Shown here piece by piece: positions 1-47,743 of a DNA stretch of 47,743 nucleotides; the stretch's first letter is position 1, and each line of letters opens with the position of its first letter. The stretch covers positions 1 through 47,743 of the IMG/VR virus record IMGVR_UViG_3300045996_002455, one strand, 5' to 3'. The position numbers were made by a program, and so were the translations under genes. The notes beneath the pieces are model-generated. The model did no database searches. It saw nothing but the letters and a program-made list of their open reading frames with translations, and had not been told where the DNA came from. This stretch comes from a virus.

Positions 1-127
1 CCTCTCTCCTCTCCTCCCCACCCCACGCTCCTCCCGCCACATTCCTGGACACCGTCCACAAACTATTCTTGGACGCGCGTCCGCAAACTCATCGCGAACC
101 GTGCTGCGCTGCGTCACTCGAGCGCGA
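1..127. repeat. Terminal direct repeat, left copy
   Basis: Bases 1-127 are identical to 47617-47743. Exact identity over exactly 127 bases is best explained by a k=127 assembly overlap on a circular or circularly permuted genome, not by a biological terminal repeat. It holds a pyrimidine-rich tract (1-31) and two of the GGAC/GTCC palindromes described separately. Confidence 0.9.
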
Positions 128-166
128 TTGTTGGACGCGTCCATCAACTCGCATTGTTGGACGCAT
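41..166. promoter_or_regulatory. Cluster of GGAC/GTCC palindromes, left part
   Basis: Three near-palindromes lie at 41-63, 65-88 and 127-148, with a half-site at 153-166. The half-sites read ATTSTTGGAC and GTCCAMRAA. The central spacers are 3, 4 and 2 nt. Joined across the circular ends they continue the array at 47272-47585. The pattern resembles a multi-site operator, centromere or replication-origin array; which one cannot be told from sequence alone. The remaining bases up to 265 hold no gene I can support. Confidence 0.65.
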
Positions 167-265
167 GGTGCAGACGGGGGGTACACCCCGGGCAGGGGGC
201 GGGTCGTAAAGAGGAGGGGGCCTCTGCACCAGAAAAAAATGCATTCTTGATGCTGGGGTCAAAAC

Positions 266-739
266 ATGCTCCTATGTGGTATGCCCAAAACGATGATGCG
301 CTTCTGCCTGTACGTGGACCCTGGCATGGACGCTGACGACTGCTGGCTCTGGACGGGCGGCACCGCCGATGGCTACGGTAAGTTCAAGCTCGCTGGAGGC
401 CACGTGGGCGCCCACCGATGGGCCTACGAACACCTCGGCTGCAACCCGCCGCCCGGCAAGCTCCTGGTCTGCCACAGCTGCGACAACCCCCTCTGCGTGA
501 ACCCCTCGCACCTCTTCCTGGGCACGGTCGCCGACAACAACCGCGACAAGCTCGAGAAACGGCGCCACTCGCACGGCTCGAGGCCTCGCAACAGCAAGCT
601 CACCGACGCCATGGTGGCCACCTACAAGGAGCGCCGACGCCTCGGGTGGAGCCGCACATCTGCCGCCAGGGATATGCCGGTGTCGCAGAGCGTGCTCTAC
701 CGCATCGACAAGGGGCTCAAGTGGCGCCACGTCTCGTAG
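266..739 (+). CDS. HNH homing endonuclease (free-standing)
   Basis: This 157-aa protein belongs to the HNH family of phage homing nucleases. It shows the family's N-terminal CWLWTGG block, a central AHRWAYE block and the catalytic core VCHSCDNPLCVNPSHL, with paired cysteines binding structural zinc and the conserved Asn and His. The C-terminus (LTDAMVATYKERRRLGWSRTSA onwards, in short blocks) looks like a DNA-binding helix-turn-helix. ATG codons at 266, 281, 293 and 296 all precede the domain; 266 is used because a weak purine run lies 8 nt upstream. It stands alone beside the palindrome cluster, with another palindrome right after its stop, and is probably a selfish mobile gene. Confidence 0.8.
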   Translation: MLLCGMPKTMMRFCLYVDPGMDADDCWLWTGGTADGYGKFKLAGGHVGAHRWAYEHLGCNPPPGKLLVCHSCDNPLCVNPSHLFLGTVADNNRDKLEKRRHSHGSRPRNSKLTDAMVATYKERRRLGWSRTSAARDMPVSQSVLYRIDKGLKWRHVS

Positions 740-760
740 TTCTTGGACATCGTCCACAAA
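740..760. promoter_or_regulatory. GGAC/GTCC palindrome
   Basis: TTCTTGGACATCGTCCACAA is a good match to the junction-cluster palindromes (spacer 3 nt). It starts at the end of the HNH gene and lies in the 110-bp gap between two convergent genes, so it is not in an obvious promoter position. That would fit a stoperator-like or nucleoid-type site better than a classical operator. Confidence 0.55.
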
Positions 761-850
761 ACCATCCACTGCCCGCGGAACACGGGCCGAACATCCATCC
801 CAAGGCGCCTCCAGCGGGCCGCCACAGCGTGGTCTACGGCCTCCTGGAGG

Positions 851-1321
851 TCATCCATCGTCGGGCTCTTCTGTTCGCCACTCCCTCGCCAAGAGCTGCG
901 AGCGCATGGTCGGGTGCCAATCGAAGCTTCTGGGGCTCATCGGAGGCAGGTTGTAGACCCGCCAGCCGGCTCGCGTCGCCCGGACCATGCAGTCGAGCGT
1001 CCCGACCGAGCCAGGACCGGGAAAGGCCAGGCAGGAGCCCGGCGCGAGGCCTGGAGACGCCTTCGGGTCTCGAGCTCGGACCATGCGCTCATTGCGCGCC
1101 GGACCCGCCTTCTTGCCGAGGCCCTCCCAGTCGGCCAGGAACACCTCGCACTTGATGCCCTTCTCCTCCGCCCACGCTCGAGCCGCCTGGTCCACGCCCT
1201 TGGCGTCCCCCACCAGCAGCTCCGAAATCGGACCGAGGAAGCTCTGGTGGTAGCGGTCCAGCCAGTAGGCCACGTCAGGCCGCCCATGCCGAGTGCCCGT
1301 CACAACGACTATCTTACTCAT
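851..1321 (-). CDS. SLOG-family (DUF2493, YspA-like) nucleotide-binding protein
   Basis: The 156-aa product begins MSKIVVVTGTRHG and continues with LLVGDAKGVDQAARAWAEE and a late ARNERMV motif. This is the layout of the DUF2493/SLOG proteins, Rossmann-like folds that bind nucleotides or nucleotide-derived ligands and are common in phages. The exact role is unknown. The start is the ATG at 1321, which has a strong AGGAG ribosome site and overlaps the upstream stop as ATGA. It is the last gene of an eight-gene coupled operon that begins at 3016. Confidence 0.75.
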   Translation of the reverse strand: MSKIVVVTGTRHGRPDVAYWLDRYHQSFLGPISELLVGDAKGVDQAARAWAEEKGIKCEVFLADWEGLGKKAGPARNERMVRARDPKASPGLAPGSCLAFPGPGSVGTLDCMVRATRAGWRVYNLPPMSPRSFDWHPTMRSQLLAREWRTEEPDDG

Positions 1322-1635
1322 GGCTCCTGCACCCCATCCTTCCCAAGGTCCAAGTCGAGCAGCTCGCCCAGCGTCAGGTGCCCCGTGCGCAGCGCCACGC
1401 CTGCGGCCCACGAGTCCAGACTCAACTTCGCCCGCTCCGCCACGTGCACGAACGCCAGCGTCGACACCATCGCGTTGATGACCGCCGACGCATGCTGCCT
1501 GCGCCAGCCCTGGGCGAGTTCGGTACCCTCCAGGTCGGACGTGGCCTCGTGGTGGTACTCCCAGGAGTTGAGCCGCGACACGACCCAGGCCTTGTCAGGC
1601 CGCTTCATCGGCGCGCTGTCGAACGGGAATCTCAC
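1318..1635 (-). CDS. Hypothetical protein, 105 aa
   Basis: No family recognised. The protein is soluble, with two Trp-rich stretches (WVVSRLNSWEYHHEA, SLDSWAAGVALRTGHL). The GTG start at 1635 is chosen because it forms a GTGA overlap with the upstream stop; a later ATG at 1608 is possible. The downstream SLOG gene is coupled by ATGA. Confidence 0.6.
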   Translation of the reverse strand: MRFPFDSAPMKRPDKAWVVSRLNSWEYHHEATSDLEGTELAQGWRRQHASAVINAMVSTLAFVHVAERAKLSLDSWAAGVALRTGHLTLGELLDLDLGKDGVQEP

Positions 1636-1805
1636 AGCCGCCCCCTTACCGTCGCCCCTGACAGCTCATCCAGCGCCCCGTCCACGTCCACGTGGCCCAG
1701 GAACCGCCACTCAGCCTCGACGCGCTCCCTGGCCCTGCTGGGCGCGCCCGCAGCACGTCGCTCAGCCCGCTCGCGAATCAACACCAACCGCTCTTCCCTG
1801 GTCAT
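1632..1805 (-). CDS. Small basic hypothetical protein, 57 aa
   Basis: This short frame begins MTREERLVLIRERAERR and is rich in Arg and Glu, probably one charged helix. It fills the gap between two other genes exactly: its stop overlaps the next GTG (GTGA), and a purine-rich ribosome site (AGGTGGAG) lies upstream. No function recognised. Confidence 0.6.
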   Translation of the reverse strand: MTREERLVLIRERAERRAAGAPSRARERVEAEWRFLGHVDVDGALDELSGATVRGRL

Positions 1806-1807
1806 GG

Positions 1808-2050
1808 TCACGCTCCACCTCGCTTCCCTCGATGCGCCCGCCTCTTGCTCAGCGACCGCTTCACACGCATGCGCCGCAGCGTCGCCTTGCCCCGCTTGCG
1901 CGGCACCCAGTCATCCTTGTCGAAGTACGTCACCGCCAACGGCGCGCGGAAGCTCCAGTTCGGTGCGGTGTGTAGCCGCGCGTAGAACATCACAGGCGGG
2001 TCCGGGAAGCCCCAGTCGATGCCTGCATCACGCTGCCACCACTCGCTCAC
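1808..2050 (-). CDS. Hypothetical protein, 80 aa, basic C-terminus
   Basis: The GTG start at 2050 overlaps the upstream TGA (GTGA). The protein has an aromatic N-terminal half (VSEWWQRDAGIDWGF) and a Lys/Arg-rich tail of about 25 residues, suggesting nucleic-acid contact. Family not recognised. Confidence 0.6.
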   Translation of the reverse strand: MSEWWQRDAGIDWGFPDPPVMFYARLHTAPNWSFRAPLAVTYFDKDDWVPRKRGKATLRRMRVKRSLSKRRAHRGKRGGA

Positions 2051-2406
2051 ACCGGCCTCCCGTCTGCGTCCACGCTCTCCGCCCCGCAACGAGCAACGCG
2101 CATGCGTGGCATGTGGCCATGCTGAAGCGCCCAGATGCGCCGCGCCTCGAAGTACCGCTCCTGCGCGCGCTTGGCCGCCAGCTGCGCCATCTCGTGAGGG
2201 AACATGGCCATCTCCGGAACGACCTCGAGCGCTTGATGCGCGTGCCACTGCTTGGTCGCCTCGTCACAGAGGCGGAGCCAGGTCGCCCGAAACAGCTGCA
2301 TCGCGTACCGGCCACCGGAAATGTCCGGATGCGCCAGCGCGCGTTTGTGGTCGGCCAGCGTCGCGTGCTTGAGCGCGACCTTGAGCAAGTCTGTCTGCCT
2401 ATTCAT
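2047..2406 (-). CDS. Hypothetical protein, 119 aa
   Basis: The protein is predicted mainly helical, beginning MNRQTDLLKVALKHATLADH. Start and stop both sit in 4-nt overlaps with their neighbours (ATGA upstream, GTGA downstream). No family recognised. Confidence 0.6.
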   Translation of the reverse strand: MNRQTDLLKVALKHATLADHKRALAHPDISGGRYAMQLFRATWLRLCDEATKQWHAHQALEVVPEMAMFPHEMAQLAAKRAQERYFEARRIWALQHGHMPRMRVARCGAESVDADGRPV

Positions 2407-2705
2407 CCTCCACCAACCCTTCGCAGCACTTCGTTGCTCATGTCACGCGCCGTCGCCCAGTCCTTCCGCAGCGCCGCCGAGCGGATGCGGCGCTCGAGCT
2501 CCGGAAGCGTCAGGCCGGCCAGCCCAACAGGCTCGTACGGCTCCTTGCTCTGCGCCGCGATGCGCGCCTTCAGCGTGTCGCGCAGGTCGTTCACCCGGAC
2601 CCATACGCCGCCCAGGCTGTCCTCGCGCGAGGCCACGCGACACAGCGCCTCCAGCTCCGGCAGCGCGAAGCTCGTGCTGATGCGTTTTGCAGGCTTCCTT
2701 TTCAC
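2403..2705 (-). CDS. Hypothetical protein, 100 aa
   Basis: The GTG start overlaps the stop of the HTH gene (GTGA). The product opens with a basic segment (MKRKPAKRISTSF) and contains two Leu/Arg-rich helices (LPELEALCRVASRE, LPELERRIRSAALRKDW). It may interact with the adjacent HTH protein, but nothing proves it. Confidence 0.6.
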   Translation of the reverse strand: MKRKPAKRISTSFALPELEALCRVASREDSLGGVWVRVNDLRDTLKARIAAQSKEPYEPVGLAGLTLPELERRIRSAALRKDWATARDMSNEVLRRVGGG

Positions 2706-3016
2706 AACTCACCTTCCTTTCGAAGCTTCTCTTCATGCGCCGCGAGGCGCCTCAGTCGCTGAATCGCCGACAACAGCACCGGCTTGTCGCCCGGCCAGCC
2801 AACAACGCCCGGCAGCATCGCCAGCAGCGCGGCCACCTCGCCCGGCAGAAACGTCGTCGACAGCCGCTTGCGCGTGCGCCTGTATGGCGCCGAGTCGTGG
2901 TGCGCGAGCTCGCCCCGGTGCAGCATCCGCATAACTTTCTGCCGCGAGCAGTGCAGCGCGTTCGCCGCCTGGCTCACCGTCATCATCCGCCCAGGCTCAA
3001 GCTCCACAAACAACAT
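2702..3016 (-). CDS. Helix-turn-helix DNA-binding protein (excisionase/MerR-like fold)
   Basis: This 104-aa protein carries a winged HTH at about residues 11-45 (MMTVSQAANALHCSRQKVMR, then a wing with HDSAPYRRTRKRLS). This is the arrangement of phage excisionases and MerR-like regulators that read short inverted repeats. The ATG at 3016 is preceded by GGGAGG. It heads the operon 3016-851, and GGGTACCC palindromes lie at 3029 and 3097 just upstream, so it may bind this motif and autoregulate. That link is inference only. Confidence 0.65.
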   Translation of the reverse strand: MLFVELEPGRMMTVSQAANALHCSRQKVMRMLHRGELAHHDSAPYRRTRKRLSTTFLPGEVAALLAMLPGVVGWPGDKPVLLSAIQRLRRLAAHEEKLRKEGEL

Positions 3017-3028
3017 GTCCGCCTCCCG

Positions 3029-3104
3029 GGGTACCCGCGCACATTTGGCGCAGGGCGTTATGCCGCACAGTGTCATCGAAGCGCACATGTAAGCGGGGGT
3101 ACCC
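3029..3104. promoter_or_regulatory. Divergent regulatory region with two GGGTACCC palindromes
   Basis: Perfect GGGTACCC palindromes lie at 3029-3036 and 3097-3104, between the minus gene starting at 3016 and the plus gene starting at 3164. The first sits immediately upstream of the 3016 ribosome site. The same 8-mer recurs upstream of other early genes. I could not assign clear -35/-10 boxes here. Confidence 0.55.
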
Positions 3105-3163
3105 AAATGATTTCGTAACGGCACGCACGATGCATTGACGCGTCGCAGAAAGAAGAGGTGAGC

Positions 3164-3361
3164 ATGCCCGAGAGAGCCGTTCATGCGCCGACGCTGCTGC
3201 AAGGATGGGACGCCCTGTCCCTGGCCCTGAGAGAGCCTTCCACGACCGTGTTCCGCCGAAGCCTGCTGCGAGGCACCATCCAGGCCGTCCCCCTGGAAGA
3301 AGCCTGCAGGCTGGCCCGCGAGGGGCACGAGTCGCGACTGTTCGTGGAGCTCCCGTCATGA
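3164..3361 (+). CDS. Small hypothetical protein, 65 aa
   Basis: Plus-strand gene transcribed divergently from the HTH operon. ATG 3164 has a GAGGTG ribosome site 8 nt upstream; an in-frame GTG at 3158 is less likely. The product begins MPERAVHAPTLLQGWDALS. Its stop overlaps the next small frame as ATGA. Function unknown. Confidence 0.55.
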   Translation: MPERAVHAPTLLQGWDALSLALREPSTTVFRRSLLRGTIQAVPLEEACRLAREGHESRLFVELPS

Positions 3362-3468
3362 GCCAAATACCATGGCGACGGCGCGCAGATACGCGACCGC
3401 AGCCAGCGGTACGGCCTCACAAACGGCCCACGCTACGAGGACGCCGCACCCGAGGGTCCCCGCGGTAA
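3358..3468 (+). CDS. Arg-rich peptide, 36 aa
   Basis: The frame begins MSQIPWRRRADTRPQPAVRP and remains strongly basic and proline-rich to the end. Its ATG overlaps the previous stop (ATGA), which is the phage's usual coupling signal and the main reason to believe it. It ends 12 nt before a convergent gene. Confidence 0.4.
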   Translation: MSQIPWRRRADTRPQPAVRPHKRPTLRGRRTRGSPR

Positions 3469-3480
3469 GAAGCGTCGCCT

Positions 3481-3681
3481 TCACGGTTTCACCAAGGAGG
3501 CGTCGAGCCAGACCTCGTGGCCGCAGCACGGGCATTTGAACGAGTAGGCGCTGCCGTCGCGCTGGTCGCCGGGCCGGAAGGTTAGGTCGTCAAACTCGAC
3601 CTCGAGCACCGCTTTGCAGCGCGGGCACATCGCCTGGCCTTTCCACGACGACACCTTGGGTGGCCTGCGGATAATCTTCAT
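3481..3681 (-). CDS. Zinc-ribbon protein, 66 aa
   Basis: Two CxxC pairs (MCPRCKAVLEVEF and FKCPCCGHEVW) about 30 residues apart form a classic zinc ribbon that fills most of the protein. Such small ribbons usually bind nucleic acid or protein partners. It is coupled by ATGA to the coiled-coil gene upstream. Confidence 0.65.
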   Translation of the reverse strand: MKIIRRPPKVSSWKGQAMCPRCKAVLEVEFDDLTFRPGDQRDGSAYSFKCPCCGHEVWLDASLVKP

Positions 3682-4526
3682 GGCTCACCTCGCAACGCCC
3701 GCTCAAGCGCGTCGGCGCACTCGCTCATGGCCACGGCCCAGTACGCTTGACTGTCAGCCTCCGCCCTCCACCTCTCCACCAGCCCCCTGACGCGCTCCAG
3801 TGCCGCCTCAGCGCCTTCGGAGCGGGCAGCCTCGGTCAGGCACTGGCTAGCCCGAGCCGCGTACGCATCACGCTGCCGCCGCAGCTCAGCCAGCTCGGCA
3901 CGGGCGGTGTCGCGGTCACGGCGGAAGCCCTGCCCAACGCGCACCAACTCGGAGCGTTCGCGAGCAACGTCGTCGCGCTCCTCGGTGCGATAGCGCAAGC
4001 TTTGCTCCAGCTCCGCCACTCGCTTCTCAGCGGCCTCGGCGCGGGCAATGGCGGCGTCGCGCATCCTGCAAGCTTCGTGGTTGCTGTTACGCCAAAAGTC
4101 GACATCGCGCCCCAGCTTCTCGAAACTCGCGCGGTCCACCGTCACCACAGGCGCGGCTGCCTCCTGCGGCGCGAAGAGGCGCAACACGGCGTCGGCGGCT
4201 ACCTCAGCGGGTGTGTGATTGCCAACGCCGATGGCCGCGTCCATCCAGTCGGATTCAATCGCCCGGGCCAACGCCTCCCGTGTCGGCATCGCCCCCTGCG
4301 CAACGGGCGGGCGCTTGGCGAGCAGCTCGTTCAGGCACTCGAGCGCGTCACGCTGATTGTTGCGCCGACACGCCTCCAGCCACTCCGCCTCCGTGACCTG
4401 GAACGGCGCAACGGGCAGCGCTGATGACTCGGGGATGAGCGCGACAGCAGCCTCCAGGGCTTCGACGGGCTTGTTGTTCGGGTTCGCGTCCCAGAACGCC
4501 GCAAGCATCTTCTTGCTGACCTTCAT
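3678..4526 (-). CDS. Coiled-coil hypothetical protein, 282 aa
   Basis: An N-terminal helical part (MKVSKKMLAAFWDANP) is followed from about residue 140 by a long heptad-rich coiled coil (ARAEAAEKRVAELEQSLRYR onwards) and a short C-terminal helical domain. ATG 4526 is preferred over 4541 for its AGGCGGGG ribosome site. A consensus promoter with a GGGTACCC palindrome in its spacer lies just upstream (4561-4590). Function unknown. Confidence 0.6.
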   Translation of the reverse strand: MKVSKKMLAAFWDANPNNKPVEALEAAVALIPESSALPVAPFQVTEAEWLEACRRNNQRDALECLNELLAKRPPVAQGAMPTREALARAIESDWMDAAIGVGNHTPAEVAADAVLRLFAPQEAAAPVVTVDRASFEKLGRDVDFWRNSNHEACRMRDAAIARAEAAEKRVAELEQSLRYRTEERDDVARERSELVRVGQGFRRDRDTARAELAELRRQRDAYAARASQCLTEAARSEGAEAALERVRGLVERWRAEADSQAYWAVAMSECADALERALRGEP

Positions 4527-4560
4527 CGCCCCGCCTCGCATGCTGTGTTTTCCATCCGTC

Positions 4561-4590
4561 CGTTATTGGGTACCCACGGGCGGATGTCAA
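4561..4590 (-). promoter_or_regulatory. Sigma70-type promoter with GGGTACCC in the spacer
   Basis: On the minus strand a perfect TTGACA (4590-4585) is followed after 17-18 nt by AATAAC/ATAACG (about 4567-4561). The GGGTACCC palindrome (4568-4575) fills the spacer next to the -10, a classic repressor position. It would drive the genes 4526-3481. Confidence 0.6.
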
Positions 4591-4592
4591 CA

Positions 4593-4988
4593 CTAAACAG
4601 CGATGCCGCGCTCGTCCAGCCACGCAGTCAGCGCGCGCTTCAGCCCCGCGATGGAGTCTGCAGACTTGTCGCCCTTCAGCAGACGCACCGCGGCCTCCTC
4701 GAGCTTGAACTCGGCGCGCTTGTTGTTGAGCATGAGCATCGACACGCTAATCTGCAGCCGCTCCGCCTGGTACCCACAGCGGCACTGTGAGCCGATGTCT
4801 ATCTCCTCGCCGCAGATGCGACACAGCGAGCCGCAGCCGCTCGGCGGACGCCCGCAGCGCTCGCACACGTACAGCGGGTCGTGCTCGTCGAGGTAGTGCG
4901 GATTGCGGATGGACCGGCCGCCGCACGCGCAGTCGCAGTCGCCCTTCACGGCCAGCGGGGGATGGCTCTCTCCTGGCAGACGACTCAC
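4593..4988 (-). CDS. Multi-zinc-ribbon protein, 131 aa
   Basis: Cysteine pairs run through the first half: CDCACGG, VCERCGRPPSGCGSLCRICG and CRCGYQAE, enough for two zinc sites. The second half is helical (EEAAVRLLKGDKSADSIAGL). GTG 4988 overlaps the upstream stop (GTGA). It probably binds nucleic acid or a partner protein; family not recognised. Confidence 0.6.
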   Translation of the reverse strand: MSRLPGESHPPLAVKGDCDCACGGRSIRNPHYLDEHDPLYVCERCGRPPSGCGSLCRICGEEIDIGSQCRCGYQAERLQISVSMLMLNNKRAEFKLEEAAVRLLKGDKSADSIAGLKRALTAWLDERGIAV

Positions 4989-5239
4989 TTGCCCTCCAGC
5001 AGCTTCAGGATAGCGTTGAGCGCCGCGTTGAACCCTTGGTTGCCGGGCGTCTCCTCGTCGCCGAGCCAGGCGACGAGGGGCTCGTAGCCAGGAAGCTCCC
5101 GCAGCGCAGCAAGCTCGAGGCCGGTCTTTGCCAGCTCGGCCACCTCATCAGCGCGGACGTTGCCGATGAGCATCGCCTCGTCCTCCCAGCTGGTCGCGCA
5201 GTGCCACGTCTGGGCGGCTATCTCTCGCAGCGGTCTCAT
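4985..5239 (-). CDS. Hypothetical protein, 84 aa
   Basis: Acidic, helical product beginning MRPLREIAAQTWHC, with ADEVAELAKTGLELAALREL in the middle. The ATG overlaps the upstream stop (ATGA) and the stop overlaps the next GTG. Unknown function. Confidence 0.55.
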   Translation of the reverse strand: MRPLREIAAQTWHCATSWEDEAMLIGNVRADEVAELAKTGLELAALRELPGYEPLVAWLGDEETPGNQGFNAALNAILKLLEGK

Positions 5240-5628
5240 TTGCCCTCCAGGTGCGTTGCAAGAATCTCCAGGCCCTCGGCGCGCCCGCCGACGCCCAGTC
5301 GCTCGAACATGAGCCGCATGCCCTTCAGCCGGTTCAGCGTGATGCCCTGCTTGCCGTGGGCTGTGCAGTAGGCCGCGCAAGACAGCACCACCGTCTCCAC
5401 GGCCCGGTGCCGGACGCGCGGCGAGCGCATGCCCATGGTGAACAGGTGCTCGAAGATGATGAACGGCCCGGTCGTGTTGTAGATGACGACCCCGGCCGCC
5501 AGCTCACTGCGATGCTTCACAGCGATGCCGACCTCGGGGGGCACGTCGGGCATCCCCTTGATAGCGGCCAGCTGCTTGGTCCACACTGACCTCAGCGACA
5601 CCAACTCGTACTCATTCCCAATGTGCAT
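5236..5628 (-). CDS. Hypothetical protein, 130 aa, possibly GNAT-like
   Basis: The order of predicted strands and helices (GIAVKHRSELAAGVVIYNTT, then VRHRAVETVVLSCAAYCTAH, then LKGMRLMFERLGV) is reminiscent of the small GNAT-fold proteins seen in many phages. The acetyl-CoA loop is not convincing, so this is only a suggestion. First gene of the coupled set 5628-4593; its ATG lies only 9 nt from the start of a divergent gene. Confidence 0.5.
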   Translation of the reverse strand: MHIGNEYELVSLRSVWTKQLAAIKGMPDVPPEVGIAVKHRSELAAGVVIYNTTGPFIIFEHLFTMGMRSPRVRHRAVETVVLSCAAYCTAHGKQGITLNRLKGMRLMFERLGVGGRAEGLEILATHLEGK

Positions 5629-5637
5629 GGAGACCTC

Positions 5638-5913
5638 GTGGCAGAGCTACAACCTGGAGAAAAGAGCTGGCAGCACGCTATCAAGCCCATCGCGGGCCAC
5701 TACACGCTGTCCAGCATCCGAGAGTACCTGAAGTGTCCGGGCTCGCGCATGCTCGCGCACTGCAAGGCCCTGGGCATCGAGCTGACGCCCTATCTACGCG
5801 TCGAGGCTTATCTGCAACGTGCATACAAGACCAAGTATCGCCACCTGACAGCCAAGGAGGCGGCGGACATCATCGCGCGGCACCGCATGCTGCAGGGCCG
5901 CTCAGTCGAATAG
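5638..5913 (+). CDS. Hypothetical protein, 91 aa
   Basis: Isolated plus-strand frame containing GHYTLSSIREYLKCPGSRML and ending in a basic helical region (KYRHLTAKEAADIIARHRML). GTG 5638 has GGAG 7 nt upstream; GTG 5623 would overlap the divergent gene. It overlaps the convergent zinc-finger gene by 12 nt. Its promoter would have to lie inside the minus-strand gene, which lowers confidence. Confidence 0.45.
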   Translation: MAELQPGEKSWQHAIKPIAGHYTLSSIREYLKCPGSRMLAHCKALGIELTPYLRVEAYLQRAYKTKYRHLTAKEAADIIARHRMLQGRSVE

Positions 5914-6129
5914 ATGAGCGAACGGCCCGAGAGCCTCGCTCTTACGCTCCTTGAGCCCGAGAGTCGCCCTGCAGGCCCTGGAGCACGTGGCTATCATCAC
6001 GTCGTCCACCAGGTGGCAGTCCGCGCCGAAGTCCCGTGGACCGCTCGGAAACACCTTGCCGCACGCGTGACAGTGCCCTGCGGTGTCCTGCTTCGGCTCG
6101 GGCGGCTTCTTGGATTTCGGTGATGGCAT
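5902..6129 (-). CDS. Small zinc-finger protein, 75 aa
   Basis: Lys/Pro-rich N-terminus (MPSPKSKKPPEPKQD), then a four-Cys finger (HCHACGKVFPSG and MIATCSRACRATLG) resembling FCS/MYM-type fingers. ATG 6129 lies inside the upstream gene in another frame, an unusually long 188-nt overlap. It may instead be reached by a +1 frameshift from that gene. Confidence 0.55.
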   Translation of the reverse strand: MPSPKSKKPPEPKQDTAGHCHACGKVFPSGPRDFGADCHLVDDVMIATCSRACRATLGLKERKSEALGPFAHLFD

Positions 6130-6349
6130 TGACGAACCCCTCGAGCACCTTTCCCGCCCACTTCGCGAAGTGCCGCGACGTGATGGCGTCTCGCGCCAGC
6201 GCCGCCTGCCGGTACCATGCCCCCGCGGCAAACAAATCGCCGTCTCGACTGCACCTGATGGCGTGGGCCAGAAGCTCGCAAAACTCCACCGTCTGCGCGC
6301 ACGGCTGCGGATTGGTTTCCGGTATGTCGTACTGGAGCCCTGGACTCAC
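5942..6349 (-). CDS. Hypothetical protein, 135 aa, C-terminus overlaps the zinc-finger gene
   Basis: GTG 6349 overlaps the stop of the HNH-AP2 gene (GTGA). Residues 1-75 (CELLAHAIRCSRDGDLFAAG, ARDAITSRHFAKWAGKVLEG) look like a real helical protein. After about residue 75 the composition becomes Arg/Gly-rich and looks like the out-of-frame reading of the zinc-finger gene. The true product may therefore be a frameshift fusion with that finger. Confidence 0.45.
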   Translation of the reverse strand: MSPGLQYDIPETNPQPCAQTVEFCELLAHAIRCSRDGDLFAAGAWYRQAALARDAITSRHFAKWAGKVLEGFVNAITEIQEAARAEAGHRRALSRVRQGVSERSTGLRRGLPPGGRRDDSHVLQGLQGDSRAQGA

Positions 6350-6828
6350 GCGAGCCTCGCGAACTCACCGTGCAACTCGAGCGCGGCAGCGCAATACGCG
6401 GCGTAGGCCTGCTGCGGGTCCGTGTACTGACCAAGCGAGCGCTGCTTACCGTTTACGCTGATGCGGGCCAACCATCTCTGCTTGCTCGCGCACCAGTGGA
6501 CGCCTTTGTAGCCGCTGGTGTTGTTCTTGCCGCGTCGGCGGTTCATTCCGTTCTGGGCCCGCGTGCAGACGCGCAAGTTCTCGCGACGGTTGTCGAGCCC
6601 ATTGCCATTCTTGTGGTCGACCACCATGCCAGCAGGCGGCGACATAAGGACGTTGTGCAGCTTCACGTACCCGCCGGCCCCTCGCACACCGCTTTTCCAG
6701 GTCCGACTATCCTTGGCTACGTAAAACTGACCCTGCACACACGCGCACGGCTTGATGTGCCACCCGCCCTCCTCCAAGAGAGCTCGGTCGGCGTCGTCGA
6801 CCAGGACGTCTGCCATCGTCGGTCTCAC
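6346..6828 (-). CDS. HNH endonuclease with AP2 DNA-binding domain
   Basis: This 160-aa protein shows the HNH_3 core MVVDHKNGNGLDNRRENLRV (about residues 74-93), then the AP2-like recognition domain (NTSGYKGVHWCASKQRW, ARISVNGKQRSLGQY). This is the standard two-domain layout of mobile phage HNH-AP2 nucleases. GTG 6828 gives a GTGA overlap with the upstream secreted-peptide gene; ATG 6816 is the alternative. It sits inside an operon rather than alone, so it may be co-expressed with the genes around it. Confidence 0.85.
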   Translation of the reverse strand: MRPTMADVLVDDADRALLEEGGWHIKPCACVQGQFYVAKDSRTWKSGVRGAGGYVKLHNVLMSPPAGMVVDHKNGNGLDNRRENLRVCTRAQNGMNRRRGKNNTSGYKGVHWCASKQRWLARISVNGKQRSLGQYTDPQQAYAAYCAAALELHGEFARLA

Positions 6829-7031
6829 TGCTGCCCCCGCTCGTGCAGCTCCACGCACTCACCCATACCGTACGCCCCCCTGAGACACGCACAGCCAGAT
6901 GCGCACTCCATGCTCGTCCGGCACTGTGAGCCGCACAACTCGCACTTCGCTGGCGGTCCGCACTCGGCAAGGCCCCCTATGCCTATCACCGAGAACAACA
7001 GCGCCAGCACCGCCCATTTCGTTTCGCCCAT
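6825..7031 (-). CDS. Secreted Cys-rich peptide, knottin-like
   Basis: This 68-aa precursor has an N-terminal hydrophobic signal (WAVLALLFSVIGIGGLAEC) and then about 45 residues with nine cysteines. The last five follow the spacing C-x5-C-x3-C-x-C-x9-C (from CRTSMECASGCACL on), close to that of inhibitor cystine knots and related disulfide-rich modules. It has no other domain. The ATG at 7031 follows the -10 box by 6 nt, so its mRNA is probably leaderless. A lipoprotein is a possible alternative because a Cys ends the signal (GLAEC). Confidence 0.6.
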   Translation of the reverse strand: MGETKWAVLALLFSVIGIGGLAECGPPAKCELCGSQCRTSMECASGCACLRGAYGMGECVELHERGQQ

Positions 7032-7037
7032 GCCCGC

Positions 7038-7067
7038 AGACTAGGGTACCCAACCGGTGTCGCGCAA
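7038..7067 (-). promoter_or_regulatory. Leaderless promoter for the Cys-rich peptide operon
   Basis: Minus strand: -35 TTGCGC (7067-7062), 18-nt spacer containing GGGTACCC (7044-7051), -10 TAGTCT (7043-7038), then 6 nt to the ATG at 7031. The start site predicted from the -10 falls on the ATG. No ribosome site exists between them. Confidence 0.65.
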
Positions 7068-7098
7068 GTGGGTACCCAAAAAATCGACGTGGGTACCT
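7044..7098. promoter_or_regulatory. Triple GGGTACCC operator between divergent leaderless promoters
   Basis: Palindromes GGGTACCC at 7044-7051 and 7070-7077, and GGGTACCT at 7091-7098. Centre spacings are 26 and 21 bp. One lies in the spacer of the minus promoter, one by its -35, and one 7 nt upstream of the plus promoter -35. Confidence 0.65.
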
Positions 7099-7105
7099 AA
7101 CTCGC

Positions 7106-7134
7106 TTGCAGTGTGGTGTCAGGTCTCCTAGTAT
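7106..7134 (+). promoter_or_regulatory. Leaderless promoter for the 7142 operon
   Basis: -35 TTGCAG (7106-7111), 17-nt spacer, -10 TAGTAT (7129-7134), then 7 nt to the ATG at 7142. Transcription is expected to begin at or within a base or two of the start codon. Confidence 0.7.
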
Positions 7135-7141
7135 CGCCGAC

Positions 7142-7315
7142 ATGAAGCGTAACGTACACAAGAGGGAGAGCTTGGCGCGAGTGAAGCTGTCCCCCGAGCA
7201 GCTGGAGGCGTCACGAGCGCGGTGGCAGAAGTCACCTCGCTGGCGGCGCGAAAGCTACTCGGCTTGGGTCCGGCATCGCATCGGCGCAGTGGTGGAAGAA
7301 CAGGAGCAAGTCTAA
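7142..7315 (+). CDS. Small basic hypothetical protein, 57 aa
   Basis: The product begins MKRNVHKRESLARVKLSPEQ and continues with an Arg/Trp-rich helix (RARWQKSPRWRRESYSAWVR). This looks like a small DNA-binding or ribbon-helix-helix-like regulator, though no family is certain. It is the first gene after the leaderless promoter at 7106-7134 and overlaps the next start by TAATG. Its position next to three palindromes makes it a candidate regulator of them. Confidence 0.6.
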   Translation: MKRNVHKRESLARVKLSPEQLEASRARWQKSPRWRRESYSAWVRHRIGAVVEEQEQV

Positions 7316-7536
7316 TGGCAATGAATGGACCGAAGCAGGAATACGCGGCAGCGAGCCGTATCTTCAACATCCTCGAGAAGCAGAGCTTCAACGCTCGCAA
7401 GCGCATCCTGGACATCGTCAGCGAGCAGCTGTTGGAGACCCGTCCGCAGCTTGCCGTGGACCCTCGGCAGACCGAGTTGCCTGTCGTCACGACCGGCGTC
7501 GCGGACGGGCCTGTGCTCGCGGGCGACGGTTTCTGA
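7315..7536 (+). CDS. Hypothetical protein, 73 aa
   Basis: Begins MAMNGPKQEYAAASRIFNIL, helical, with the type of stretch seen in small phage accessory proteins (KQSFNARKRILDIVSEQLLE). Coupled on both sides by one-base overlaps (TAATG, TGATG). Function unknown. Confidence 0.6.
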   Translation: MAMNGPKQEYAAASRIFNILEKQSFNARKRILDIVSEQLLETRPQLAVDPRQTELPVVTTGVADGPVLAGDGF

Positions 7537-7853
7537 TGGCAAGGCCGTTCCGTGTGCAGGCGCAGAAGTTCGGCGCAAAGCGCACGAACGGCTACGCGTC
7601 CAAGCGCGAGGCAGACTACGCGGGTCTGCTCCAGCTCCAGAAGAACACCGGCGTGGTGCTCGACTGGCTCGAGCAGGTGCCCATCAAGCTGCCTGGCACG
7701 AAGTACGTGGTGGACTTCATGGTCATCTACCCCGGTGGCAAGGTGAAGTTCGTGGAGGTCAAGGGCATGGAGACGCCAGCCTGGCGCGCGAAGATGCGTG
7801 CGCTGGCGGAGCTGCGCCCCGACGTCTACGCCATGGTCGAAGTCGTCAAGTAA
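7536..7853 (+). CDS. DUF1064 family nuclease (PD-(D/E)XK fold)
   Basis: The 105-aa protein matches the phage DUF1064 pattern: a basic start (FGAKRTNGYASKREADYA, where the Glu is conserved), LEQVPIKL, then VVDFMVIYPGGKVKFVEVKG carrying the Asp and ExK residues of a PD-(D/E)XK nuclease core. Family members are thought to be structure-specific nucleases acting in phage recombination. The gene is coupled by TGATG to its neighbour, and its stop codon abuts the first base of the tRNA gene. Confidence 0.75.
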   Translation: MARPFRVQAQKFGAKRTNGYASKREADYAGLLQLQKNTGVVLDWLEQVPIKLPGTKYVVDFMVIYPGGKVKFVEVKGMETPAWRAKMRALAELRPDVYAMVEVVK

Positions 7854-7940
7854 TCCCGCACTAGACCGCTAAGGAGGCGGGCTCGGCTGTAAACCGGGTG
7901 TGCTTGCACCAACCAGGCTCGATACCTGGGTGCGGGACCA
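7854..7940 (+). tRNA. tRNA-Tyr (GTA anticodon)
   Basis: The acceptor stem TCCCGCA (7854-7860) pairs perfectly with TGCGGGA (7931-7937), followed by an encoded CCA. The anticodon arm is CTCGG-CTGTAAA-CCGGG, giving anticodon GTA. A long variable arm (GTGC-TT-GCAC) fits the class II bacterial tRNA-Tyr. The T arm is CCAGG-CTCGATA-CCTGG. Oddities: C rather than T at the first T-loop position, and a D stem (CCGC/GCGG) set 5 nt rather than 2 nt from the acceptor stem. It may offset a tyrosine-codon difference from the host or replace a cleaved tRNA. Confidence 0.82.
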
Positions 7941-7956
7941 TGCGTAACATGTGACG

Positions 7957-8214
7957 TCACATATCGTCACGCAGCGCATTCAGCACGTCGCCGCCTGTCG
8001 CCGAGACCATGCAGTACGGCGGATTGGCCTTTCCGCACTCGCACACGGGCGCGATGAGGCCTCGCAGCTTGCCCTGGGCGAACGGCAGCGTGCACTCGCG
8101 CGCCGCGCCGCAGCCGTAGCAGTCCGCCGTGAAGGCCTGGATGCCGTAACGCCTGGCCCACTTCACCGGGTCGGCGCCGTGGATGATGAGCCGCCTTGTC
8201 GGGTCAAGCGTCAC
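7957..8214 (-). CDS. Zinc-ribbon hypothetical protein, 85 aa
   Basis: Contains Cys clusters DCYGCGAAREC and VCECGKANPPYC that can form one zinc site. GTG 8214 overlaps the upstream stop (GTGA). Last gene of the short operon that begins at 8533. Function unknown. Confidence 0.6.
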   Translation of the reverse strand: MTLDPTRRLIIHGADPVKWARRYGIQAFTADCYGCGAARECTLPFAQGKLRGLIAPVCECGKANPPYCMVSATGGDVLNALRDDM

Positions 8215-8339
8215 GCGGCGTCACGCGGGATGTAGCGACCATCCGCATCCCAGCAGTCGCGCGGCGGGTCCTCGCCGAGCGCTCCGACGCTGTCCAGCCA
8301 CGCGTACCACTCGGCGCGGCCCTCTTCGGTCTCTTCCAT
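8211..8339 (-). CDS. Small hypothetical protein, 42 aa
   Basis: Acidic protein beginning MEETEEGRAEWYAWLDSVGA. The start overlaps the upstream stop as TGATG and the stop overlaps the next GTG. The tight coupling on both sides is the main support. Confidence 0.55.
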   Translation of the reverse strand: MEETEEGRAEWYAWLDSVGALGEDPPRDCWDADGRYIPRDAA

Positions 8340-8533
8340 CACTTCTCCTTGAGCCAGGCGTCGATGTCGTCGAGGCGGCGCTGGTTGTACTTCCACCTGG
8401 AGAGCTTGAGCTTGGACAGCTCGCCCTCGGTCGGCTCGCGGCCCCTGGGAGCCGTGGTGGTGTGCTGCGGCGCCTCCGCCCGAAGGGCAGCGGCCCGCGT
8501 CTTGACGTTCGCCCAGTTCACGCGCTTTCCCAT
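8339..8533 (-). CDS. Small hypothetical protein, 64 aa
   Basis: Begins MGKRVNWANVKTRAAALRAE and ends in a basic helical segment (LKLSRWKYNQRRLDDIDAWL). ATG 8533 lies 5 nt after a -10 box, so the mRNA is probably leaderless or nearly so. An upstream ATG at 8566 lies inside the promoter and is rejected. Confidence 0.6.
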   Translation of the reverse strand: MGKRVNWANVKTRAAALRAEAPQHTTTAPRGREPTEGELSKLKLSRWKYNQRRLDDIDAWLKEK

Positions 8534-8538
8534 GCCGA

Positions 8539-8566
8539 ACCATACCACACCGTGGGTACCCAGCAA
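8539..8566 (-). promoter_or_regulatory. Leaderless promoter for the 8533 operon
   Basis: Minus strand: -35 TTGCTG (8566-8561), 16-nt spacer containing most of GGGTACCC (8554-8561), -10 TATGGT (8544-8539), 5 nt to ATG 8533. No ribosome site fits between. Confidence 0.55.
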
Positions 8567-8898
8567 GCATGTTATCCGTGGTTACATTTACACCGCACAC
8601 TGCAATCCTCACTGGTCCAACCAGTCGCCAGCTCATGGTGCGTAAAACTTTTCGCACCACCAAACAGGCCGATTTCCCGACAGATGGTGTATATCGCCGA
8701 TGATACATGGCGCGTCGCCGGATTTTGTGCTAGTCAGCCCCCAAGTGAGAGCGTGACCCACACCCTCATGCTTGGGCGGATGAGTGAGCGGCTCATCGCC
8801 GCCTGACAGAAAGAGCGGCTTAAGAGAGCGCGGCTCGAATGGGAAGACAGCGCGACTTCTTGGACGCGCGTCCAGAAATAGCGCGCAGTGGGGCATGT
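8567..8898. other. Gene-free intergenic region with two inverted repeats and a palindrome
   Basis: No gene I can support lies between 8534 and 8949. The stretch is less GC-rich than its surroundings. It holds two adjacent small hairpins, ACTGG-5 nt-CCAGT (8611-8625) and TGGTGCG-10 nt-CGCACCA (8636-8659), and a full GGAC/GTCC palindrome at 8856-8879. It separates the early operons from the late module, so it is a candidate control region or origin. Confidence 0.45.
8856..8879. promoter_or_regulatory. GGAC/GTCC palindrome
   Basis: CTTCTTGGAC-GC-GCGTCCAGAA has a 4-nt spacer and matches the junction array. It lies about 35 bp upstream of the -35 of the late-module promoter; a second copy (8994-9017) lies within the first codons of the gene, so the pair brackets the promoter. 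Confidence 0.6.
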
Positions 8899-8943
8899 GG
8901 GTACCCCATGGGGCTTGTAAGCACGCCACGGTCGCGGTAGTCT
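8899..8943 (+). promoter_or_regulatory. Leaderless promoter of the packaging and late module
   Basis: GGGTACCC (8899-8906), 8 nt, -35 TTGTAA (8915-8920), 17-nt spacer, -10 TAGTCT (8938-8943), 6 nt, GTG at 8950. The -10 is identical to the one at 7043-7038 and the palindrome-to-box spacing matches the 7106 promoter. Confidence 0.65.
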
Positions 8944-8949
8944 TCCGCT

Positions 8950-9435
8950 GTGCCCGATACCATCGTGGAAGCGCCGAGCGTGTTCGCCGACCTGTTTGAG
9001 GACAGCGTCCAAGAATCCACGTCCCTCGTAGCTTCTCCCACTGCAGAGGCCATCACGTGCGAGCCGCCCCCCGGCACCGCGAACAAGGTGGAGGAGCTGC
9101 GGACGCTGGAGGACGGCATTCTTGAACGCTCCATGCGGGTCGTGGAGGCATCGGTCAGGTTCTACGAAATCGCGCCTGGGCAGAAGGAAGTGCCGCCCGA
9201 GTGGGTGGAGGAGCTGGGCGAGAAGGCGGCGACCGAACGTTTGCGCATCATGCAGGCGAGCTGGATGAGCGCGAAGGACGCGCCGGTTGGCCTGGGCAAC
9301 GCGCGCAGCACCATGCTGGGCATCCAGAAGGTCCGGGAGGCAAGCAAGGTGCCGTCGCCCACGCTGAACGTGCAGCTGGTCGCGCACTTTGCCGCTCCCC
9401 AATACGAAGTGCTGCAGGTGGACAGTGGGGACTGA
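8950..9435 (+). CDS. Probable small terminase subunit or packaging-associated protein, 161 aa
   Basis: The GTG at 8950 lies 6 nt after the -10, predicting a leaderless transcript. The protein has an acidic N-terminus (MPDTIVEAPSVFADLFEDS) and a helical middle (EELGEKAATERLRIMQASWM). Position upstream of the large terminase and the size are typical for a small terminase subunit, but I see no clear HTH, so the role is inferred from place only. A GGAC/GTCC palindrome is embedded at codons 15-23. Confidence 0.5.
   Translation: MPDTIVEAPSVFADLFEDSVQESTSLVASPTAEAITCEPPPGTANKVEELRTLEDGILERSMRVVEASVRFYEIAPGQKEVPPEWVEELGEKAATERLRIMQASWMSAKDAPVGLGNARSTMLGIQKVREASKVPSPTLNVQLVAHFAAPQYEVLQVDSGD
8994..9017. 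promoter_or_regulatory. GGAC/GTCC palindrome inside a gene
   Basis: GAGGACAGCGTCCAAGAATC (3-nt spacer) lies within the first gene of the late module, about 45 bp downstream of the predicted transcription start. A bound protein here could block elongation. Confidence 0.5.
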
Positions 9436-9832
9436 CGCGCTACCGGCTGACTGGGACCCCAAGGAGCAGGACCGTCGATGGGTGCGCCATCAGACGACCG
9501 GCGAGCTTGGCTACATGGTGCGGCGCGGCGGCCTGGAGGCGGTCAGGCTCGACCGGCCGATGCAGGAGATACTGCGCAAGCCCTCGAGCGACTGGCAGCC
9601 TGAGGAGGCGCACAGGCCGCTTGCCGAGGCCCACGTGGCGCGCGTCGCGTTCGAGGCCGACAAGGCGCTCGCGCAGGCCCTGGGCGACCACGCTGGCGTG
9701 CGCCGCAACTGGGCGGACATGAGCGACGCTGAGCGGCTCAAGTGGATGCGCAACGGCCCGCCGGGGCTCGTGCGCGCCAAGCTGCGCGACGGCATCTACG
9801 CGCTGCTCGAGTCGCACACGAGGACGCGGTAG
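9425..9832 (+). CDS. Hypothetical protein, 135 aa
   Basis: GTG 9425 is chosen for its AGGTGG ribosome site and an 11-nt overlap with the upstream gene; the frame begins VGTDALPADWDPKEQDRRWV. Largely helical and charged. Its place between a likely small terminase and a structural gene suggests a packaging or morphogenesis role. Confidence 0.55.
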   Translation: MGTDALPADWDPKEQDRRWVRHQTTGELGYMVRRGGLEAVRLDRPMQEILRKPSSDWQPEEAHRPLAEAHVARVAFEADKALAQALGDHAGVRRNWADMSDAERLKWMRNGPPGLVRAKLRDGIYALLESHTRTR

Positions 9833-10167
9833 TGCCGCTGGTGGACCAGCAGGTGGGCAGCAAGGCGCTCGAGCCGGGCACTGTGCTCGACGCCCTCAAT
9901 CGCGAGGTGGTGCCCGTGGTGCGACGCCTGCGCGCGCTGGTGAACGCGCAGCTGACCTCGGCAGCGGTGACCATCGGCGACGGCCTGGCCACGGTGTTCG
10001 CTGTCGAGAACCCGTTCGGCACGCGCGACGTGGTGGTGGCCGTCTACGACACCGGGACCTACCTGGACGTGCCGGCGACGGTCGAGCGCACGACGGCGGA
10101 CCTGCTGACCATCACGTTCGGCGTGGCCCCTGCGGCGGACGCTGTCCGGGTGCTCATCCGCCCATGA
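9832..10167 (+). CDS. Beta-rich virion-associated protein, 111 aa
   Basis: GTG 9832 overlaps the upstream TAG. After an N-terminal helix (EVVPVVRRLRALVNAQLTSA) comes a run of strands typical of small phage structural domains: TIGDGLATVFAVENPFGTRD, VVVAVYDTGTYLDVPATV and a DLLTITFGVAPAADAVRVLI end. The stop overlaps the terminase ATG. Confidence 0.55.
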   Translation: MPLVDQQVGSKALEPGTVLDALNREVVPVVRRLRALVNAQLTSAAVTIGDGLATVFAVENPFGTRDVVVAVYDTGTYLDVPATVERTTADLLTITFGVAPAADAVRVLIRP

Positions 10168-12689
10168 CCGAGGCGCTGTACCAGCCGTCGGTGTGGCAGC
10201 AGGAGTTCCACGCGCTCCGTGTGCACGAGGCGCTGGGCGCCGGCTCCGCGGGCGTCGGCAAGTCGCTCTGTCTGACCATGGACCCCATGGAGCAGGTCAT
10301 CGTCGAGCACCAGCGGTGCGCTGACCGTGCGCACCCGTTCCACCAGCGCTGGGGGCACTCGACAGGCTGGGCGCTCCACCTGCGCCGCGAGCTGGGCGAG
10401 CTCGAGCAGACCATCGCGCGCAGCCAGATTCTCTACCCCGGTGTCGACCCCAAGGCGCACTGGAACAGCACCAAGAACCTGTGGACGTTTTCGAGCGGCT
10501 TCAAAGTGCAATTCGGGCACTGCAACGGCGCGGAGGACCATGCCAAGTACCTCTCGAACGCGTACTGCCTAGCGGAGGGCCAGCGCATCGTGATGGCGGA
10601 CGGGTCGCTGCGCGCCATCGAGGACGTGGCAGCCGGCGAGCTGGTGCTGACGCTCGAGGGGCCGAAGCGCGTGCTCGCTACCTGGGACTCTGGCGTTCAG
10701 CACTGCTCCGCCTTGGACGTCCGCCACCCGACAACCGGCGGTCTGCTTGGAACGCAGCTACAGCCGACCACGCATCCGGTTCTTGTGACTTCCAGCGACG
10801 TACCGCCTCTCTCAGAGTCGCCGGGCACACGCCGTAGCGAGGGGCCAGCTCCTTCGCATGCATGGTACTGGCAAGACTACGAATCTCTTCTCGATGGGGC
10901 TCGAGTGAGCCGGGCGAAACGCGTTTCGACAATAGATGCGGAAAGTTGTTTCGTAGGGTCTGATGGTGCACGTCGAGCAGTTTCGCAGCTTCCAGCGTTG
11001 ACCGTCCGGCTAGTGCTTCACGAACAGTCTGTTCGTCGAGCCGCTCTTCGCCGTGCCACAGGATGCGATGCCGACCGAGAATGCTCGCAATCGTGTTGCG
11101 GCTCATGCCTTCCAGGCGGGCCGCGTCCAGAATCGTCAGGCTCGTGTTCTGGGCGTAAGCTCGCAGGCGTTCGACGAGGGCCCGGTCGTTCACCGGACAC
11201 GACCGCTTGTGATGCAGCAGGTGCTCCCGCTGCGACGGGAACAGCCATAGGTTCGACGGGTCGTTGTTCGACGGGTCGTTGTCCTCGTGATGCACGACCT
11301 CCAGCCGGGACAGGAAGCGGCCCAAGACAGCCTCGGCGACCAGGCGGTGCTGGAGCACGTAGCCGTGCCGGTTTGCGCCTGGGTGCTCTGGGGAATGCTC
11401 CATCACGTAGCCGGGCGACTTCGGAAACGAGCTACCCACACTTCTACTCGGAAGAGGACCGACCTCTGACAGAGGGCGTCTGTATTGCGACTGGACTGAT
11501 GCGCTATGCGGGGCTGCGTCGGACATTTGACCTCACCGTGGAAGATGCCAACCACTATATTGGTGAGTTCGGCATGGTGTCAAGCCAGACCCACATCGCC
11601 TTCGACGAGCTGACCACCTTCAGCAAGGCGCAGTACGACGGTGTCACCTCCCGCCTGCGCAGCGCTGACCCGGTCCTTCGCCAGCTTCTCAAGGTCCGGA
11701 GCATGTCCAACCCGGGCGTCTCACCGGGCGCTGACCCGCACTGGGTCCGCAAGATGTTCGTGGACCCGCACCCGGAAGGCAGGAAGCTGCTCGCGCGCAC
11801 CATCAAGCGCACGGACGGCACGACGTTCACGCGCACGCGCATCTACCTGCCCGGCAGGCTGACAGACAACCCCAACAAGCAGTTCGCAGCGGACTACGAG
11901 GAGACGCTCAGCGCGCTCCCCGTGCACATCCGCAAGGCTTACCGCGACGGCGACTGGTACTTCCGGCCCGGCAGCTTCTTCGGCGAGGACTGGGACAAGA
12001 CCCTGCACGTCGTCAAGCCGTTCAAGATTCCGAGCGACTGGCCTGTCTTCCGCGCGATGGACTGGGGTTTCAAGAGCCCCGGCAACGTCGGCTGGTACGC
12101 GTTCGACCCTGACGGCGACCTGTACAAAATCTGCGAGCTGAAGTTCCAGGGGCAGACCGACGAGCAGGTGGCCGAACAAATCAAGCACGAGGAGGAGCGT
12201 CTCGGCCTGTGGGACAAGGTCGGCAAGTGCTCGCGCATCACCGGTCCAGCGGACACGCAGCTCTGGGAGGAGCGCGGCGACTCGGGCAAGCGCAAGGTCG
12301 ACGTCTTCCGCGACAAGGGCATCATGTGGGTCCAGGCAGACAAGAAGAGCCGCGTGGCGAACGCTGGCCGTCTTATCAAGCGCCTGCGCGACCACAATAA
12401 CGGCACGCAGAATCCCGGCCTGATGGTCTTCTCGACCTGCAAGTACACCATCACGACGCTGCCGCAGGTGGACACCGACCCGGACGACCCGGAGCAGCCG
12501 CTCAAGGGCGGAGATGACCACGCTGTGGACGAAACCATGTATGCTGCGGCGTACGCCTCGCATGGCCCCTCACGCGTACATGTCAGGCGAGAGAAGGAAG
12601 ACCGGGACGACGACGACGATGACGACGCGTCGGACCGGGAAGCGCTACGCGGCCAGGGCCGCTACGGATACGGGTCACCGCACCTGTGA
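10164..12689 (+). CDS. Terminase large subunit interrupted by an intein
   Basis: 841-aa precursor of the ATPase-nuclease that packages DNA into the prohead. A Q-motif-like WQQEF leads to Walker A AGSAGVGKS (residues 26-34). The Walker B element (THIAFDELTTF) begins at residue 476, right after an intein of residues 135-475 (Cys135 to Gln475). Removing the intein leaves a normal 500-aa terminase with a continuous NAYTHIAFDEL junction. The C-terminal nuclease part follows (MDWGFKSPGNVGWYAFD near residue 632) and ends in an Asp-rich tail. Residues about 212-420 look like non-protein sequence because that DNA encodes an HNH nuclease on the other strand. ATG 10164 overlaps the previous stop (ATGA). 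Confidence 0.9.
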   Translation: MTEALYQPSVWQQEFHALRVHEALGAGSAGVGKSLCLTMDPMEQVIVEHQRCADRAHPFHQRWGHSTGWALHLRRELGELEQTIARSQILYPGVDPKAHWNSTKNLWTFSSGFKVQFGHCNGAEDHAKYLSNAYCLAEGQRIVMADGSLRAIEDVAAGELVLTLEGPKRVLATWDSGVQHCSALDVRHPTTGGLLGTQLQPTTHPVLVTSSDVPPLSESPGTRRSEGPAPSHAWYWQDYESLLDGARVSRAKRVSTIDAESCFVGSDGARRAVSQLPALTVRLVLHEQSVRRAALRRATGCDADRECSQSCCGSCLPGGPRPESSGSCSGRKLAGVRRGPGRSPDTTACDAAGAPAATGTAIGSTGRCSTGRCPRDARPPAGTGSGPRQPRRPGGAGARSRAGLRLGALGNAPSRSRATSETSYPHFYSEEDRPLTEGVCIATGLMRYAGLRRTFDLTVEDANHYIGEFGMVSSQTHIAFDELTTFSKAQYDGVTSRLRSADPVLRQLLKVRSMSNPGVSPGADPHWVRKMFVDPHPEGRKLLARTIKRTDGTTFTRTRIYLPGRLTDNPNKQFAADYEETLSALPVHIRKAYRDGDWYFRPGSFFGEDWDKTLHVVKPFKIPSDWPVFRAMDWGFKSPGNVGWYAFDPDGDLYKICELKFQGQTDEQVAEQIKHEEERLGLWDKVGKCSRITGPADTQLWEERGDSGKRKVDVFRDKGIMWVQADKKSRVANAGRLIKRLRDHNNGTQNPGLMVFSTCKYTITTLPQVDTDPDDPEQPLKGGDDHAVDETMYAAAYASHGPSRVHVRREKEDRDDDDDDDASDREALRGQGRYGYGSPHL
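10566..11588 (+). other. Intein (Hint protein-splicing element) in the terminase gene
   Basis: The intein spans 341 codons. N-terminal block A is CLAEGQRIVMADGSLRAIED with the nucleophile Cys at position 1; block B is TTHPVLVT with its conserved His (precursor residue 204). C-terminal block F is RRTFDLTVEDANHYIGEF, and block G is GMVSSQ followed by Thr as the first C-extein residue. The usual His-Asn pair at the C-end is replaced by Ser-Gln; terminal Gln is known in some active inteins. Between the two halves about 200 residues are of abnormal composition because of the antisense nuclease gene. Confidence 0.85.
10678..11526 (-). CDS. HNH homing endonuclease encoded antisense inside the intein
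   Basis: 282-aa protein on the opposite strand to the terminase. It has the HNH_3 layout: SPGYVMEHSPEHPGANRHGY (about 37-56), QHRLVAEAVLGRFL, then the catalytic VVHHEDNDPSNNDPSNLWLF (77-96; His79, His80, Asn92). Three tandem helix-turn-helix modules follow (TILDAARLEGMSRNTIASIL; STLEAAKLLDVHHQTLRNNF; HAKELAPRYGVCPATLREAV), well suited to reading a long homing site. ATG 11526 has a GAGG ribosome site; GTG 11439 is the alternative. The last 35-40 residues run antisense to Hint block A-B and look unstructured, so the original gene probably ended near 10790. Confidence 0.85.
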   Translation of the reverse strand: MSDAAPHSASVQSQYRRPLSEVGPLPSRSVGSSFPKSPGYVMEHSPEHPGANRHGYVLQHRLVAEAVLGRFLSRLEVVHHEDNDPSNNDPSNLWLFPSQREHLLHHKRSCPVNDRALVERLRAYAQNTSLTILDAARLEGMSRNTIASILGRHRILWHGEERLDEQTVREALAGRSTLEAAKLLDVHHQTLRNNFPHLLSKRVSPGSLEPHREEIRSLASTMHAKELAPRYGVCPATLREAVRRWKSQEPDAWSAVAAFQADRRLSGGGRPRRSSAERQSPR

Positions 12690-12695
12690 GGTCTC

Positions 12696-14876
12696 ATGGC
12701 ACTTTTGGATGAAGACGAAGAGCTGCTCGACCTGGAGGAATCCGGCGAGGTGGAAGTGGAAGACGCCGACGAGCCTGAAGAGGCCGAGGCCATCGACACG
12801 CTCGACGCGGAGGCCGAGCCCGAGCTCACGTACGACGAGGAGGCGCCGAATCTGGTGCCCGAGCTGCTCAAGCACCCCGATGGCATCGCCGCGCTGAAGG
12901 AGATGGCGGACTTCGCCGTCGACCAGTTCGACGCCGCCTGGGAGGCGCAGGAGGGCTACCGCGAGCGCCTGGCCAACGACCTGCGGCTGTTCACGGGCGA
13001 CCTCCCGGAGAAGCTCTACCCGTTCAAGAACTGCGCGAACGCGCACGTGCCCATCATGCTCGAGAACATCACCCGGCTGCAGATGCGCGCCGCGGGCGAG
13101 CTGTTCGGCGACTGGACGGCCGTCGCCACCGTGCTGCCGGTCGGACCGGACGACCGCGAGACAGCGGACATTCTGTCGCGCCACGCCAACTGGCAAATCA
13201 GCACCTCGCTGACCGACTTCAAGCGCCAGATGATGCGCGCGCTGCTCATGTTCTTCATGGCCGGCGACACCGTCTGCCACAGCTACTGGGACGCCGCCAA
13301 GAAGCGCAACAAGCACGAGGTGCTCACGCCGGACGACTTCGTCATCCCGCACGTGCACACGACCGTCGAGCCCGACTTCAGCGACTGCCCCTGGGTCGCC
13401 AAGGTGCTGTACCGCTACAAGCACGAGCTACAGCGCATGCGCGACGAGTGGCACGACGTCGATGCCGTCATCGAGCGCAAGACGCCCAGCTGGGACGACG
13501 AGCCGAACGCGCCCATCCGCGAGGAGGCCACGGCAGTCAGCGGCGTGGAGGCCAGCGACGAGCAGAAGGCGCCCTACAAGCTGCTGCACTGGGAAGGCTG
13601 GCTCGAGCTGCCAAACCAGGTCGACGAGCGCTTCTGCAAGCTCGTGGTGGACCACGAGACCCGCAACGTGCTCCAGCTGCAGATTCTCGAGGAGGAGGAT
13701 TGGCAGGACAAGCTGCGCCACCAGACGCAGGAGGAGGAGCTCGGGCGCTACCGCATGGAGCTTGAGGCCTTCAACAGCAGCATGCTCTCGCTGGCCTCCG
13801 GCGAGACGCTGGCCCCCATCGGCCCGGACGGCATGCCCTTCACGCCGCCCCCGCCGCCCATGGTGCCGAGCTGGCTCGAGAGCGCCGAGCAGGCCAGCGA
13901 CCCGCTGTTCGCGCCCGACCCGGTCCGCAAGGTGCCCATCCACATGTTCAGCCACGCGGTGTGCATCGAGCCGCCGAGCGGGCCGCTGGGCATCGGCTAC
14001 GGCCGCATCCAGGCCGACTACAACCGCGCCGGCAACACGGTGCTGAGCCAGTTCGTGGACGCCGCGACGCTGGCCAACGGCGGCAGCTACATCGTGGCGG
14101 ACGGCGTGTCGTTCGAGTCGCCGCTCGAGGTGGCGCCCGGTAAAGTGAACGTCGCGAAGGGCGTCACGCCGGGCGAGCTCGACAAGTCGCTGAAGGAAAT
14201 CAAGGCGCCACCGGCCAATCCGCAGCTCATCGAGGTGCTGAAGCTCGTGGAGGAGTGGGGTCAGTCGAGCATGCAGGCTCCCTCCGTGCTCAGCGGCGAA
14301 AGCGGCAAGTCGGGCGAGACGTTCCGCGGCATCAGCACGCGCGTCGAGCAGGCGACCAAGCAGCTCACGGTGGTCACCAGCCGCTTCGGCGACTTCGTGG
14401 CGCAGGTGCTCAAGAACAACGCGAAGCTCAACGCGAAGTTCATGGACGAAAACGAAATCGTGTTCGTCAACAACCATAAGCTCGGCACAGCGCAAGAGCT
14501 GCGCATCGGTCGCCAGCTGTACGAGCGCGACTACCGCGTGGTGCTGCGCAGCGACCTCCGCTTCGCCTCGCAGGCGCAGCGCATCACCGAGGCCGACCAG
14601 ACGCTCTCGATGGTCAGCTCGCTGCCGCAGCTGCAGAACAACATCCCCTTGATGTTCCAGGCGCTGAAGGAGGCACTCATCGCGCGCAGCCAGGAGCACC
14701 TTGTGCCATTCCTCGGGCCGGAGCCCGCGCCGCCGCCCACGACGCTTGGCATCCCGCCGCCCCCGCCCATGATGCCGCCTGGCATGCCGCTGCCTGGGCC
14801 GGACGGCCCGCCGCCCGAAATGATGGGGCCGCCGCCCGGCATGGAGCCGACCGCTGAGGAGCCGCCGCCCCAGTGA
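12696..14876 (+). CDS. Portal protein
   Basis: 726-aa protein placed directly after the terminase, as portals usually are. After an acidic N-terminal 60 residues, the family-typical start LANDLRLFTGDLPEKLYPFK and CANAHVPIMLENITRLQMRA leads into a long alpha/beta body with MFFMAGDTVCHSYWDA and a helical stem (SVLSGESGKSGETFRGISTR). The C-terminus is a Pro/Gly/Met-rich tail. Twelve copies would form the vertex channel for DNA. The length fits the podovirus (P22-like) portals. GAGG precedes ATG 12696. Confidence 0.85.
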   Translation: MALLDEDEELLDLEESGEVEVEDADEPEEAEAIDTLDAEAEPELTYDEEAPNLVPELLKHPDGIAALKEMADFAVDQFDAAWEAQEGYRERLANDLRLFTGDLPEKLYPFKNCANAHVPIMLENITRLQMRAAGELFGDWTAVATVLPVGPDDRETADILSRHANWQISTSLTDFKRQMMRALLMFFMAGDTVCHSYWDAAKKRNKHEVLTPDDFVIPHVHTTVEPDFSDCPWVAKVLYRYKHELQRMRDEWHDVDAVIERKTPSWDDEPNAPIREEATAVSGVEASDEQKAPYKLLHWEGWLELPNQVDERFCKLVVDHETRNVLQLQILEEEDWQDKLRHQTQEEELGRYRMELEAFNSSMLSLASGETLAPIGPDGMPFTPPPPPMVPSWLESAEQASDPLFAPDPVRKVPIHMFSHAVCIEPPSGPLGIGYGRIQADYNRAGNTVLSQFVDAATLANGGSYIVADGVSFESPLEVAPGKVNVAKGVTPGELDKSLKEIKAPPANPQLIEVLKLVEEWGQSSMQAPSVLSGESGKSGETFRGISTRVEQATKQLTVVTSRFGDFVAQVLKNNAKLNAKFMDENEIVFVNNHKLGTAQELRIGRQLYERDYRVVLRSDLRFASQAQRITEADQTLSMVSSLPQLQNNIPLMFQALKEALIARSQEHLVPFLGPEPAPPPTTLGIPPPPPMMPPGMPLPGPDGPPPEMMGPPPGMEPTAEEPPPQ

Positions 14877-15109
14877 CCGACTACGCGCACAAGGAAGACT
14901 GGCTGAATCACGCCGTCACGATTCGGCTCGTGGCCAAGTGCCGCGAGGACTTGCGGCTGGCGACGGCTGCGCTGCACACCGCGGCGCGCGACTCGACCGA
15001 CCCGGCAGTGCGCGCGGCCGAGACCAAGGTTTCTTCGATAGAGGGGTTTCTGTCGGAGATGTTGAGCAAGAAGAAGGTAGGAGCGAATCATGGAACCGAA
15101 GACCGCTAG
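14873..15109 (+). CDS. Hypothetical protein, 78 aa
   Basis: Helical protein beginning MTDYAHKEDWLNHAVTIRLV. GTG start overlaps the portal stop (GTGA), and its end overlaps the GroES-like gene by 20 nt. Probably a small head-assembly protein by position. Confidence 0.6.
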   Translation: MTDYAHKEDWLNHAVTIRLVAKCREDLRLATAALHTAARDSTDPAVRAAETKVSSIEGFLSEMLSKKKVGANHGTEDR

Positions 15110-15665
15110 CGAGCAGGCACAGGAAGAGAAGCAGCGTGTGTTGTGGGGCCGCCAGAACCAGGCGAAGCCGGGAGCGCTGAACCTCCCGCCGCTGCTGGAG
15201 AAGCGTCGCGACAAGTACGGCATCATCGACGGCGCGTTCGCCGCACAGCCGGTGTACGACCGCGTGTTCGTCTGGCAGATTCCGATGGAGGAGTCGGAGA
15301 CGTTCGGCGGCGGCCTCATCATCAAGACCGAGCGCACGAAGCAGATGGAGCACGAGGAGGCGCCCCGCGGCATCATCGTCGGAGCTGGCCTGAAGGCGCT
15401 CGACTCGCTGCGCAGCAACGGCATCGACGTGGGCCACATCGTGTCCTTCGTTCGCCTCTCCCCCTATCGCAAGCCCTGTGGTCGCGGCTTCCGCAATCTG
15501 GAGGAGCACGTCATCATCCTGCGCGCCGGCGACATCATCGCCAGCGAGGACCTTGCGGAGGTGGCGCGCGAGGGCGGCATCGTCACGAAGCGCAACGACG
15601 AGGGCCAGCACTACTACGACGGCGCCGGCATGCCGACTGTCCCTGTCATCCCCGCGGACTACTGA
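15090..15665 (+). CDS. GroES-like co-chaperonin fold protein
   Basis: Residues 55-155 follow the GroES Cpn10 order: VYDRVFVWQIPMEE, then a GGGLIIKTER mobile-loop edge, RGIIVGAGLKALDS, VGHIVSFVRLSPYRK and a closing EEHVIILRAGDIIASED strand. Flanking residues are unique to this protein (191 aa against about 97 for GroES). Phage GroES homologues such as T4 gp31 replace the host co-chaperonin for capsid folding. The position between portal and scaffold fits a similar role, though a purely structural use of the fold is possible. GGAG lies before ATG 15090. Confidence 0.7.
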   Translation: MEPKTASEQAQEEKQRVLWGRQNQAKPGALNLPPLLEKRRDKYGIIDGAFAAQPVYDRVFVWQIPMEESETFGGGLIIKTERTKQMEHEEAPRGIIVGAGLKALDSLRSNGIDVGHIVSFVRLSPYRKPCGRGFRNLEEHVIILRAGDIIASEDLAEVAREGGIVTKRNDEGQHYYDGAGMPTVPVIPADY

Positions 15666-15674
15666 GGAGCACCC

Positions 15675-16700
15675 ATGACCATCGAGAATGACGACCAGAA
15701 TGTAGAGGCCGCCAACGACCGCGCCATCGAGGAGATGCGCGCCAAGGTACGTGCGCCGGAGGCCGAGAAGCCCGAGAAGGTCGAGCGCAAGCCCGCGCCG
15801 GAGGATGACGAGGAAGACGAGGAGCTGTCGCTCGACGACGACGAGGAAGAGGGCGACGACGAGGCCGAGCCCGCCGAGCAGCTCACGCGCAAGGAGCGCC
15901 GCCGCAACCGCCTGCGCGAGGTCCAGGAAAAGGCCCGCGCCGCAGAGGAGCGCGCGGAAGCCGCCGAGCGCGCCTACCAGGCCATGCTCGAAGCCCAGGA
16001 GCAGCAGCGCACCGCCGAGCCGGTCCAGCACGAGCATCCGGCGCAGCGCGACTACGACGCCGAGTACAAGGCGAAGTGGGACGAGCAGCAGCGCGTGGCC
16101 GACTACGCGAACATGCTGAACGAGAAGTACGAGCGGCAGGGCCAGCGCATGCCGAAGGAGGAGTACGACCAGCTCCTCGCGTACGCGCAGCGGCTCGAGC
16201 AGGACCGCCAGCGCATCCAGTACGAGCGCTTCCACGCGGAGAAGCAGCCCCAGCAGCGCCAGCAGCCGGCCCCCGTGGTGCATCCGGTCGTCCGTGCCAT
16301 GCACGCGGAGTTCCCGGACGTCTTCACGGACCCGCTGGCCAAGGAGCAGGTCAAAATCAACTACAAACGCGCCCTGCGCGAGGGGAAGCCGGACAACCCG
16401 GACACGCTGCGCGCAGCCGTCATCGAGGCGCGTCACCAGCACCTGGGCGTCAAGCCCCCGGCGCCGAAGCCTACCGCCAACGCCAAGGCCAAGTTCACGG
16501 GCTCGGGCTCGGGCGGGCAGGCCGGGCAGCGCGGAGCAGACGCGCCCAAGAACGTGGTTATGATGACCAAGGAGATGAAGCGGATGGCAGACGCCGCCTA
16601 CCCTCACATCGAGGACAACGCGAAGCGGTGGAAGACGTGGGCCAAGACCGCGGGCGTAAAGTCGATGGAGGACGCTACCAAAGAGCGACGGCGCGCTTGA
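15675..16700 (+). CDS. Scaffolding protein
   Basis: 341-aa, highly charged. An acidic segment (EDDEEDEELSLDDDEEEGDD, residues 43-62) precedes a long Arg/Glu coiled coil (LREVQEKARAAEERAEAAER). A basic C-terminal helix-turn (MTKEMKRMADAAYPHIEDNA) could bind capsid subunits. This composition and the place just before the capsid genes are typical of podovirus scaffolds. GAGGAG precedes the ATG. The capsid-operon promoter overlaps its stop. Confidence 0.75.
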   Translation: MTIENDDQNVEAANDRAIEEMRAKVRAPEAEKPEKVERKPAPEDDEEDEELSLDDDEEEGDDEAEPAEQLTRKERRRNRLREVQEKARAAEERAEAAERAYQAMLEAQEQQRTAEPVQHEHPAQRDYDAEYKAKWDEQQRVADYANMLNEKYERQGQRMPKEEYDQLLAYAQRLEQDRQRIQYERFHAEKQPQQRQQPAPVVHPVVRAMHAEFPDVFTDPLAKEQVKINYKRALREGKPDNPDTLRAAVIEARHQHLGVKPPAPKPTANAKAKFTGSGSGGQAGQRGADAPKNVVMMTKEMKRMADAAYPHIEDNAKRWKTWAKTAGVKSMEDATKERRRA

Positions 16701-16726
16701 CACGCGTGTTCAGTCCTGCATAGACT
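16697..16726 (+). promoter_or_regulatory. Sigma70-type promoter of the capsid genes
   Basis: TTGACA (16697-16702), 18-nt spacer, TAGACT (16721-16726). It overlaps the end of the scaffold gene. The 150-bp leader that follows contains a direct repeat AGTCCTGC (16712-16719 and 16742-16749) and a small hairpin, CACATG-6 nt-CATGTG (16775-16792). An internal promoter would raise capsid expression over the upstream late genes. Confidence 0.6.
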
Positions 16727-16851
16727 TGCAGAGTCGGCTCTAGTCCTGCCTGGATGCGGAGTCTGATTTCGGCGCACATGGCCGCTCATGTGACGTCTGT
16801 TGGAGCAAGCGGGGACCTCAGCCGGTCTGCAGTGATGGTTGAGGATACCCC

Positions 16852-17322
16852 GTGGCCAATCTCCCTCAGAAACCAAGTCAGACCAAGCGCATCGACCCCG
16901 AGACCCGCCCGGTGACCGCCGTGTCCGTGACGCAGACCGTCATCAGGAACCGCGACCCGAAGCGGCACTACGTGCTCGTCTACAAGGCCGACCACGACCT
17001 CGGCATCCCCCACTATCAGGCTCTCGGCTACGAGATGGAGCGCGTCCGCGAGGGCGGCGTCTCGCTGCCCATGATGAGCACGACGGACGGCGACGTCATC
17101 GAGCAGCGCGGCCATGTCCTCATGAGCTGCCCCATCGAGGTGCTCCAGGCCCGCTTCAAGCAGGAGCAGGCAAGCTTCGACGCCATCGAGCGCCGCATCG
17201 TGCGCAATACCAGCGGTGTGGACGGCCTCCGCGGCATCAGTAAGCAAGTCCTCGCCGAGGGCTCGCTTCGGTTCGAAAACGAGACCAAGGAAGCGCGCCC
17301 TGAACCGGCGCTCGGAGGATAA
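16852..17322 (+). CDS. Putative virion protein, 156 aa
   Basis: GTG start with a GAGGAT ribosome site. Beginning MANLPQKPSQTKRIDPETRP, it continues with beta-rich VIRNRDPKRHYVLVYKADHD and a C-terminal helical part. It is the first gene after the capsid promoter; no family recognised. Confidence 0.6.
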   Translation: MANLPQKPSQTKRIDPETRPVTAVSVTQTVIRNRDPKRHYVLVYKADHDLGIPHYQALGYEMERVREGGVSLPMMSTTDGDVIEQRGHVLMSCPIEVLQARFKQEQASFDAIERRIVRNTSGVDGLRGISKQVLAEGSLRFENETKEARPEPALGG

Positions 17323-17937
17323 ATGGATAACGTCGCAACATACGGCTTTCGGCCGTACCGAAGCCGCGGGGCGAAGCTCGACCCCATCAAGTGCCTTGTG
17401 GCCACCGGCTACCAGGCGGCCCCAGGCGCTGTCAACTGCGACCTGAACATCGGCGACCCTGTGGCGCTGGTGTCGACCGGCACCGTCGCGCTGATGGGCG
17501 CAGGCAGCGCCGCGAAGGGCTACGGCGTCATCGTCGGCGTCGCTCCCTACTGGGATGGCTCGGCCATGCAGCCGACCAACAAGCTGCCAGGCGGCACCGC
17601 CTGGGGCACCATCCAGGAGCGCGCCAGCTACGTCTACGTGCTGCCCTTCTGGGGAATCACATACGAGGTGGACGTGGACGATGCCGTGACCGCCACCACG
17701 CTGGCGGGCTACCAGGCGTTCGTGCAGGAGAACGTGGACCTCGTCTACTCGGCCGTCTCGGCGAGCAAGAAGGCGTTCCCCCGCATCGACATCAGCGGCC
17801 ACGCCACCACCAACACCCTCCAGTTCCGCATCGTCGGAATCTCGGACAACCAAGCGAACCAGGACTTCAGCGGGGCGAACGTCAAGCTGCTGGTCGAGTG
17901 CAACCTCCCCGAAGCCCTTAGCCCGCTGGGCGTGTAA
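17323..17937 (+). CDS. Capsid decoration/stabilising protein
   Basis: 204-aa beta-rich protein (VATYGFRPYRSRGAKLDPIK, NIGDPVALVSTGTVALMGAG, GKGYGVIVG-type strands) with the composition of head decoration proteins, directly upstream of the major capsid gene. ATG sits right after the previous TAA with GGAGGATAA as ribosome site. Annotation rests on place and composition. Confidence 0.6.
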   Translation: MDNVATYGFRPYRSRGAKLDPIKCLVATGYQAAPGAVNCDLNIGDPVALVSTGTVALMGAGSAAKGYGVIVGVAPYWDGSAMQPTNKLPGGTAWGTIQERASYVYVLPFWGITYEVDVDDAVTATTLAGYQAFVQENVDLVYSAVSASKKAFPRIDISGHATTNTLQFRIVGISDNQANQDFSGANVKLLVECNLPEALSPLGV

Positions 17938-17948
17938 GGAGACTCCCG

Positions 17949-18854
17949 ATGACTGTTTACTCCGGTACATTCTACCACACGCTCAAGAACACCCTCGACT
18001 CCATCATCAAGGACAAGACGGATGGGCTCGAGGCGAAGCTCGACTACAAGAAGTACTGCAAGACCCCCAGCATGTCGGACGCCTACGAGGACGACCTGGA
18101 GGTTGCAGGCCCTGGCCTCGCCTCGGAGAAGCCGGAAGGTACCGAGATTGCGACCGGGACGCTGCGTGAGGGCACCCTCACGCGCTACACCGCGCGCACC
18201 TTCGGCCTGAAAATCATCCTCACGGAGGAGCTGGCCGAGGACTCGAAGTACCCCGAGGCCATCAAGGCAGCGCGGCACCTCAAGCGCGCCATGCACAAGA
18301 CCATCGACATCGACGCCGCGCTGATGCTGGTGCGCGCCGAGAACACCGGCTACACCGGCGGCGACGGCCTCTGCCTGGCGAACAGCGCGCACACGCTGGC
18401 CAACGGCGGCACGTTCTCCAACACCATGGCGACGCCCATGAGCCCCTCGCGCGCAGCGGTCATCGTTGCGCGCGCGGCCATCCGCACGCTGCCCGGCCAC
18501 GACGGCATCCGCGAGGGCTACACGCCCGAGAAGGTGCTGTGCCCCATCGAGCAGGAGTCTGCTTGGGAAGGCATCATGCTTTCGACGAAGGCGCCCGAGG
18601 CGGGCAACTTCAACGAAATCAACGTCGTGCACCGCATGAGCATGGAGCTCGTGCCGGTCACCCAGTGGACCAACACCACGACCAACTGGGCAATCCAGAC
18701 GGACGCTGAGGGCGGTCTGCAGATGCGCATGCGTCGCAAGCCCCGCGCGTCCACCTGGCGCGAGGAGGACTTCACCGTCGTCAAGCACGCCATCACGGCA
18801 CGCTGGGCGCGCGGCTGGAGCGACCCCCGGTCTTTTTACTTTGTCGGCGCCTGA
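17949..18854 (+). CDS. Major capsid protein
   Basis: 301-aa, HK97-like. An N-terminal helix (FYHTLKNTLDSIIKDKTDGL) is followed by the E-loop region with GTLREGTLTRYTARTFGLKI, a peripheral helix (LHRAMHKT-like LKRAMHKTIDIDAALMLVRA), and a P-domain with LANSAHTLANGGTFSN. These features are typical of Mu-type/gpT-like head proteins. A strong AGGAG site precedes ATG 17949. It forms the icosahedral shell with the decoration proteins on either side. Confidence 0.85.
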   Translation: MTVYSGTFYHTLKNTLDSIIKDKTDGLEAKLDYKKYCKTPSMSDAYEDDLEVAGPGLASEKPEGTEIATGTLREGTLTRYTARTFGLKIILTEELAEDSKYPEAIKAARHLKRAMHKTIDIDAALMLVRAENTGYTGGDGLCLANSAHTLANGGTFSNTMATPMSPSRAAVIVARAAIRTLPGHDGIREGYTPEKVLCPIEQESAWEGIMLSTKAPEAGNFNEINVVHRMSMELVPVTQWTNTTTNWAIQTDAEGGLQMRMRRKPRASTWREEDFTVVKHAITARWARGWSDPRSFYFVGA

Positions 18855-18867
18855 AGGAGGCTGAACC

Positions 18868-19821
18868 ATGGCCATCGCAAACGGCAGCTACCCCGACATG
18901 CCCAAGGTCAATCTGGCCGCGGGCCTCCGCACGCAGTTCGGCAACTTCACGCCCCCGGGCGGCAAGGTTGTCGCCTACGTGCACAGCAGCGGCCCGGCCA
19001 TCACGGATGACCCGGACATCGCCAAGATGCTCCGGACCACCCTGAACGCCGCGCTGGCGCTCTGCACGGCCGGCAAGGGCGACACCGTGCTGGTGCTCCC
19101 CGGTCACGCCGAGAACATCGCCTCGGCCGACCAGATGTCCAACCTGAAGGCGGGCACGCGCATCATTGGCCTCGGCCAGGGCGCGTCGCGGCCCACCTTC
19201 ACCTGGACCACGGCGACCTCGACGTTCCTGTTCGACGTCGCCAACGTCTCCCTCGAGAACTGCATCCTGAACATGGACCCCGGCGCGGGCACTGTGACGG
19301 TTGCAGCTCCCATCACCATCTCTGCCGCTGGCTGCCGCATCGCCGACTGCAAAATCCGCGTGAGCACGGACGCCAACAGCAAGACGACCATCCCCATCAC
19401 GACCACTGCCGCTGCTGTGGACCTCGAGCTGCTGAATCTCGACATCCGCGGCGCGACGGCGGGCGAGGTCACCACGGTGGTTCAGCTTGTTGGTGCAGAC
19501 CGTCTGCGCATGATTGGCTGCACCATTGCCGCTGCCACCTCTGCAGTGGGCGTCGGCGTGATGCGCTTCCTGACCACGGCCAGCACGTTCATCCAGGTGT
19601 ACGGCTGCGTGTTCAAGAACAACAAGGCATCCAGCACCGCTGCTGTCACCGGCATGGCCGGTGTGAGCGGCGAGGCAGACTGCGTGCAGATGAACGTGCT
19701 CAGCGGCGGCGCGAGCGCGTGGGGCACCGTGGCGAGCATGACCTTCGGGCCTGACGTCACAGCGACCAACACGGCCGGCCATCGCGGAGCTGCTTTCGGC
19801 ACCGCCTCCACCCTCGCGTAA
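18868..19821 (+). CDS. Beta-helix-like minor capsid or head-fibre protein
   Basis: 317-aa protein with repeated short strands rich in Thr, Ile and Val (LGQGASRPTFTWTTATSTFL, LENCILNMDPGAGTVTV, LRMIGCTIAAATSAVGV), the mark of a right-handed parallel beta-helix. It follows the capsid gene with a strong GGAGG site and is itself followed by a terminator-like hairpin, so it is probably produced in large amount on the head surface. Confidence 0.6.
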   Translation: MAIANGSYPDMPKVNLAAGLRTQFGNFTPPGGKVVAYVHSSGPAITDDPDIAKMLRTTLNAALALCTAGKGDTVLVLPGHAENIASADQMSNLKAGTRIIGLGQGASRPTFTWTTATSTFLFDVANVSLENCILNMDPGAGTVTVAAPITISAAGCRIADCKIRVSTDANSKTTIPITTTAAAVDLELLNLDIRGATAGEVTTVVQLVGADRLRMIGCTIAAATSAVGVGVMRFLTTASTFIQVYGCVFKNNKASSTAAVTGMAGVSGEADCVQMNVLSGGASAWGTVASMTFGPDVTATNTAGHRGAAFGTASTLA

Positions 19822-19832
19822 GAAACCCCTCG

Positions 19833-19881
19833 CCTCGCAGTGGAACCAGGCCGCTCCCCTGGCAACGCTGCGAGGCATTTT
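19833..19881 (+). terminator. Branched hairpin terminator after the capsid genes
   Basis: CCTCGCAG (19833-19840) pairs with CTGCGAGG (19868-19875), and the loop contains a second stem, CCAGG-7 nt-CCTGG. A CATTTTTA tract follows. This is a plausible rho-independent terminator separating the capsid genes from the neck and tail genes. Confidence 0.65.
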
Positions 19882-19893
19882 TAGGAGAGAAGC

Positions 19894-20259
19894 ATGCCGC
19901 CCCCCAAGCCAGCCAAAAAGCCGCAGGGGGCGAAGCGCTCTCCTGACTTCGACGTCGAAATCGGCGAGGCCGAAATCAAGCCCGGCCTCGATGTGGACAT
20001 CGGCGAGGCAGAGATGCTCCCCGAGGCCAGCGACCCCATGGGCTTCGACGAGTCGCTCGGCGACCTCGAGACGATGGGCGAGATGGGCGAGGGCGGTGTC
20101 GCCTGGTCGCCCGTTCTGCTGCCCAATGGCGAGATTGGCTTCAAGCCGAAAAGCATGGAGGCCGCCACCGGCCCCAGCCCGCAGCAGCACGACCCGCGCC
20201 TAAATGGGCAGCGGACCGTGCCCTTCACCAGCCCCGGAAAGTACAGCCAGGGGCTGTGA
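19894..20259 (+). CDS. Acidic Pro-rich hypothetical protein, 121 aa
   Basis: Basic start (MPPPKPAKKPQGAKRSPDF), then an internally repeated unit DFDVEIGEAEIKPG / LDVDIGEAEMLPE and a glycine- and proline-rich end. Likely unfolded. AGGAG lies upstream. Role unknown, probably virion-associated. Confidence 0.55.
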   Translation: MPPPKPAKKPQGAKRSPDFDVEIGEAEIKPGLDVDIGEAEMLPEASDPMGFDESLGDLETMGEMGEGGVAWSPVLLPNGEIGFKPKSMEAATGPSPQQHDPRLNGQRTVPFTSPGKYSQGL

Positions 20260-20528
20260 GCACGCGGTCCCACAGGCGCTTTGTGCGCGGGGTCGGCGAG
20301 GCCATCTGTGACACGTGCGGCGTGCGCTACCTGCGCAACCAGCTGACGCGCTGCAGTGACGGCATGCTGCGCTGCGTGGGACCGGGCACAAACAACGACG
20401 GCCGCGGGCGCAACGCTCGCGAGCTGAGCGAGCTCGAGGCGATGGAGGCGGCCAACTTCGCGCACCACGAGCCACTGGGTGACACGGGCACCGTCGAGCA
20501 CGACGACTACACGGAGCAAGACACGTGA
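20256..20528 (+). CDS. Zinc-ribbon protein, 90 aa
   Basis: Basic N-terminus, then ICDTCGVRYLRNQLTRCSDG and MLRCVG, a small treble-clef or ribbon. Similar short zinc proteins precede neck genes in many podoviruses. GTG overlaps the previous stop (GTGA) and its stop overlaps the next GTG. Confidence 0.6.
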   Translation: MSTRSHRRFVRGVGEAICDTCGVRYLRNQLTRCSDGMLRCVGPGTNNDGRGRNARELSELEAMEAANFAHHEPLGDTGTVEHDDYTEQDT

Positions 20529-21232
20529 CCATCAACACGTCAGTCACGCGCGAAGCCACCATCGAGACCATCATCAAGCGGGCCTACCAGCTCGCCGGGT
20601 TGATGAACGCGAACGAGACCGCGTCGTCTCCGGAGTGGTCAGCGAAGTTCGAGATGGCCGCCGACTTCCTCGACATGGAGATGAAGGCGTTACAGGCCAA
20701 CGCGACCATCCAGCGGCACAAGCGTTTCGTGACGCAGGCGCTCGTCGCCGGTACGGCCTCGTACGCGCAGACGTCGCCGAACACCTTCCTCGACGTGCTG
20801 ACCACCGGCATGTTCAAGGCCACCGGCGAGACCACGGAGACTCCCGTGCGCGTCGTCGACATGGAGGCCTACAACGCCATCACGGACAAGACCAGCTCGG
20901 GCACGCCCAGTCTGCTCATGTTCAAGCGCGGCAACGTGGACACGCTCTACGTGTGGCCAGTGCCGAGCGAGGCGGGCACCCTGACGCTCATCGTCCACGG
21001 GCTCATCGCGGACGGCAACGACCAGTCGCGCACGGTCGACCTCGAGCGGCACTGGGTCAAGTACCTGGTGCTCAACTTGGCGCACTGGCTAGCCATCGCG
21101 AACACGCTGCCCCCGGCCGTGGTGGGCAACTTCGAACACCTGGCCGAGAAGCAGTTCGAGAAGGCCAAGGGCTACAGCAAGTCGTCGGTGGGTACCCAGA
21201 TGATTCCTTCGCACAAGTCAGCTTGGAGGTAG
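20525..21232 (+). CDS. P22 gp4-like head-to-tail adaptor
   Basis: 235-aa helical protein (IETIIKRAYQLAGLMNANET, AADFLDMEMKALQANATIQR) with a beta insertion (TLYVWPVPSEAGTLTLIVHG), the pattern of the P22 gp4/tail-accessory family that docks onto the portal ring. The gp10-like gene two positions downstream supports it. GTG start (GTGA overlap). A GGGTACCC copy at 21190 falls inside the coding sequence and is probably chance. Confidence 0.7.
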   Translation: MTINTSVTREATIETIIKRAYQLAGLMNANETASSPEWSAKFEMAADFLDMEMKALQANATIQRHKRFVTQALVAGTASYAQTSPNTFLDVLTTGMFKATGETTETPVRVVDMEAYNAITDKTSSGTPSLLMFKRGNVDTLYVWPVPSEAGTLTLIVHGLIADGNDQSRTVDLERHWVKYLVLNLAHWLAIANTLPPAVVGNFEHLAEKQFEKAKGYSKSSVGTQMIPSHKSAWR

Positions 21233-21235
21233 CCC

Positions 21236-22837
21236 ATGCACCTGATTGCACCTTTGATGGCAGGCGTAGCTGGAGCCGAGTCGGGCTCGGTCATCCTGTA
21301 TCGCCGCGGCACGACCACGCTGGCCACGTACTACACCTCGTTCGAGGGTGACGGTGGGTCGGCGCCTGCCAGCATCGCGCTGGACGCCAACGGCGGCGCC
21401 ACGGTCTACGTGAACGAGCTGGTGCGCGTCATCGTGCGCAACTCGGCCGGCGCGACCGTGCGTGACTTCGTGGACGGCGTGTCTGCGCCAGCGGTCGAGG
21501 TGCGCTCCACCAGCTTCAACGGCGCGGCCTACTCGGGCGGCGCCATCGCGCCCGGCAACCCCACCACGCTAAAAGCCATTCTGGACCTGTGGCTCACGAG
21601 CGCCGGCGCCCCTGATTTTGAGGTGCTGGTGAACGGCGTCGCGGCGCCAATCGAGACTGCGTTGGCGGCCGTGTCCGGGCTCGGTCTGTACGTGGTGACC
21701 AGTCCAACGTACGGCGCCGAGGGCGACGGCTCCACGGACGACACGGCGGCCATCCAAGCGGCCATCAACGCGGCCAACGCTGCCGGCGGCGGCGTGGTGT
21801 TCTTCCCGGCCGGCACGTACCGCTGCGCCAGCGCGCTGACCACCTACGCGACCGTCACCCTGCGCGGAGTGGACCGCGCGCGAAGCGTCATCCGCATCGA
21901 CCACAACGCGAGCGAGCACTTCGTAGGCGCTGCCCCAGCCGCGTGCGAGGATTTGGGCTTTACGCTCAACGTCGCGCGCACCTTCCCCGTCATCGACATT
22001 GTCGACGGTTCGACCACGCGCTTTAGCCGCTGCAGGTTCAATGCTGGCGTGGCCACGGGCAGCTTCCTGGGCGGCTCGACAACCTACTCGTACGTTACGG
22101 TCGAAAGCTGCGAGTTTATGGTCACAGCGGCCACTTTCACCGGCAACTTGGTGAAGGTTTTTGGGCAGCTCACGATGAGCGGGTGCGTGTTCCGCGTGTC
22201 TGGCACGTCGTACACCGGAACGGTGGTTGAGATGGTCGGCGACGGCTCCGTCACCGGATGCATGTTCAATCTGGTTACGGTGACGTCTGGCACGAGCACG
22301 GTCGTGCAGCCGAACAACAACGGCGCCATGTCCGGCTGTTCGTTCTCCTGCCAGTCGACTGCCTGCACGTACCTGGGAGTGTCGGCCGGAGCGTTCTCCG
22401 AAAGCGGCAACGTCTACAGTTTTCCGTCTGGCGCCGCCGTGGCGTTCGCCTCGTCTGCGTACGACACTCGGCAACTCGGCTCGCGCGCTCTCCGCACGAT
22501 TACGGTGGCCGATAGCGGCGCCACTCTCAATGCGACCATCGACGCGCTCTCGTTCGGAAACTATCGGCTGCAGATGATTGGAGTGCCGGCTGGCAACTTC
22601 AACCTGAACTTCACACACAGCCCTGTCGCCTCGTTGACCGTTCTGGCGATTCACAACGACACCGCGTCGAGCATCACGTTCGCCTGGGGCACCAACCACG
22701 CGATGAGTGGCACCACGTTTGCCGTCGCTGCGAACAGCTTCCGTTGCTTCTTGCTGCAGTACGTGGACTTCAACGGTAGCACGGTCTGCAAGTACCACAC
22801 GGTGTCTGACACCGCTGGCGCGCAGGAGAACGAGTAA
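21236..22837 (+). CDS. Pectate-lyase-type beta-helix spike protein
   Basis: 533 aa. An N-terminal beta domain (SGSVILYRRGTTTLATYYTS) is followed by the pectate_lyase_3 entry motif SPTYGAEGDGSTDDTAAIQA and VVFFPAGTYRCASALTTYAT (from about residue 155), then many beta-helix rungs and a C-terminal beta-sandwich. This architecture belongs to capsule-binding or depolymerising tail spikes. Lying between gp4- and gp10-like genes, it may be anchored in the neck. GGAGG precedes the ATG. Confidence 0.75.
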   Translation: MHLIAPLMAGVAGAESGSVILYRRGTTTLATYYTSFEGDGGSAPASIALDANGGATVYVNELVRVIVRNSAGATVRDFVDGVSAPAVEVRSTSFNGAAYSGGAIAPGNPTTLKAILDLWLTSAGAPDFEVLVNGVAAPIETALAAVSGLGLYVVTSPTYGAEGDGSTDDTAAIQAAINAANAAGGGVVFFPAGTYRCASALTTYATVTLRGVDRARSVIRIDHNASEHFVGAAPAACEDLGFTLNVARTFPVIDIVDGSTTRFSRCRFNAGVATGSFLGGSTTYSYVTVESCEFMVTAATFTGNLVKVFGQLTMSGCVFRVSGTSYTGTVVEMVGDGSVTGCMFNLVTVTSGTSTVVQPNNNGAMSGCSFSCQSTACTYLGVSAGAFSESGNVYSFPSGAAVAFASSAYDTRQLGSRALRTITVADSGATLNATIDALSFGNYRLQMIGVPAGNFNLNFTHSPVASLTVLAIHNDTASSITFAWGTNHAMSGTTFAVAANSFRCFLLQYVDFNGSTVCKYHTVSDTAGAQENE

Positions 22838-24273
22838 TGCCCCAGGCGCCCATCGCGTTCGGCCCGAGTCAGCAGAGCGGCAGCGAGCAGCTCGGCGGCG
22901 CCATGCCCATCGCGGTGAACGTCGTAATCGACAAGATGGGCACCATCCGCAGGCGTCCGGGCATCCAGGCGTACGCTGGAGCTCCAGCCGCGGTGGTCGA
23001 CGCCAACGGCATCGCTGCGCTGCACGAGACGCAGGCTGGCCTGCTTTACGCGGTGGGCGAGCACCCCACGCAGAAGCCGGTCTACTCGGTGACGGGCGGC
23101 GGCAGCGCGGAGGTATCGGTCACCACTGGCTACAAGCTGCTCGGTGTGAAGCGCCCCGTCATCGCCGAGACTGAGGCCATGCTGGCCATGACGGCCGGCG
23201 ACGCGCCGCTCAAGCTCGAGTTCGCTACGGGGCTCACCAGCGCGCTCGGCGGCAGCCCGCCCACGGCGACGCACGTAGCGGCCAACAACTCGCGGCTGCT
23301 CCTCAATAGCTATCCCGCCGACCTCGGGCGCATCTGGTACAGCGACCAGGCAGCCGGCTCGAGCATCACCGGTCACGAGACCTGGACCGGACTATCTGCG
23401 GGTTTCTTCTCCGGCGAGGCCAGGCCTGACCCGGTGGTGGCGCTGTGGGAGAACACCAACGAGGTGTTCGTGTTCGGGCGGACCAGCCTGCAGTATTTCT
23501 CGCCCGACCCCTCGAGCGTGTACGCGCCCATCACCACCAAGGAGAACGGCTGCGCTGCGCCCTACAGCATCGTGAAGGTCGACCAGGCGTTCGCGTGGCT
23601 GGACCATCAGCGCCGCTTCGTGCTCAGCGACGGCCGCAAGCTCGAGGTCATCAGCGACCCCATCAAGCAGTCGCTCGACGAGCTCGGGGTGGTGGACGAC
23701 TGCGTCGGCTACCGCGTGCACACGGGCTACGTCGAGTGTCTGGTGTGGACCTTCCCCACGGATGGCCGGACGTTCGTTTTCCAGGTCGGCGCCGCGTGGG
23801 CGCAGTGGGCGTGCCGCGCCAACGACAACTGGGCGCCGTTCCCGGTCAGCGCGCACTTCCAGCGGCCAGGCAGCAACACCAACATCGTGGGCCTCACCAC
23901 CGGGCGCGTGGCCAAGCTGCAGACCAACGTGGCAGCCGACCTGGGCGAGCCCATCGTCGCCAGCGCCACCACCGGCTTTCAGGACCGCGGGACATCGGCC
24001 AAGAAGCAGTGTGTAAGCGTAAGACTCACACTCAAGCGTGGTGAGTCGGCGACCTCTCCTGGTCCGTCAGGTCTGCTCCGGTGGCGAGACGACCTTGGGG
24101 GGTGGTCCACGTCGCTTCCTGTCTACTTCGGGGCAGCGGGCGACAGTGAGCCTGTGGTAGAGTTCCGCAGTCTGGGCGTGTACCGGCGGCGGCAGTGGCA
24201 GTTTGAGTTTTCCGGCGCGGTGGACTTCGCGCTGGTGTCTGCGGTGGAAGAGTACAACGTGCTGGCGGTGTAG
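22837..24273 (+). CDS. P22 gp10-like tail hub (packaged-DNA stabilisation) protein
   Basis: 478 aa. The start APIAFGPSQQSGSEQLGGAM and IAVNVVIDKMGTIRRRPGIQ is characteristic of this family. WENTNEVFVFGRTSLQYFSP and AWLDHQRRFVLSDGRKLEVI form the repeated beta-propeller-like blades. In P22 the protein closes the portal channel and carries the needle and spikes. TAATG coupling to the spike gene. Confidence 0.8.
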   Translation: MPQAPIAFGPSQQSGSEQLGGAMPIAVNVVIDKMGTIRRRPGIQAYAGAPAAVVDANGIAALHETQAGLLYAVGEHPTQKPVYSVTGGGSAEVSVTTGYKLLGVKRPVIAETEAMLAMTAGDAPLKLEFATGLTSALGGSPPTATHVAANNSRLLLNSYPADLGRIWYSDQAAGSSITGHETWTGLSAGFFSGEARPDPVVALWENTNEVFVFGRTSLQYFSPDPSSVYAPITTKENGCAAPYSIVKVDQAFAWLDHQRRFVLSDGRKLEVISDPIKQSLDELGVVDDCVGYRVHTGYVECLVWTFPTDGRTFVFQVGAAWAQWACRANDNWAPFPVSAHFQRPGSNTNIVGLTTGRVAKLQTNVAADLGEPIVASATTGFQDRGTSAKKQCVSVRLTLKRGESATSPGPSGLLRWRDDLGGWSTSLPVYFGAAGDSEPVVEFRSLGVYRRRQWQFEFSGAVDFALVSAVEEYNVLAV

Positions 24274-24275
24274 AC

Positions 24276-24803
24276 ATGGGCGGCATTGCACAGGGTGTAG
24301 CGACCAAGCGGTCGAACGACGCGACCAAGAAGGCCAACGACAGCCTGACCGGTCGCATGGACCAGTCGCAGGACGCGTACGCCTTTCTGCGCCCGCAGGC
24401 CGCGCAGAGCGCCCAGAACATCGCGCAGCGTGTCGCCGGCATGAACCAGCCGGCGAACCGGATGCTTGGCGAGATGACCGGCGGTCGCTACATGATGGAC
24501 CTGGACGCCGCGACCGCGCAGAGCCCGCTCGTCATGAAAGCTGCCCCCAATGCGTTCGGCAGCGAGTCTGGCGAGCTGCTTGGCGGGAGCCCGCGCGCCA
24601 GCGGCACGGCCGGTCACATCGAGCAGGCTGGCGGCGCCGGCTACGACGTCAGCGACCTCGAGCGCCTCTACGAGCAGCAGGGCGGGGCCATGGGCGAGCG
24701 CCGAGACCAGCTGGCCAGCCAGGCACGTCAGAAGGAGCAGCAGGCCAACAGCATCCAGAACACCCCGCTGTGGCGCGCGCTGAACGGGCAGGGGAAGAAG
24801 TAA
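24276..24803 (+). CDS. Internal virion/ejection protein, 175 aa
   Basis: Ala/Gln/Gly-rich helical protein (SQDAYAFLRPQAAQSAQNIA) like the small ejection proteins of podoviruses. Coupled to the next gene (TAATG) and grouped with two larger proteins of similar composition. Confidence 0.6.
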   Translation: MGGIAQGVATKRSNDATKKANDSLTGRMDQSQDAYAFLRPQAAQSAQNIAQRVAGMNQPANRMLGEMTGGRYMMDLDAATAQSPLVMKAAPNAFGSESGELLGGSPRASGTAGHIEQAGGAGYDVSDLERLYEQQGGAMGERRDQLASQARQKEQQANSIQNTPLWRALNGQGKK

Positions 24804-25816
24804 TGGCCTTCGGATGGAAGCCGCCGACCGTGGCAGGCGTCGCCCAGGACGGGCAGAGCGCCATGTACCGCGCCGGCATCGCGGAGAAGCCGCAGAAGAA
24901 CGCCAAGGGCTGGAGCGCGGGCACGTTCGGCGCGCAGCAGCCAGCGCAGGCCACCGAGCCCAAGACGCAGACCGGCGCGCGCACCTCCACGTCTGCGCCA
25001 CAGGGCTACGCTGTGCAGGACGGCTTCGACATGAGCCGCGCTGGCGCTGCTGAGCACGCCTACGGCGACAACAAGGGCCAGCTCGAGACGCAGGGCGCGC
25101 GCGAGGCCTACGCGTCGCAGCCGGGCCAGTACCAGAACGCCTTCGACCAGTCGGCTGCCGGCCAGTATTGGCAGAGCCTCCAGGGCACAGCGGCACCGCA
25201 GGCGGACATGGGCGCGTACTACGACCGGGCCTACGACAAGGGCGCGAACCGCATCAACACGCAGTTCGGCGCACGCGGCATGTACGGCAGCTCGGCGGCC
25301 ATGAATGGGCTCGGTCAGTTCACCGCGGACATGGGCGCGCAAGAGGCGAAGGACACGGCCGAGTACGACCAGCGCGAGCGCGCGCAGCGCCACGAAATCA
25401 TGAGCGGCGCAGCGACCGGCGCGGACCGCTCGGGGCTCGACCGCTTCACGGCTGGCCTCGATGCCGCCGGTGGTGCCGACCGCGGTCTGCTCGACCGCCT
25501 GGGCCTGCTCGGCGAGGGCGCGGCGTCTGCGGACGCGTCGCGCAACAACCGCGTCAACAGCACTTTCGACAACCTGAACGGCTTCACGCAGGGCGTGAGC
25601 GGTCAAATCGGCGGCATCTACAGCGATGCGCTCGACACCGACCTCGGCCTGTTCGACACGAACCAGGAGATGGGCCTCGGCAGCGGTCTGCAGACCCTGA
25701 ACGGCACGCAGGCCATCGGCAACGCGCGGCAGGCCGGCACGGCGGCGACGGCGGCGGCGGTGAACAACGACGCGAACATGGCGATGATGGCTGCCAAGTA
25801 CGCAGCGATGGGGTGA
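24803..25816 (+). CDS. Internal virion/ejection protein, 337 aa
   Basis: Gln/Ala/Gly-rich, low-complexity helical protein (ADMGAYYDRAYDKGANRINT, QFTADMGAQEAKDTAEYDQR) with no enzymatic motif. Such proteins ride inside the capsid and form a channel through the cell envelope. ATG 24803 is set by the TAATG overlap; the long upstream frame extension is noise. Confidence 0.6.
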   Translation: MAFGWKPPTVAGVAQDGQSAMYRAGIAEKPQKNAKGWSAGTFGAQQPAQATEPKTQTGARTSTSAPQGYAVQDGFDMSRAGAAEHAYGDNKGQLETQGAREAYASQPGQYQNAFDQSAAGQYWQSLQGTAAPQADMGAYYDRAYDKGANRINTQFGARGMYGSSAAMNGLGQFTADMGAQEAKDTAEYDQRERAQRHEIMSGAATGADRSGLDRFTAGLDAAGGADRGLLDRLGLLGEGAASADASRNNRVNSTFDNLNGFTQGVSGQIGGIYSDALDTDLGLFDTNQEMGLGSGLQTLNGTQAIGNARQAGTAATAAAVNNDANMAMMAAKYAAMG

Positions 25817-25819
25817 CGC

Positions 25820-27388
25820 GTGGCGCGACGAGGCATCGACATCGGACAGTTCCTGAGCCCCTTTCGCGGGGACATCAGCGGAGCTGCGCTCGCGGCAGGC
25901 ACCTACAACGACATGGCGCGCGGCAACATCGCCCTGCGCGGCCAACTGTCGGATGAGGAGCAGGCGGCGCAGAGGCTAGCGGAACAGGGTCGCGAGTTCG
26001 ACATCCGGACGGGTGAGGACAGCCGGCAGTTCGACGATGCGCTCGCTGGCACCAACATGCGCCAGCAGCTCGAGCTCGACGCTGCGCGCCGCAAGTTCGA
26101 GGCGGAGCAGGCCATCAAGCAGCGCGACCTGGAAGCCGGCATCGTCGGCGAGTCCGTGGGCGCCTTCAGCAAGGGCGACATCAATGCGCTCGAGAGCGTT
26201 CGCGCGCGCGCCAACGTCGCCGCCCCCCAGCTGCAGTTCACCATGCCCGGCCAGGCGCTCGACCCCATCAACCCAGGCACGGGCCTGCCCAGCGAGGCCG
26301 CTGTCTTCGGCGACCCGATGAAGAGCCCCGGTCTGAGCATCCAGCGCGGCGCGGACCAGCTCTACAGCGGCGACCAGGCAAAGGTGCGCCAGCGCGAGCA
26401 GGACATCGCCGGTCGCATCCTCTCGCCGTTCCAGGGCGGGCCAGACGCGCAGTACATGATGCCCAGCATCACGGCGGGCGTCGGCGGAGCGGGCAGCGGC
26501 ATGACCGGCGCCGAGGCGGCCAACTTCGCACTCACGCACGGCGACAAGGCGGCGATGCGCGGCGTGATGCGCGAGAATGCGCGCATGGCATCTGTTCAGA
26601 AACAGGACGGCGCTGGCTTCCAGCAGGACACGACGCTGCACAAGCAAATCGAGGAAATCGCCGCGCGCACGGCTACCAAGTACAAGATTCCGGAAATCAT
26701 CAAGAAGCAGGGCGACCTCGGCTCGATGCTGGACGACATCCGCTCTGGCGTGCCGCTGCAGCAGAACCTTGCGAAGGCCTTCATGATGAAGGACGCCATC
26801 AAGGGTGCGGCCTCCGACAAGGACGCGTCGCGCTTCGAAAACGCCGCAGGTTTCTGGGAGCGCATGAACAACGAGTGGGGCAAGTACATGGACGGCGGCA
26901 AGCTGTCGCCTGGCTTCGCTGAGCAGCTCGGAGCGGCTGTTGAGCACATGCAGCTCGCCGCCGACATCAAGCGCGAACGCGCTGCGCAGGCCGCGCGCGA
27001 CCACGTCTACAACGCGACCATGCTGCCCTTCGCCAACGATGAGCAGGTGGTGCGCGGCGCCATGCAGGCCTACGGCGCCGTGTCGGGCGAGCCCTACACC
27101 GAGGAGGAGTTCGCGCAGGAGTTCGCGCGCTACCAGCAGGTCAAGCACGCTCGCTCGTCGCGCTCATTGGGCGGCGGCGGGCAGAGCTCGAGCACGCGTA
27201 TCCAGATGCGCGGCGACATCGTGCCGGGTCCTGATGCCCGCCCGCCCATTCCTGGGCCTGGCGACAACCTGGGCGTCGCTCCGGTCGACGGGAAGCCGCC
27301 GCGGCCCCCGCGCGCGTCTGCGCCGCCCCTTCCGCAGGGCGGAGGCGACTGGGACAGCGCCGCTGATGCACTCTTGGGAGGCCAGTAG
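25820..27388 (+). CDS. Internal virion/ejection protein, 522 aa
   Basis: GTG start; begins MARRGIDIGQFLSPFRGDIS. It has long charged helices (AARRKFEAEQAIKQRDLEAG) and a Pro-rich C-terminus. The place between the 337-aa and 803-aa proteins and the similar composition suggest a multi-protein ejection apparatus. No lytic transglycosylase motif was seen. Confidence 0.55.
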   Translation: MARRGIDIGQFLSPFRGDISGAALAAGTYNDMARGNIALRGQLSDEEQAAQRLAEQGREFDIRTGEDSRQFDDALAGTNMRQQLELDAARRKFEAEQAIKQRDLEAGIVGESVGAFSKGDINALESVRARANVAAPQLQFTMPGQALDPINPGTGLPSEAAVFGDPMKSPGLSIQRGADQLYSGDQAKVRQREQDIAGRILSPFQGGPDAQYMMPSITAGVGGAGSGMTGAEAANFALTHGDKAAMRGVMRENARMASVQKQDGAGFQQDTTLHKQIEEIAARTATKYKIPEIIKKQGDLGSMLDDIRSGVPLQQNLAKAFMMKDAIKGAASDKDASRFENAAGFWERMNNEWGKYMDGGKLSPGFAEQLGAAVEHMQLAADIKRERAAQAARDHVYNATMLPFANDEQVVRGAMQAYGAVSGEPYTEEEFAQEFARYQQVKHARSSRSLGGGGQSSSTRIQMRGDIVPGPDARPPIPGPGDNLGVAPVDGKPPRPPRASAPPLPQGGGDWDSAADALLGGQ

Positions 27389-29799
27389 TGCCTGGCCCCG
27401 CTGACGCCATCAAGCAGCTGCTCGCGCAACCCGGGGGCAGCCCCGAGAAGCGCGCCGCGCTCCAGGCGCGTCTGGCACAGCTCGAGTCGGCCGCGCCGGC
27501 CCCCGCCATGCAGCCGTCCGCGATGGGCGGGGCCATGGTTCCCGAACCCGTGCCGGTGCCCGACTTCAGCGACCAGCGCCGCGAGCGCCGCATCCTGGAG
27601 AACGCCAAGAAGCAGGCCGCGCAGCACGCGCTGCCGACCGCGTATCGCCCGAGCGGCCCCGACACGGCCGAGCCGCCCATCCTGTTCCACGACGGCGTGT
27701 CGGAGGACGACGAGGGCTGGAAGGCCGCGCTCGGCCGCGCGCAGGAGCGCAACGTTCCCGCGTACCGTATGAGCAAAGAGTTCCCCATCGAAGCCTCGCC
27801 CGCCGGCGTAGGCAACGCCGTTCTCCGAGGTGTCACCGGCTCGCTTGCCCCTGCGCTGCTTGCCGCCGACAACTCACTGACAGGAGGCCTCGGAACCAAG
27901 CTGCCCGTGTGGCTTGGGGAAAAGGCTGGGCTACTCCCGGGAGGTACTGCGGCTGAGCTAGGCGAGACCATCAAGGCCAACCCCGTCGAGTCCGCGATTG
28001 GCGGGATTGCTGGCAGTATCCCCGCGGGCGGCTTGGCTGGACGTGTTGGAGGTGGCGTCACCAGGGGTCTCGAGAAGCTCGCGCCGGGCGCGCAGGGCTT
28101 TCTGCCGTCGCTGCTGCGCATGAGCGCGGGCGGCGCGGCGAGCGCCGGAGCGCAGACGGCCGTGGAGAGCGGCGTGGACAAGTTTGTGGGCGGAGCACGC
28201 GACATCCTGGCGGACAGCATCCGCTCGGCCGCGTTCGGCGGCGTGCTCGGCCCCGTTTTTGGCGGCCTCGCCAAGCTTGGCAGGTCGCAGCAGGCAGCGG
28301 TGCGCGACACCGACACGCCGATGGGACGCGACCTGACGCTCGCGGAGCAGGGCGGCGCCAAGCCGCATTGGTGGAGCGCGCTCACGCCCTCGCCCGCGCA
28401 GCAGGCGGTCAAGCAGGAGGCGCAGTCGCTCGGCTTCACCACCGGCGACGTGCTGACCGAGCGAGCTGTGGACCCGCTGGGCAAGGCCGTGCAGGGCAAG
28501 CTGGCGGGCCTGCCGGCGAAGCCCACGGCAGCGGTCGGCCCGGACCTCGACGAGGCCGCTGTGCCCGCTGGGCGGGCGCTTGGCAAGGCGCTCGAGGGCT
28601 ACCGCGGCCGGACCTTGCAGCAGGTGGGCGACGAGAACAAGGAGCTGTATGCAAGTGCGCCACAGGTCAACCTGGAGCCGATGGCACGCCGCGCGTGGGA
28701 CGTCATTCGCAAGGCGACGTCCGCGGACGGCACCGCGCTGCCCGGCCAAAAGGTCACCGAAGCGGTGAACGCGCTGAAGGGCTCGGCGACGTTCAAGACG
28801 GTTGCCATCGACAGCGATGCCGCGCAGTCTGCCGACCCCGAGGACGTCATTCCCCTTTCGCTAGCCCGCAAGCTTGGTCTCCTGCGCGGCACCGATGCGC
28901 CGGAAGCGGCGGGGCCGGATGCTGCCAAGCGCGTGGTCATCATGAAGCCGCGCGTGGAGTCGTTCGAGAAGCTCGAGGCGGCCCGCCAGCAGCTCGACGA
29001 GCGCGCGGGCGCTGTCGGCGAATACGACCCGGCCCGCAAGACGGCTAAGGAGCTGGCTGGCGCAGCGCGCGAGGTGCGCGACCAGCTGCCCGGCGACGTG
29101 CAGGCCATCCGCGCTCGCCAGGCCGAGGCGCTGAACGGGCTCAAGAACGCGCTCGAGGCGGGCGGCGTGGGCCGCGACGGCGCCGTCGACATGGGCCAGT
29201 TCGGCACGCTCGACGCGCTCTACAAGTCGGCGCGGCGCTACGGCTCGCCCGGCAACGCGGTGGCCGACGCGGAGCTCAACCGCATCGCGAAGGCCGACCC
29301 GGCGCTGCGCGCGGCGCTCGACCGGGTGAAGGCTGCGCACGCGAAGCCGGCTGACGCGGTCGAGCCCGAAGTGCCACAGGACATCAAGAACGCGCTGTGG
29401 GCCACTGGGCAGCCCAAGGATGCGCGCGGCGTGAATCTGGGCGATGCCGAGACGCGCAACCGTCTGGGCGAGGCTGCGGCACGCTACAAGGGGCATGGCG
29501 AGGTCACGCGCAGCGAAGTGCTGGACGAGCTGGCCACGAACAACGCGGAGCTGCGCAAGGCGCTCGCAGATGCCGCCAGCGGCAACGCGGCGAACCGGCT
29601 GCGCGGCCAGGCCAGCATGCGCTTCGCTGTGACGCCCCAGGGCCAGGTGAAACCGTACGGCGCGAGCACCGGTGTGCGCCTGCGATTCGACCCCTTCATG
29701 GGCGCCCTGGGCAGCATGAACGCTCGCGCGCCTGGCGTCGCGGGAGGCACGGCCGCCGAGCTGGCGCGTCAGTACAAGCGAAGGACATACCCCCAATGA
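27388..29799 (+). CDS. Large internal virion/DNA-ejection protein, 803 aa
   Basis: GTG start overlapping the previous stop (TAGTG). Residues about 150-300 are rich in Gly and Ala with amphipathic or hydrophobic stretches (GNAVLRGVTGSLAPALLAAD; SAIGGIAGSIPAGGLAGRVG) that could insert in membranes. A helical C-terminal half follows (KELAGAAREVRDQLPGDVQA). This layout resembles the largest ejection protein of podoviruses (compare P22 gp16). Its role is inferred. Confidence 0.6.
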   Translation: MPGPADAIKQLLAQPGGSPEKRAALQARLAQLESAAPAPAMQPSAMGGAMVPEPVPVPDFSDQRRERRILENAKKQAAQHALPTAYRPSGPDTAEPPILFHDGVSEDDEGWKAALGRAQERNVPAYRMSKEFPIEASPAGVGNAVLRGVTGSLAPALLAADNSLTGGLGTKLPVWLGEKAGLLPGGTAAELGETIKANPVESAIGGIAGSIPAGGLAGRVGGGVTRGLEKLAPGAQGFLPSLLRMSAGGAASAGAQTAVESGVDKFVGGARDILADSIRSAAFGGVLGPVFGGLAKLGRSQQAAVRDTDTPMGRDLTLAEQGGAKPHWWSALTPSPAQQAVKQEAQSLGFTTGDVLTERAVDPLGKAVQGKLAGLPAKPTAAVGPDLDEAAVPAGRALGKALEGYRGRTLQQVGDENKELYASAPQVNLEPMARRAWDVIRKATSADGTALPGQKVTEAVNALKGSATFKTVAIDSDAAQSADPEDVIPLSLARKLGLLRGTDAPEAAGPDAAKRVVIMKPRVESFEKLEAARQQLDERAGAVGEYDPARKTAKELAGAAREVRDQLPGDVQAIRARQAEALNGLKNALEAGGVGRDGAVDMGQFGTLDALYKSARRYGSPGNAVADAELNRIAKADPALRAALDRVKAAHAKPADAVEPEVPQDIKNALWATGQPKDARGVNLGDAETRNRLGEAAARYKGHGEVTRSEVLDELATNNAELRKALADAASGNAANRLRGQASMRFAVTPQGQVKPYGASTGVRLRFDPFMGALGSMNARAPGVAGGTAAELARQYKRRTYPQ

Positions 29800-30158
29800 C
29801 CATCACGCGACTCAAGTACACCGGCAGCACGCCCGGTGCCGACGCCAACACCTATGTGCTGTTCAGCACCGTGGCCGCGGCTTGCCCTGGCAACTGGGGG
29901 CCGATGTGCGGCTTTCACACCTTCCACTACGACATCGACAACGACCAGGCCGGCACGCTGAACCTGTACAAGAGTAGCAACCGCGGCACGAGCTGGACGC
30001 AGATGTCCACGACGGCGGTCGCTATCCCCGCGGCCAACACCAGCAACAACGGCGTGCTGCTTATCGAGGGCCTGGCCGACTTCAAGGTGGAGTGGGTGAA
30101 CGGCGGCAGCGCGCAGACCGTCTGGGCTGTCGACATGGACGTCTCCACCTTCCCCTGA
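29796..30158 (+). CDS. Small beta-rich virion protein, 120 aa
   Basis: The ATG overlaps the previous stop (ATGA). Beta strands such as TYVLFSTVAAACPGNWGPMC and KVEWVNGGSAQTVWAVDMDV make a compact sandwich. It lies just before the main tail spike and may be its adaptor or a receptor-binding head. Confidence 0.55.
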   Translation: MTITRLKYTGSTPGADANTYVLFSTVAAACPGNWGPMCGFHTFHYDIDNDQAGTLNLYKSSNRGTSWTQMSTTAVAIPAANTSNNGVLLIEGLADFKVEWVNGGSAQTVWAVDMDVSTFP

Positions 30159-30173
30159 TTCCGAGGTCTAACC

Positions 30174-33047
30174 ATGGCGTTTGTGTGGCCGAGTCCCGGC
30201 GAGCGACCGAAGAAGGCTGATGCGGTCACGTTCTACTCGCAAGCAGGGGAGAACGTCACGGTGGACTCGCACGTCGCTGCGCTCCTGCGCGCGCGGCAGT
30301 TGGTCGGCTACAACCCGTACGCCACCAGCCGCTACGTGTTCATGCAGACCGGCGTCACCACGACGACCGCGGCGTTGTCCACGGCCATCGGTCCCGTCCA
30401 CGGCGCGCTCGCGCAGACGTCGGGCGAGGTGGCTATCGGCGACGGGGATTCCTCGCCGTGGGTCTGGATGGCGGATTCGGAAACGGCTGTCGATGGGACC
30501 GACGTCCTGGGCTTCCTGGACGTGGGCCGCTGGCATCGTCAGGGCAGCACGGGCGCCACCAGCACAGGCTACATCGTGCCCGGCCATGGCGTTGCAGGCA
30601 CCGGCTTGGTGGACGACAGCCCGGCCATCGCCGCGCTCGAGTCCGTGCTGTCAGCTCTTGGCGGCGGCACCATCACGTTCACGCCCGGCACCTACCTGCT
30701 GAGCACGAACCTGACCTCGCTCGTCACGACCACCTACGACGTGCAGAACCGGGCGCTGTTCGAGGTGGCATCGGGCGTCGTGCTCGACATCCGCGGCAGT
30801 CTGATTGCGCCGTCAGGCGTGCAAATCTTCGACGTCAGCGCGAGCGTCATCCCGACGCCGCCAGTCGCGAGCACGGCGGCTTGGGCACGCGTGCTGCTCG
30901 CCGGGAAGTCCGGCGTGTTGGCATCGTGGTTCGGCGCGCTCAACGACGACTACGTCACCGACAACCTTATCCCGCTGACCATTTGGCTGAACAGCTGCGT
31001 CGGCACCAGTCTGGCCACGTCCGGCTGCGAGCTCGTGCTCGACAGTCCACGCACCGGCTTCTTCGGGACGAGCGGGCTCATCATCGCGCGCAGCGTGAAC
31101 GGCGGCGTCATTGGCAACCTGACCATCCGCGGGACGCGCGGCTTTGGCTCGCGCATCAAGCACATGGTCGACGCAACCAGCATCACGAACCCTGAGGGCC
31201 TGGGCGTTCTGACGATCAAGTTCGAGTCGGGCAGCAACGCCAACATCCCTTACAACCTCGTCGTCGAGGACATCTCTGTAGAGGGCAACTCGGGCGCGGA
31301 CCGGTCGAAGGCGATCTACTTCGGCTTCTTCAACAACGCCTACTTCGATCGCGTGCAGATCAAGGACACCGGGGGAGAGGGCATCTGCTCACCAGGCGCA
31401 TCGACGCAGGTCAAGCAGCACATCAACAACTGTCGCGCGATCAACATCGGGCGTGAGGGGCTCGTTGCGGCCTTCAACCTGAATGCGCAGAGCGTTCACA
31501 TCACGGGATGCCTGACCGAGTATTGCGGCAAGGACATCGAGCACACCGGGCGCGACTTTTTCATCACGGGCAACGTCTTCAAGTACCCCGACTCGATCTC
31601 GGTCATGGCGTGCAGCACCGTGTTCTCGAACGGTCAGGGCGTCATCGCCGACAACATCATCATCGGTGCGCCGACCGGTCTCGCTATCGCGGCGCAGGAG
31701 GTGACGCTCGGAAACGTCCTCGTCCATCACAACACTCTCATCGCGTGCGGCGATGGCATCAACGTCGGCGCGTCCATCTACAGCAAGGGCGCGGTCACCG
31801 TCGAGAACAACCTGCTGCTGAGTGGAACGGCGAGCGCCACGGCGATCCTGCTCAACCACGGCAAGACCATCTGCCGCAACAACACGATCCAGCGCGTCCA
31901 TGGCGCCACCGGATTCTGCACGGCAGCAGCGCCCACAGCGACGCTCAACGGCGGAGCTACCACGGGCACGTGGGCTGACAAGCAGTACACGGGCACCGTG
32001 TCCAGCACGACCGGCCTCTCGGTTGGTAGCTACATCTCTTTCGCAACCGATACGTCGGTAATCCCGAACTACACCGACAACCACATTTACCGCATCACGG
32101 CTATCAACGGCCTGAGCGTCACGCTGCATAAGCCGAAGTATCGGGCTTGTACAGGCCTGGGGGTCTTTACTCCTCACGTCATCACCATGATCGGCGCGGC
32201 GGCCACTTCCGGAAACGGGCTCTACACCGGCGACGTGTTCGCTGGTTACACGATGACCGTGGTCGGACTCTCCGGGACGTACACCGTGCTCGACACCGAG
32301 CAGGAGTTTGTGGGCGCATCGAACCTCGCGGTCCGCGTGGACGCAACGCCGAACACGACCGTCAGCAACGCGCTGGTCACCTACTCGTCGGCGCCTTGGG
32401 CTTATTGCGTCAGGTCGACCTTTGACGAGGGGTGCCTGATCGAGGGCAACCACACGATCGGCCTCGCATGGACCACGGCTTGGTGCGCGCAGACCGGCTG
32501 GCTCAACACCACGACCGAGAACAACACGTTCGACCTCGACGGCCAGGACCCCACGGGGATGACCGTTCTCCAGGTGCGCGACCTGAGCAACAACGAGGCA
32601 GGTCGCCTGCGGCACGGCACAGGCGCAGGCGACTACATCCGCTGCCAAGAGCCGTGGGGGTACTCGGGCACGAAGCGCAGTTTCGCGACGGCAGACGGCT
32701 GGCCAACGTCTCTCACGTGGAAGATTGGCGACCGCATCGACTACGCGCTGCCAACGGCAGGCAGTTTCATCGGTCTCGTGTGCACCGGCGAGGGCACGGC
32801 TGGCACGCTTGTAGGAAAGACCGGCACGCTGCCAACGGGAACAGACGACCTGACCATGTCTCCTAACGCGAACGCCATCGTGCCTGGCATGTACCTGGCC
32901 ATCGCCACGGTCACCGACCCCAAGCGAGTCGACTCGATTGCTGGTGCGGTGCTGGACCTCGACACCAACAACGCCGACCCGACAGCGACGGCGCAGGCGG
33001 TCACGTTCTCGGCGCCGACGACCACGACGTGGGGACCAACCACATGA
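30174..33047 (+). CDS. Main tail spike (beta-helix, capsule-recognising)
   Basis: 957 aa. The N-terminal domain (FVWPSPGERPKKADAVTFYS, WVWMADSETAVDGTDVLGFL) is of the virion-attachment type. A pectate-lyase-like beta-helix starts near residue 140 (PGHGVAGTGLVDDSPAIAAL, then ITFTPGTYLLSTNL) with rungs through about 560 (VEDISVEGNSGADRSKAIYF; GNVLVHHNTLIACGDGINVG). A C-terminal beta-sandwich carries the trimerisation region. Codons about 347-762 hold eleven GATC sites, while the rest of the genome has essentially none, so this segment looks imported. GAGG precedes the ATG. Confidence 0.78.
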   Translation: MAFVWPSPGERPKKADAVTFYSQAGENVTVDSHVAALLRARQLVGYNPYATSRYVFMQTGVTTTTAALSTAIGPVHGALAQTSGEVAIGDGDSSPWVWMADSETAVDGTDVLGFLDVGRWHRQGSTGATSTGYIVPGHGVAGTGLVDDSPAIAALESVLSALGGGTITFTPGTYLLSTNLTSLVTTTYDVQNRALFEVASGVVLDIRGSLIAPSGVQIFDVSASVIPTPPVASTAAWARVLLAGKSGVLASWFGALNDDYVTDNLIPLTIWLNSCVGTSLATSGCELVLDSPRTGFFGTSGLIIARSVNGGVIGNLTIRGTRGFGSRIKHMVDATSITNPEGLGVLTIKFESGSNANIPYNLVVEDISVEGNSGADRSKAIYFGFFNNAYFDRVQIKDTGGEGICSPGASTQVKQHINNCRAINIGREGLVAAFNLNAQSVHITGCLTEYCGKDIEHTGRDFFITGNVFKYPDSISVMACSTVFSNGQGVIADNIIIGAPTGLAIAAQEVTLGNVLVHHNTLIACGDGINVGASIYSKGAVTVENNLLLSGTASATAILLNHGKTICRNNTIQRVHGATGFCTAAAPTATLNGGATTGTWADKQYTGTVSSTTGLSVGSYISFATDTSVIPNYTDNHIYRITAINGLSVTLHKPKYRACTGLGVFTPHVITMIGAAATSGNGLYTGDVFAGYTMTVVGLSGTYTVLDTEQEFVGASNLAVRVDATPNTTVSNALVTYSSAPWAYCVRSTFDEGCLIEGNHTIGLAWTTAWCAQTGWLNTTTENNTFDLDGQDPTGMTVLQVRDLSNNEAGRLRHGTGAGDYIRCQEPWGYSGTKRSFATADGWPTSLTWKIGDRIDYALPTAGSFIGLVCTGEGTAGTLVGKTGTLPTGTDDLTMSPNANAIVPGMYLAIATVTDPKRVDSIAGAVLDLDTNNADPTATAQAVTFSAPTTTTWGPTT
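31214..32459. other. GATC-containing island inside the spike gene
   Basis: GATC occurs at 31214, 31313, 31347, 31358, 31439, 31595, 31844, 31886, 32189, 32438 and 32456. By eye only one other GATC exists in the window (43960). The island covers the beta-helix body but not the attachment or C-terminal parts of the spike. Confidence 0.75.
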
Positions 33048-33817
33048 CCTCTCACCGCTACACGCGCCGCACGGACGGCACATGGAACAGGCGCACGTCA
33101 GGCGACGCCGAGGCCGCGTCCATGAGCTTCTACGAGGCTATCACGGGCAGCGACTACGCGACCAAGTCTGCGCCTGGCGGGGCGGCTGGCACGGCCACCG
33201 ACTTCTTCGCCGCGCAGGTGTTGCGCTGGCCGTCGCTCGCGGTCGGTTCGGCCACCAGGTCGTCGCACACCAGGCGCTCGGGAAGCTCGGGCTACGTAGG
33301 CCGCACCACGGGCGCGCTGGCTGCGCTGGGTGGATTCGCGTTCGACGGCTCGGCGGGCGCCGTGTCCCTTCCTGACTACACGATACAGCCGGCCGATGAG
33401 GCCGTCGTCATGATGCAGGTGATGGTGTTCACGGGCGGCCAGTTCAGGCACTACGTCAACCGCTCCAAGGTTGGCGCCGATGCTGCCATGGTCGGCCACA
33501 CGCCAGGCGCGAGCGTGCCGGTCGGCTTCGGCATCCGCGGTGACGTGCTGAGCGAGCCGGCGACCAACACGCAGCTGCACGGAATCGCACAGGGCAGCCT
33601 GTCGCTCGGCGCTGACGCGGCGGCTGTGCTCGCGACGGTGCAGGCGTGGTTCGACGCGGTGAAGGCTGCAGGGCATCTCGTGGCCTGCCCTGGCGTCGAC
33701 ACGCCGTTCGTGAGGTACGTCGACGACACCGGCGCGTTCGCTGGCACGGGCGACGCGCTGACCATCACCGGCTCCCCCGACCTCGTCACTATCGATTCCC
33801 CAGACTGGGGATGGTAA
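33044..33817 (+). CDS. Spike-associated structural protein, 257 aa
   Basis: ATG overlaps the spike stop (ATGA). The protein is beta-rich and Gly/Ala-rich (SSGYVGRTTGALAALGGFAF, EAVVMMQVMVFTGGQFRHYV). It may be a lectin-like or assembly partner of the spike. No family recognised. Confidence 0.55.
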   Translation: MTSHRYTRRTDGTWNRRTSGDAEAASMSFYEAITGSDYATKSAPGGAAGTATDFFAAQVLRWPSLAVGSATRSSHTRRSGSSGYVGRTTGALAALGGFAFDGSAGAVSLPDYTIQPADEAVVMMQVMVFTGGQFRHYVNRSKVGADAAMVGHTPGASVPVGFGIRGDVLSEPATNTQLHGIAQGSLSLGADAAAVLATVQAWFDAVKAAGHLVACPGVDTPFVRYVDDTGAFAGTGDALTITGSPDLVTIDSPDWGW

Positions 33818-33826
33818 GGTACCCAC

Positions 33827-34150
33827 ATGAGCAAGTTCGTCGCAGCGTATCTCAACCGCCCCAACCTCGTGACCGCCATCGCCATTAGCCAGTGGGTCAT
33901 CCAGGTGCTCGAGCAGTGGCTACTTTCTGGTCAGGTGCTGACCTGGCAGACGCTGTTCAGCACGGCCATCGCGTTCTACTTCGCCCGGCGACCAGGCGAT
34001 GTGACGCGCCCGGAGGTCAGGGCAAAGCTGCACGAGGTCAGGCAGTCGGCGAGCGCAGCGGGCTACGAGGAGGGCGTGCGCGCCTCCGTGGGCGGCGAGT
34101 GGCGCGAGGAGCCGACCGTCAACGCCAAGCCGTTCAAGGCCATGCCATGA
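33827..34150 (+). CDS. Membrane protein, possible holin, 107 aa
   Basis: Residues 14-52 hold one or two membrane segments (LVTAIAISQWVIQVLEQWLL, TLFSTAIAFYFARR) followed by a soluble charged tail. Small membrane proteins upstream of an endolysin are commonly holins, but three such genes exist here (33827, 34147, 35844). GGTACCC just upstream also forms part of the AAGGT ribosome site. Confidence 0.5.
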   Translation: MSKFVAAYLNRPNLVTAIAISQWVIQVLEQWLLSGQVLTWQTLFSTAIAFYFARRPGDVTRPEVRAKLHEVRQSASAAGYEEGVRASVGGEWREEPTVNAKPFKAMP

Positions 34151-34386
34151 GCCCGGTGGCCGTCGTGCAGCTCGTGGGCGCGGTGGTCGCCGCGGCGGTG
34201 GACGTGCACGAGGAAGACGACTACACGCGGGTCACCTTCCTGAAGATACCCGTCTTCGACACCCGCTGGAGGGGCGTGAAGCGCAGGCAGGCAAGGCGAG
34301 CAGCGCGGCGCGGCGAGAAGAAGGCATCCATGGTCGACTTGGCCAAGCGCACGGTCGACGGCTACCACGAAGGACGTAAAAAATGA
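34147..34386 (+). CDS. Hypothetical protein with hydrophobic N-terminus, 79 aa
   Basis: A short hydrophobic segment (VAVVQLVGAVVAAAVDV) precedes a basic domain (WRGVKRRQARRAARRGEKKA). Coupled by ATGA to both neighbours. It could be a membrane-tethered protein; function unknown. Confidence 0.5.
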   Translation: MSPVAVVQLVGAVVAAAVDVHEEDDYTRVTFLKIPVFDTRWRGVKRRQARRAARRGEKKASMVDLAKRTVDGYHEGRKK

Positions 34387-34778
34387 GGTCATCTGTTGAA
34401 TGCCGTGACGACGCCCTAGACGCCATCGCGCCGCTGTACGACAACGGCTATCAGCGCGTGTACGACGGCACGCAGCCCGCGGCGCTGGGTGCCCTCTCCG
34501 GGAACACGCTGCTCGCCGAGCTGCGCTGGGGGAATCCGGCCTTCGGAGCTTCTTCGGGCGGCGTGCTCACTGCCAACGCGCTCACGGCGGACGCCAGCGC
34601 CAACAACAGCGGCACGGCCACCTTCGTGCGCAACTTCAAGGCGGACGGCACCACCGTTCTCAGCGACATGTCCATCGGCACCAGCGGCGCCGAGGTCATC
34701 GTGCCGACCACCACCGTCACAGCGACGCAGCCGTTCACGGTGAGCTCGGCGACCATCACCTTCCCCATCGGCTCGTAA
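34383..34778 (+). CDS. Beta-rich virion-type protein, 131 aa
   Basis: Strands such as YQRVYDGTQPAALGALSGNT, then SGTATFVRNFKADGTTVLSD, ending TVSSATITFPIGS. This composition recurs in small structural proteins next to tail fibres. The ATG overlaps the preceding stop. Confidence 0.55.
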   Translation: MRSSVECRDDALDAIAPLYDNGYQRVYDGTQPAALGALSGNTLLAELRWGNPAFGASSGGVLTANALTADASANNSGTATFVRNFKADGTTVLSDMSIGTSGAEVIVPTTTVTATQPFTVSSATITFPIGS

Positions 34779-34803
34779 GCCGTGCCTGCCGCGAGGTAGC
34801 TCT

Positions 34804-35847
34804 GTGGCTGTAACCAGACGCGACCCGCCGGATACGCAGGCCAGCTACGCGAACACCAGCCCCACTTTTGCAACAGGCGCCAACCACGTGGCTGGCGACC
34901 TGATTCTTTGTTGGGTCGGGCAAATCAACGGCAGCTACACGAACCTGACGCCGCACAGCGGATTCACGCTCGTGCTGGCCTCGTCGACCGGCAACGTGTC
35001 GCTCTGGGAGGGGTCGCTCGGCAGCTCGGGCGTGCAGACCATCACCTTCACGGACTCGAACGGGGACACGCTCTCGACGCGCATCTGCGAGGTCTACCCA
35101 TCCACCGTATCGATTACCGACGTTGACGAGTTCAGCTTCGCCTCGGGGACGTGGACCTCGCCAGCCCTGACCGCTCTCGCCGCAGGAGCGCAGCGCATCG
35201 ACGCCATCTTCAGCGACGCGATTGTCGGTGACACGGGACAGTCGCTGGTCGCCGCCATCTCGAACCTGTTCGACACGGAGATAGAGCGCTGGGACGACAA
35301 CACGACCGTCGGCCCTGGCTCCAGCGGCACGCGCTCGGGCTCGCACTCAGGCTTCGCGTGGGGCATCGGCGCCATGCTCGAGGACTCGGGCGGCGGCGGC
35401 CTCGATGCTGACGTGGCGGCCGTGATGCCCGGCCTGACCGCTTCTGCAGCGGCCTACCAGACAGCAGTCGCCGCAACTGCGGCGACCATGCCCGGCCTGA
35501 CGGCTTCGGCGAGCGCGTACCAGACCGCGGTCGCGGCCGTCGCGGCGACGATGCCGGGCTTGGTCGCGGCCGTGAGCGCGTCGGCTGGCTCGAGCATCGA
35601 CGCGACCGTGGCCGCTGTCATGCCCGGCCTGACGGCTGCGGCCACGGCCTACCAAGCGGGCGTCGCGACGACGGCGGCAACCATGCCAGGGCTCGTGGCC
35701 GCTGTGAGCGCACGTCAGACAGCTGTAGCTGCAGTCGCTGCGACCATGCCAGGATTGACGGCGCAGGTGTTCGCCAACGGCGGCGAGGAAGTAGTCTTGA
35801 CCGGGCGGCGGTTTGGCCGCGGAAGGCGGAGAACGAGGGCATCATGA
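34804..35847 (+). CDS. Repeat-bearing adhesin-like protein, 347 aa
   Basis: GTG start. Residues 1-200 form a beta-rich domain (NHVAGDLILCWVGQINGSYT, SGFTLVLASSTGNVSLWEGS). From about residue 200 six tandem units of about 21 aa follow, each with an MPGLTA core and an AYQTAVAA linker. The unit resembles coiled stalk repeats. The C-terminus is Arg-rich. It is probably a surface adhesin or fibre; repeats allow length change by recombination. Confidence 0.6.
   Translation: MAVTRRDPPDTQASYANTSPTFATGANHVAGDLILCWVGQINGSYTNLTPHSGFTLVLASSTGNVSLWEGSLGSSGVQTITFTDSNGDTLSTRICEVYPSTVSITDVDEFSFASGTWTSPALTALAAGAQRIDAIFSDAIVGDTGQSLVAAISNLFDTEIERWDDNTTVGPGSSGTRSGSHSGFAWGIGAMLEDSGGGGLDADVAAVMPGLTASAAAYQTAVAATAATMPGLTASASAYQTAVAAVAATMPGLVAAVSASAGSSIDATVAAVMPGLTAAATAYQAGVATTAATMPGLVAAVSARQTAVAAVAATMPGLTAQVFANGGEEVVLTGRRFGRGRRRTRAS
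35409..35772 (+). repeat. Six tandem MPGL repeats in the adhesin gene
   Basis: Six imperfect repeats of roughly 57-66 bp, each coding for an Ala-rich linker plus MPGL. Repeat sequence is diverged at the DNA level (GGCGACCATGCC-type cores), so slippage has not been recent. Confidence 0.7.
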
Positions 35848-36077
35848 ATAGACACGAACAGCAGTTGGTCACCAGCGTCGCGCTCAACACGGCGGCCCTC
35901 GAAGCGGTTTGCGTGGAGCTCCGCGCGTCACGCCGGTCCATCCACCTGGCCGTGCTGGCATCGGCCGTTGTGGGAGCCGCCACGGGCTGCTTCTTTGGCG
36001 CTATGGTGCTCCGCATGGGCGGCGCGCTCGAGGTCACCCACAACTACGCGCAGCCCATCGGCGTGGTGTCGCGATGA
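35844..36077 (+). CDS. Single-span membrane protein, probable holin, 77 aa
   Basis: A hydrophilic N-terminus of about 30 residues is followed by one transmembrane segment (IHLAVLASAVVGAATGCFFG) and a short tail. It overlaps the endolysin gene directly (ATGA), the best position for a holin. Confidence 0.6.
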   Translation: MNRHEQQLVTSVALNTAALEAVCVELRASRRSIHLAVLASAVVGAATGCFFGAMVLRMGGALEVTHNYAQPIGVVSR

Positions 36078-36517
36078 CGCTCGAGCTGTCATGGATGGCC
36101 ACCGCGCACAGCTACGTCGGCCTGCGTGAGTTGGTCAACGGCGCCCTCAATCCCGTCGTGCGCGGCTTCTTCGCGTTCACCGGCTACCCCAAGCTGCTCG
36201 TCACCAAAAAGACGCCGTGGTGCGGGGCGTACGTGAGCGCGTGTCTTGAGCGCGCTGGCATCCGGTCGAAGCGCACGGCTCGCGCGGCATCGTACGCGAC
36301 CTGGGGCGTGCCGTGCTCGAACCGAATCGGCTCGGTCGTGGTGCTGGGCAAGGCGAGCCCAGACGCTGGCGGCAGCGGGCACGTGGGCTTCCGCGCTGGC
36401 CCCAACCTGCCAGACGGCACCTTCCTGCTGCTGAGCGGCAACAGCGCCAACCAGTGCCGCGTTCACCCCTACCGAGTCGAGCTGATTGTGGCCGAGCGTT
36501 GGCCGGTCGAGGCCTGA
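36074..36517 (+). CDS. Endolysin (TIGR02594 / NlpC-P60-like cysteine peptidase)
   Basis: 147 aa. Motifs of the family are visible: a catalytic Cys50 in KKTPWCGAYVSACLERAGI, the AASYATWG substrate edge, and a His103 in GGSGHVGFRAG with a downstream LLSGNSANQCRVHPY. These form the Cys-His dyad cleaving peptidoglycan cross-links. No signal peptide, so a holin is needed. It is placed between the putative holin and the spanin-like gene, a normal lysis cassette. Confidence 0.8.
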   Translation: MTLELSWMATAHSYVGLRELVNGALNPVVRGFFAFTGYPKLLVTKKTPWCGAYVSACLERAGIRSKRTARAASYATWGVPCSNRIGSVVVLGKASPDAGGSGHVGFRAGPNLPDGTFLLLSGNSANQCRVHPYRVELIVAERWPVEA

Positions 36518-36897
36518 TGGACCTGCCGACCATCGACTGGCACTGGCTGGGCAGCATCCTCGGCGGCGGCTTCGTGGCGGCGGCCAGCCGGTCGCTCGGC
36601 ATCGTGCGCCGCATGCAAGCGCTGGAGACGCGCGTCGACACGCAGGGGCAGCTCATGGCCGACCAACGCGACGAGATATCCCGCCTGCGCAAGCTGGTGG
36701 GCAAACAGGACAAGGAGCTGACCGAGCAGCGGAAGCAGCGCTACGTGCTGGCCAGCCGCGTGACCGAGCTGGAGCGCGAGCTGAAGGAAGAGCGCGAGTT
36801 GCGCGTCCGCCTGCAGTTCGAGTATGCGGAGTCGCTGGCGATGGCGGAGCGCAGCCACAAGACAATGCCCCCGCCCGGTTCCAAGACGTCGCGCTAG
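36517..36897 (+). CDS. Inner-membrane spanin-like coiled-coil protein, 126 aa
   Basis: One N-terminal membrane segment (LGSILGGGFVAAASRSLGIV) leads into a long coiled coil (RRMQALETRVDTQGQLMADQ to TELERELKEERELRVRLQF). That is the layout of Rz-type i-spanins, which disrupt the outer membrane at lysis. A separate o-spanin was not recognised. TGATG coupling to the endolysin. The end overlaps a convergent gene by 4 nt. Confidence 0.6.
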   Translation: MDLPTIDWHWLGSILGGGFVAAASRSLGIVRRMQALETRVDTQGQLMADQRDEISRLRKLVGKQDKELTEQRKQRYVLASRVTELERELKEERELRVRLQFEYAESLAMAERSHKTMPPPGSKTSR

Positions 36898-37091
36898 GCG
36901 TAGCGCAGGGCCGTCGCCTCCCACATGCGAGACAGCTGGCGGTAGTACTGCTCGCGCTCGAGGCAGAACACGTACGCCTCGCACAGGCCGTGTCGGGCGT
37001 GAAGCTCGAGGTGGCCGAGCCATTTGTCTGCTGCCAGTCTGTTTGCTCGGCAGCGCCAGCTTGCGTAGGCGACTATCAACGGTCGAACCAT
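36894..37091 (-). CDS. Hypothetical protein, 65 aa
   Basis: Basic aromatic protein (ASWRCRANRLAADKWLGHLE). Last gene of the long minus-strand operon; it overlaps the convergent spanin-like gene by 4 nt and the metalloprotease gene by 16 nt. Unknown function. Confidence 0.5.
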   Translation of the reverse strand: MVRPLIVAYASWRCRANRLAADKWLGHLELHARHGLCEAYVFCLEREQYYRQLSRMWEATALRYA

Positions 37092-37537
37092 GTGTGCCTC
37101 CTCTTGGCGGCCAGCGCCGCGTCGATGCTCTCCTGGGTCACTTCACAGGCATCGGAGACGAAGCCCATGCAGCTCCCAGGAGAGAAGTCGTGATAGAGCA
37201 GCAGGTAGTGCCCCATCTCGTGCATCAGCGTACCGAGCCCAGAACTCGGCGCCAGCTCGAGGCGGGTGTGCCCCTCCGCATCGGTGACGGCCTCGGCGCG
37301 CGCCCGTGAGGGCACCACCACGACGTCGGCCACGTCAGGGCCACCAACGGGCGACCAGACGAGCATGGGCTCCCCAGCGGCCTCGTTCCAGCGCTGCACG
37401 ACGGCCTTGGTGAGCTCGGCCAGCTCCGGTGGCGCGGTCACCTGCCGCGGGTACGGCACGCGCCACTCCACGGGCTCCACTGGCTCCGGGTCGGGAGCGC
37501 AGGCAGCCAGGAGCAGAGCGAGGGCGGTGAGCTTCAC
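37076..37537 (-). CDS. Secreted lipoprotein zinc metalloprotease (matrixin/metzincin-like)
   Basis: 153 aa. A short signal with a lipobox (ALALLLAAC, Cys13) predicts an outer-membrane or periplasmic lipoprotein. The catalytic zinc motif HEMGHYLLLYH (106-116) has His106, Glu107, His110 and His116, and a Met-turn candidate CMGF (Met124) follows. This is the metzincin layout in a minimal domain. GTG 37537 has GGAG 7 nt upstream and overlaps the previous tiny gene (GTGA). A protease exported to the host envelope could affect lysis, superinfection or competing cells. Confidence 0.75.
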   Translation of the reverse strand: MKLTALALLLAACAPDPEPVEPVEWRVPYPRQVTAPPELAELTKAVVQRWNEAAGEPMLVWSPVGGPDVADVVVVPSRARAEAVTDAEGHTRLELAPSSGLGTLMHEMGHYLLLYHDFSPGSCMGFVSDACEVTQESIDAALAAKRRHTWFDR

Positions 37538-37608
37538 TGGCCGCTCCAGACGAGCAGGAGCAGGAGCAGCCAGCCCAGCGCGTCGGCCAGCACGAGCATC
37601 GCCTTCAC
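37534..37608 (-). CDS. Tiny membrane peptide, 24 aa
   Basis: Starting from GTG 37608 it codes MKAMLVLADALGWLLLLLLV followed by WSGQ, essentially a single transmembrane helix. It is linked by 4-nt overlaps to genes on both sides (GTGA), matching this phage's coupling rule. Possible lysis or regulatory peptide. Confidence 0.45.
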   Translation of the reverse strand: MKAMLVLADALGWLLLLLLVWSGQ

Positions 37609-37772
37609 CGCGCACCCCCTGCGATAGCGCGTAGCTTGGCCCGTGGCTGCGCGCGTCCACGACGCCCGCCGTCCAGGGCGACGATGAGCACGGGCTCGGG
37701 CTCGGTCGGTCCCATCATGCGCTCGAGCTGTTGCAGCGCGAAGTGCGCGCGCAGTCTTGTCAGGTCATCCAC
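37605..37772 (-). CDS. Small hypothetical protein, 55 aa
   Basis: GTG start inside the upstream stop region. The sequence begins VDDLTRLRAHFALQQLERMM and ends in a basic tail. It completes the chain of overlapping short genes from 37890 to 37076. Function unknown. Confidence 0.45.
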   Translation of the reverse strand: MDDLTRLRAHFALQQLERMMGPTEPEPVLIVALDGGRRGRAQPRAKLRAIAGGAR

Positions 37773-37890
37773 GCTGCACCCCCAGGTCGCGCTCGGCTCG
37801 GCGCAGGGCTTGGTCGGCGGGCCAGTCTCTTGAGCGGTACGCTAGATACAGCGCCACCAGCTCTCTCGACATCGTCACGGGCTTATCCAT
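37765..37890 (-). CDS. Small hypothetical protein, 41 aa
   Basis: MDKPVTMSRELVALYLAYRS, then an acidic/basic helix. The start lies in an ATGGATAA overlap with the HNH gene stop, the same overlap seen at 43607 and 43800. No function recognised. Confidence 0.5.
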   Translation of the reverse strand: MDKPVTMSRELVALYLAYRSRDWPADQALRRAERDLGVQRG

Positions 37891-38173
37891 CGTCGTCTCC
37901 AATCGCTCCAGAGGTCAGGAGTCGTTGCGTGTGGTCGACCAAGTCCTGTTGCCAGGCCCGCAGCCGGTCTTTCTGCCAGCCCTTGAAGCGACCGGTCAGC
38001 GCGTGGAAGTCTTCGTGGTGAGCGCGGCACAGGGGGATGGTGTCGCTGTTGGCAGCCTTCATGCCCATGCCGCCGCCCGTCATGTGGTGGGCAATGACGT
38101 CTTGCCGCGTGCCGCACACGCCGCAGGGGAGCTGGCGAACGAGCCGGAGGTAGGCCTCACCAGTTGCCGCCAC
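37883..38173 (-). CDS. HNH nuclease, Ref/DUF968-like recombination nuclease
   Basis: 96 aa with PCGVCGTRQDVIAHHMTGGG and PLCRAHHEDFHALTGRFKGW: CxxC, HH and CxxHHxxxH motifs as in the small phage recombination nucleases. Placed beside the helicase, ParB-domain, exonuclease and annealase genes, it is more likely a recombination factor than a homing nuclease. GTG start. Confidence 0.75.
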   Translation of the reverse strand: MAATGEAYLRLVRQLPCGVCGTRQDVIAHHMTGGGMGMKAANSDTIPLCRAHHEDFHALTGRFKGWQKDRLRAWQQDLVDHTQRLLTSGAIGDDDG

Positions 38174-38381
38174 CGGTGCCTCCTGTCGGCCCGTTGCCCT
38201 TGGGCTCCATGAGCATCAGCTTCAGCTCGCCCGTGTGCCCCACCGGCAGCATGGCGATGCGCACGGTGATGCGGCCGTTGTCATCCTGGAAGGCCGAACC
38301 GCAGCGATACCAGCTCGTCTGCGTCTTTCCGTCGCGGTCCTGATACTCAAGGGGAAACAGCGCATCCAACTTCTTTGACAT
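38157..38381 (-). CDS. Hypothetical protein, 74 aa
   Basis: Begins MSKKLDALFPLEYQDRDGKT, has a beta-rich middle (RITVRIAMLPVGHTGELKLM) and a Gly-rich C-terminal tail. The flexible tail and place after the helicase suggest a DNA-metabolism partner, but nothing decisive is visible. Confidence 0.55.
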   Translation of the reverse strand: MSKKLDALFPLEYQDRDGKTQTSWYRCGSAFQDDNGRITVRIAMLPVGHTGELKLMLMEPKGNGPTGGTGGGNW

Positions 38382-38387
38382 GGTCTA

Positions 38388-40106
38388 CTACTTTCTCGCC
38401 AGAATGGCGTGAAGACGTTCTGCGTTAGGCTTCCATTTGGAAGCCGATATGACGTAGTCGCAGGCTTCGCTCGCGCGCTGGAAGGTCAGGCTATCAGGCA
38501 CGGGCGCGAATCTGGAGAGGACCGCGAGCTGCTTGATGGTGGCGAGCCCAGCATCCTGTCTTTTGTTGAGCTTGTCGATGAGCTTGCTCGCGGTGCGCTT
38601 GTCCATCTTCATCACGTCAGCTTCCTTCAGCCCGCGGCGAATCAGGAAGCCAGCCTGGCCCTCGGTCACCGGCAGCGAGCCGAAGCGCGTGCTGATGGCC
38701 TGTTCGCGCTCGAGGCCGAGGCACTTGAACGGGTCGAAGCTGGTGACCTGCGCCTTCACCTTGGCCTTCGCGGCCTGCATGCGGGCAGCCAGCGCCTTCA
38801 GCTCGTTACGCGCCTCCTTGAGGGCCTTGTGCACGTCGCGCGCCTGGCCGTCGCCTTCGGCGAACTCGTCGCGCATCTTGGCCTTCGCGGCCTTGACCTC
38901 TTCCTCGGTGTAGTCGCCGCCCAGCACGTCGACCGGGCCGACCAGCGAGTGTTTGCCTGCGTTGCCCACGAAGTCCAACACGCGCATGCGCGGCTTCTTG
39001 CTGGCAGCGATGGCAGCGCGGCGCTCGGCCGCCTTCTCCTCGCCCTCCAGGTGGTCGACCACGCCCGGCAGCACGCGGGTGCCACGGCCGCACATCTGAG
39101 CGTAGAGGCTGCGCGACTTGGTGGGCCGCGCGATGGCAACGACGCTGGTGGCTGGGGCGTCGAAGCCCTCGGTGGCCACTGCGCAGTTGAAGAGGTACTG
39201 GTACTGGCGGGCCTTGAAGCCCTTCACCAGCATGCGCCGCTCGTCGGAGTCGGTGCCGCCGTCTATGCTGATGGCGCTGCCCGGGGCGATGGCGTTCATG
39301 CGCTCGGCCATGGCATGGGCGCTGCGCACGCCGGGCGTGAAGATAATCACCTGCTCCGTGCCGCACAGCTCGTACGTCTTCTGCACCACCGACTCGGTGG
39401 CCTTCAGCATCTCCTCGTCCAGCTCGCCCTGCGCCAGGTCGCCGCTGACCGTGGACACGTTGCTCAGGTCGACCTCCTCGACGAACACCTGCTCGCCGTG
39501 CACGGGCACCAAGTAGCCAGCCTCGATGCCGTCGGTGATGTCCATGACGAACGCCACGTCGTCGAACACGGCGCCCATGGCCTTCTCGTCAGCGCGGTCA
39601 GGCGTGGCCGTGACGCCCAGCACCTTGGCACTGGTGAAGTAGTCGAGGATTTTGATGTAGCTCGGCGCGGGCGTGCGGTGGGCCTCGTCGATGATGATGA
39701 GCGAGAAGTGGTCGGGACTAAACTTCTCGAGGCGGCGCGACATGGTCTGCACGCTGGTGACGACGATGCGCTCGTTGCCGCAGCGGTACTCGGCTTTCTC
39801 CGTGCCGACGTACTCGCCCGTGGTCTCCTCTAGTGTGGCGCGCGCCTGGCTGATGAGCTCCTCGCGGTGCGCCACCATCAACACGCGGCCCTGCCACGCT
39901 GCCGCGATGGTCGCGAAGAACACGGTCTTGCCGAGGCCCGTGGCCATCACCACCAGCTCGCTGCGGTTCTCGCGCCAGCCAGACTGGCAGGCTGCGTCGG
40001 CGAGGAGCTGGTAGTAGCGGGGGGTGCGGCCACGCGGCTTTGCGGGCGGCGTGAGCATGGGAGCTGGTGCCGCTGCCGGCGCGTCGAAGAAGTCCAGCTG
40101 GCTCAT
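38388..40106 (-). CDS. DEAD/DEAH-type superfamily 2 helicase
   Basis: 572 aa. Walker A VMATGLGKT (about 53-61), VMVAHREELISQAR-type motif Ia, DEAH box IIIDEAHRT (about 138), motif III LGVTATPDR and the C-terminal helicase half (VVAIARPTKSRSLYAQMCGR with the arginine finger). It resembles phage RadD/ResIII-like enzymes that unwind or remodel replication forks. The C-terminus adds a helical domain. Probably the main replicative or recombinational motor, as no polymerase was seen. ATGA overlap with the gene upstream. Confidence 0.85.
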   Translation of the reverse strand: MSQLDFFDAPAAAPAPMLTPPAKPRGRTPRYYQLLADAACQSGWRENRSELVVMATGLGKTVFFATIAAAWQGRVLMVAHREELISQARATLEETTGEYVGTEKAEYRCGNERIVVTSVQTMSRRLEKFSPDHFSLIIIDEAHRTPAPSYIKILDYFTSAKVLGVTATPDRADEKAMGAVFDDVAFVMDITDGIEAGYLVPVHGEQVFVEEVDLSNVSTVSGDLAQGELDEEMLKATESVVQKTYELCGTEQVIIFTPGVRSAHAMAERMNAIAPGSAISIDGGTDSDERRMLVKGFKARQYQYLFNCAVATEGFDAPATSVVAIARPTKSRSLYAQMCGRGTRVLPGVVDHLEGEEKAAERRAAIAASKKPRMRVLDFVGNAGKHSLVGPVDVLGGDYTEEEVKAAKAKMRDEFAEGDGQARDVHKALKEARNELKALAARMQAAKAKVKAQVTSFDPFKCLGLEREQAISTRFGSLPVTEGQAGFLIRRGLKEADVMKMDKRTASKLIDKLNKRQDAGLATIKQLAVLSRFAPVPDSLTFQRASEACDYVISASKWKPNAERLHAILARK

Positions 40107-40294
40107 GAGCGCTCACCGATGAGAGCGATGAGGCCGACGACTGCTGCGCAGACCATGACCCCCAAGAGCCAGCCGGCAGCTTGCGAGGCCATCGAGTAGG
40201 CGGCGCCGTGGCAAACCACAGACAGCCAGCCGTGTAGGTATGCGAGGGCTCCAGCCACGCCCGCACCCATGCCGAATCCGGTGGATAGCTTCAC
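40103..40294 (-). CDS. Small membrane protein, 63 aa
   Basis: Two hydrophobic segments (GMGAGVAGALAYLHGWLSVV and AAGWLLGVMVCAAVVGLIAL). GTG start in GTGA overlap with the ParB-domain gene. Membrane proteins within replication operons are sometimes anchors, but the function is unknown. Confidence 0.55.
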   Translation of the reverse strand: MKLSTGFGMGAGVAGALAYLHGWLSVVCHGAAYSMASQAAGWLLGVMVCAAVVGLIALIGERS

Positions 40295-41490
40295 AGCGGG
40301 CCATCCACTTCTTCCGCACCCTCGGGGAACAGGTCGCCCCAGTCGTCGGAGTCGTTCAGCACTCGGCCCATGTCCACCTCGTGGTCTGGCACGGGCTCGG
40401 CGCCCTGGCGCGGCCCGTCGTCTTCCCACTCGCCATAGTCGGGAGCGTGGCAGCCCCCGAATGGGAGCATCGAGTCAGACGGCATTGTGGCCAGCGCTTC
40501 ATCGAAAGACGGCTGCGCCGGCACCAACTCGACCACGCCAGGCGTGTTCCGGCTCGCCTCGGCCTGCTCGAGCGTGACCTCCACCAGTGCCATAGGCTTC
40601 CCGCCGACCATGATGGCCTGGGGGTACTTCAGCTCGGCAGGAACGCTGCCCATGTTGGCCTCGAGCAGGTACGCGGCGCCCAGGCAGGCAGCGCATCCCT
40701 TGCGCAGGTCGGGCTGACCCTTGCACCAGGCACACAACGCGGCAGGGCGGGCGTGGCGCAGCGAGCGGGAGGCCTCCTTGAGCAGCTCGGCCAGCTGGTT
40801 GGCCAGGCCGTCGCGGATGAGCGCCTTGTTCTGGATGGCGGTCAGCCGGCCGAGCGCGGTCGACACCTTGCTGGCGGCGTCAGTCAGCGCCCGGTGCGCC
40901 TCGGCCGTCTCCGCGAGCAGGACCGGGTCGACAGCGCGGCCCCACGTCTCGAACGGGGGGGCGGAGGCCTCGGGCGCGTCGCCGGCTTCCTGGGCCCGCT
41001 GGGCCTTCTTCTGCGCGCGCTCGATTTTCTTGCGGGCGGCATCCTTGCTGATACCGGCCTCCTCGGCCACCTCCTCCAGGGCCAGCGTCTTCTCGAGCTT
41101 GGGTCGTCCCACGTGCTTCTCCGGGGTCAGCGCGGCCGGGGGCGGCAGCGTCTCCAGCTTCTTCTGCACCAGCTCGGCGAGCTCGGTGCCCGTGTGGTTG
41201 CGGCGGTCGCGGTTCTCGGCCTCGCGCAGCTCGAGCACCTCGGCATCCGTGCACGAGACCAGGCGGCACGTGACGCTGTCGAGGTTGAGCAGCACGCACG
41301 CGGCCACGCGGTCCTCACCAGCGATTACCTCGAGCGTCGCGCCCATGCGCACCAGTGGGTAGTGTATGAGGCCGAGCTTGCGGATGCTGTCGGCCAGCTT
41401 GATGACGTGCGTCTGAACGAGCCGCTTGTCGAAGTCGTCGGAGCAGGTGAGCGCGTCGAGACGCACGTCACGGACGTCGATGTCTTGCAT
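40291..41490 (-). CDS. ParB/Spo0J-domain protein
   Basis: 399 aa. The N-terminal ParB nuclease/CTPase-like domain (DIDVRDVRLDALTCSDDFDK; LGLIHYPLVRMGATLEVIAG with EDRVAA; EAENRDRRNHTG) is followed by an HTH (LEEVAEEAGISKDAARKKIE), a Cys cluster (CAWCKGQPDLRKGCAACLG) and an acidic C-terminus. The start is ATG 41490 with a GGAGAAGAAG ribosome site and TGATG overlap. Such proteins bind inverted repeats and spread; the GGAC/GTCC array is a natural candidate target. No ParA gene is present. Confidence 0.75.
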   Translation of the reverse strand: MQDIDVRDVRLDALTCSDDFDKRLVQTHVIKLADSIRKLGLIHYPLVRMGATLEVIAGEDRVAACVLLNLDSVTCRLVSCTDAEVLELREAENRDRRNHTGTELAELVQKKLETLPPPAALTPEKHVGRPKLEKTLALEEVAEEAGISKDAARKKIERAQKKAQRAQEAGDAPEASAPPFETWGRAVDPVLLAETAEAHRALTDAASKVSTALGRLTAIQNKALIRDGLANQLAELLKEASRSLRHARPAALCAWCKGQPDLRKGCAACLGAAYLLEANMGSVPAELKYPQAIMVGGKPMALVEVTLEQAEASRNTPGVVELVPAQPSFDEALATMPSDSMLPFGGCHAPDYGEWEDDGPRQGAEPVPDHEVDMGRVLNDSDDWGDLFPEGAEEVDGPL

Positions 41491-42536
41491 CACTTCTTCT
41501 CCTTGGGGACGTTTCTCCATGAATAGGCGTGGTGGCTGGGCACCTTCTTCTTGAAGCTGGCCAGCTCGGGGTGAGCGGCCAGCATGGCCTTCTCGTTGAC
41601 GATGGTGCGGTACTGCGCGACCACCTCGGACTTAAGCGCCTCGAGCGAGGCGTAGTCCATCACGTTCGCCATGACCTCGCCCTTGCTCCACATCTTGCCC
41701 GCGGCCTCGTCGATGATGGGGCCGTGCGCGTCGACGTGCGCCTTCAGCGCTTCCTTGCAGGCCTTGGCCGTCTCCTCGACCTGCTCGAGCATGAGCTTCA
41801 GCTCCAGCGCATCGGTCGACGTCATGCTGCCCGTCAGGTACTTGACCAGCGAGCCGTGCGCCTGGTCGGGCGGCACGAGGTAGGCCGGGCACTTGGTGCG
41901 GCTGTAGCAGTTGCGGCAGTGCGGACCCGTGGCGAAGTCGCCATCGGTGTTCAGGGCGGCAGCGCGCACGCGCTCCCACGCGGACAGCGCGAAGTCGCCG
42001 CTGACCTCCCACGTCTCGCCCCATTCCCACGTGCCTTCCGTGGCGTGCCAGATGCCGCAGCAGGCGTAGTCGACTTCGTCCGCGTGCTTGGCAGCCAGCG
42101 CGAGCGCGTAGCAGAGCAGTTGAAGAGAACGCGGTCCATCGGGCGTTGTCCACTCACTCTTCTTCAAGTCGCCAACGTACAGCACGCGGTTGACAATCCA
42201 GTAGAAGTCGCAGTGCCCAGCAGTGAGGCACGCCGGGTCCGCCTTCAGCGCGAAGTTGGCGAACATGTCGAGGCCGCACTCGGCCTCCTTGACGGCCTCG
42301 CTGAAGCGCAAGCACACGCCGTCGGCGAGAATGATGTCCGCGGGCAGCTGCCACGAGTCGATGTCGGCCTGCTCATCTTCGGTGAGGCGGTTGTACGCGT
42401 CGCGCCAGTCGCCGCCAGCGGCACGCGCGTGCCACACGCTGGACATGGCGGCAGCGCGGCCAGCGCCCACGTTCAGCGCGGGTGACTTGGCGCAGAACTG
42501 CGCGATGGGGAGCGAGCTGGGTCGGTTTCCGCGCAT
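41490..42536 (-). CDS. PD-(D/E)XK exonuclease, Cas4-like / DUF2800
   Basis: 348 aa. Nuclease motifs: AGHCDFYWIVNRVLYVGDLK with the Asp, and GDLKK as the D/ExK element; then SLQLLCYALALAAK (QxxxY). C-terminal cysteines (GPHCRNCYSRTKCPAYLV) can hold an iron-sulfur cluster as in Cas4/AddB nucleases. It probably resects DNA to give the single strand used by the ERF annealase. ATG 42536 has GGAGG 7 nt upstream; ATG 42542 is less well placed. Confidence 0.8.
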   Translation of the reverse strand: MRGNRPSSLPIAQFCAKSPALNVGAGRAAAMSSVWHARAAGGDWRDAYNRLTEDEQADIDSWQLPADIILADGVCLRFSEAVKEAECGLDMFANFALKADPACLTAGHCDFYWIVNRVLYVGDLKKSEWTTPDGPRSLQLLCYALALAAKHADEVDYACCGIWHATEGTWEWGETWEVSGDFALSAWERVRAAALNTDGDFATGPHCRNCYSRTKCPAYLVPPDQAHGSLVKYLTGSMTSTDALELKLMLEQVEETAKACKEALKAHVDAHGPIIDEAAGKMWSKGEVMANVMDYASLEALKSEVVAQYRTIVNEKAMLAAHPELASFKKKVPSHHAYSWRNVPKEKK

Positions 42537-42538
42537 GT

Positions 42539-42787
42539 TCATTCCTCCGGCTCGGCAAATACGTCGTCTTGGCACACTTGGCACAAGCGACTAATGCGCC
42601 ACTCGCGCGCCGACAGCTCGTCGCGAAACGCGCTGGCAGTGTTCCCGCACATCGCGCAGAGGGCGACACCCTGACTGGCAGCGACTACCCCGGGGCCGCC
42701 TTCGGAGCGGGCGATGTCGTCGGCCATGCGGAGCAGCTCGGGGGACTGCCCGCGCTCAACAGCGACCTCTTCTAGGCTCTTCTTCAC
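42539..42787 (-). CDS. Zinc-binding hypothetical protein, 82 aa
   Basis: CAMCGN and RLCQVCQDDVF pairs form one zinc site joined by a helical segment (ASAFRDELSAREWRISRLC). This short type is common in phage genomes next to exonuclease genes. GTG start, GTGA overlap. Confidence 0.6.
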   Translation of the reverse strand: MKKSLEEVAVERGQSPELLRMADDIARSEGGPGVVAASQGVALCAMCGNTASAFRDELSAREWRISRLCQVCQDDVFAEPEE

Positions 42788-43038
42788 GATGCCACCTGCG
42801 GCGCCACGAAGGCGCGGTTACGAGCGAACGTGGTCGCCTGCTTGAGGGTGTCGAATGAATAGCGCTGGTCGCCATCGACCAGGACGCCAAAGCGGTTGCC
42901 ATCGGCGAACACCGTGGCTCGGCCGTGCTTGCCACGGAAGCCAGCAAAGATGGCTCGCGCGGTCGACTGCTCGCCTTCAAAGTGGTTGGTCGGCTCGCGC
43001 GTGTCGCCGATGGAGTCTTCATACGTGGTGAGGGTCAT
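42784..43038 (-). CDS. Hypothetical protein, 84 aa
   Basis: Compact alpha/beta protein (RAIFAGFRGKHGRATVFADG, RYSFDTLKQATTFARNRAFV). ATG overlaps the pentapeptide gene stop (ATGA). No family recognised. Confidence 0.55.
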   Translation of the reverse strand: MTLTTYEDSIGDTREPTNHFEGEQSTARAIFAGFRGKHGRATVFADGNRFGVLVDGDQRYSFDTLKQATTFARNRAFVAPQVAS

Positions 43039-43607
43039 CGGCCGGCCCTTTCCCGCATGCCTGCGAGCTGGTCAGCTACGGGCGCCGAGAAGTCGGGCAC
43101 CATGCCCGTGCTGGAGTAGTAGACCAGCGCAGCTGCCGTGGCCTGGCCCACGGAGCTCCGTAGGTCGGTCGATGCGCAGTAGTGCGCCGTGAGCGCCGCG
43201 AGATGCCACTTTTTGATGCCGTCTGCCGCTTCGCCATGAGGCACGAGCCACGCGCCGTCGCGCTCCAGGACGTCGAGCAACGTCGCATCCAGCGCAGGCA
43301 CGGGGTGCACGTACGGGAGCCCCGTCGCGCCGCGCAGGTCGCTCCCCGCAAAGCTCACGTTCCAGAGCTTGCAGTCGGTGAAGTCTGCGCCCATGAGATT
43401 GCATTGCCTGAACGTGCAATCAAGCAGGCGCCCGTGCGCAAAGCTCGCGCCTTGTAGGTTTGACCGTTCGAATCGCACATTGAACATGTGGGCGCCATCG
43501 GCGCGCAGCTGAATGGCCGGGCAGTCGAGCACAACGCAGCTCGCGAGCTGGCGCCCGTTCCAGTCGGCGCGGCTCAAGGGATGGTCCTGGAGGTGTAGGT
43601 TATCCAT
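43035..43607 (-). CDS. Pentapeptide-repeat protein
   Basis: 190 aa. Pentapeptides of the A(D/N)LXX type run from about 8 to 100 (SRADWNGRQLASCVV; VRFERSNLQGASFAHGRLLD; LMGADFTDCKLWNVSFAGSD). The C-terminal half is helical. Pentapeptide proteins can mimic DNA (for example Qnr against gyrase), a possible gyrase-control role here. ATG 43607 has GGAGG 7 nt upstream and an ATGGATAA overlap with the preceding gene. Confidence 0.75.
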   Translation of the reverse strand: MDNLHLQDHPLSRADWNGRQLASCVVLDCPAIQLRADGAHMFNVRFERSNLQGASFAHGRLLDCTFRQCNLMGADFTDCKLWNVSFAGSDLRGATGLPYVHPVPALDATLLDVLERDGAWLVPHGEAADGIKKWHLAALTAHYCASTDLRSSVGQATAAALVYYSSTGMVPDFSAPVADQLAGMRERAGR

Positions 43608-43800
43608 TTTCATCCTCCATCGCGCGCGCCGCGTTGATTGCGTCGACGCACTTTTGCCTGGCGAATCGGTCGAAGCCAGGCGCTAACGTAAGCGCCTGTT
43701 CGCAGGCCTCGTGAAGCTCCCAGTCACGCGCCGAACGCGCCTCCGCGCTTAGCGCTTCGATTTGACTGTCTGCGATGGTCGCGACGGTCAGTTTATCCAT
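43600..43800 (-). CDS. Small hypothetical protein, 66 aa
   Basis: MDKLTVATIADSQIEALSAE then a helical segment rich in Ala and Arg. Start and stop sit in ATGGATAA overlaps with both neighbours. Looks like a small helical regulator or adaptor; no family. Confidence 0.55.
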   Translation of the reverse strand: MDKLTVATIADSQIEALSAEARSARDWELHEACEQALTLAPGFDRFARQKCVDAINAARAMEDENG

Positions 43801-44536
43801 TGCTGGCCCCCTGCTTCGCGTCGATGGCGCGCTGGAGTAGCTTCGTGATGAGCGTCTGCGCTTCGTTGTGCGTGCGCGTGGCGCTGAAGGTGATGCCGGT
43901 CAGCTCCTTGGCCAGCGCATCGGCGCCGAGTCTGTTCTCGACGCCAAGGGACTTCATAAGATCCCTGATTTTGGCCCCCTGCTCGGCCGTGGCCGGTAGC
44001 GCGCCTTGGTCGACAGGAGGCGCGGAAGCGGCGACGCTCGTTTGCGCGGGCTGTTGCTGCGCGGGCTGTTGGCGAGGCGCCTCGGGAGCGCGGCGCGGTT
44101 GGCTTCCCATGGCAGGCGTACGCGCGCTAGCTGCGTTCCCGTCGTCGTCCTCGGGAGCAACGCCGCAGATAGCGGCCAAGCTGCCTCTTCGCGCGTACGT
44201 CACGGCTGAGAGAATCTTCTGCGGGTCTGCGTTCCAGACTGGCATATCCAGCTCGCAAGACATCCATTCGCCAGACTTGTGCATGAGCACGGTTTCAACC
44301 GTGACGATTGTCTCGATGTCCTCGCCAACGGTCGCGCCCATGCGAGTCGACGGGAACTGAGGGTAAGAGAGGCCGTGCTTGGCGAACGGGGCACGGATAG
44401 CGTCTCGCACGCTGGCTAGGTCCGCATACTTCGATTTGAAGTGCGGGTTATTGGCGTCCTTTGTGGCGTTGTCGGCCTCGCCCATTGCAAGGGTGAGAGC
44501 TTCGGAAAGGTTGGCGATGGATTCAGAGCGTTTCAT
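43793..44536 (-). CDS. ERF-family single-strand annealing protein
   Basis: 247 aa. The N-terminal ERF domain is clear: SESIANLSEALTLAMGEADN, then NPHFKSKYADLASVRDAIRA and KHGLSYPQFPSTR (residues 1-65), with YARRGSLAAICGV later. A Gln/Pro-rich linker (about 140-165) separates a C-terminal helical DNA-binding-type domain. Like P22 Erf it would anneal complementary single strands, circularise the genome and mediate recombination together with the exonuclease and HNH genes downstream. ATG overlaps the upstream stop (ATGA). Confidence 0.85.
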   Translation of the reverse strand: MKRSESIANLSEALTLAMGEADNATKDANNPHFKSKYADLASVRDAIRAPFAKHGLSYPQFPSTRMGATVGEDIETIVTVETVLMHKSGEWMSCELDMPVWNADPQKILSAVTYARRGSLAAICGVAPEDDDGNAASARTPAMGSQPRRAPEAPRQQPAQQQPAQTSVAASAPPVDQGALPATAEQGAKIRDLMKSLGVENRLGADALAKELTGITFSATRTHNEAQTLITKLLQRAIDAKQGASNG

Positions 44537-44940
44537 GGTTGTTCGTTCCTTGGGTTGTGGGGTACCACGGTTTGCGTGTCGTCGGCAAGTGCCTTCGCGA
44601 TGAGCTTGGCGCGCAGTGCGTCGAGCAGTGTCTTGCCCGCTTTGTAGTAGTCGGGATTCTGCGCACGGTAGCGCGCGAGCGGCGTTGGGAAGCGATACGT
44701 GACCATGCACTGCGCCGGCACGATGGCATGGTCAGAGACCCACCACTGGCCGTCGGCATTGCGTGAGAGCACGGCTGTGGAGCCATAGCCGAACATGTGT
44801 GCTCGCAGGGCAGCGGCGATGGTTGTGGCCGATGGCAGGGCCTTGGGACTGACGCGGCGACCCTTGCCACCCTGGCGACTAGGCGGCACGAGGTGAGCTG
44901 TTGAGGCGCTGGTGCGCGCGGTGCGTTCTGAGGGTTTCAT
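44533..44940 (-). CDS. Hypothetical protein, 135 aa
   Basis: Basic N-terminus (HLVPPSRQGGKGRRVSPKAL), then an aromatic-containing middle (AVLSRNADGQWWVSDHAIVP). ATGA overlaps on both sides. Possibly a DNA-binding partner of the annealase. Confidence 0.55.
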   Translation of the reverse strand: MKPSERTARTSASTAHLVPPSRQGGKGRRVSPKALPSATTIAAALRAHMFGYGSTAVLSRNADGQWWVSDHAIVPAQCMVTYRFPTPLARYRAQNPDYYKAGKTLLDALRAKLIAKALADDTQTVVPHNPRNEQP

Positions 44941-45461
44941 GTTGCGTACTTCTCGCTGGCGAGTTGCGCCTCGACAAGCCAGCGCGGTCGCATCATGCCA
45001 ATCACCGCTTCAAGCGTTGCCTTGGGGTCTCGGCTGATGATGAGAATGAACAGCAAGGTATTGCACTGCTCTTCGGTGATGCGCAGGTGCTTGGCAAGGA
45101 TGTCGCGCGGTCTTTCCCTGAGATAGGCTTGGTTTCCGCCGTGGTACCGCTCGCCCATGCCGCCAAGCGCGCCAGCTGCCCAGTACCAGGCGTTAGCAAC
45201 GCCATGCATTGGTACACCTTCCACGTCCGACAGGTGGAGCGCCACGACATCGGCTAGCTGCGGGAAACACTCGAGTGCGATGTCATGAATGCATCCAACG
45301 CAGTCAGGCTCGCGCCGAAACTTGCCCGGTTTGCGGGCGAGCCACTCCTCGCCTGTTACCGAAAAGGCGGGAGTGCAACCGCCACGCTCGTCTGCTGGTG
45401 TGCAAACGGTTACGCGGACCTTGCGCTTGTTGTCGGGCGATACGTATTGAAAGATTCGCAT
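44937..45461 (-). CDS. Hypothetical protein, 174 aa
   Basis: Two Cys pairs (VTVCTPADERGGC, EPDCVGCIHD) in the first half suggest zinc; the second half is helical (ILAKHLRITEEQCNTLLFIL). GGAGG lies 8 nt before ATG 45461. Function unknown. Confidence 0.55.
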   Translation of the reverse strand: MRIFQYVSPDNKRKVRVTVCTPADERGGCTPAFSVTGEEWLARKPGKFRREPDCVGCIHDIALECFPQLADVVALHLSDVEGVPMHGVANAWYWAAGALGGMGERYHGGNQAYLRERPRDILAKHLRITEEQCNTLLFILIISRDPKATLEAVIGMMRPRWLVEAQLASEKYAT

Positions 45462-45462
45462 G

Positions 45463-45570
45463 TTACTTGACCTCCGTTACTTCGAAGCATTCCCCATCGA
45501 CGCAAACCAGCGTGCCGCGCTCGCCTGTCGAGGCTTCCCAAGTGCCGCGGGTATCTGGACAGAGGTACAT
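45463..45570 (-). CDS. Tiny hypothetical protein, 35 aa
   Basis: MYLCPDTRGTWEASTGERGT then LVCVDGECFEVTEV. Strong AAGGAG ribosome site before ATG 45570 and one-base spacing to its neighbours support translation. Looks like a small beta-rich protein with paired cysteines. Confidence 0.55.
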   Translation of the reverse strand: MYLCPDTRGTWEASTGERGTLVCVDGECFEVTEVK

Positions 45571-45571
45571 G

Positions 45572-45835
45572 TCAGGGCTCCTTGCTGAAGTTGGAAGCGT
45601 TGCAGGTGAGCACGTCCGAATGGCTGGCGATGTAGACCGGCTGGCGCTTGACCAGAATGTAGCTAGTGCCCATGGCCCCCGAGCAGACCACGTAGACGCG
45701 CCGCCAGTAGCCTTTGTAGCGGAGCATGAAGTTGGTCGGAATCTTGTTGCCGTAGCCGTTGCGCGGGAGGCGTGAGCATGGTGGGAGGTCCGTTGTCATG
45801 CGGCCGGTGACCTGTGATTCGTCGATGTAGAGCAT
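45572..45835 (-). CDS. Hypothetical protein, 87 aa
   Basis: Beta-rich, basic (GNKIPTNFMLRYKGYWRRVY; SYILVKRQPVYIASHSDVLT). Placed in the operon between short genes. No family recognised. Confidence 0.55.
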   Translation of the reverse strand: MLYIDESQVTGRMTTDLPPCSRLPRNGYGNKIPTNFMLRYKGYWRRVYVVCSGAMGTSYILVKRQPVYIASHSDVLTCNASNFSKEP

Positions 45836-45838
45836 GGC

Positions 45839-46234
45839 TCAGCCCTCCGCCATGTAGAACCACTGCCCGCTGAGGTCACGTGGCGCCCACAGGCGTCCGC
45901 CTTCGTTCTCCTCCCACGTCTCAAGCTCTCCGCGTTCCTCCGCACGCTCGCGCGCCTGGTAGTCGCCAGCGATGAACTGGAGGAGAAGCGCGTTGAGTTC
46001 GGCGCCAGACATGGCTTCAAGGTCGGCGCGCTTCCATGCGCCGTAGTCTGCAAAGTGGTCTACAAGGCCCGCCAGTTCATCAGTGAGCCATTCCTCGCGG
46101 TCGGCCATGGCTTCGCAGGCGTTGCGCCACGTGACAGCGCCGATGTTGCCCAGGCCAGATTCGGCGACCGAGCTGGAGAAGCGTTCCATGCAGTCGCCAT
46201 ACAGCGAGACAATGCGCGTGATGTTGATTTCCAT
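45839..46234 (-). CDS. Hypothetical acidic protein, 131 aa
   Basis: Begins MEINITRIVSLYGDCMERFS and is largely helical and acidic (REEWLTDELAGLVDHFADYG). ATG 46234 lies one base after the upstream stop. An earlier in-frame start is out of context and rejected. Unknown function. Confidence 0.6.
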   Translation of the reverse strand: MEINITRIVSLYGDCMERFSSSVAESGLGNIGAVTWRNACEAMADREEWLTDELAGLVDHFADYGAWKRADLEAMSGAELNALLLQFIAGDYQARERAEERGELETWEENEGGRLWAPRDLSGQWFYMAEG

Positions 46235-46235
46235 T

Positions 46236-46415
46236 TCAGGCCGCCTTCCGAGCAGCCTTGACGGCGCCTGCGTAGCGGAGCCATGCGCGCTGAGCCTTTG
46301 CGCGGGCCTCCACATCGGCCACGATGCGCTCGCAGAGTGCAAGACTGTCGGTGGAGTGTTCAAGGTCCAGTTGTTCGGCGATGAGGTCACAGAGTGCGAG
46401 TGTCTTGTCGAACAT
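46236..46415 (-). CDS. Small hypothetical protein, 59 aa
   Basis: Helical protein MFDKTLALCDLIAEQLDLEH then a basic tail. AGGAG ribosome site. It overlaps the upstream 59-aa gene by 29 nt in another frame. Confidence 0.55.
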   Translation of the reverse strand: MFDKTLALCDLIAEQLDLEHSTDSLALCERIVADVEARAKAQRAWLRYAGAVKAARKAA

Positions 46416-46566
46416 GGTGCGTGCTCCTGGTTGTGAGGTGAGGGTTAGCGGCGCGCTCGCAGAGAGACTCGGCAAGGATGCGCTTCACATCGGCGCATAG
46501 TTCAGCGTGTGTGGGCTCGCGCCCTAGCTTCGCTTTCAAAACTTCGTAGATGGTGGGCTTACGCAT
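46387..46566 (-). CDS. Small phage-type protein, 59 aa
   Basis: MRKPTIYEVLKAKLGREPTH then AELCADVKRILAESL is a sequence type that recurs in many phage early regions, probably a helical protein of unknown role. It starts 3 nt after the previous stop and its C-terminus overlaps the next gene by 29 nt. Confidence 0.6.
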   Translation of the reverse strand: MRKPTIYEVLKAKLGREPTHAELCADVKRILAESLCERAANPHLTTRSTHHVRQDTRTL

Positions 46567-46568
46567 GG

Positions 46569-46805
46569 TCAGGCGTTGTCGTAGGTGAGCGTGGAAACGA
46601 GGTCCCAGGCAGCTTCGGTGGTGAGAGGCGGGAAGCCTTCCACGGCGCCCTGGGCGTCAGTGAAGCAGCCGTTGGGGTCGACCTTGCCCAGCCACTCAAT
46701 GAGCGTCTCGCGGCTGCTGTCAGTGCTCAAGACGGGAAGGTTGGTGCTGGTGATGGAGGCGCGGAGCGTGTTGGCGAGTGCAGCGACGACGGCAAGCTCG
46801 GACAT
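46569..46805 (-). CDS. Hypothetical protein, 78 aa
   Basis: MSELAVVAALANTLRASITS, then a helical C-terminus (LTTEAAWDLVSTLTYDNA). The gene lies two bases below the TAG of the membrane-protein gene. No family recognised. Confidence 0.55.
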   Translation of the reverse strand: MSELAVVAALANTLRASITSTNLPVLSTDSSRETLIEWLGKVDPNGCFTDAQGAVEGFPPLTTEAAWDLVSTLTYDNA

Positions 46806-46807
46806 GG

Positions 46808-47179
46808 CTAGTTGACCCCGCCGCGTGCCATGCGGAAGCCGACCTTGCTCCAGCGCAGCGCGTCAGCTGGAGACCAGCCAAGCTGGCGGCATGCGAAGTA
46901 GTAGGAGGCCAGCACCGGATGTACGCGCATGCCGGAGGTGGTGGGCCGGCTGCCAGCTCGGATGGTCACGGTCGCACGGGCCACCGGAAGGTCGGCGAGC
47001 AGCGCAGCGTCCAAGTCCTCGTGCTGGCAACGCTCGTCATCGGCGAGCCAGCTGGCAGCCTCGGCGCAGGCAGCGGCCACAGCGGCCGAGTGGTCAGCAG
47101 CCTGGAGGCAGGCGGTGATGGCGACGATGGCGGCAAGAACGATGGGCAGCAGGACGAGGGCGAAGAACGTGGTCAGCAT
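46808..47179 (-). CDS. Single-span membrane protein, 123 aa
   Basis: N-terminal membrane or signal segment (MLTTFFALVLLPIVLAAIVA) followed by a soluble part with paired cysteines. First gene of the long minus-strand operon. ATG 47179 has GGAG 8 nt upstream; a GTG at 47221 is an alternative. Could be exported or anchored in the inner membrane. Confidence 0.55.
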   Translation of the reverse strand: MLTTFFALVLLPIVLAAIVAITACLQAADHSAAVAAACAEAASWLADDERCQHEDLDAALLADLPVARATVTIRAGSRPTTSGMRVHPVLASYYFACRQLGWSPADALRWSKVGFRMARGGVN

Positions 47180-47225
47180 GGTCGGGCTCCGGTTCGTGGC
47201 GGGGCGTCGTGCGCCGCTCACAACC

Positions 47226-47248
47226 TAACTATGCCGTGTGGGGTACCC
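47226..47248 (-). promoter_or_regulatory. Likely promoter and GGGTACCC operator for the long minus operon
   Basis: GGGTACCC (47241-47248) lies upstream of a -10-like CATAGT/TAGTTA (47233-47226) reading toward the genes at 47179. If the GTG at 47221 is used, the distance is the same leaderless spacing as elsewhere. A good -35 was not found, so the assignment is tentative. Confidence 0.4.
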
Positions 47249-47271
47249 ATCGGCCATGCGTTTACTCACAC

Positions 47272-47585
47272 GTTCGTGGACGCGTCCAAGAATGCTGGCA
47301 GCAAATCAGCTGGCGACACGAAACCATGGCGGAAATCGGCAAACAGCGTGCAACCAGGTCGCAAGGTAGTTCGTGGACAGCGTCCAAGAATGGCCTAGCG
47401 GGAGCGCAGCGAGCCTCCATGCACGGTGATGCCTCCATTGGCTTGGCAGCTCTGCACTGGAGCCAACCAGCCACTCACGTATAGAGAGCGAAGCGAACTC
47501 TCCTCTCCTCTCTCTGCTGCGGCGTAGGGTGGCGTGTGGTGCGCACACGCCTACACGCGGACCGACGACCTAGCGTCCAACAACT
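47272..47585. promoter_or_regulatory. GGAC/GTCC palindrome cluster, right part
   Basis: Full palindromes at 47272-47294 (2-nt spacer) and 47369-47393 (3-nt spacer), both of the form GTTCGTGGAC-GTCCAAGAATG, and a half-site at 47574-47585. An 8-bp hairpin (GGCGTGTG / CACACGCC, 47532-47552) lies among them, and a TAGTAT box at 47597-47602 follows. No gene is supported between 47222 and 47616. Confidence 0.6.
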
Positions 47586-47616
47586 CGACAGCGCAGTAGT
47601 ATCGAGGGGTTAGGCG

Positions 47617-47743
47617 CCTCTCTCCTCTCCTCCCCACCCCACGCTCCTCCCGCCACATTCCTGGACACCGTCCACAAACTATTCTTGGACGCGCGTCCGC
47701 AAACTCATCGCGAACCGTGCTGCGCTGCGTCACTCGAGCGCGA
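47617..47743. repeat. Terminal direct repeat, right copy
   Basis: Right-hand copy of bases 1-127 with no mismatch seen. When the ends are joined, the regulatory region 47180-47616 runs directly into 1-265, giving one gene-free stretch of about 700 bp. Confidence 0.9.

What the first reader, a model, noticed from the sequence alone, without database searches (positions are those of the whole stretch)
10566..11588. Intein whose homing endonuclease is encoded on the antisense strand
Seen: the terminase frame is open for 841 codons. Its residues 135-475 have intein blocks A, B, F and G, and cutting there gives a continuous NAY-THIAFDEL terminase. On the other strand 10678-11526 is a 282-codon HNH nuclease with three HTH modules, and the sense-frame residues 212-420 look like non-protein. 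Known: intein endonucleases normally form a domain of the intein itself in the same frame. Inference: an independent HNH gene invaded a mini-intein in reverse, and selection keeps the sense frame open so the intein can still splice around about 200 nonsense residues. The last 35-40 codons of the nuclease are antisense to Hint-N, so one DNA segment constrains two proteins.
Basis: partly seen in the sequence, partly recalled or inferred. Interest (0 to 1): 0.92.

Follow-up and report, generated by a model that had tools for sequence, protein, structure and literature searches.

The report
Intein with antisense homing nuclease gene
In this phage the gene for the DNA-packaging motor carries a self-splicing protein insert (an intein), and the DNA of that insert encodes a homing nuclease on its other strand; the same two-strand arrangement turned up in about 46 further, often distant, lineages, including eight cultured Pectobacterium/Dickeya phages and one Pseudoalteromonas phage, so it is a recurrent and apparently undescribed kind of mobile intein.

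Summary
TerL is open for 841 codons. Removing residues 135-475 (10566-11588) gives a terminase colinear with intein-free homologues, cut just before Walker B. The flanks are Hint-N and Hint-C by sequence and predicted fold. The antisense ORF 10678-11526 is an intact HNH nuclease with three HTH units.

It is not a one-off. Searching with the HNH domain found the same design (Hint halves on one strand, HNH on the other, sense frame open) in about 46 further distinct lineages: viral contigs, bacterial genomes, eight cultured Pectobacterium/Dickeya phages and Pseudoalteromonas phage PHS3. Hosts are mostly TerL P-loop or Walker-B sites, plus helicases and one other ATPase.

Every accepted case has zero sense stops where synonymous shuffling predicts about 1-10; none of 63 HNH loci outside such inteins is open in that frame. 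Between related phages the insert changes at nuclease wobble positions and the exteins at terminase wobble positions. Near-consensus sigma-70 promoters lie upstream of several antisense genes, inside the intein.

Best reading: a mobile intein class whose homing nuclease is a separate antisense gene, while selection keeps the splicing frame readable. Closest published relatives: ShiLan hidden HNH (same strand, no splicing domain) and antisense nuclease genes in group I introns. Splicing and cleavage are untested.

The parts
10164..10565 (+). TerL N-extein (to ...LSNAY)
   Evidence: colinear with phage TerLs; PHROG TerL 1.8e-19 for the precursor
10566..11588 (+). intein, 341 aa, C1 ... SSQ|T, inserted just before Walker B
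   Evidence: excision restores TerL; Hint profile and fold matches
10566..10805 (+). Hint-N (residues 1-80; Cys1, block B His70)
   Evidence: searches (PF05203 3e-6; UvsX split inteins, 8e-8), pLDDT 92-98 for residues 1-70
10806..11432 (+). sense linker, about 209 codons, open but not protein-like
   Evidence: no curated Pfam match; mostly pLDDT <50 except residues 145-164; sense identity with relatives 17-18%, the null level
11433..11588 (+). Hint-C (YPHFYSEED...FDLTVEDANHYIGEFGMVSSQ)
   Evidence: conserved with L032/L037/L039; family HMM E 5e-15; pLDDT 81-95
11589..12689 (+). TerL C-extein (THIAFDELT...), Walker B and nuclease domain
   Evidence: PHROG_2 TerL 9e-20
10678..11526 (-). antisense HNH homing-type endonuclease ORF, 282 aa (alternative GTG start 11439)
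   Evidence: HNH_3 4.7e-8, phrog_20891 8.7e-16; model mean pLDDT 84, best PDB match I-HmuI with low coverage
11203..11418 (-). HNH core with the family's conserved His/Asn residues intact (residues 37-108)
   Evidence: alignment to 7 phage HNH proteins and 15 relatives
10783..11178 (-). three HTH modules (11062-11178, 10918-11031, 10783-10887)
   Evidence: HTH_23, 3 stretches; helices in the model; shared with L037
10678..10805 (.). double-coded stretch: nuclease C-terminal tail antisense to Hint-N
   Evidence: coordinates of the two ORFs
11554..11583 (-). near-consensus sigma-70 promoter TTGACA-18-TATAGT reading towards the HNH gene, wholly inside Hint-C
   Evidence: 11 of 12 matches; 0.2 promoter-like sites (>=9/12) expected in the region; 0 of 200 shuffles as good
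11530..11534 (-). Shine-Dalgarno-like GAGGT before ATG 11526

Best explanation
The element is a mobile intein of an antisense-nuclease class. (1) Shown by sequence: one strand encodes TerL interrupted by a Hint splicing domain; between its halves lies a stretch of about 200 codons whose sense translation is not conserved as protein. (2) Shown by sequence: the other strand of that stretch encodes an HNH-HTH endonuclease, with a promoter-like and a ribosome-binding-like sequence inside the intein, so the whole unit fits between the two splice junctions. (3) Inferred, strongly supported: the TerL mRNA is translated straight through and the Hint domain splices the precursor, so selection removes every stop in the sense frame. 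(4) Inferred: the nuclease is made from its own transcript, cuts the intein-less TerL gene at the conserved ATPase motif, and repair copies the intein in. The orientation of the nuclease gene does not matter for homing, because the double-strand break is repaired with the whole DNA segment.
For: Architecture in the window. Recurrence: 17 loci in the first scan, 33 further contigs in the second scans, cultured phages. All accepted loci have 0 sense stops; synonymous-shuffle expectation about 1-10, P0 from 0.39 to <0.0005; 0 of 63 HNH loci outside such inteins open in that frame. No HNH locus of the first scan with Hint flanks on the opposite strand has a broken frame. Strand-specific evolution: Koroua vs Taid, linker changes N5/S13 in the HNH frame but N16/S3 in the sense frame; C-extein N15/S120 in the sense frame. 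Across divergent pairs the linker is 43-69% identical in the HNH frame and 17-30% in the sense frame, close to the level forced by the HNH protein. Promoters: L030 and L033 12/12, L027, L028, PHS3 and window 11/12. SD at 12 of 17 starts vs 23% expected. Empty sites: about 149 related phages match without covering the intein. Mobility: linker wobble divergence 14/155 vs extein 140/466, P=3e-8; mosaic tract around the intein in Koroua vs Ymer.
Against: Nothing was measured: no splicing, transcription or cleavage data. The window's intein ends Ser-Gln instead of His-Asn; Gln-ending inteins can splice (own knowledge), but the window copy could be slow or dead. A strand-helix at sense residues 145-164 gets pLDDT 80-95 although it is antisense to an HTH module; unexplained. 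Promoter-like sites are convincing in only some loci. No close relative of the window phage was found, so its own mobility is unshown. The 17 loci of the first set were first picked by an open frame; the Hint-based scan and the second set reduce but do not wholly remove that bias. Lower linker wobble divergence could also reflect constraint rather than homing.
Confidence: 0.87

Rival explanations
1. Split intein in a fractured gene: TerL-N+IntN and IntC+TerL-C are made as two proteins (second start at about ATG 11499) and trans-splice; the nuclease merely sits between and the open frame is chance.
For: The closest Hint-N relatives found are the UvsX inteins of T4-like phages, which are split with a free-standing nuclease gene between the halves.
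Against: The frame is open in all accepted lineages with P0 down to <0.0005. A conserved Hint-C element (YPHFYSEEDRPLTEG...) lies upstream of ATG 11499 and would be lost. No stop ends an N-half. No Shine-Dalgarno was seen by eye at 11499.
Confidence: 0.05
2. The sense insert is a real but unrecognised protein domain, and the antisense HNH ORF is a by-product.
For: The antisense ORF tail does face conserved Hint-N; part of the sense linker (145-164) is modelled with high pLDDT.
Against: HNH and HTH profiles, conserved catalytic residues, and close-relative substitutions at nuclease wobble positions; sense linker at null-level identity.
Confidence: 0.02
3. The insert is no longer functional: a recently disrupted terminase in a decaying phage or an assembly chimera.
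For: Single metagenomic contig; non-canonical Ser-Gln end; no close relative found.
Against: No stop or frameshift in the sense frame, an intact HNH core, and the same design in eight cultured Pectobacterium/Dickeya phages, in PHS3 and in many further lineages.
Confidence: 0.06

Closest known systems
Canonical mobile inteins with an in-frame homing endonuclease domain (e.g. PI-SceI; L049 here with a same-strand HNH)
   Same: Hint fold, insertion in conserved ATPase motifs, nuclease lying between Hint-N and Hint-C
   Different: There the nuclease is a domain of the same polypeptide; here it is a separate gene on the other strand, and the sense linker is not conserved protein
Fractured genes with split inteins and free-standing nuclease genes (UvsX/UvsW of T4-like phages)
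   Same: The nuclease is a gene of its own between the Hint halves; the Hint-N is the nearest relative found in named phages
   Different: There the host gene is broken into two ORFs and the nuclease is on the same strand; here the host ORF is unbroken and the nuclease antisense
ShiLan / Pacc40 hidden HNH (PMC11855218)
   Same: HNH gene concealed in an insertion that leaves the host frame open
   Different: Same strand, another frame, no detectable splicing domain; here antisense and inside a Hint intein
Nuclear group I introns with antisense nuclease genes (e.g. Dsq.L2066, PMC9548176)
   Same: Antisense nuclease gene inside a self-splicing element, expected to use its own promoter
   Different: RNA splicing in rDNA, so no open reading frame is needed on the other strand; here protein splicing forces two open frames
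Free-standing phage HNH_3 endonucleases with HTH domains; I-HmuI
   Same: Same nuclease domain family and HTH DNA-binding add-ons
   Different: Not embedded antisense in an intein

Membership tests
Intein (Hint splicing domain) | N-terminal Cys/Ser/Thr/Ala and block A | tested here: met
   Cys1, CLAEGQRIVMADGS; PF05203 3e-6
Intein (Hint splicing domain) | block B histidine | tested here: met
   His70 in PTTHPVLV, nearly invariant column in 16 relatives
Intein (Hint splicing domain) | blocks F/G ending His-Asn and a +1 Cys/Ser/Thr | tested here: inconclusive
   FDLTVEDANHY present and +1 Thr, but ends Ser-Gln; most relatives end HHN, NHN or NKN with +1 S/T/C
Intein (Hint splicing domain) | excision gives a colinear host protein at a conserved site | tested here: met
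   empty sites in relatives of the Koroua group
Intein (Hint splicing domain) | Hint fold | tested here: met
   model matches Mtu RecA mini-intein, TM (target) 0.76, across both halves
Intein (Hint splicing domain) | protein splicing | not testable with these tools
   needs expression
Canonical homing intein | endonuclease as an in-frame domain of the intein | tested here: not met
   HNH is on the minus strand; the sense linker is not conserved as protein
Split intein / fractured gene | host gene broken into two ORFs | tested here: not met
   one open frame in all accepted members
HNH_3 endonuclease with HTH modules | HNH motif and DNA-binding HTH | tested here: met
HNH_3 endonuclease with HTH modules | site-specific cleavage or nicking of the empty site | not testable with these tools
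   needs protein
Group I/II intron | catalytic intron RNA | tested here: not met
   no Rfam intron match in 10100-12100
ShiLan-type hidden HNH | HNH in another frame of the same strand, no splicing domain | tested here: not met
   HNH antisense and Hint present; Pacc40 insert checked: plus strand

The most novel reading that the evidence does not exclude
Antisense-nuclease inteins are an old, widespread class of mobile intein in phage ATPases in which one DNA segment carries three overlapping programmes (a splicing protein on one strand; a homing nuclease and its promoter on the other), always in the antisense frame where each protein's second codon position faces the other's wobble base. That may be the only frame in which both can persist.
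Probability: 0.75. Interest if true: 0.93.

Novelty: new variant of a known kind. Interest (0 to 1): 0.9.

Why it matters
[quoted passage not shown] A recurrent class in which it is an independent antisense gene shows that splicing and mobility can be fully uncoupled at the protein level while sharing one DNA segment. It gives a natural system for antisense overlapping genes with a clear selective reason for the second frame to stay open, it means that intein surveys which look only at the host frame miss nuclease genes (and HNH-first annotation truncates terminases, as in PHS3), and it supplies inteins that appear to tolerate about 200 arbitrary residues at the nuclease site, of use for engineering. 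Cultured Pectobacterium and Pseudoalteromonas phages make it testable now.

Tried and rejected
Tuning of the sense linker towards hydrophilicity: a uniform signal (20 of 20) vanished when the null was conditioned on having no stops (Z=-1.5), so dropped. Sense-linker conservation beyond what the HNH protein forces: mostly none; z about 2-2.7 in three of nine pairs, left open. RNA intron: no match. A DNA pattern for TerL inteins at Walker B in viral contigs: 0 hits. Close relatives of the window phage in viral contigs and of its TerL in GTDB genomes: none. L206 (methylase-like ORF over an antisense HNH, no Hint) and L259 (another frame relation, stops in the trimmed region) were set aside, not counted. 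Single origin of the class: the HNH tree (72 columns) needs 7 changes and starred branches force at least 2, but most forks are unresolved. Split-intein reading considered and set low.

Full report
1. The observation. The window is a virus record of 47,743 bases from IMG/VR. TerL is open from 10164 to 12689. Without residues 135-475 it aligns end to end with TerLs of Roseobacter, Rhizobium and Arthrobacter phages and two other phage sequences; the cut lies just before Walker B, NAY|THIAFDEL. The insert starts CLAEGQRIVMADGS and ends FDLTVEDANHYIGEFGMVSSQ. Pfam Hom_end_hint matches residues 1-39 (E=3e-6, below its curated cut-off). tblastn finds intein N-halves of T4-like UvsX proteins over residues 1-80 (E=8e-8). 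On the minus strand 10678-11526 encodes HNH_3 and three HTH stretches.

2. Is the open sense frame chance? The nuclease and TerL frames are related so that codon position 1 faces position 1, and position 2 of each faces position 3 of the other. Over the insert this frame has 0 stops; permuting synonymous codons or codon order predicts 3.5-5 stops (P=0.002-0.016), and in the phage's other genes the same antisense frame is open in 0 of 330 overlapping stretches of 210 codons.

3. It is a class. An alignment of the HNH domain was used to fetch 80 viral-contig loci, each oriented by its HNH. A Hint model built without these loci flagged Hint halves on the opposite strand, in one frame, flanking the HNH, in several of them. 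Reading those frames showed whole TerLs with inteins. In all, 17 of the 80 loci have this design, all in the same frame relation. Second scans with the P-loop type HNH added 33 contigs, about 29 distinct, five of the distinct ones in bacterial genome assemblies. Cultured phages have it too: Pectobacterium phages Koroua, Amona, Ymer, Abuela, Sabo, Taid and Pappous and Dickeya phage Setonix, where the annotated records call the 754-aa precursor a hypothetical protein (Koroua, Taid, Ymer and Setonix were read, the other four match the whole gene at 91-99.6% identity), and Pseudoalteromonas phage PHS3, where the HNH was annotated and TerL was truncated. The paper describing the Ymer genus does not mention an intein (PMC11445585). 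With the window this is about 47 distinct lineages. C-exteins are mostly TerL; L035 and L196 are helicases, and L128 is read by eye as another P-loop ATPase. Insertion is at the P-loop (G..|C...HHN|SGKT) or, in the window, L032, L037 and L039, at Walker B. Pfam's Intein_splicing model matches 11 of 16 of the sense inteins on its own.

4. Selection on the sense frame. In all accepted loci the frame is stop-free; synonymous shuffling of the nuclease codons predicts 0.8-10.4 stops, with P0 between 0.39 and <0.0005 per locus. Of 63 HNH loci from the first scan outside such inteins none is open in that frame. The first set of 17 was listed by openness, but a Hint-based scan of all 80 loci found no Hint-flanked antisense HNH with a broken frame.

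5. Which strand codes where. Koroua and Taid differ by 8.6% over the gene. In the linker the changes sit at the nuclease wobble position (positions 1/2/3: 1, 4, 14; N5/S13), while in the sense frame they are N16/S3; in the C-extein the sense frame shows N15/S120. Across nine divergent pairs the linker is 43-69% identical in the HNH frame and 17-30% in the sense frame, near the level expected from HNH conservation alone. The linker is thus nuclease DNA whose sense reading is constrained, as far as detected, only to stay open.

6. Structure. AlphaFold on the sense intein gives pLDDT 92-98 for residues 1-70 and 81-95 for 290-341 and mostly below 50 between; Foldseek matches the Mtu RecA mini-intein across both halves (TM by target 0.76) and PI-SceI. 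Residues 145-164 are modelled as a confident strand-helix, which I cannot explain. The HNH model has mean pLDDT 84; its best PDB match is I-HmuI, with low coverage.

7. Expression of the antisense gene. In the window a near-consensus sigma-70 promoter (TTGACA-18-TATAGT, 11583-11554, minus strand) lies inside Hint-C, followed by GAGGT and ATG 11526. L030 and L033 have 12/12 promoters, L027, L028 and PHS3 11/12; combined Fisher chi-square 100 on 34 df; in the second set P=0.008, with -10 elements at recurring distances (about 96 or 102 nt) from the intein end. SD-like sequences precede 12 of 17 starts vs 23% expected. Related loci are not independent, so these combined values are indicative.

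8. Mobility. About 149 relatives of the Koroua TerL match over its exteins without covering the intein. Linker wobble divergence between Koroua and Taid is 9% against 30% at extein wobble positions (P=3e-8), and Koroua vs Ymer differ in a tract (gene positions 376-1184) centred on the intein, with none from 1185 to 1993: what recent homing or gene conversion would leave, though constraint is not excluded.

9. Origin. The HNH tree clusters the antisense label but not as one clade (7 changes; at least 2 forced), and the P-loop and Walker-B groups have different nuclease layouts (HTH before vs after HNH). The shared frame relation suits either common descent or selection for the antisense frame in which the two proteins interfere least; this is inference.

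10. Known or new. No paper in the searched open-access library describes an intein with an antisense nuclease; the library lacks bioRxiv and most subscription journals. Nearest: ShiLan hidden HNH (PMC11855218), same strand and no splicing domain; antisense nuclease genes in nuclear group I introns (PMC9548176); split inteins with free-standing nuclease genes.

11. What is inferred. Splicing (about 0.9 likely for the class, about 0.75 for the window, given its Ser-Gln end), expression of the nuclease (about 0.8) and homing (about 0.7) are untested.

Noticed in passing
L032 (viral contig), TerL C-extein region: The same TerL carries a second insert (CVPYGLVRTPTGW...VSGN|S, about 157 aa) that looks like a mini-intein without a nuclease; one C-extein of the set matches Pfam Intein_splicing.
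   Followed up: no
L206 (Nitrospira MAG), HNH at 3001-3243: A methylase-like ORF is open across an antisense HNH in the same frame relation but shows no Hint match: possibly an antisense counterpart of the ShiLan hidden HNH.
   Followed up: partly
L259 (Actinomycetes MAG): Hint halves lie opposite an HNH in a different frame relation; the sense extein itself looks like an HNH protein. Possibly an independent case; not counted.
   Followed up: partly
L115 (Mycobacterium phage Pacc40 gp60): Besides the published hidden HNH (plus strand), gp60 contains what looks like an ordinary large in-frame intein (CLARGSLVLTKGG...VVKN|C), recognised by eye and by a weak Hint-N hit.
   Followed up: partly
L012, L013, L016, L108 (T4-like phages): UvsX and UvsW genes are split into N and C parts with Hint halves and a separate nuclease gene between them, in some records annotated as several hypothetical proteins.
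   Followed up: no
window 10998-11057 (+): Sense linker residues 145-164 get a confident strand-helix prediction although they are antisense to an HTH module.
   Followed up: partly
L114 (Pseudoalteromonas phage PHS3): Record annotates the HNH and shortens TerL to 391 aa; the TerL frame is open for about 708 codons through an intein.
   Followed up: yes

Follow-up and report, generated by a model that had tools for sequence, protein, structure and literature searches.

The tail spikes and tail fibres of phages undergo module exchange. Rusinov et al. 2018 (PMC6286503) describe the near-elimination of a single palindrome (ratio <0.1), which they report mainly where phages are non-temperate and sites are of the orthodox Type II; in the same study, the 46 phages from hosts with the Type IIM enzyme all have a GATC ratio <1. 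The main text of that article contains 0 occurrences of the words 'recombination' and 'horizontal', and islands within a genome are therefore not treated there under those words. Candidates for an activity that recognises GATC are enzymes of the DpnI, DpnII and DpnIII types (PMC12707154), Mrr when the site is methylated, GATC phosphorothioation systems (PMC7230728) and mismatch repair (PMC5014478). The haloviruses of the HF1 group and the SH1/PH1 haloviruses are reported to be isolates without GATC (PMC7230728, PMC3622292), and HF1 is set apart from HF2 by a recombined late region carrying host-range genes (PMC7230728). In mycobacteriophages, tetranucleotide outliers found in sliding windows mark transfer (PMC4841201).

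The phage genome analysed here resembles these systems in part. Indeed (i) one palindrome is nearly eliminated, as in the phages of PMC6286503, but one tract escapes the avoidance, (ii) the haloviruses are described as GATC-free genome-wide, exchanged region included, whereas the putatively exchanged region is unpurged here, (iii) a transferred segment would be traced by its odd 4-mer usage, as in the mycobacteriophages, where PMC4841201 reports GATC as over-used genome-wide in one subcluster and is not known to describe an island of an otherwise purged site, and (iv) a variable receptor-binding gene occupies a conserved position, as in the module exchange of spikes and fibres (HF1/HF2, PMC7230728), but the exchange is read here from restriction-site content and not from alignment with a donor. 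Site avoidance and import are each known kinds of phenomenon, and their combination would be unusual. Among the titles and abstract openings of a limited open-access literature, none was found that describes a receptor-binding gene with an unpurged island.

The window, that is the whole stretch of DNA that was analysed, is an entire virus record of 47,743 bases (66% G+C) from a tailed phage. An earlier note on this DNA had placed GATC at 43960 and at eleven positions from 31214 to 32456, and nowhere else. A scripted count agrees with it exactly, finding the tetranucleotide at 31214, 31313, 31347, 31358, 31439, 31595, 31844, 31886, 32189, 32438, 32456 and 43960. The note's estimate that well over one hundred sites would be expected is also borne out, with 12 sites seen against 139.9 expected from a maximal-order Markov model or 148 from base composition. 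The ratio of 12/139.9, or 0.09, lies in the range of site elimination (observed/expected <0.1 for one site with an expected count >15). GATC has the lowest z (-10.8) among all 256 4-mers, the runner-up being CTCA (z -4.2), and the next most depleted palindrome is CTAG (27 seen, 55 expected). AATT is also low (1 seen, 13.4 expected); the deficits of AATT and CTAG are far milder than that of GATC. When many GATC were looked for outside the island, 1 site was found against 128.8 expected. The features of the spike locus are as follows.

29796 to 30158, plus strand: small conserved gene directly upstream of the spike gene (120 aa), used as locus marker in relatives
30174 to 33047, plus strand: gene of a putative tail spike or receptor-binding protein (957 aa)
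30573 to 31213, plus strand: likely interval of the left breakpoint (15 opportunities, no site, likelihood 0.01)
31214 to 32459, plus strand: GATC-unpurged island (11 GATC, spike residues 347-762)
32460 to 33479, plus strand: likely interval of the right breakpoint (15 opportunities, no site, likelihood 0.01)

The depletion has a clear signature in the codons. In called genes of at least 240 bases, and taking as outside everything beyond 31200-32460, isoleucine codons preceded by G are ATC in 0/36 cases outside the island, against 338/366 for those preceded by other bases (p 4e-34). Within the island, all of the G-preceded isoleucine codons are ATC (10/10; p 2e-10 versus outside). With both strands counted, GAT is followed by C in 41% of its occurrences within the island, in 0.2% of those elsewhere in the window and in 36-48% of those in three unpurged relatives. 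Shuffling of synonymous codons in the called genes gives an expectation of 151 GATC; a constraint of protein composition, considered as a cause of the low count, was ruled out by this shuffling. The shuffling and the isoleucine test together place the depletion at synonymous positions, where neither protein sequence nor codon usage can account for it. Beyond the island, GATC is thus avoided almost completely, and the avoidance operates on silent positions.

The island itself holds 11 GATC against 11.8 expected without avoidance; it is therefore normal and not rich in GATC, and it is everything else that has been purged. Ten of its eleven sites are ordinary xxG-ATC isoleucine codons, with no longer motif in common. 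The clustering log-likelihood ratio of the segment 31214-32456 is 31.2, whereas the highest value among 200 shuffles was 13.9, and this cluster is the strongest among 14 records. The second, in G024 (11.2), is a weak cluster of three sites in 34 bases (p 0.015, uncorrected for the 14 records), and that of G006 is also weak (p 0.04, likewise uncorrected). No island of comparable strength was found in the 13 other records, related avoiders included.

In the product of the gene that carries the island, residues 133-200 match the PHROG 2234 tail spike family (E 7e-7), residues 127-215 give weak matches to solved surface-protein chains, and no Pfam domain was found; a single-sequence structure prediction had a mean pLDDT of 31.7, too low for use. 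The spike could bind polysaccharide, as suggested by the weak matches to tail-spike and surface proteins near residues 127-215, which lie outside the island. Homologues of the 120-aa gene are present in 6 related records, where they are followed by differing open reading frames, and only in G019 does the frame behind it weakly match the spike (residues 59-202, E 0.001). A conserved genome position with a variable protein, as required for module exchange, is thus found at the spike locus, and the site density, the clustering and the differing genes behind the 120-aa gene uphold the proposal that an unpurged segment lies in the spike at a variable locus. The close homologues of residues 347-762 in otherwise different phages, which the note had proposed to look for, did not emerge from 50,697 phage records or from viral contigs. 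Similarly, neither of these collections gave a near relative of the spike, and there was no near relative of 20000-44000 in phage records, no relative of the protein upstream (27388-29799) among viral contigs, and no match to the island in 30 related records, many of which are fragments that possibly do not reach the locus.

Elsewhere in the window, the following genes are relevant here.

7855 to 7940, left arm: tRNA-Tyr gene (anticodon gta)
10164 to 12689, plus strand: intein-bearing terminase
10678 to 11526, minus strand: open reading frame of an HNH endonuclease (HNH_3 and helix-turn-helix matches)
12696 to 14876, plus strand: SU10 portal gene, used for finding relatives and for the tree
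21236 to 22837, plus strand: second spike-like gene, pectate-lyase-like (PF12708, E 1.9e-15)
38388 to 40106: ResIII-type helicase (coordinates assigned by size)
43793 to 44485, minus strand: Erf-like single-strand annealing recombinase (Pfam ERF, E 1.5e-15; PHROG Erf-like)

The second spike-like gene contains 0 GATC against 6.5 expected and has matches in 21/28 of the record or locus sequences searched, that is in most related records. The HNH frame is antisense within the intein-bearing terminase, where the sense frame stays open, and the G026 terminase holds the same antisense frame (58% identity over 249 residues). Among 22 other terminase-matching sequences, 20 match both flanks of the intein; 19/20 have nothing over the intein, G011 being ambiguous.

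A portal profile search of viral contigs yielded 33 loci. In a portal tree of 35 rows, 11 rows have a GATC observed/expected ratio <0.4, namely the window (0.09), L009 (0.37), L010 (0.28), L011 (0.28), L018 (0.35), L019 (0.14), L020 (0.32), L021 (0.16), L029 (0.05), L033 (0.17) and L034 (0.06), and the remaining 24 range from 0.45 to 1.24. The fewest state changes on this tree, whose deep forks are weakly supported and several of whose ratios come from short fragments, number 5; with at least five changes, GATC avoidance has been gained or lost repeatedly. The well-supported sisters L020 (0.32) and L035 (0.91) differ in state, and no purging is seen in L005 (1.02) and L006 (1.00), which at 53% identity stand nearest to the window. 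The loss of GATC is lineage-specific among these relatives.

Comparison site by site in aligned DNA also points to a pressure directed at GATC. The window keeps 0/165 aligned GATC of eight unpurged relatives (131 distinct window positions), including 0/29 for G005, 0/5 for G008, 0/15 for G026 and 0/27 for G019, while other palindromes are kept at 30-45% in these four pairs; the pair with G008 is by itself not significant (p 0.07). Likewise, G015 (the record of L020) keeps 1/63 GATC of G026 (the record of L035), against 31% of other palindromes (p 8e-9). In a control pair of unpurged phages, G010 and G008, GATC is kept at 16/39, near the 45% of other palindromes, and the avoider pairs G023/G025, G014/G016 and G024/G014 contain too few sites for a verdict. 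Together with the isoleucine codons, this loss against relatives substantiates the claim of a pressure specifically against GATC, and the avoidance is well supported. G015 and G026 are sister phages of about 68% DNA identity, with 62/63 aligned GATC of one absent in the other, and offer a natural pair to time site loss.

These observations are probably best explained by a GATC-specific nuclease of the host, which would have purged the genome, followed by the recent replacement of part of the spike from an unpurged phage. The lineage would long have been exposed to a pressure against GATC, whose most likely source is GATC-recognising host nucleases, either of the orthodox Type II kind (DpnII/Sau3AI) or reading the modification state of GATC, and would have lost essentially all sites, largely through silent changes. 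A recent recombination would then have swapped a stretch of the spike, which covers at least 31214-32459 and might span everything between about 30.6 kb and the gene end. The donor would be a phage of similar codon usage outside GATC selection, and the imported sites would still be unpurged. The Erf-like recombinase is a possible means of such module exchange. The sole GATC beyond the island (43960 to 43963) falls inside the gene of this recombinase.

The main rival to an import is a chimeric assembly, in which the contig would join a spike segment of another phage into the genome. Mixtures of strains at spike loci can confuse assemblers, the record is of the IMG/VR kind and classed 'linear', and the joins have no confirmation from any close relative. 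However, a chimera would require two in-frame joins, the frame of 957 codons running unbroken over the two edges, and the codon usage is native on either side. Within the island, synonymous codon usage and GC3 match the rest of the genome, with codon log-likelihoods of -0.76 and -0.95 for the two halves (mean of 200-codon windows -0.84, SD 0.22). A donor, if any, thus had similar codon habits, and the foreign origin of the segment has no independent sign in its composition. The edges were estimated by counting outward the opportunities lacking a site until the likelihood at the unpurged rate was 0.01. They are loose, since the sites give only a minimum, and the tract can exceed 31214-32459: the beginning of the spike gene seems to be purged, and 32460-33047 fits either class. 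The unpurged tract therefore covers at least residues 347-762 and possibly extends from about residue 134 to the gene end. The note had located it in the middle of the spike; the island does lie within the spike gene, but 'distal two thirds' would be the better description if the tract reaches the gene end. On balance, a chimera is considered unlikely.

Another explanation keeps the recent import and attributes the avoidance to a process other than restriction, such as the cutting of unmethylated GATC by MutH in Dam hosts. The combination of Dam and MutH is mainly a gammaproteobacterial arrangement, and T7 is among the phages in which the absence of GATC has been tied to mismatch repair. For phiX174, the absence of GATC is also discussed alongside mismatch repair (PMC5014478). 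MutH cutting and restriction are inseparable on the present data, and the former is assigned a low probability. As regards the host, a scan of genome contigs with the portal of the window gave no match, and with the portal profile it gave one contig, in a Polyangiaceae MAG, a result too weak for naming a host. This contig has a GATC observed/expected ratio of 0.76 and does not count as an avoider. The MAG also contains two MethyltransfD12 matches, which are uninformative given that the phage contig within it does not avoid GATC strongly. PADLOC matches to restriction enzymes and PbeA were set aside, as the matching protein, unnamed by the scan, is taken as the ResIII-type helicase.

Mutational depletion is a third, very improbable, explanation. 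If 5-methylcytosine in GATC were deaminated, GATT and AATC would result, and these two make up 21 of the 99 one-step replacements observed (AATC 14, GATT 7) and 12 in the G015/G026 sister pair. However, CATC (31) and GACC (22) head the list of replacements, followed beyond AATC by GGTC (11) and, after GATT, by GATG (6), GAGC (5) and GCTC (3), and CATC alone accounts for 15 in the sister pair. Since the spectrum is mostly not that of deamination, selection explains the loss better. Deamination also needs methylated phage DNA, and the 25 Pfam families recorded across 57 phage proteins include no DNA methyltransferase, an enzyme that would mask the sites; of the PHROG families, the best 25 of 61 were considered. 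Finally, it is hardly credible that the spike GATC are kept by selection, for example as cut sites stimulating recombination to diversify the spike: the near confinement of GATC to this gene and the presence of an Erf-like recombinase speak for it, but the density is neutral, the isoleucine codons are ordinary and other avoiders are without such an island.

If the spike segment was imported into a genome purged by a host nuclease, the event should be young. Outside the island, the called genes offer 561 synonymous one-step routes to GATC and contain 1 GATC, so that about 0.03 substitutions per site is the upper limit (97.5% bound) for the age of any genome-wide lapse of the pressure. The import would thus be recent whether selection is on, because 11 sites remain, or off, because the rest of the genome is still clean. 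Since 11 new sites should bring renewed restriction, the import would have to be very young unless the pressure has lapsed. A recent import is plausible. More tentatively, a host shift could have been caught in the act, the segment coming from a phage of enzyme-free hosts and the recipient multiplying in such hosts since; this is possible rather than likely. If it is true and the pressure has lapsed, the shift would date back no more than about 3% of synonymous change.

A purged restriction site could serve both as a tracer and as a clock, with unpurged tracts revealing recent imports in purged genomes, and this tracer works even where a segment has native codon usage and lacks an identified donor, as in this phage. 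If such islands gather in the receptor-binding genes of other avoiders, changes of host range would become datable, and the same islands would make it possible to examine whether phages give up resistance to restriction in exchange for new receptors.
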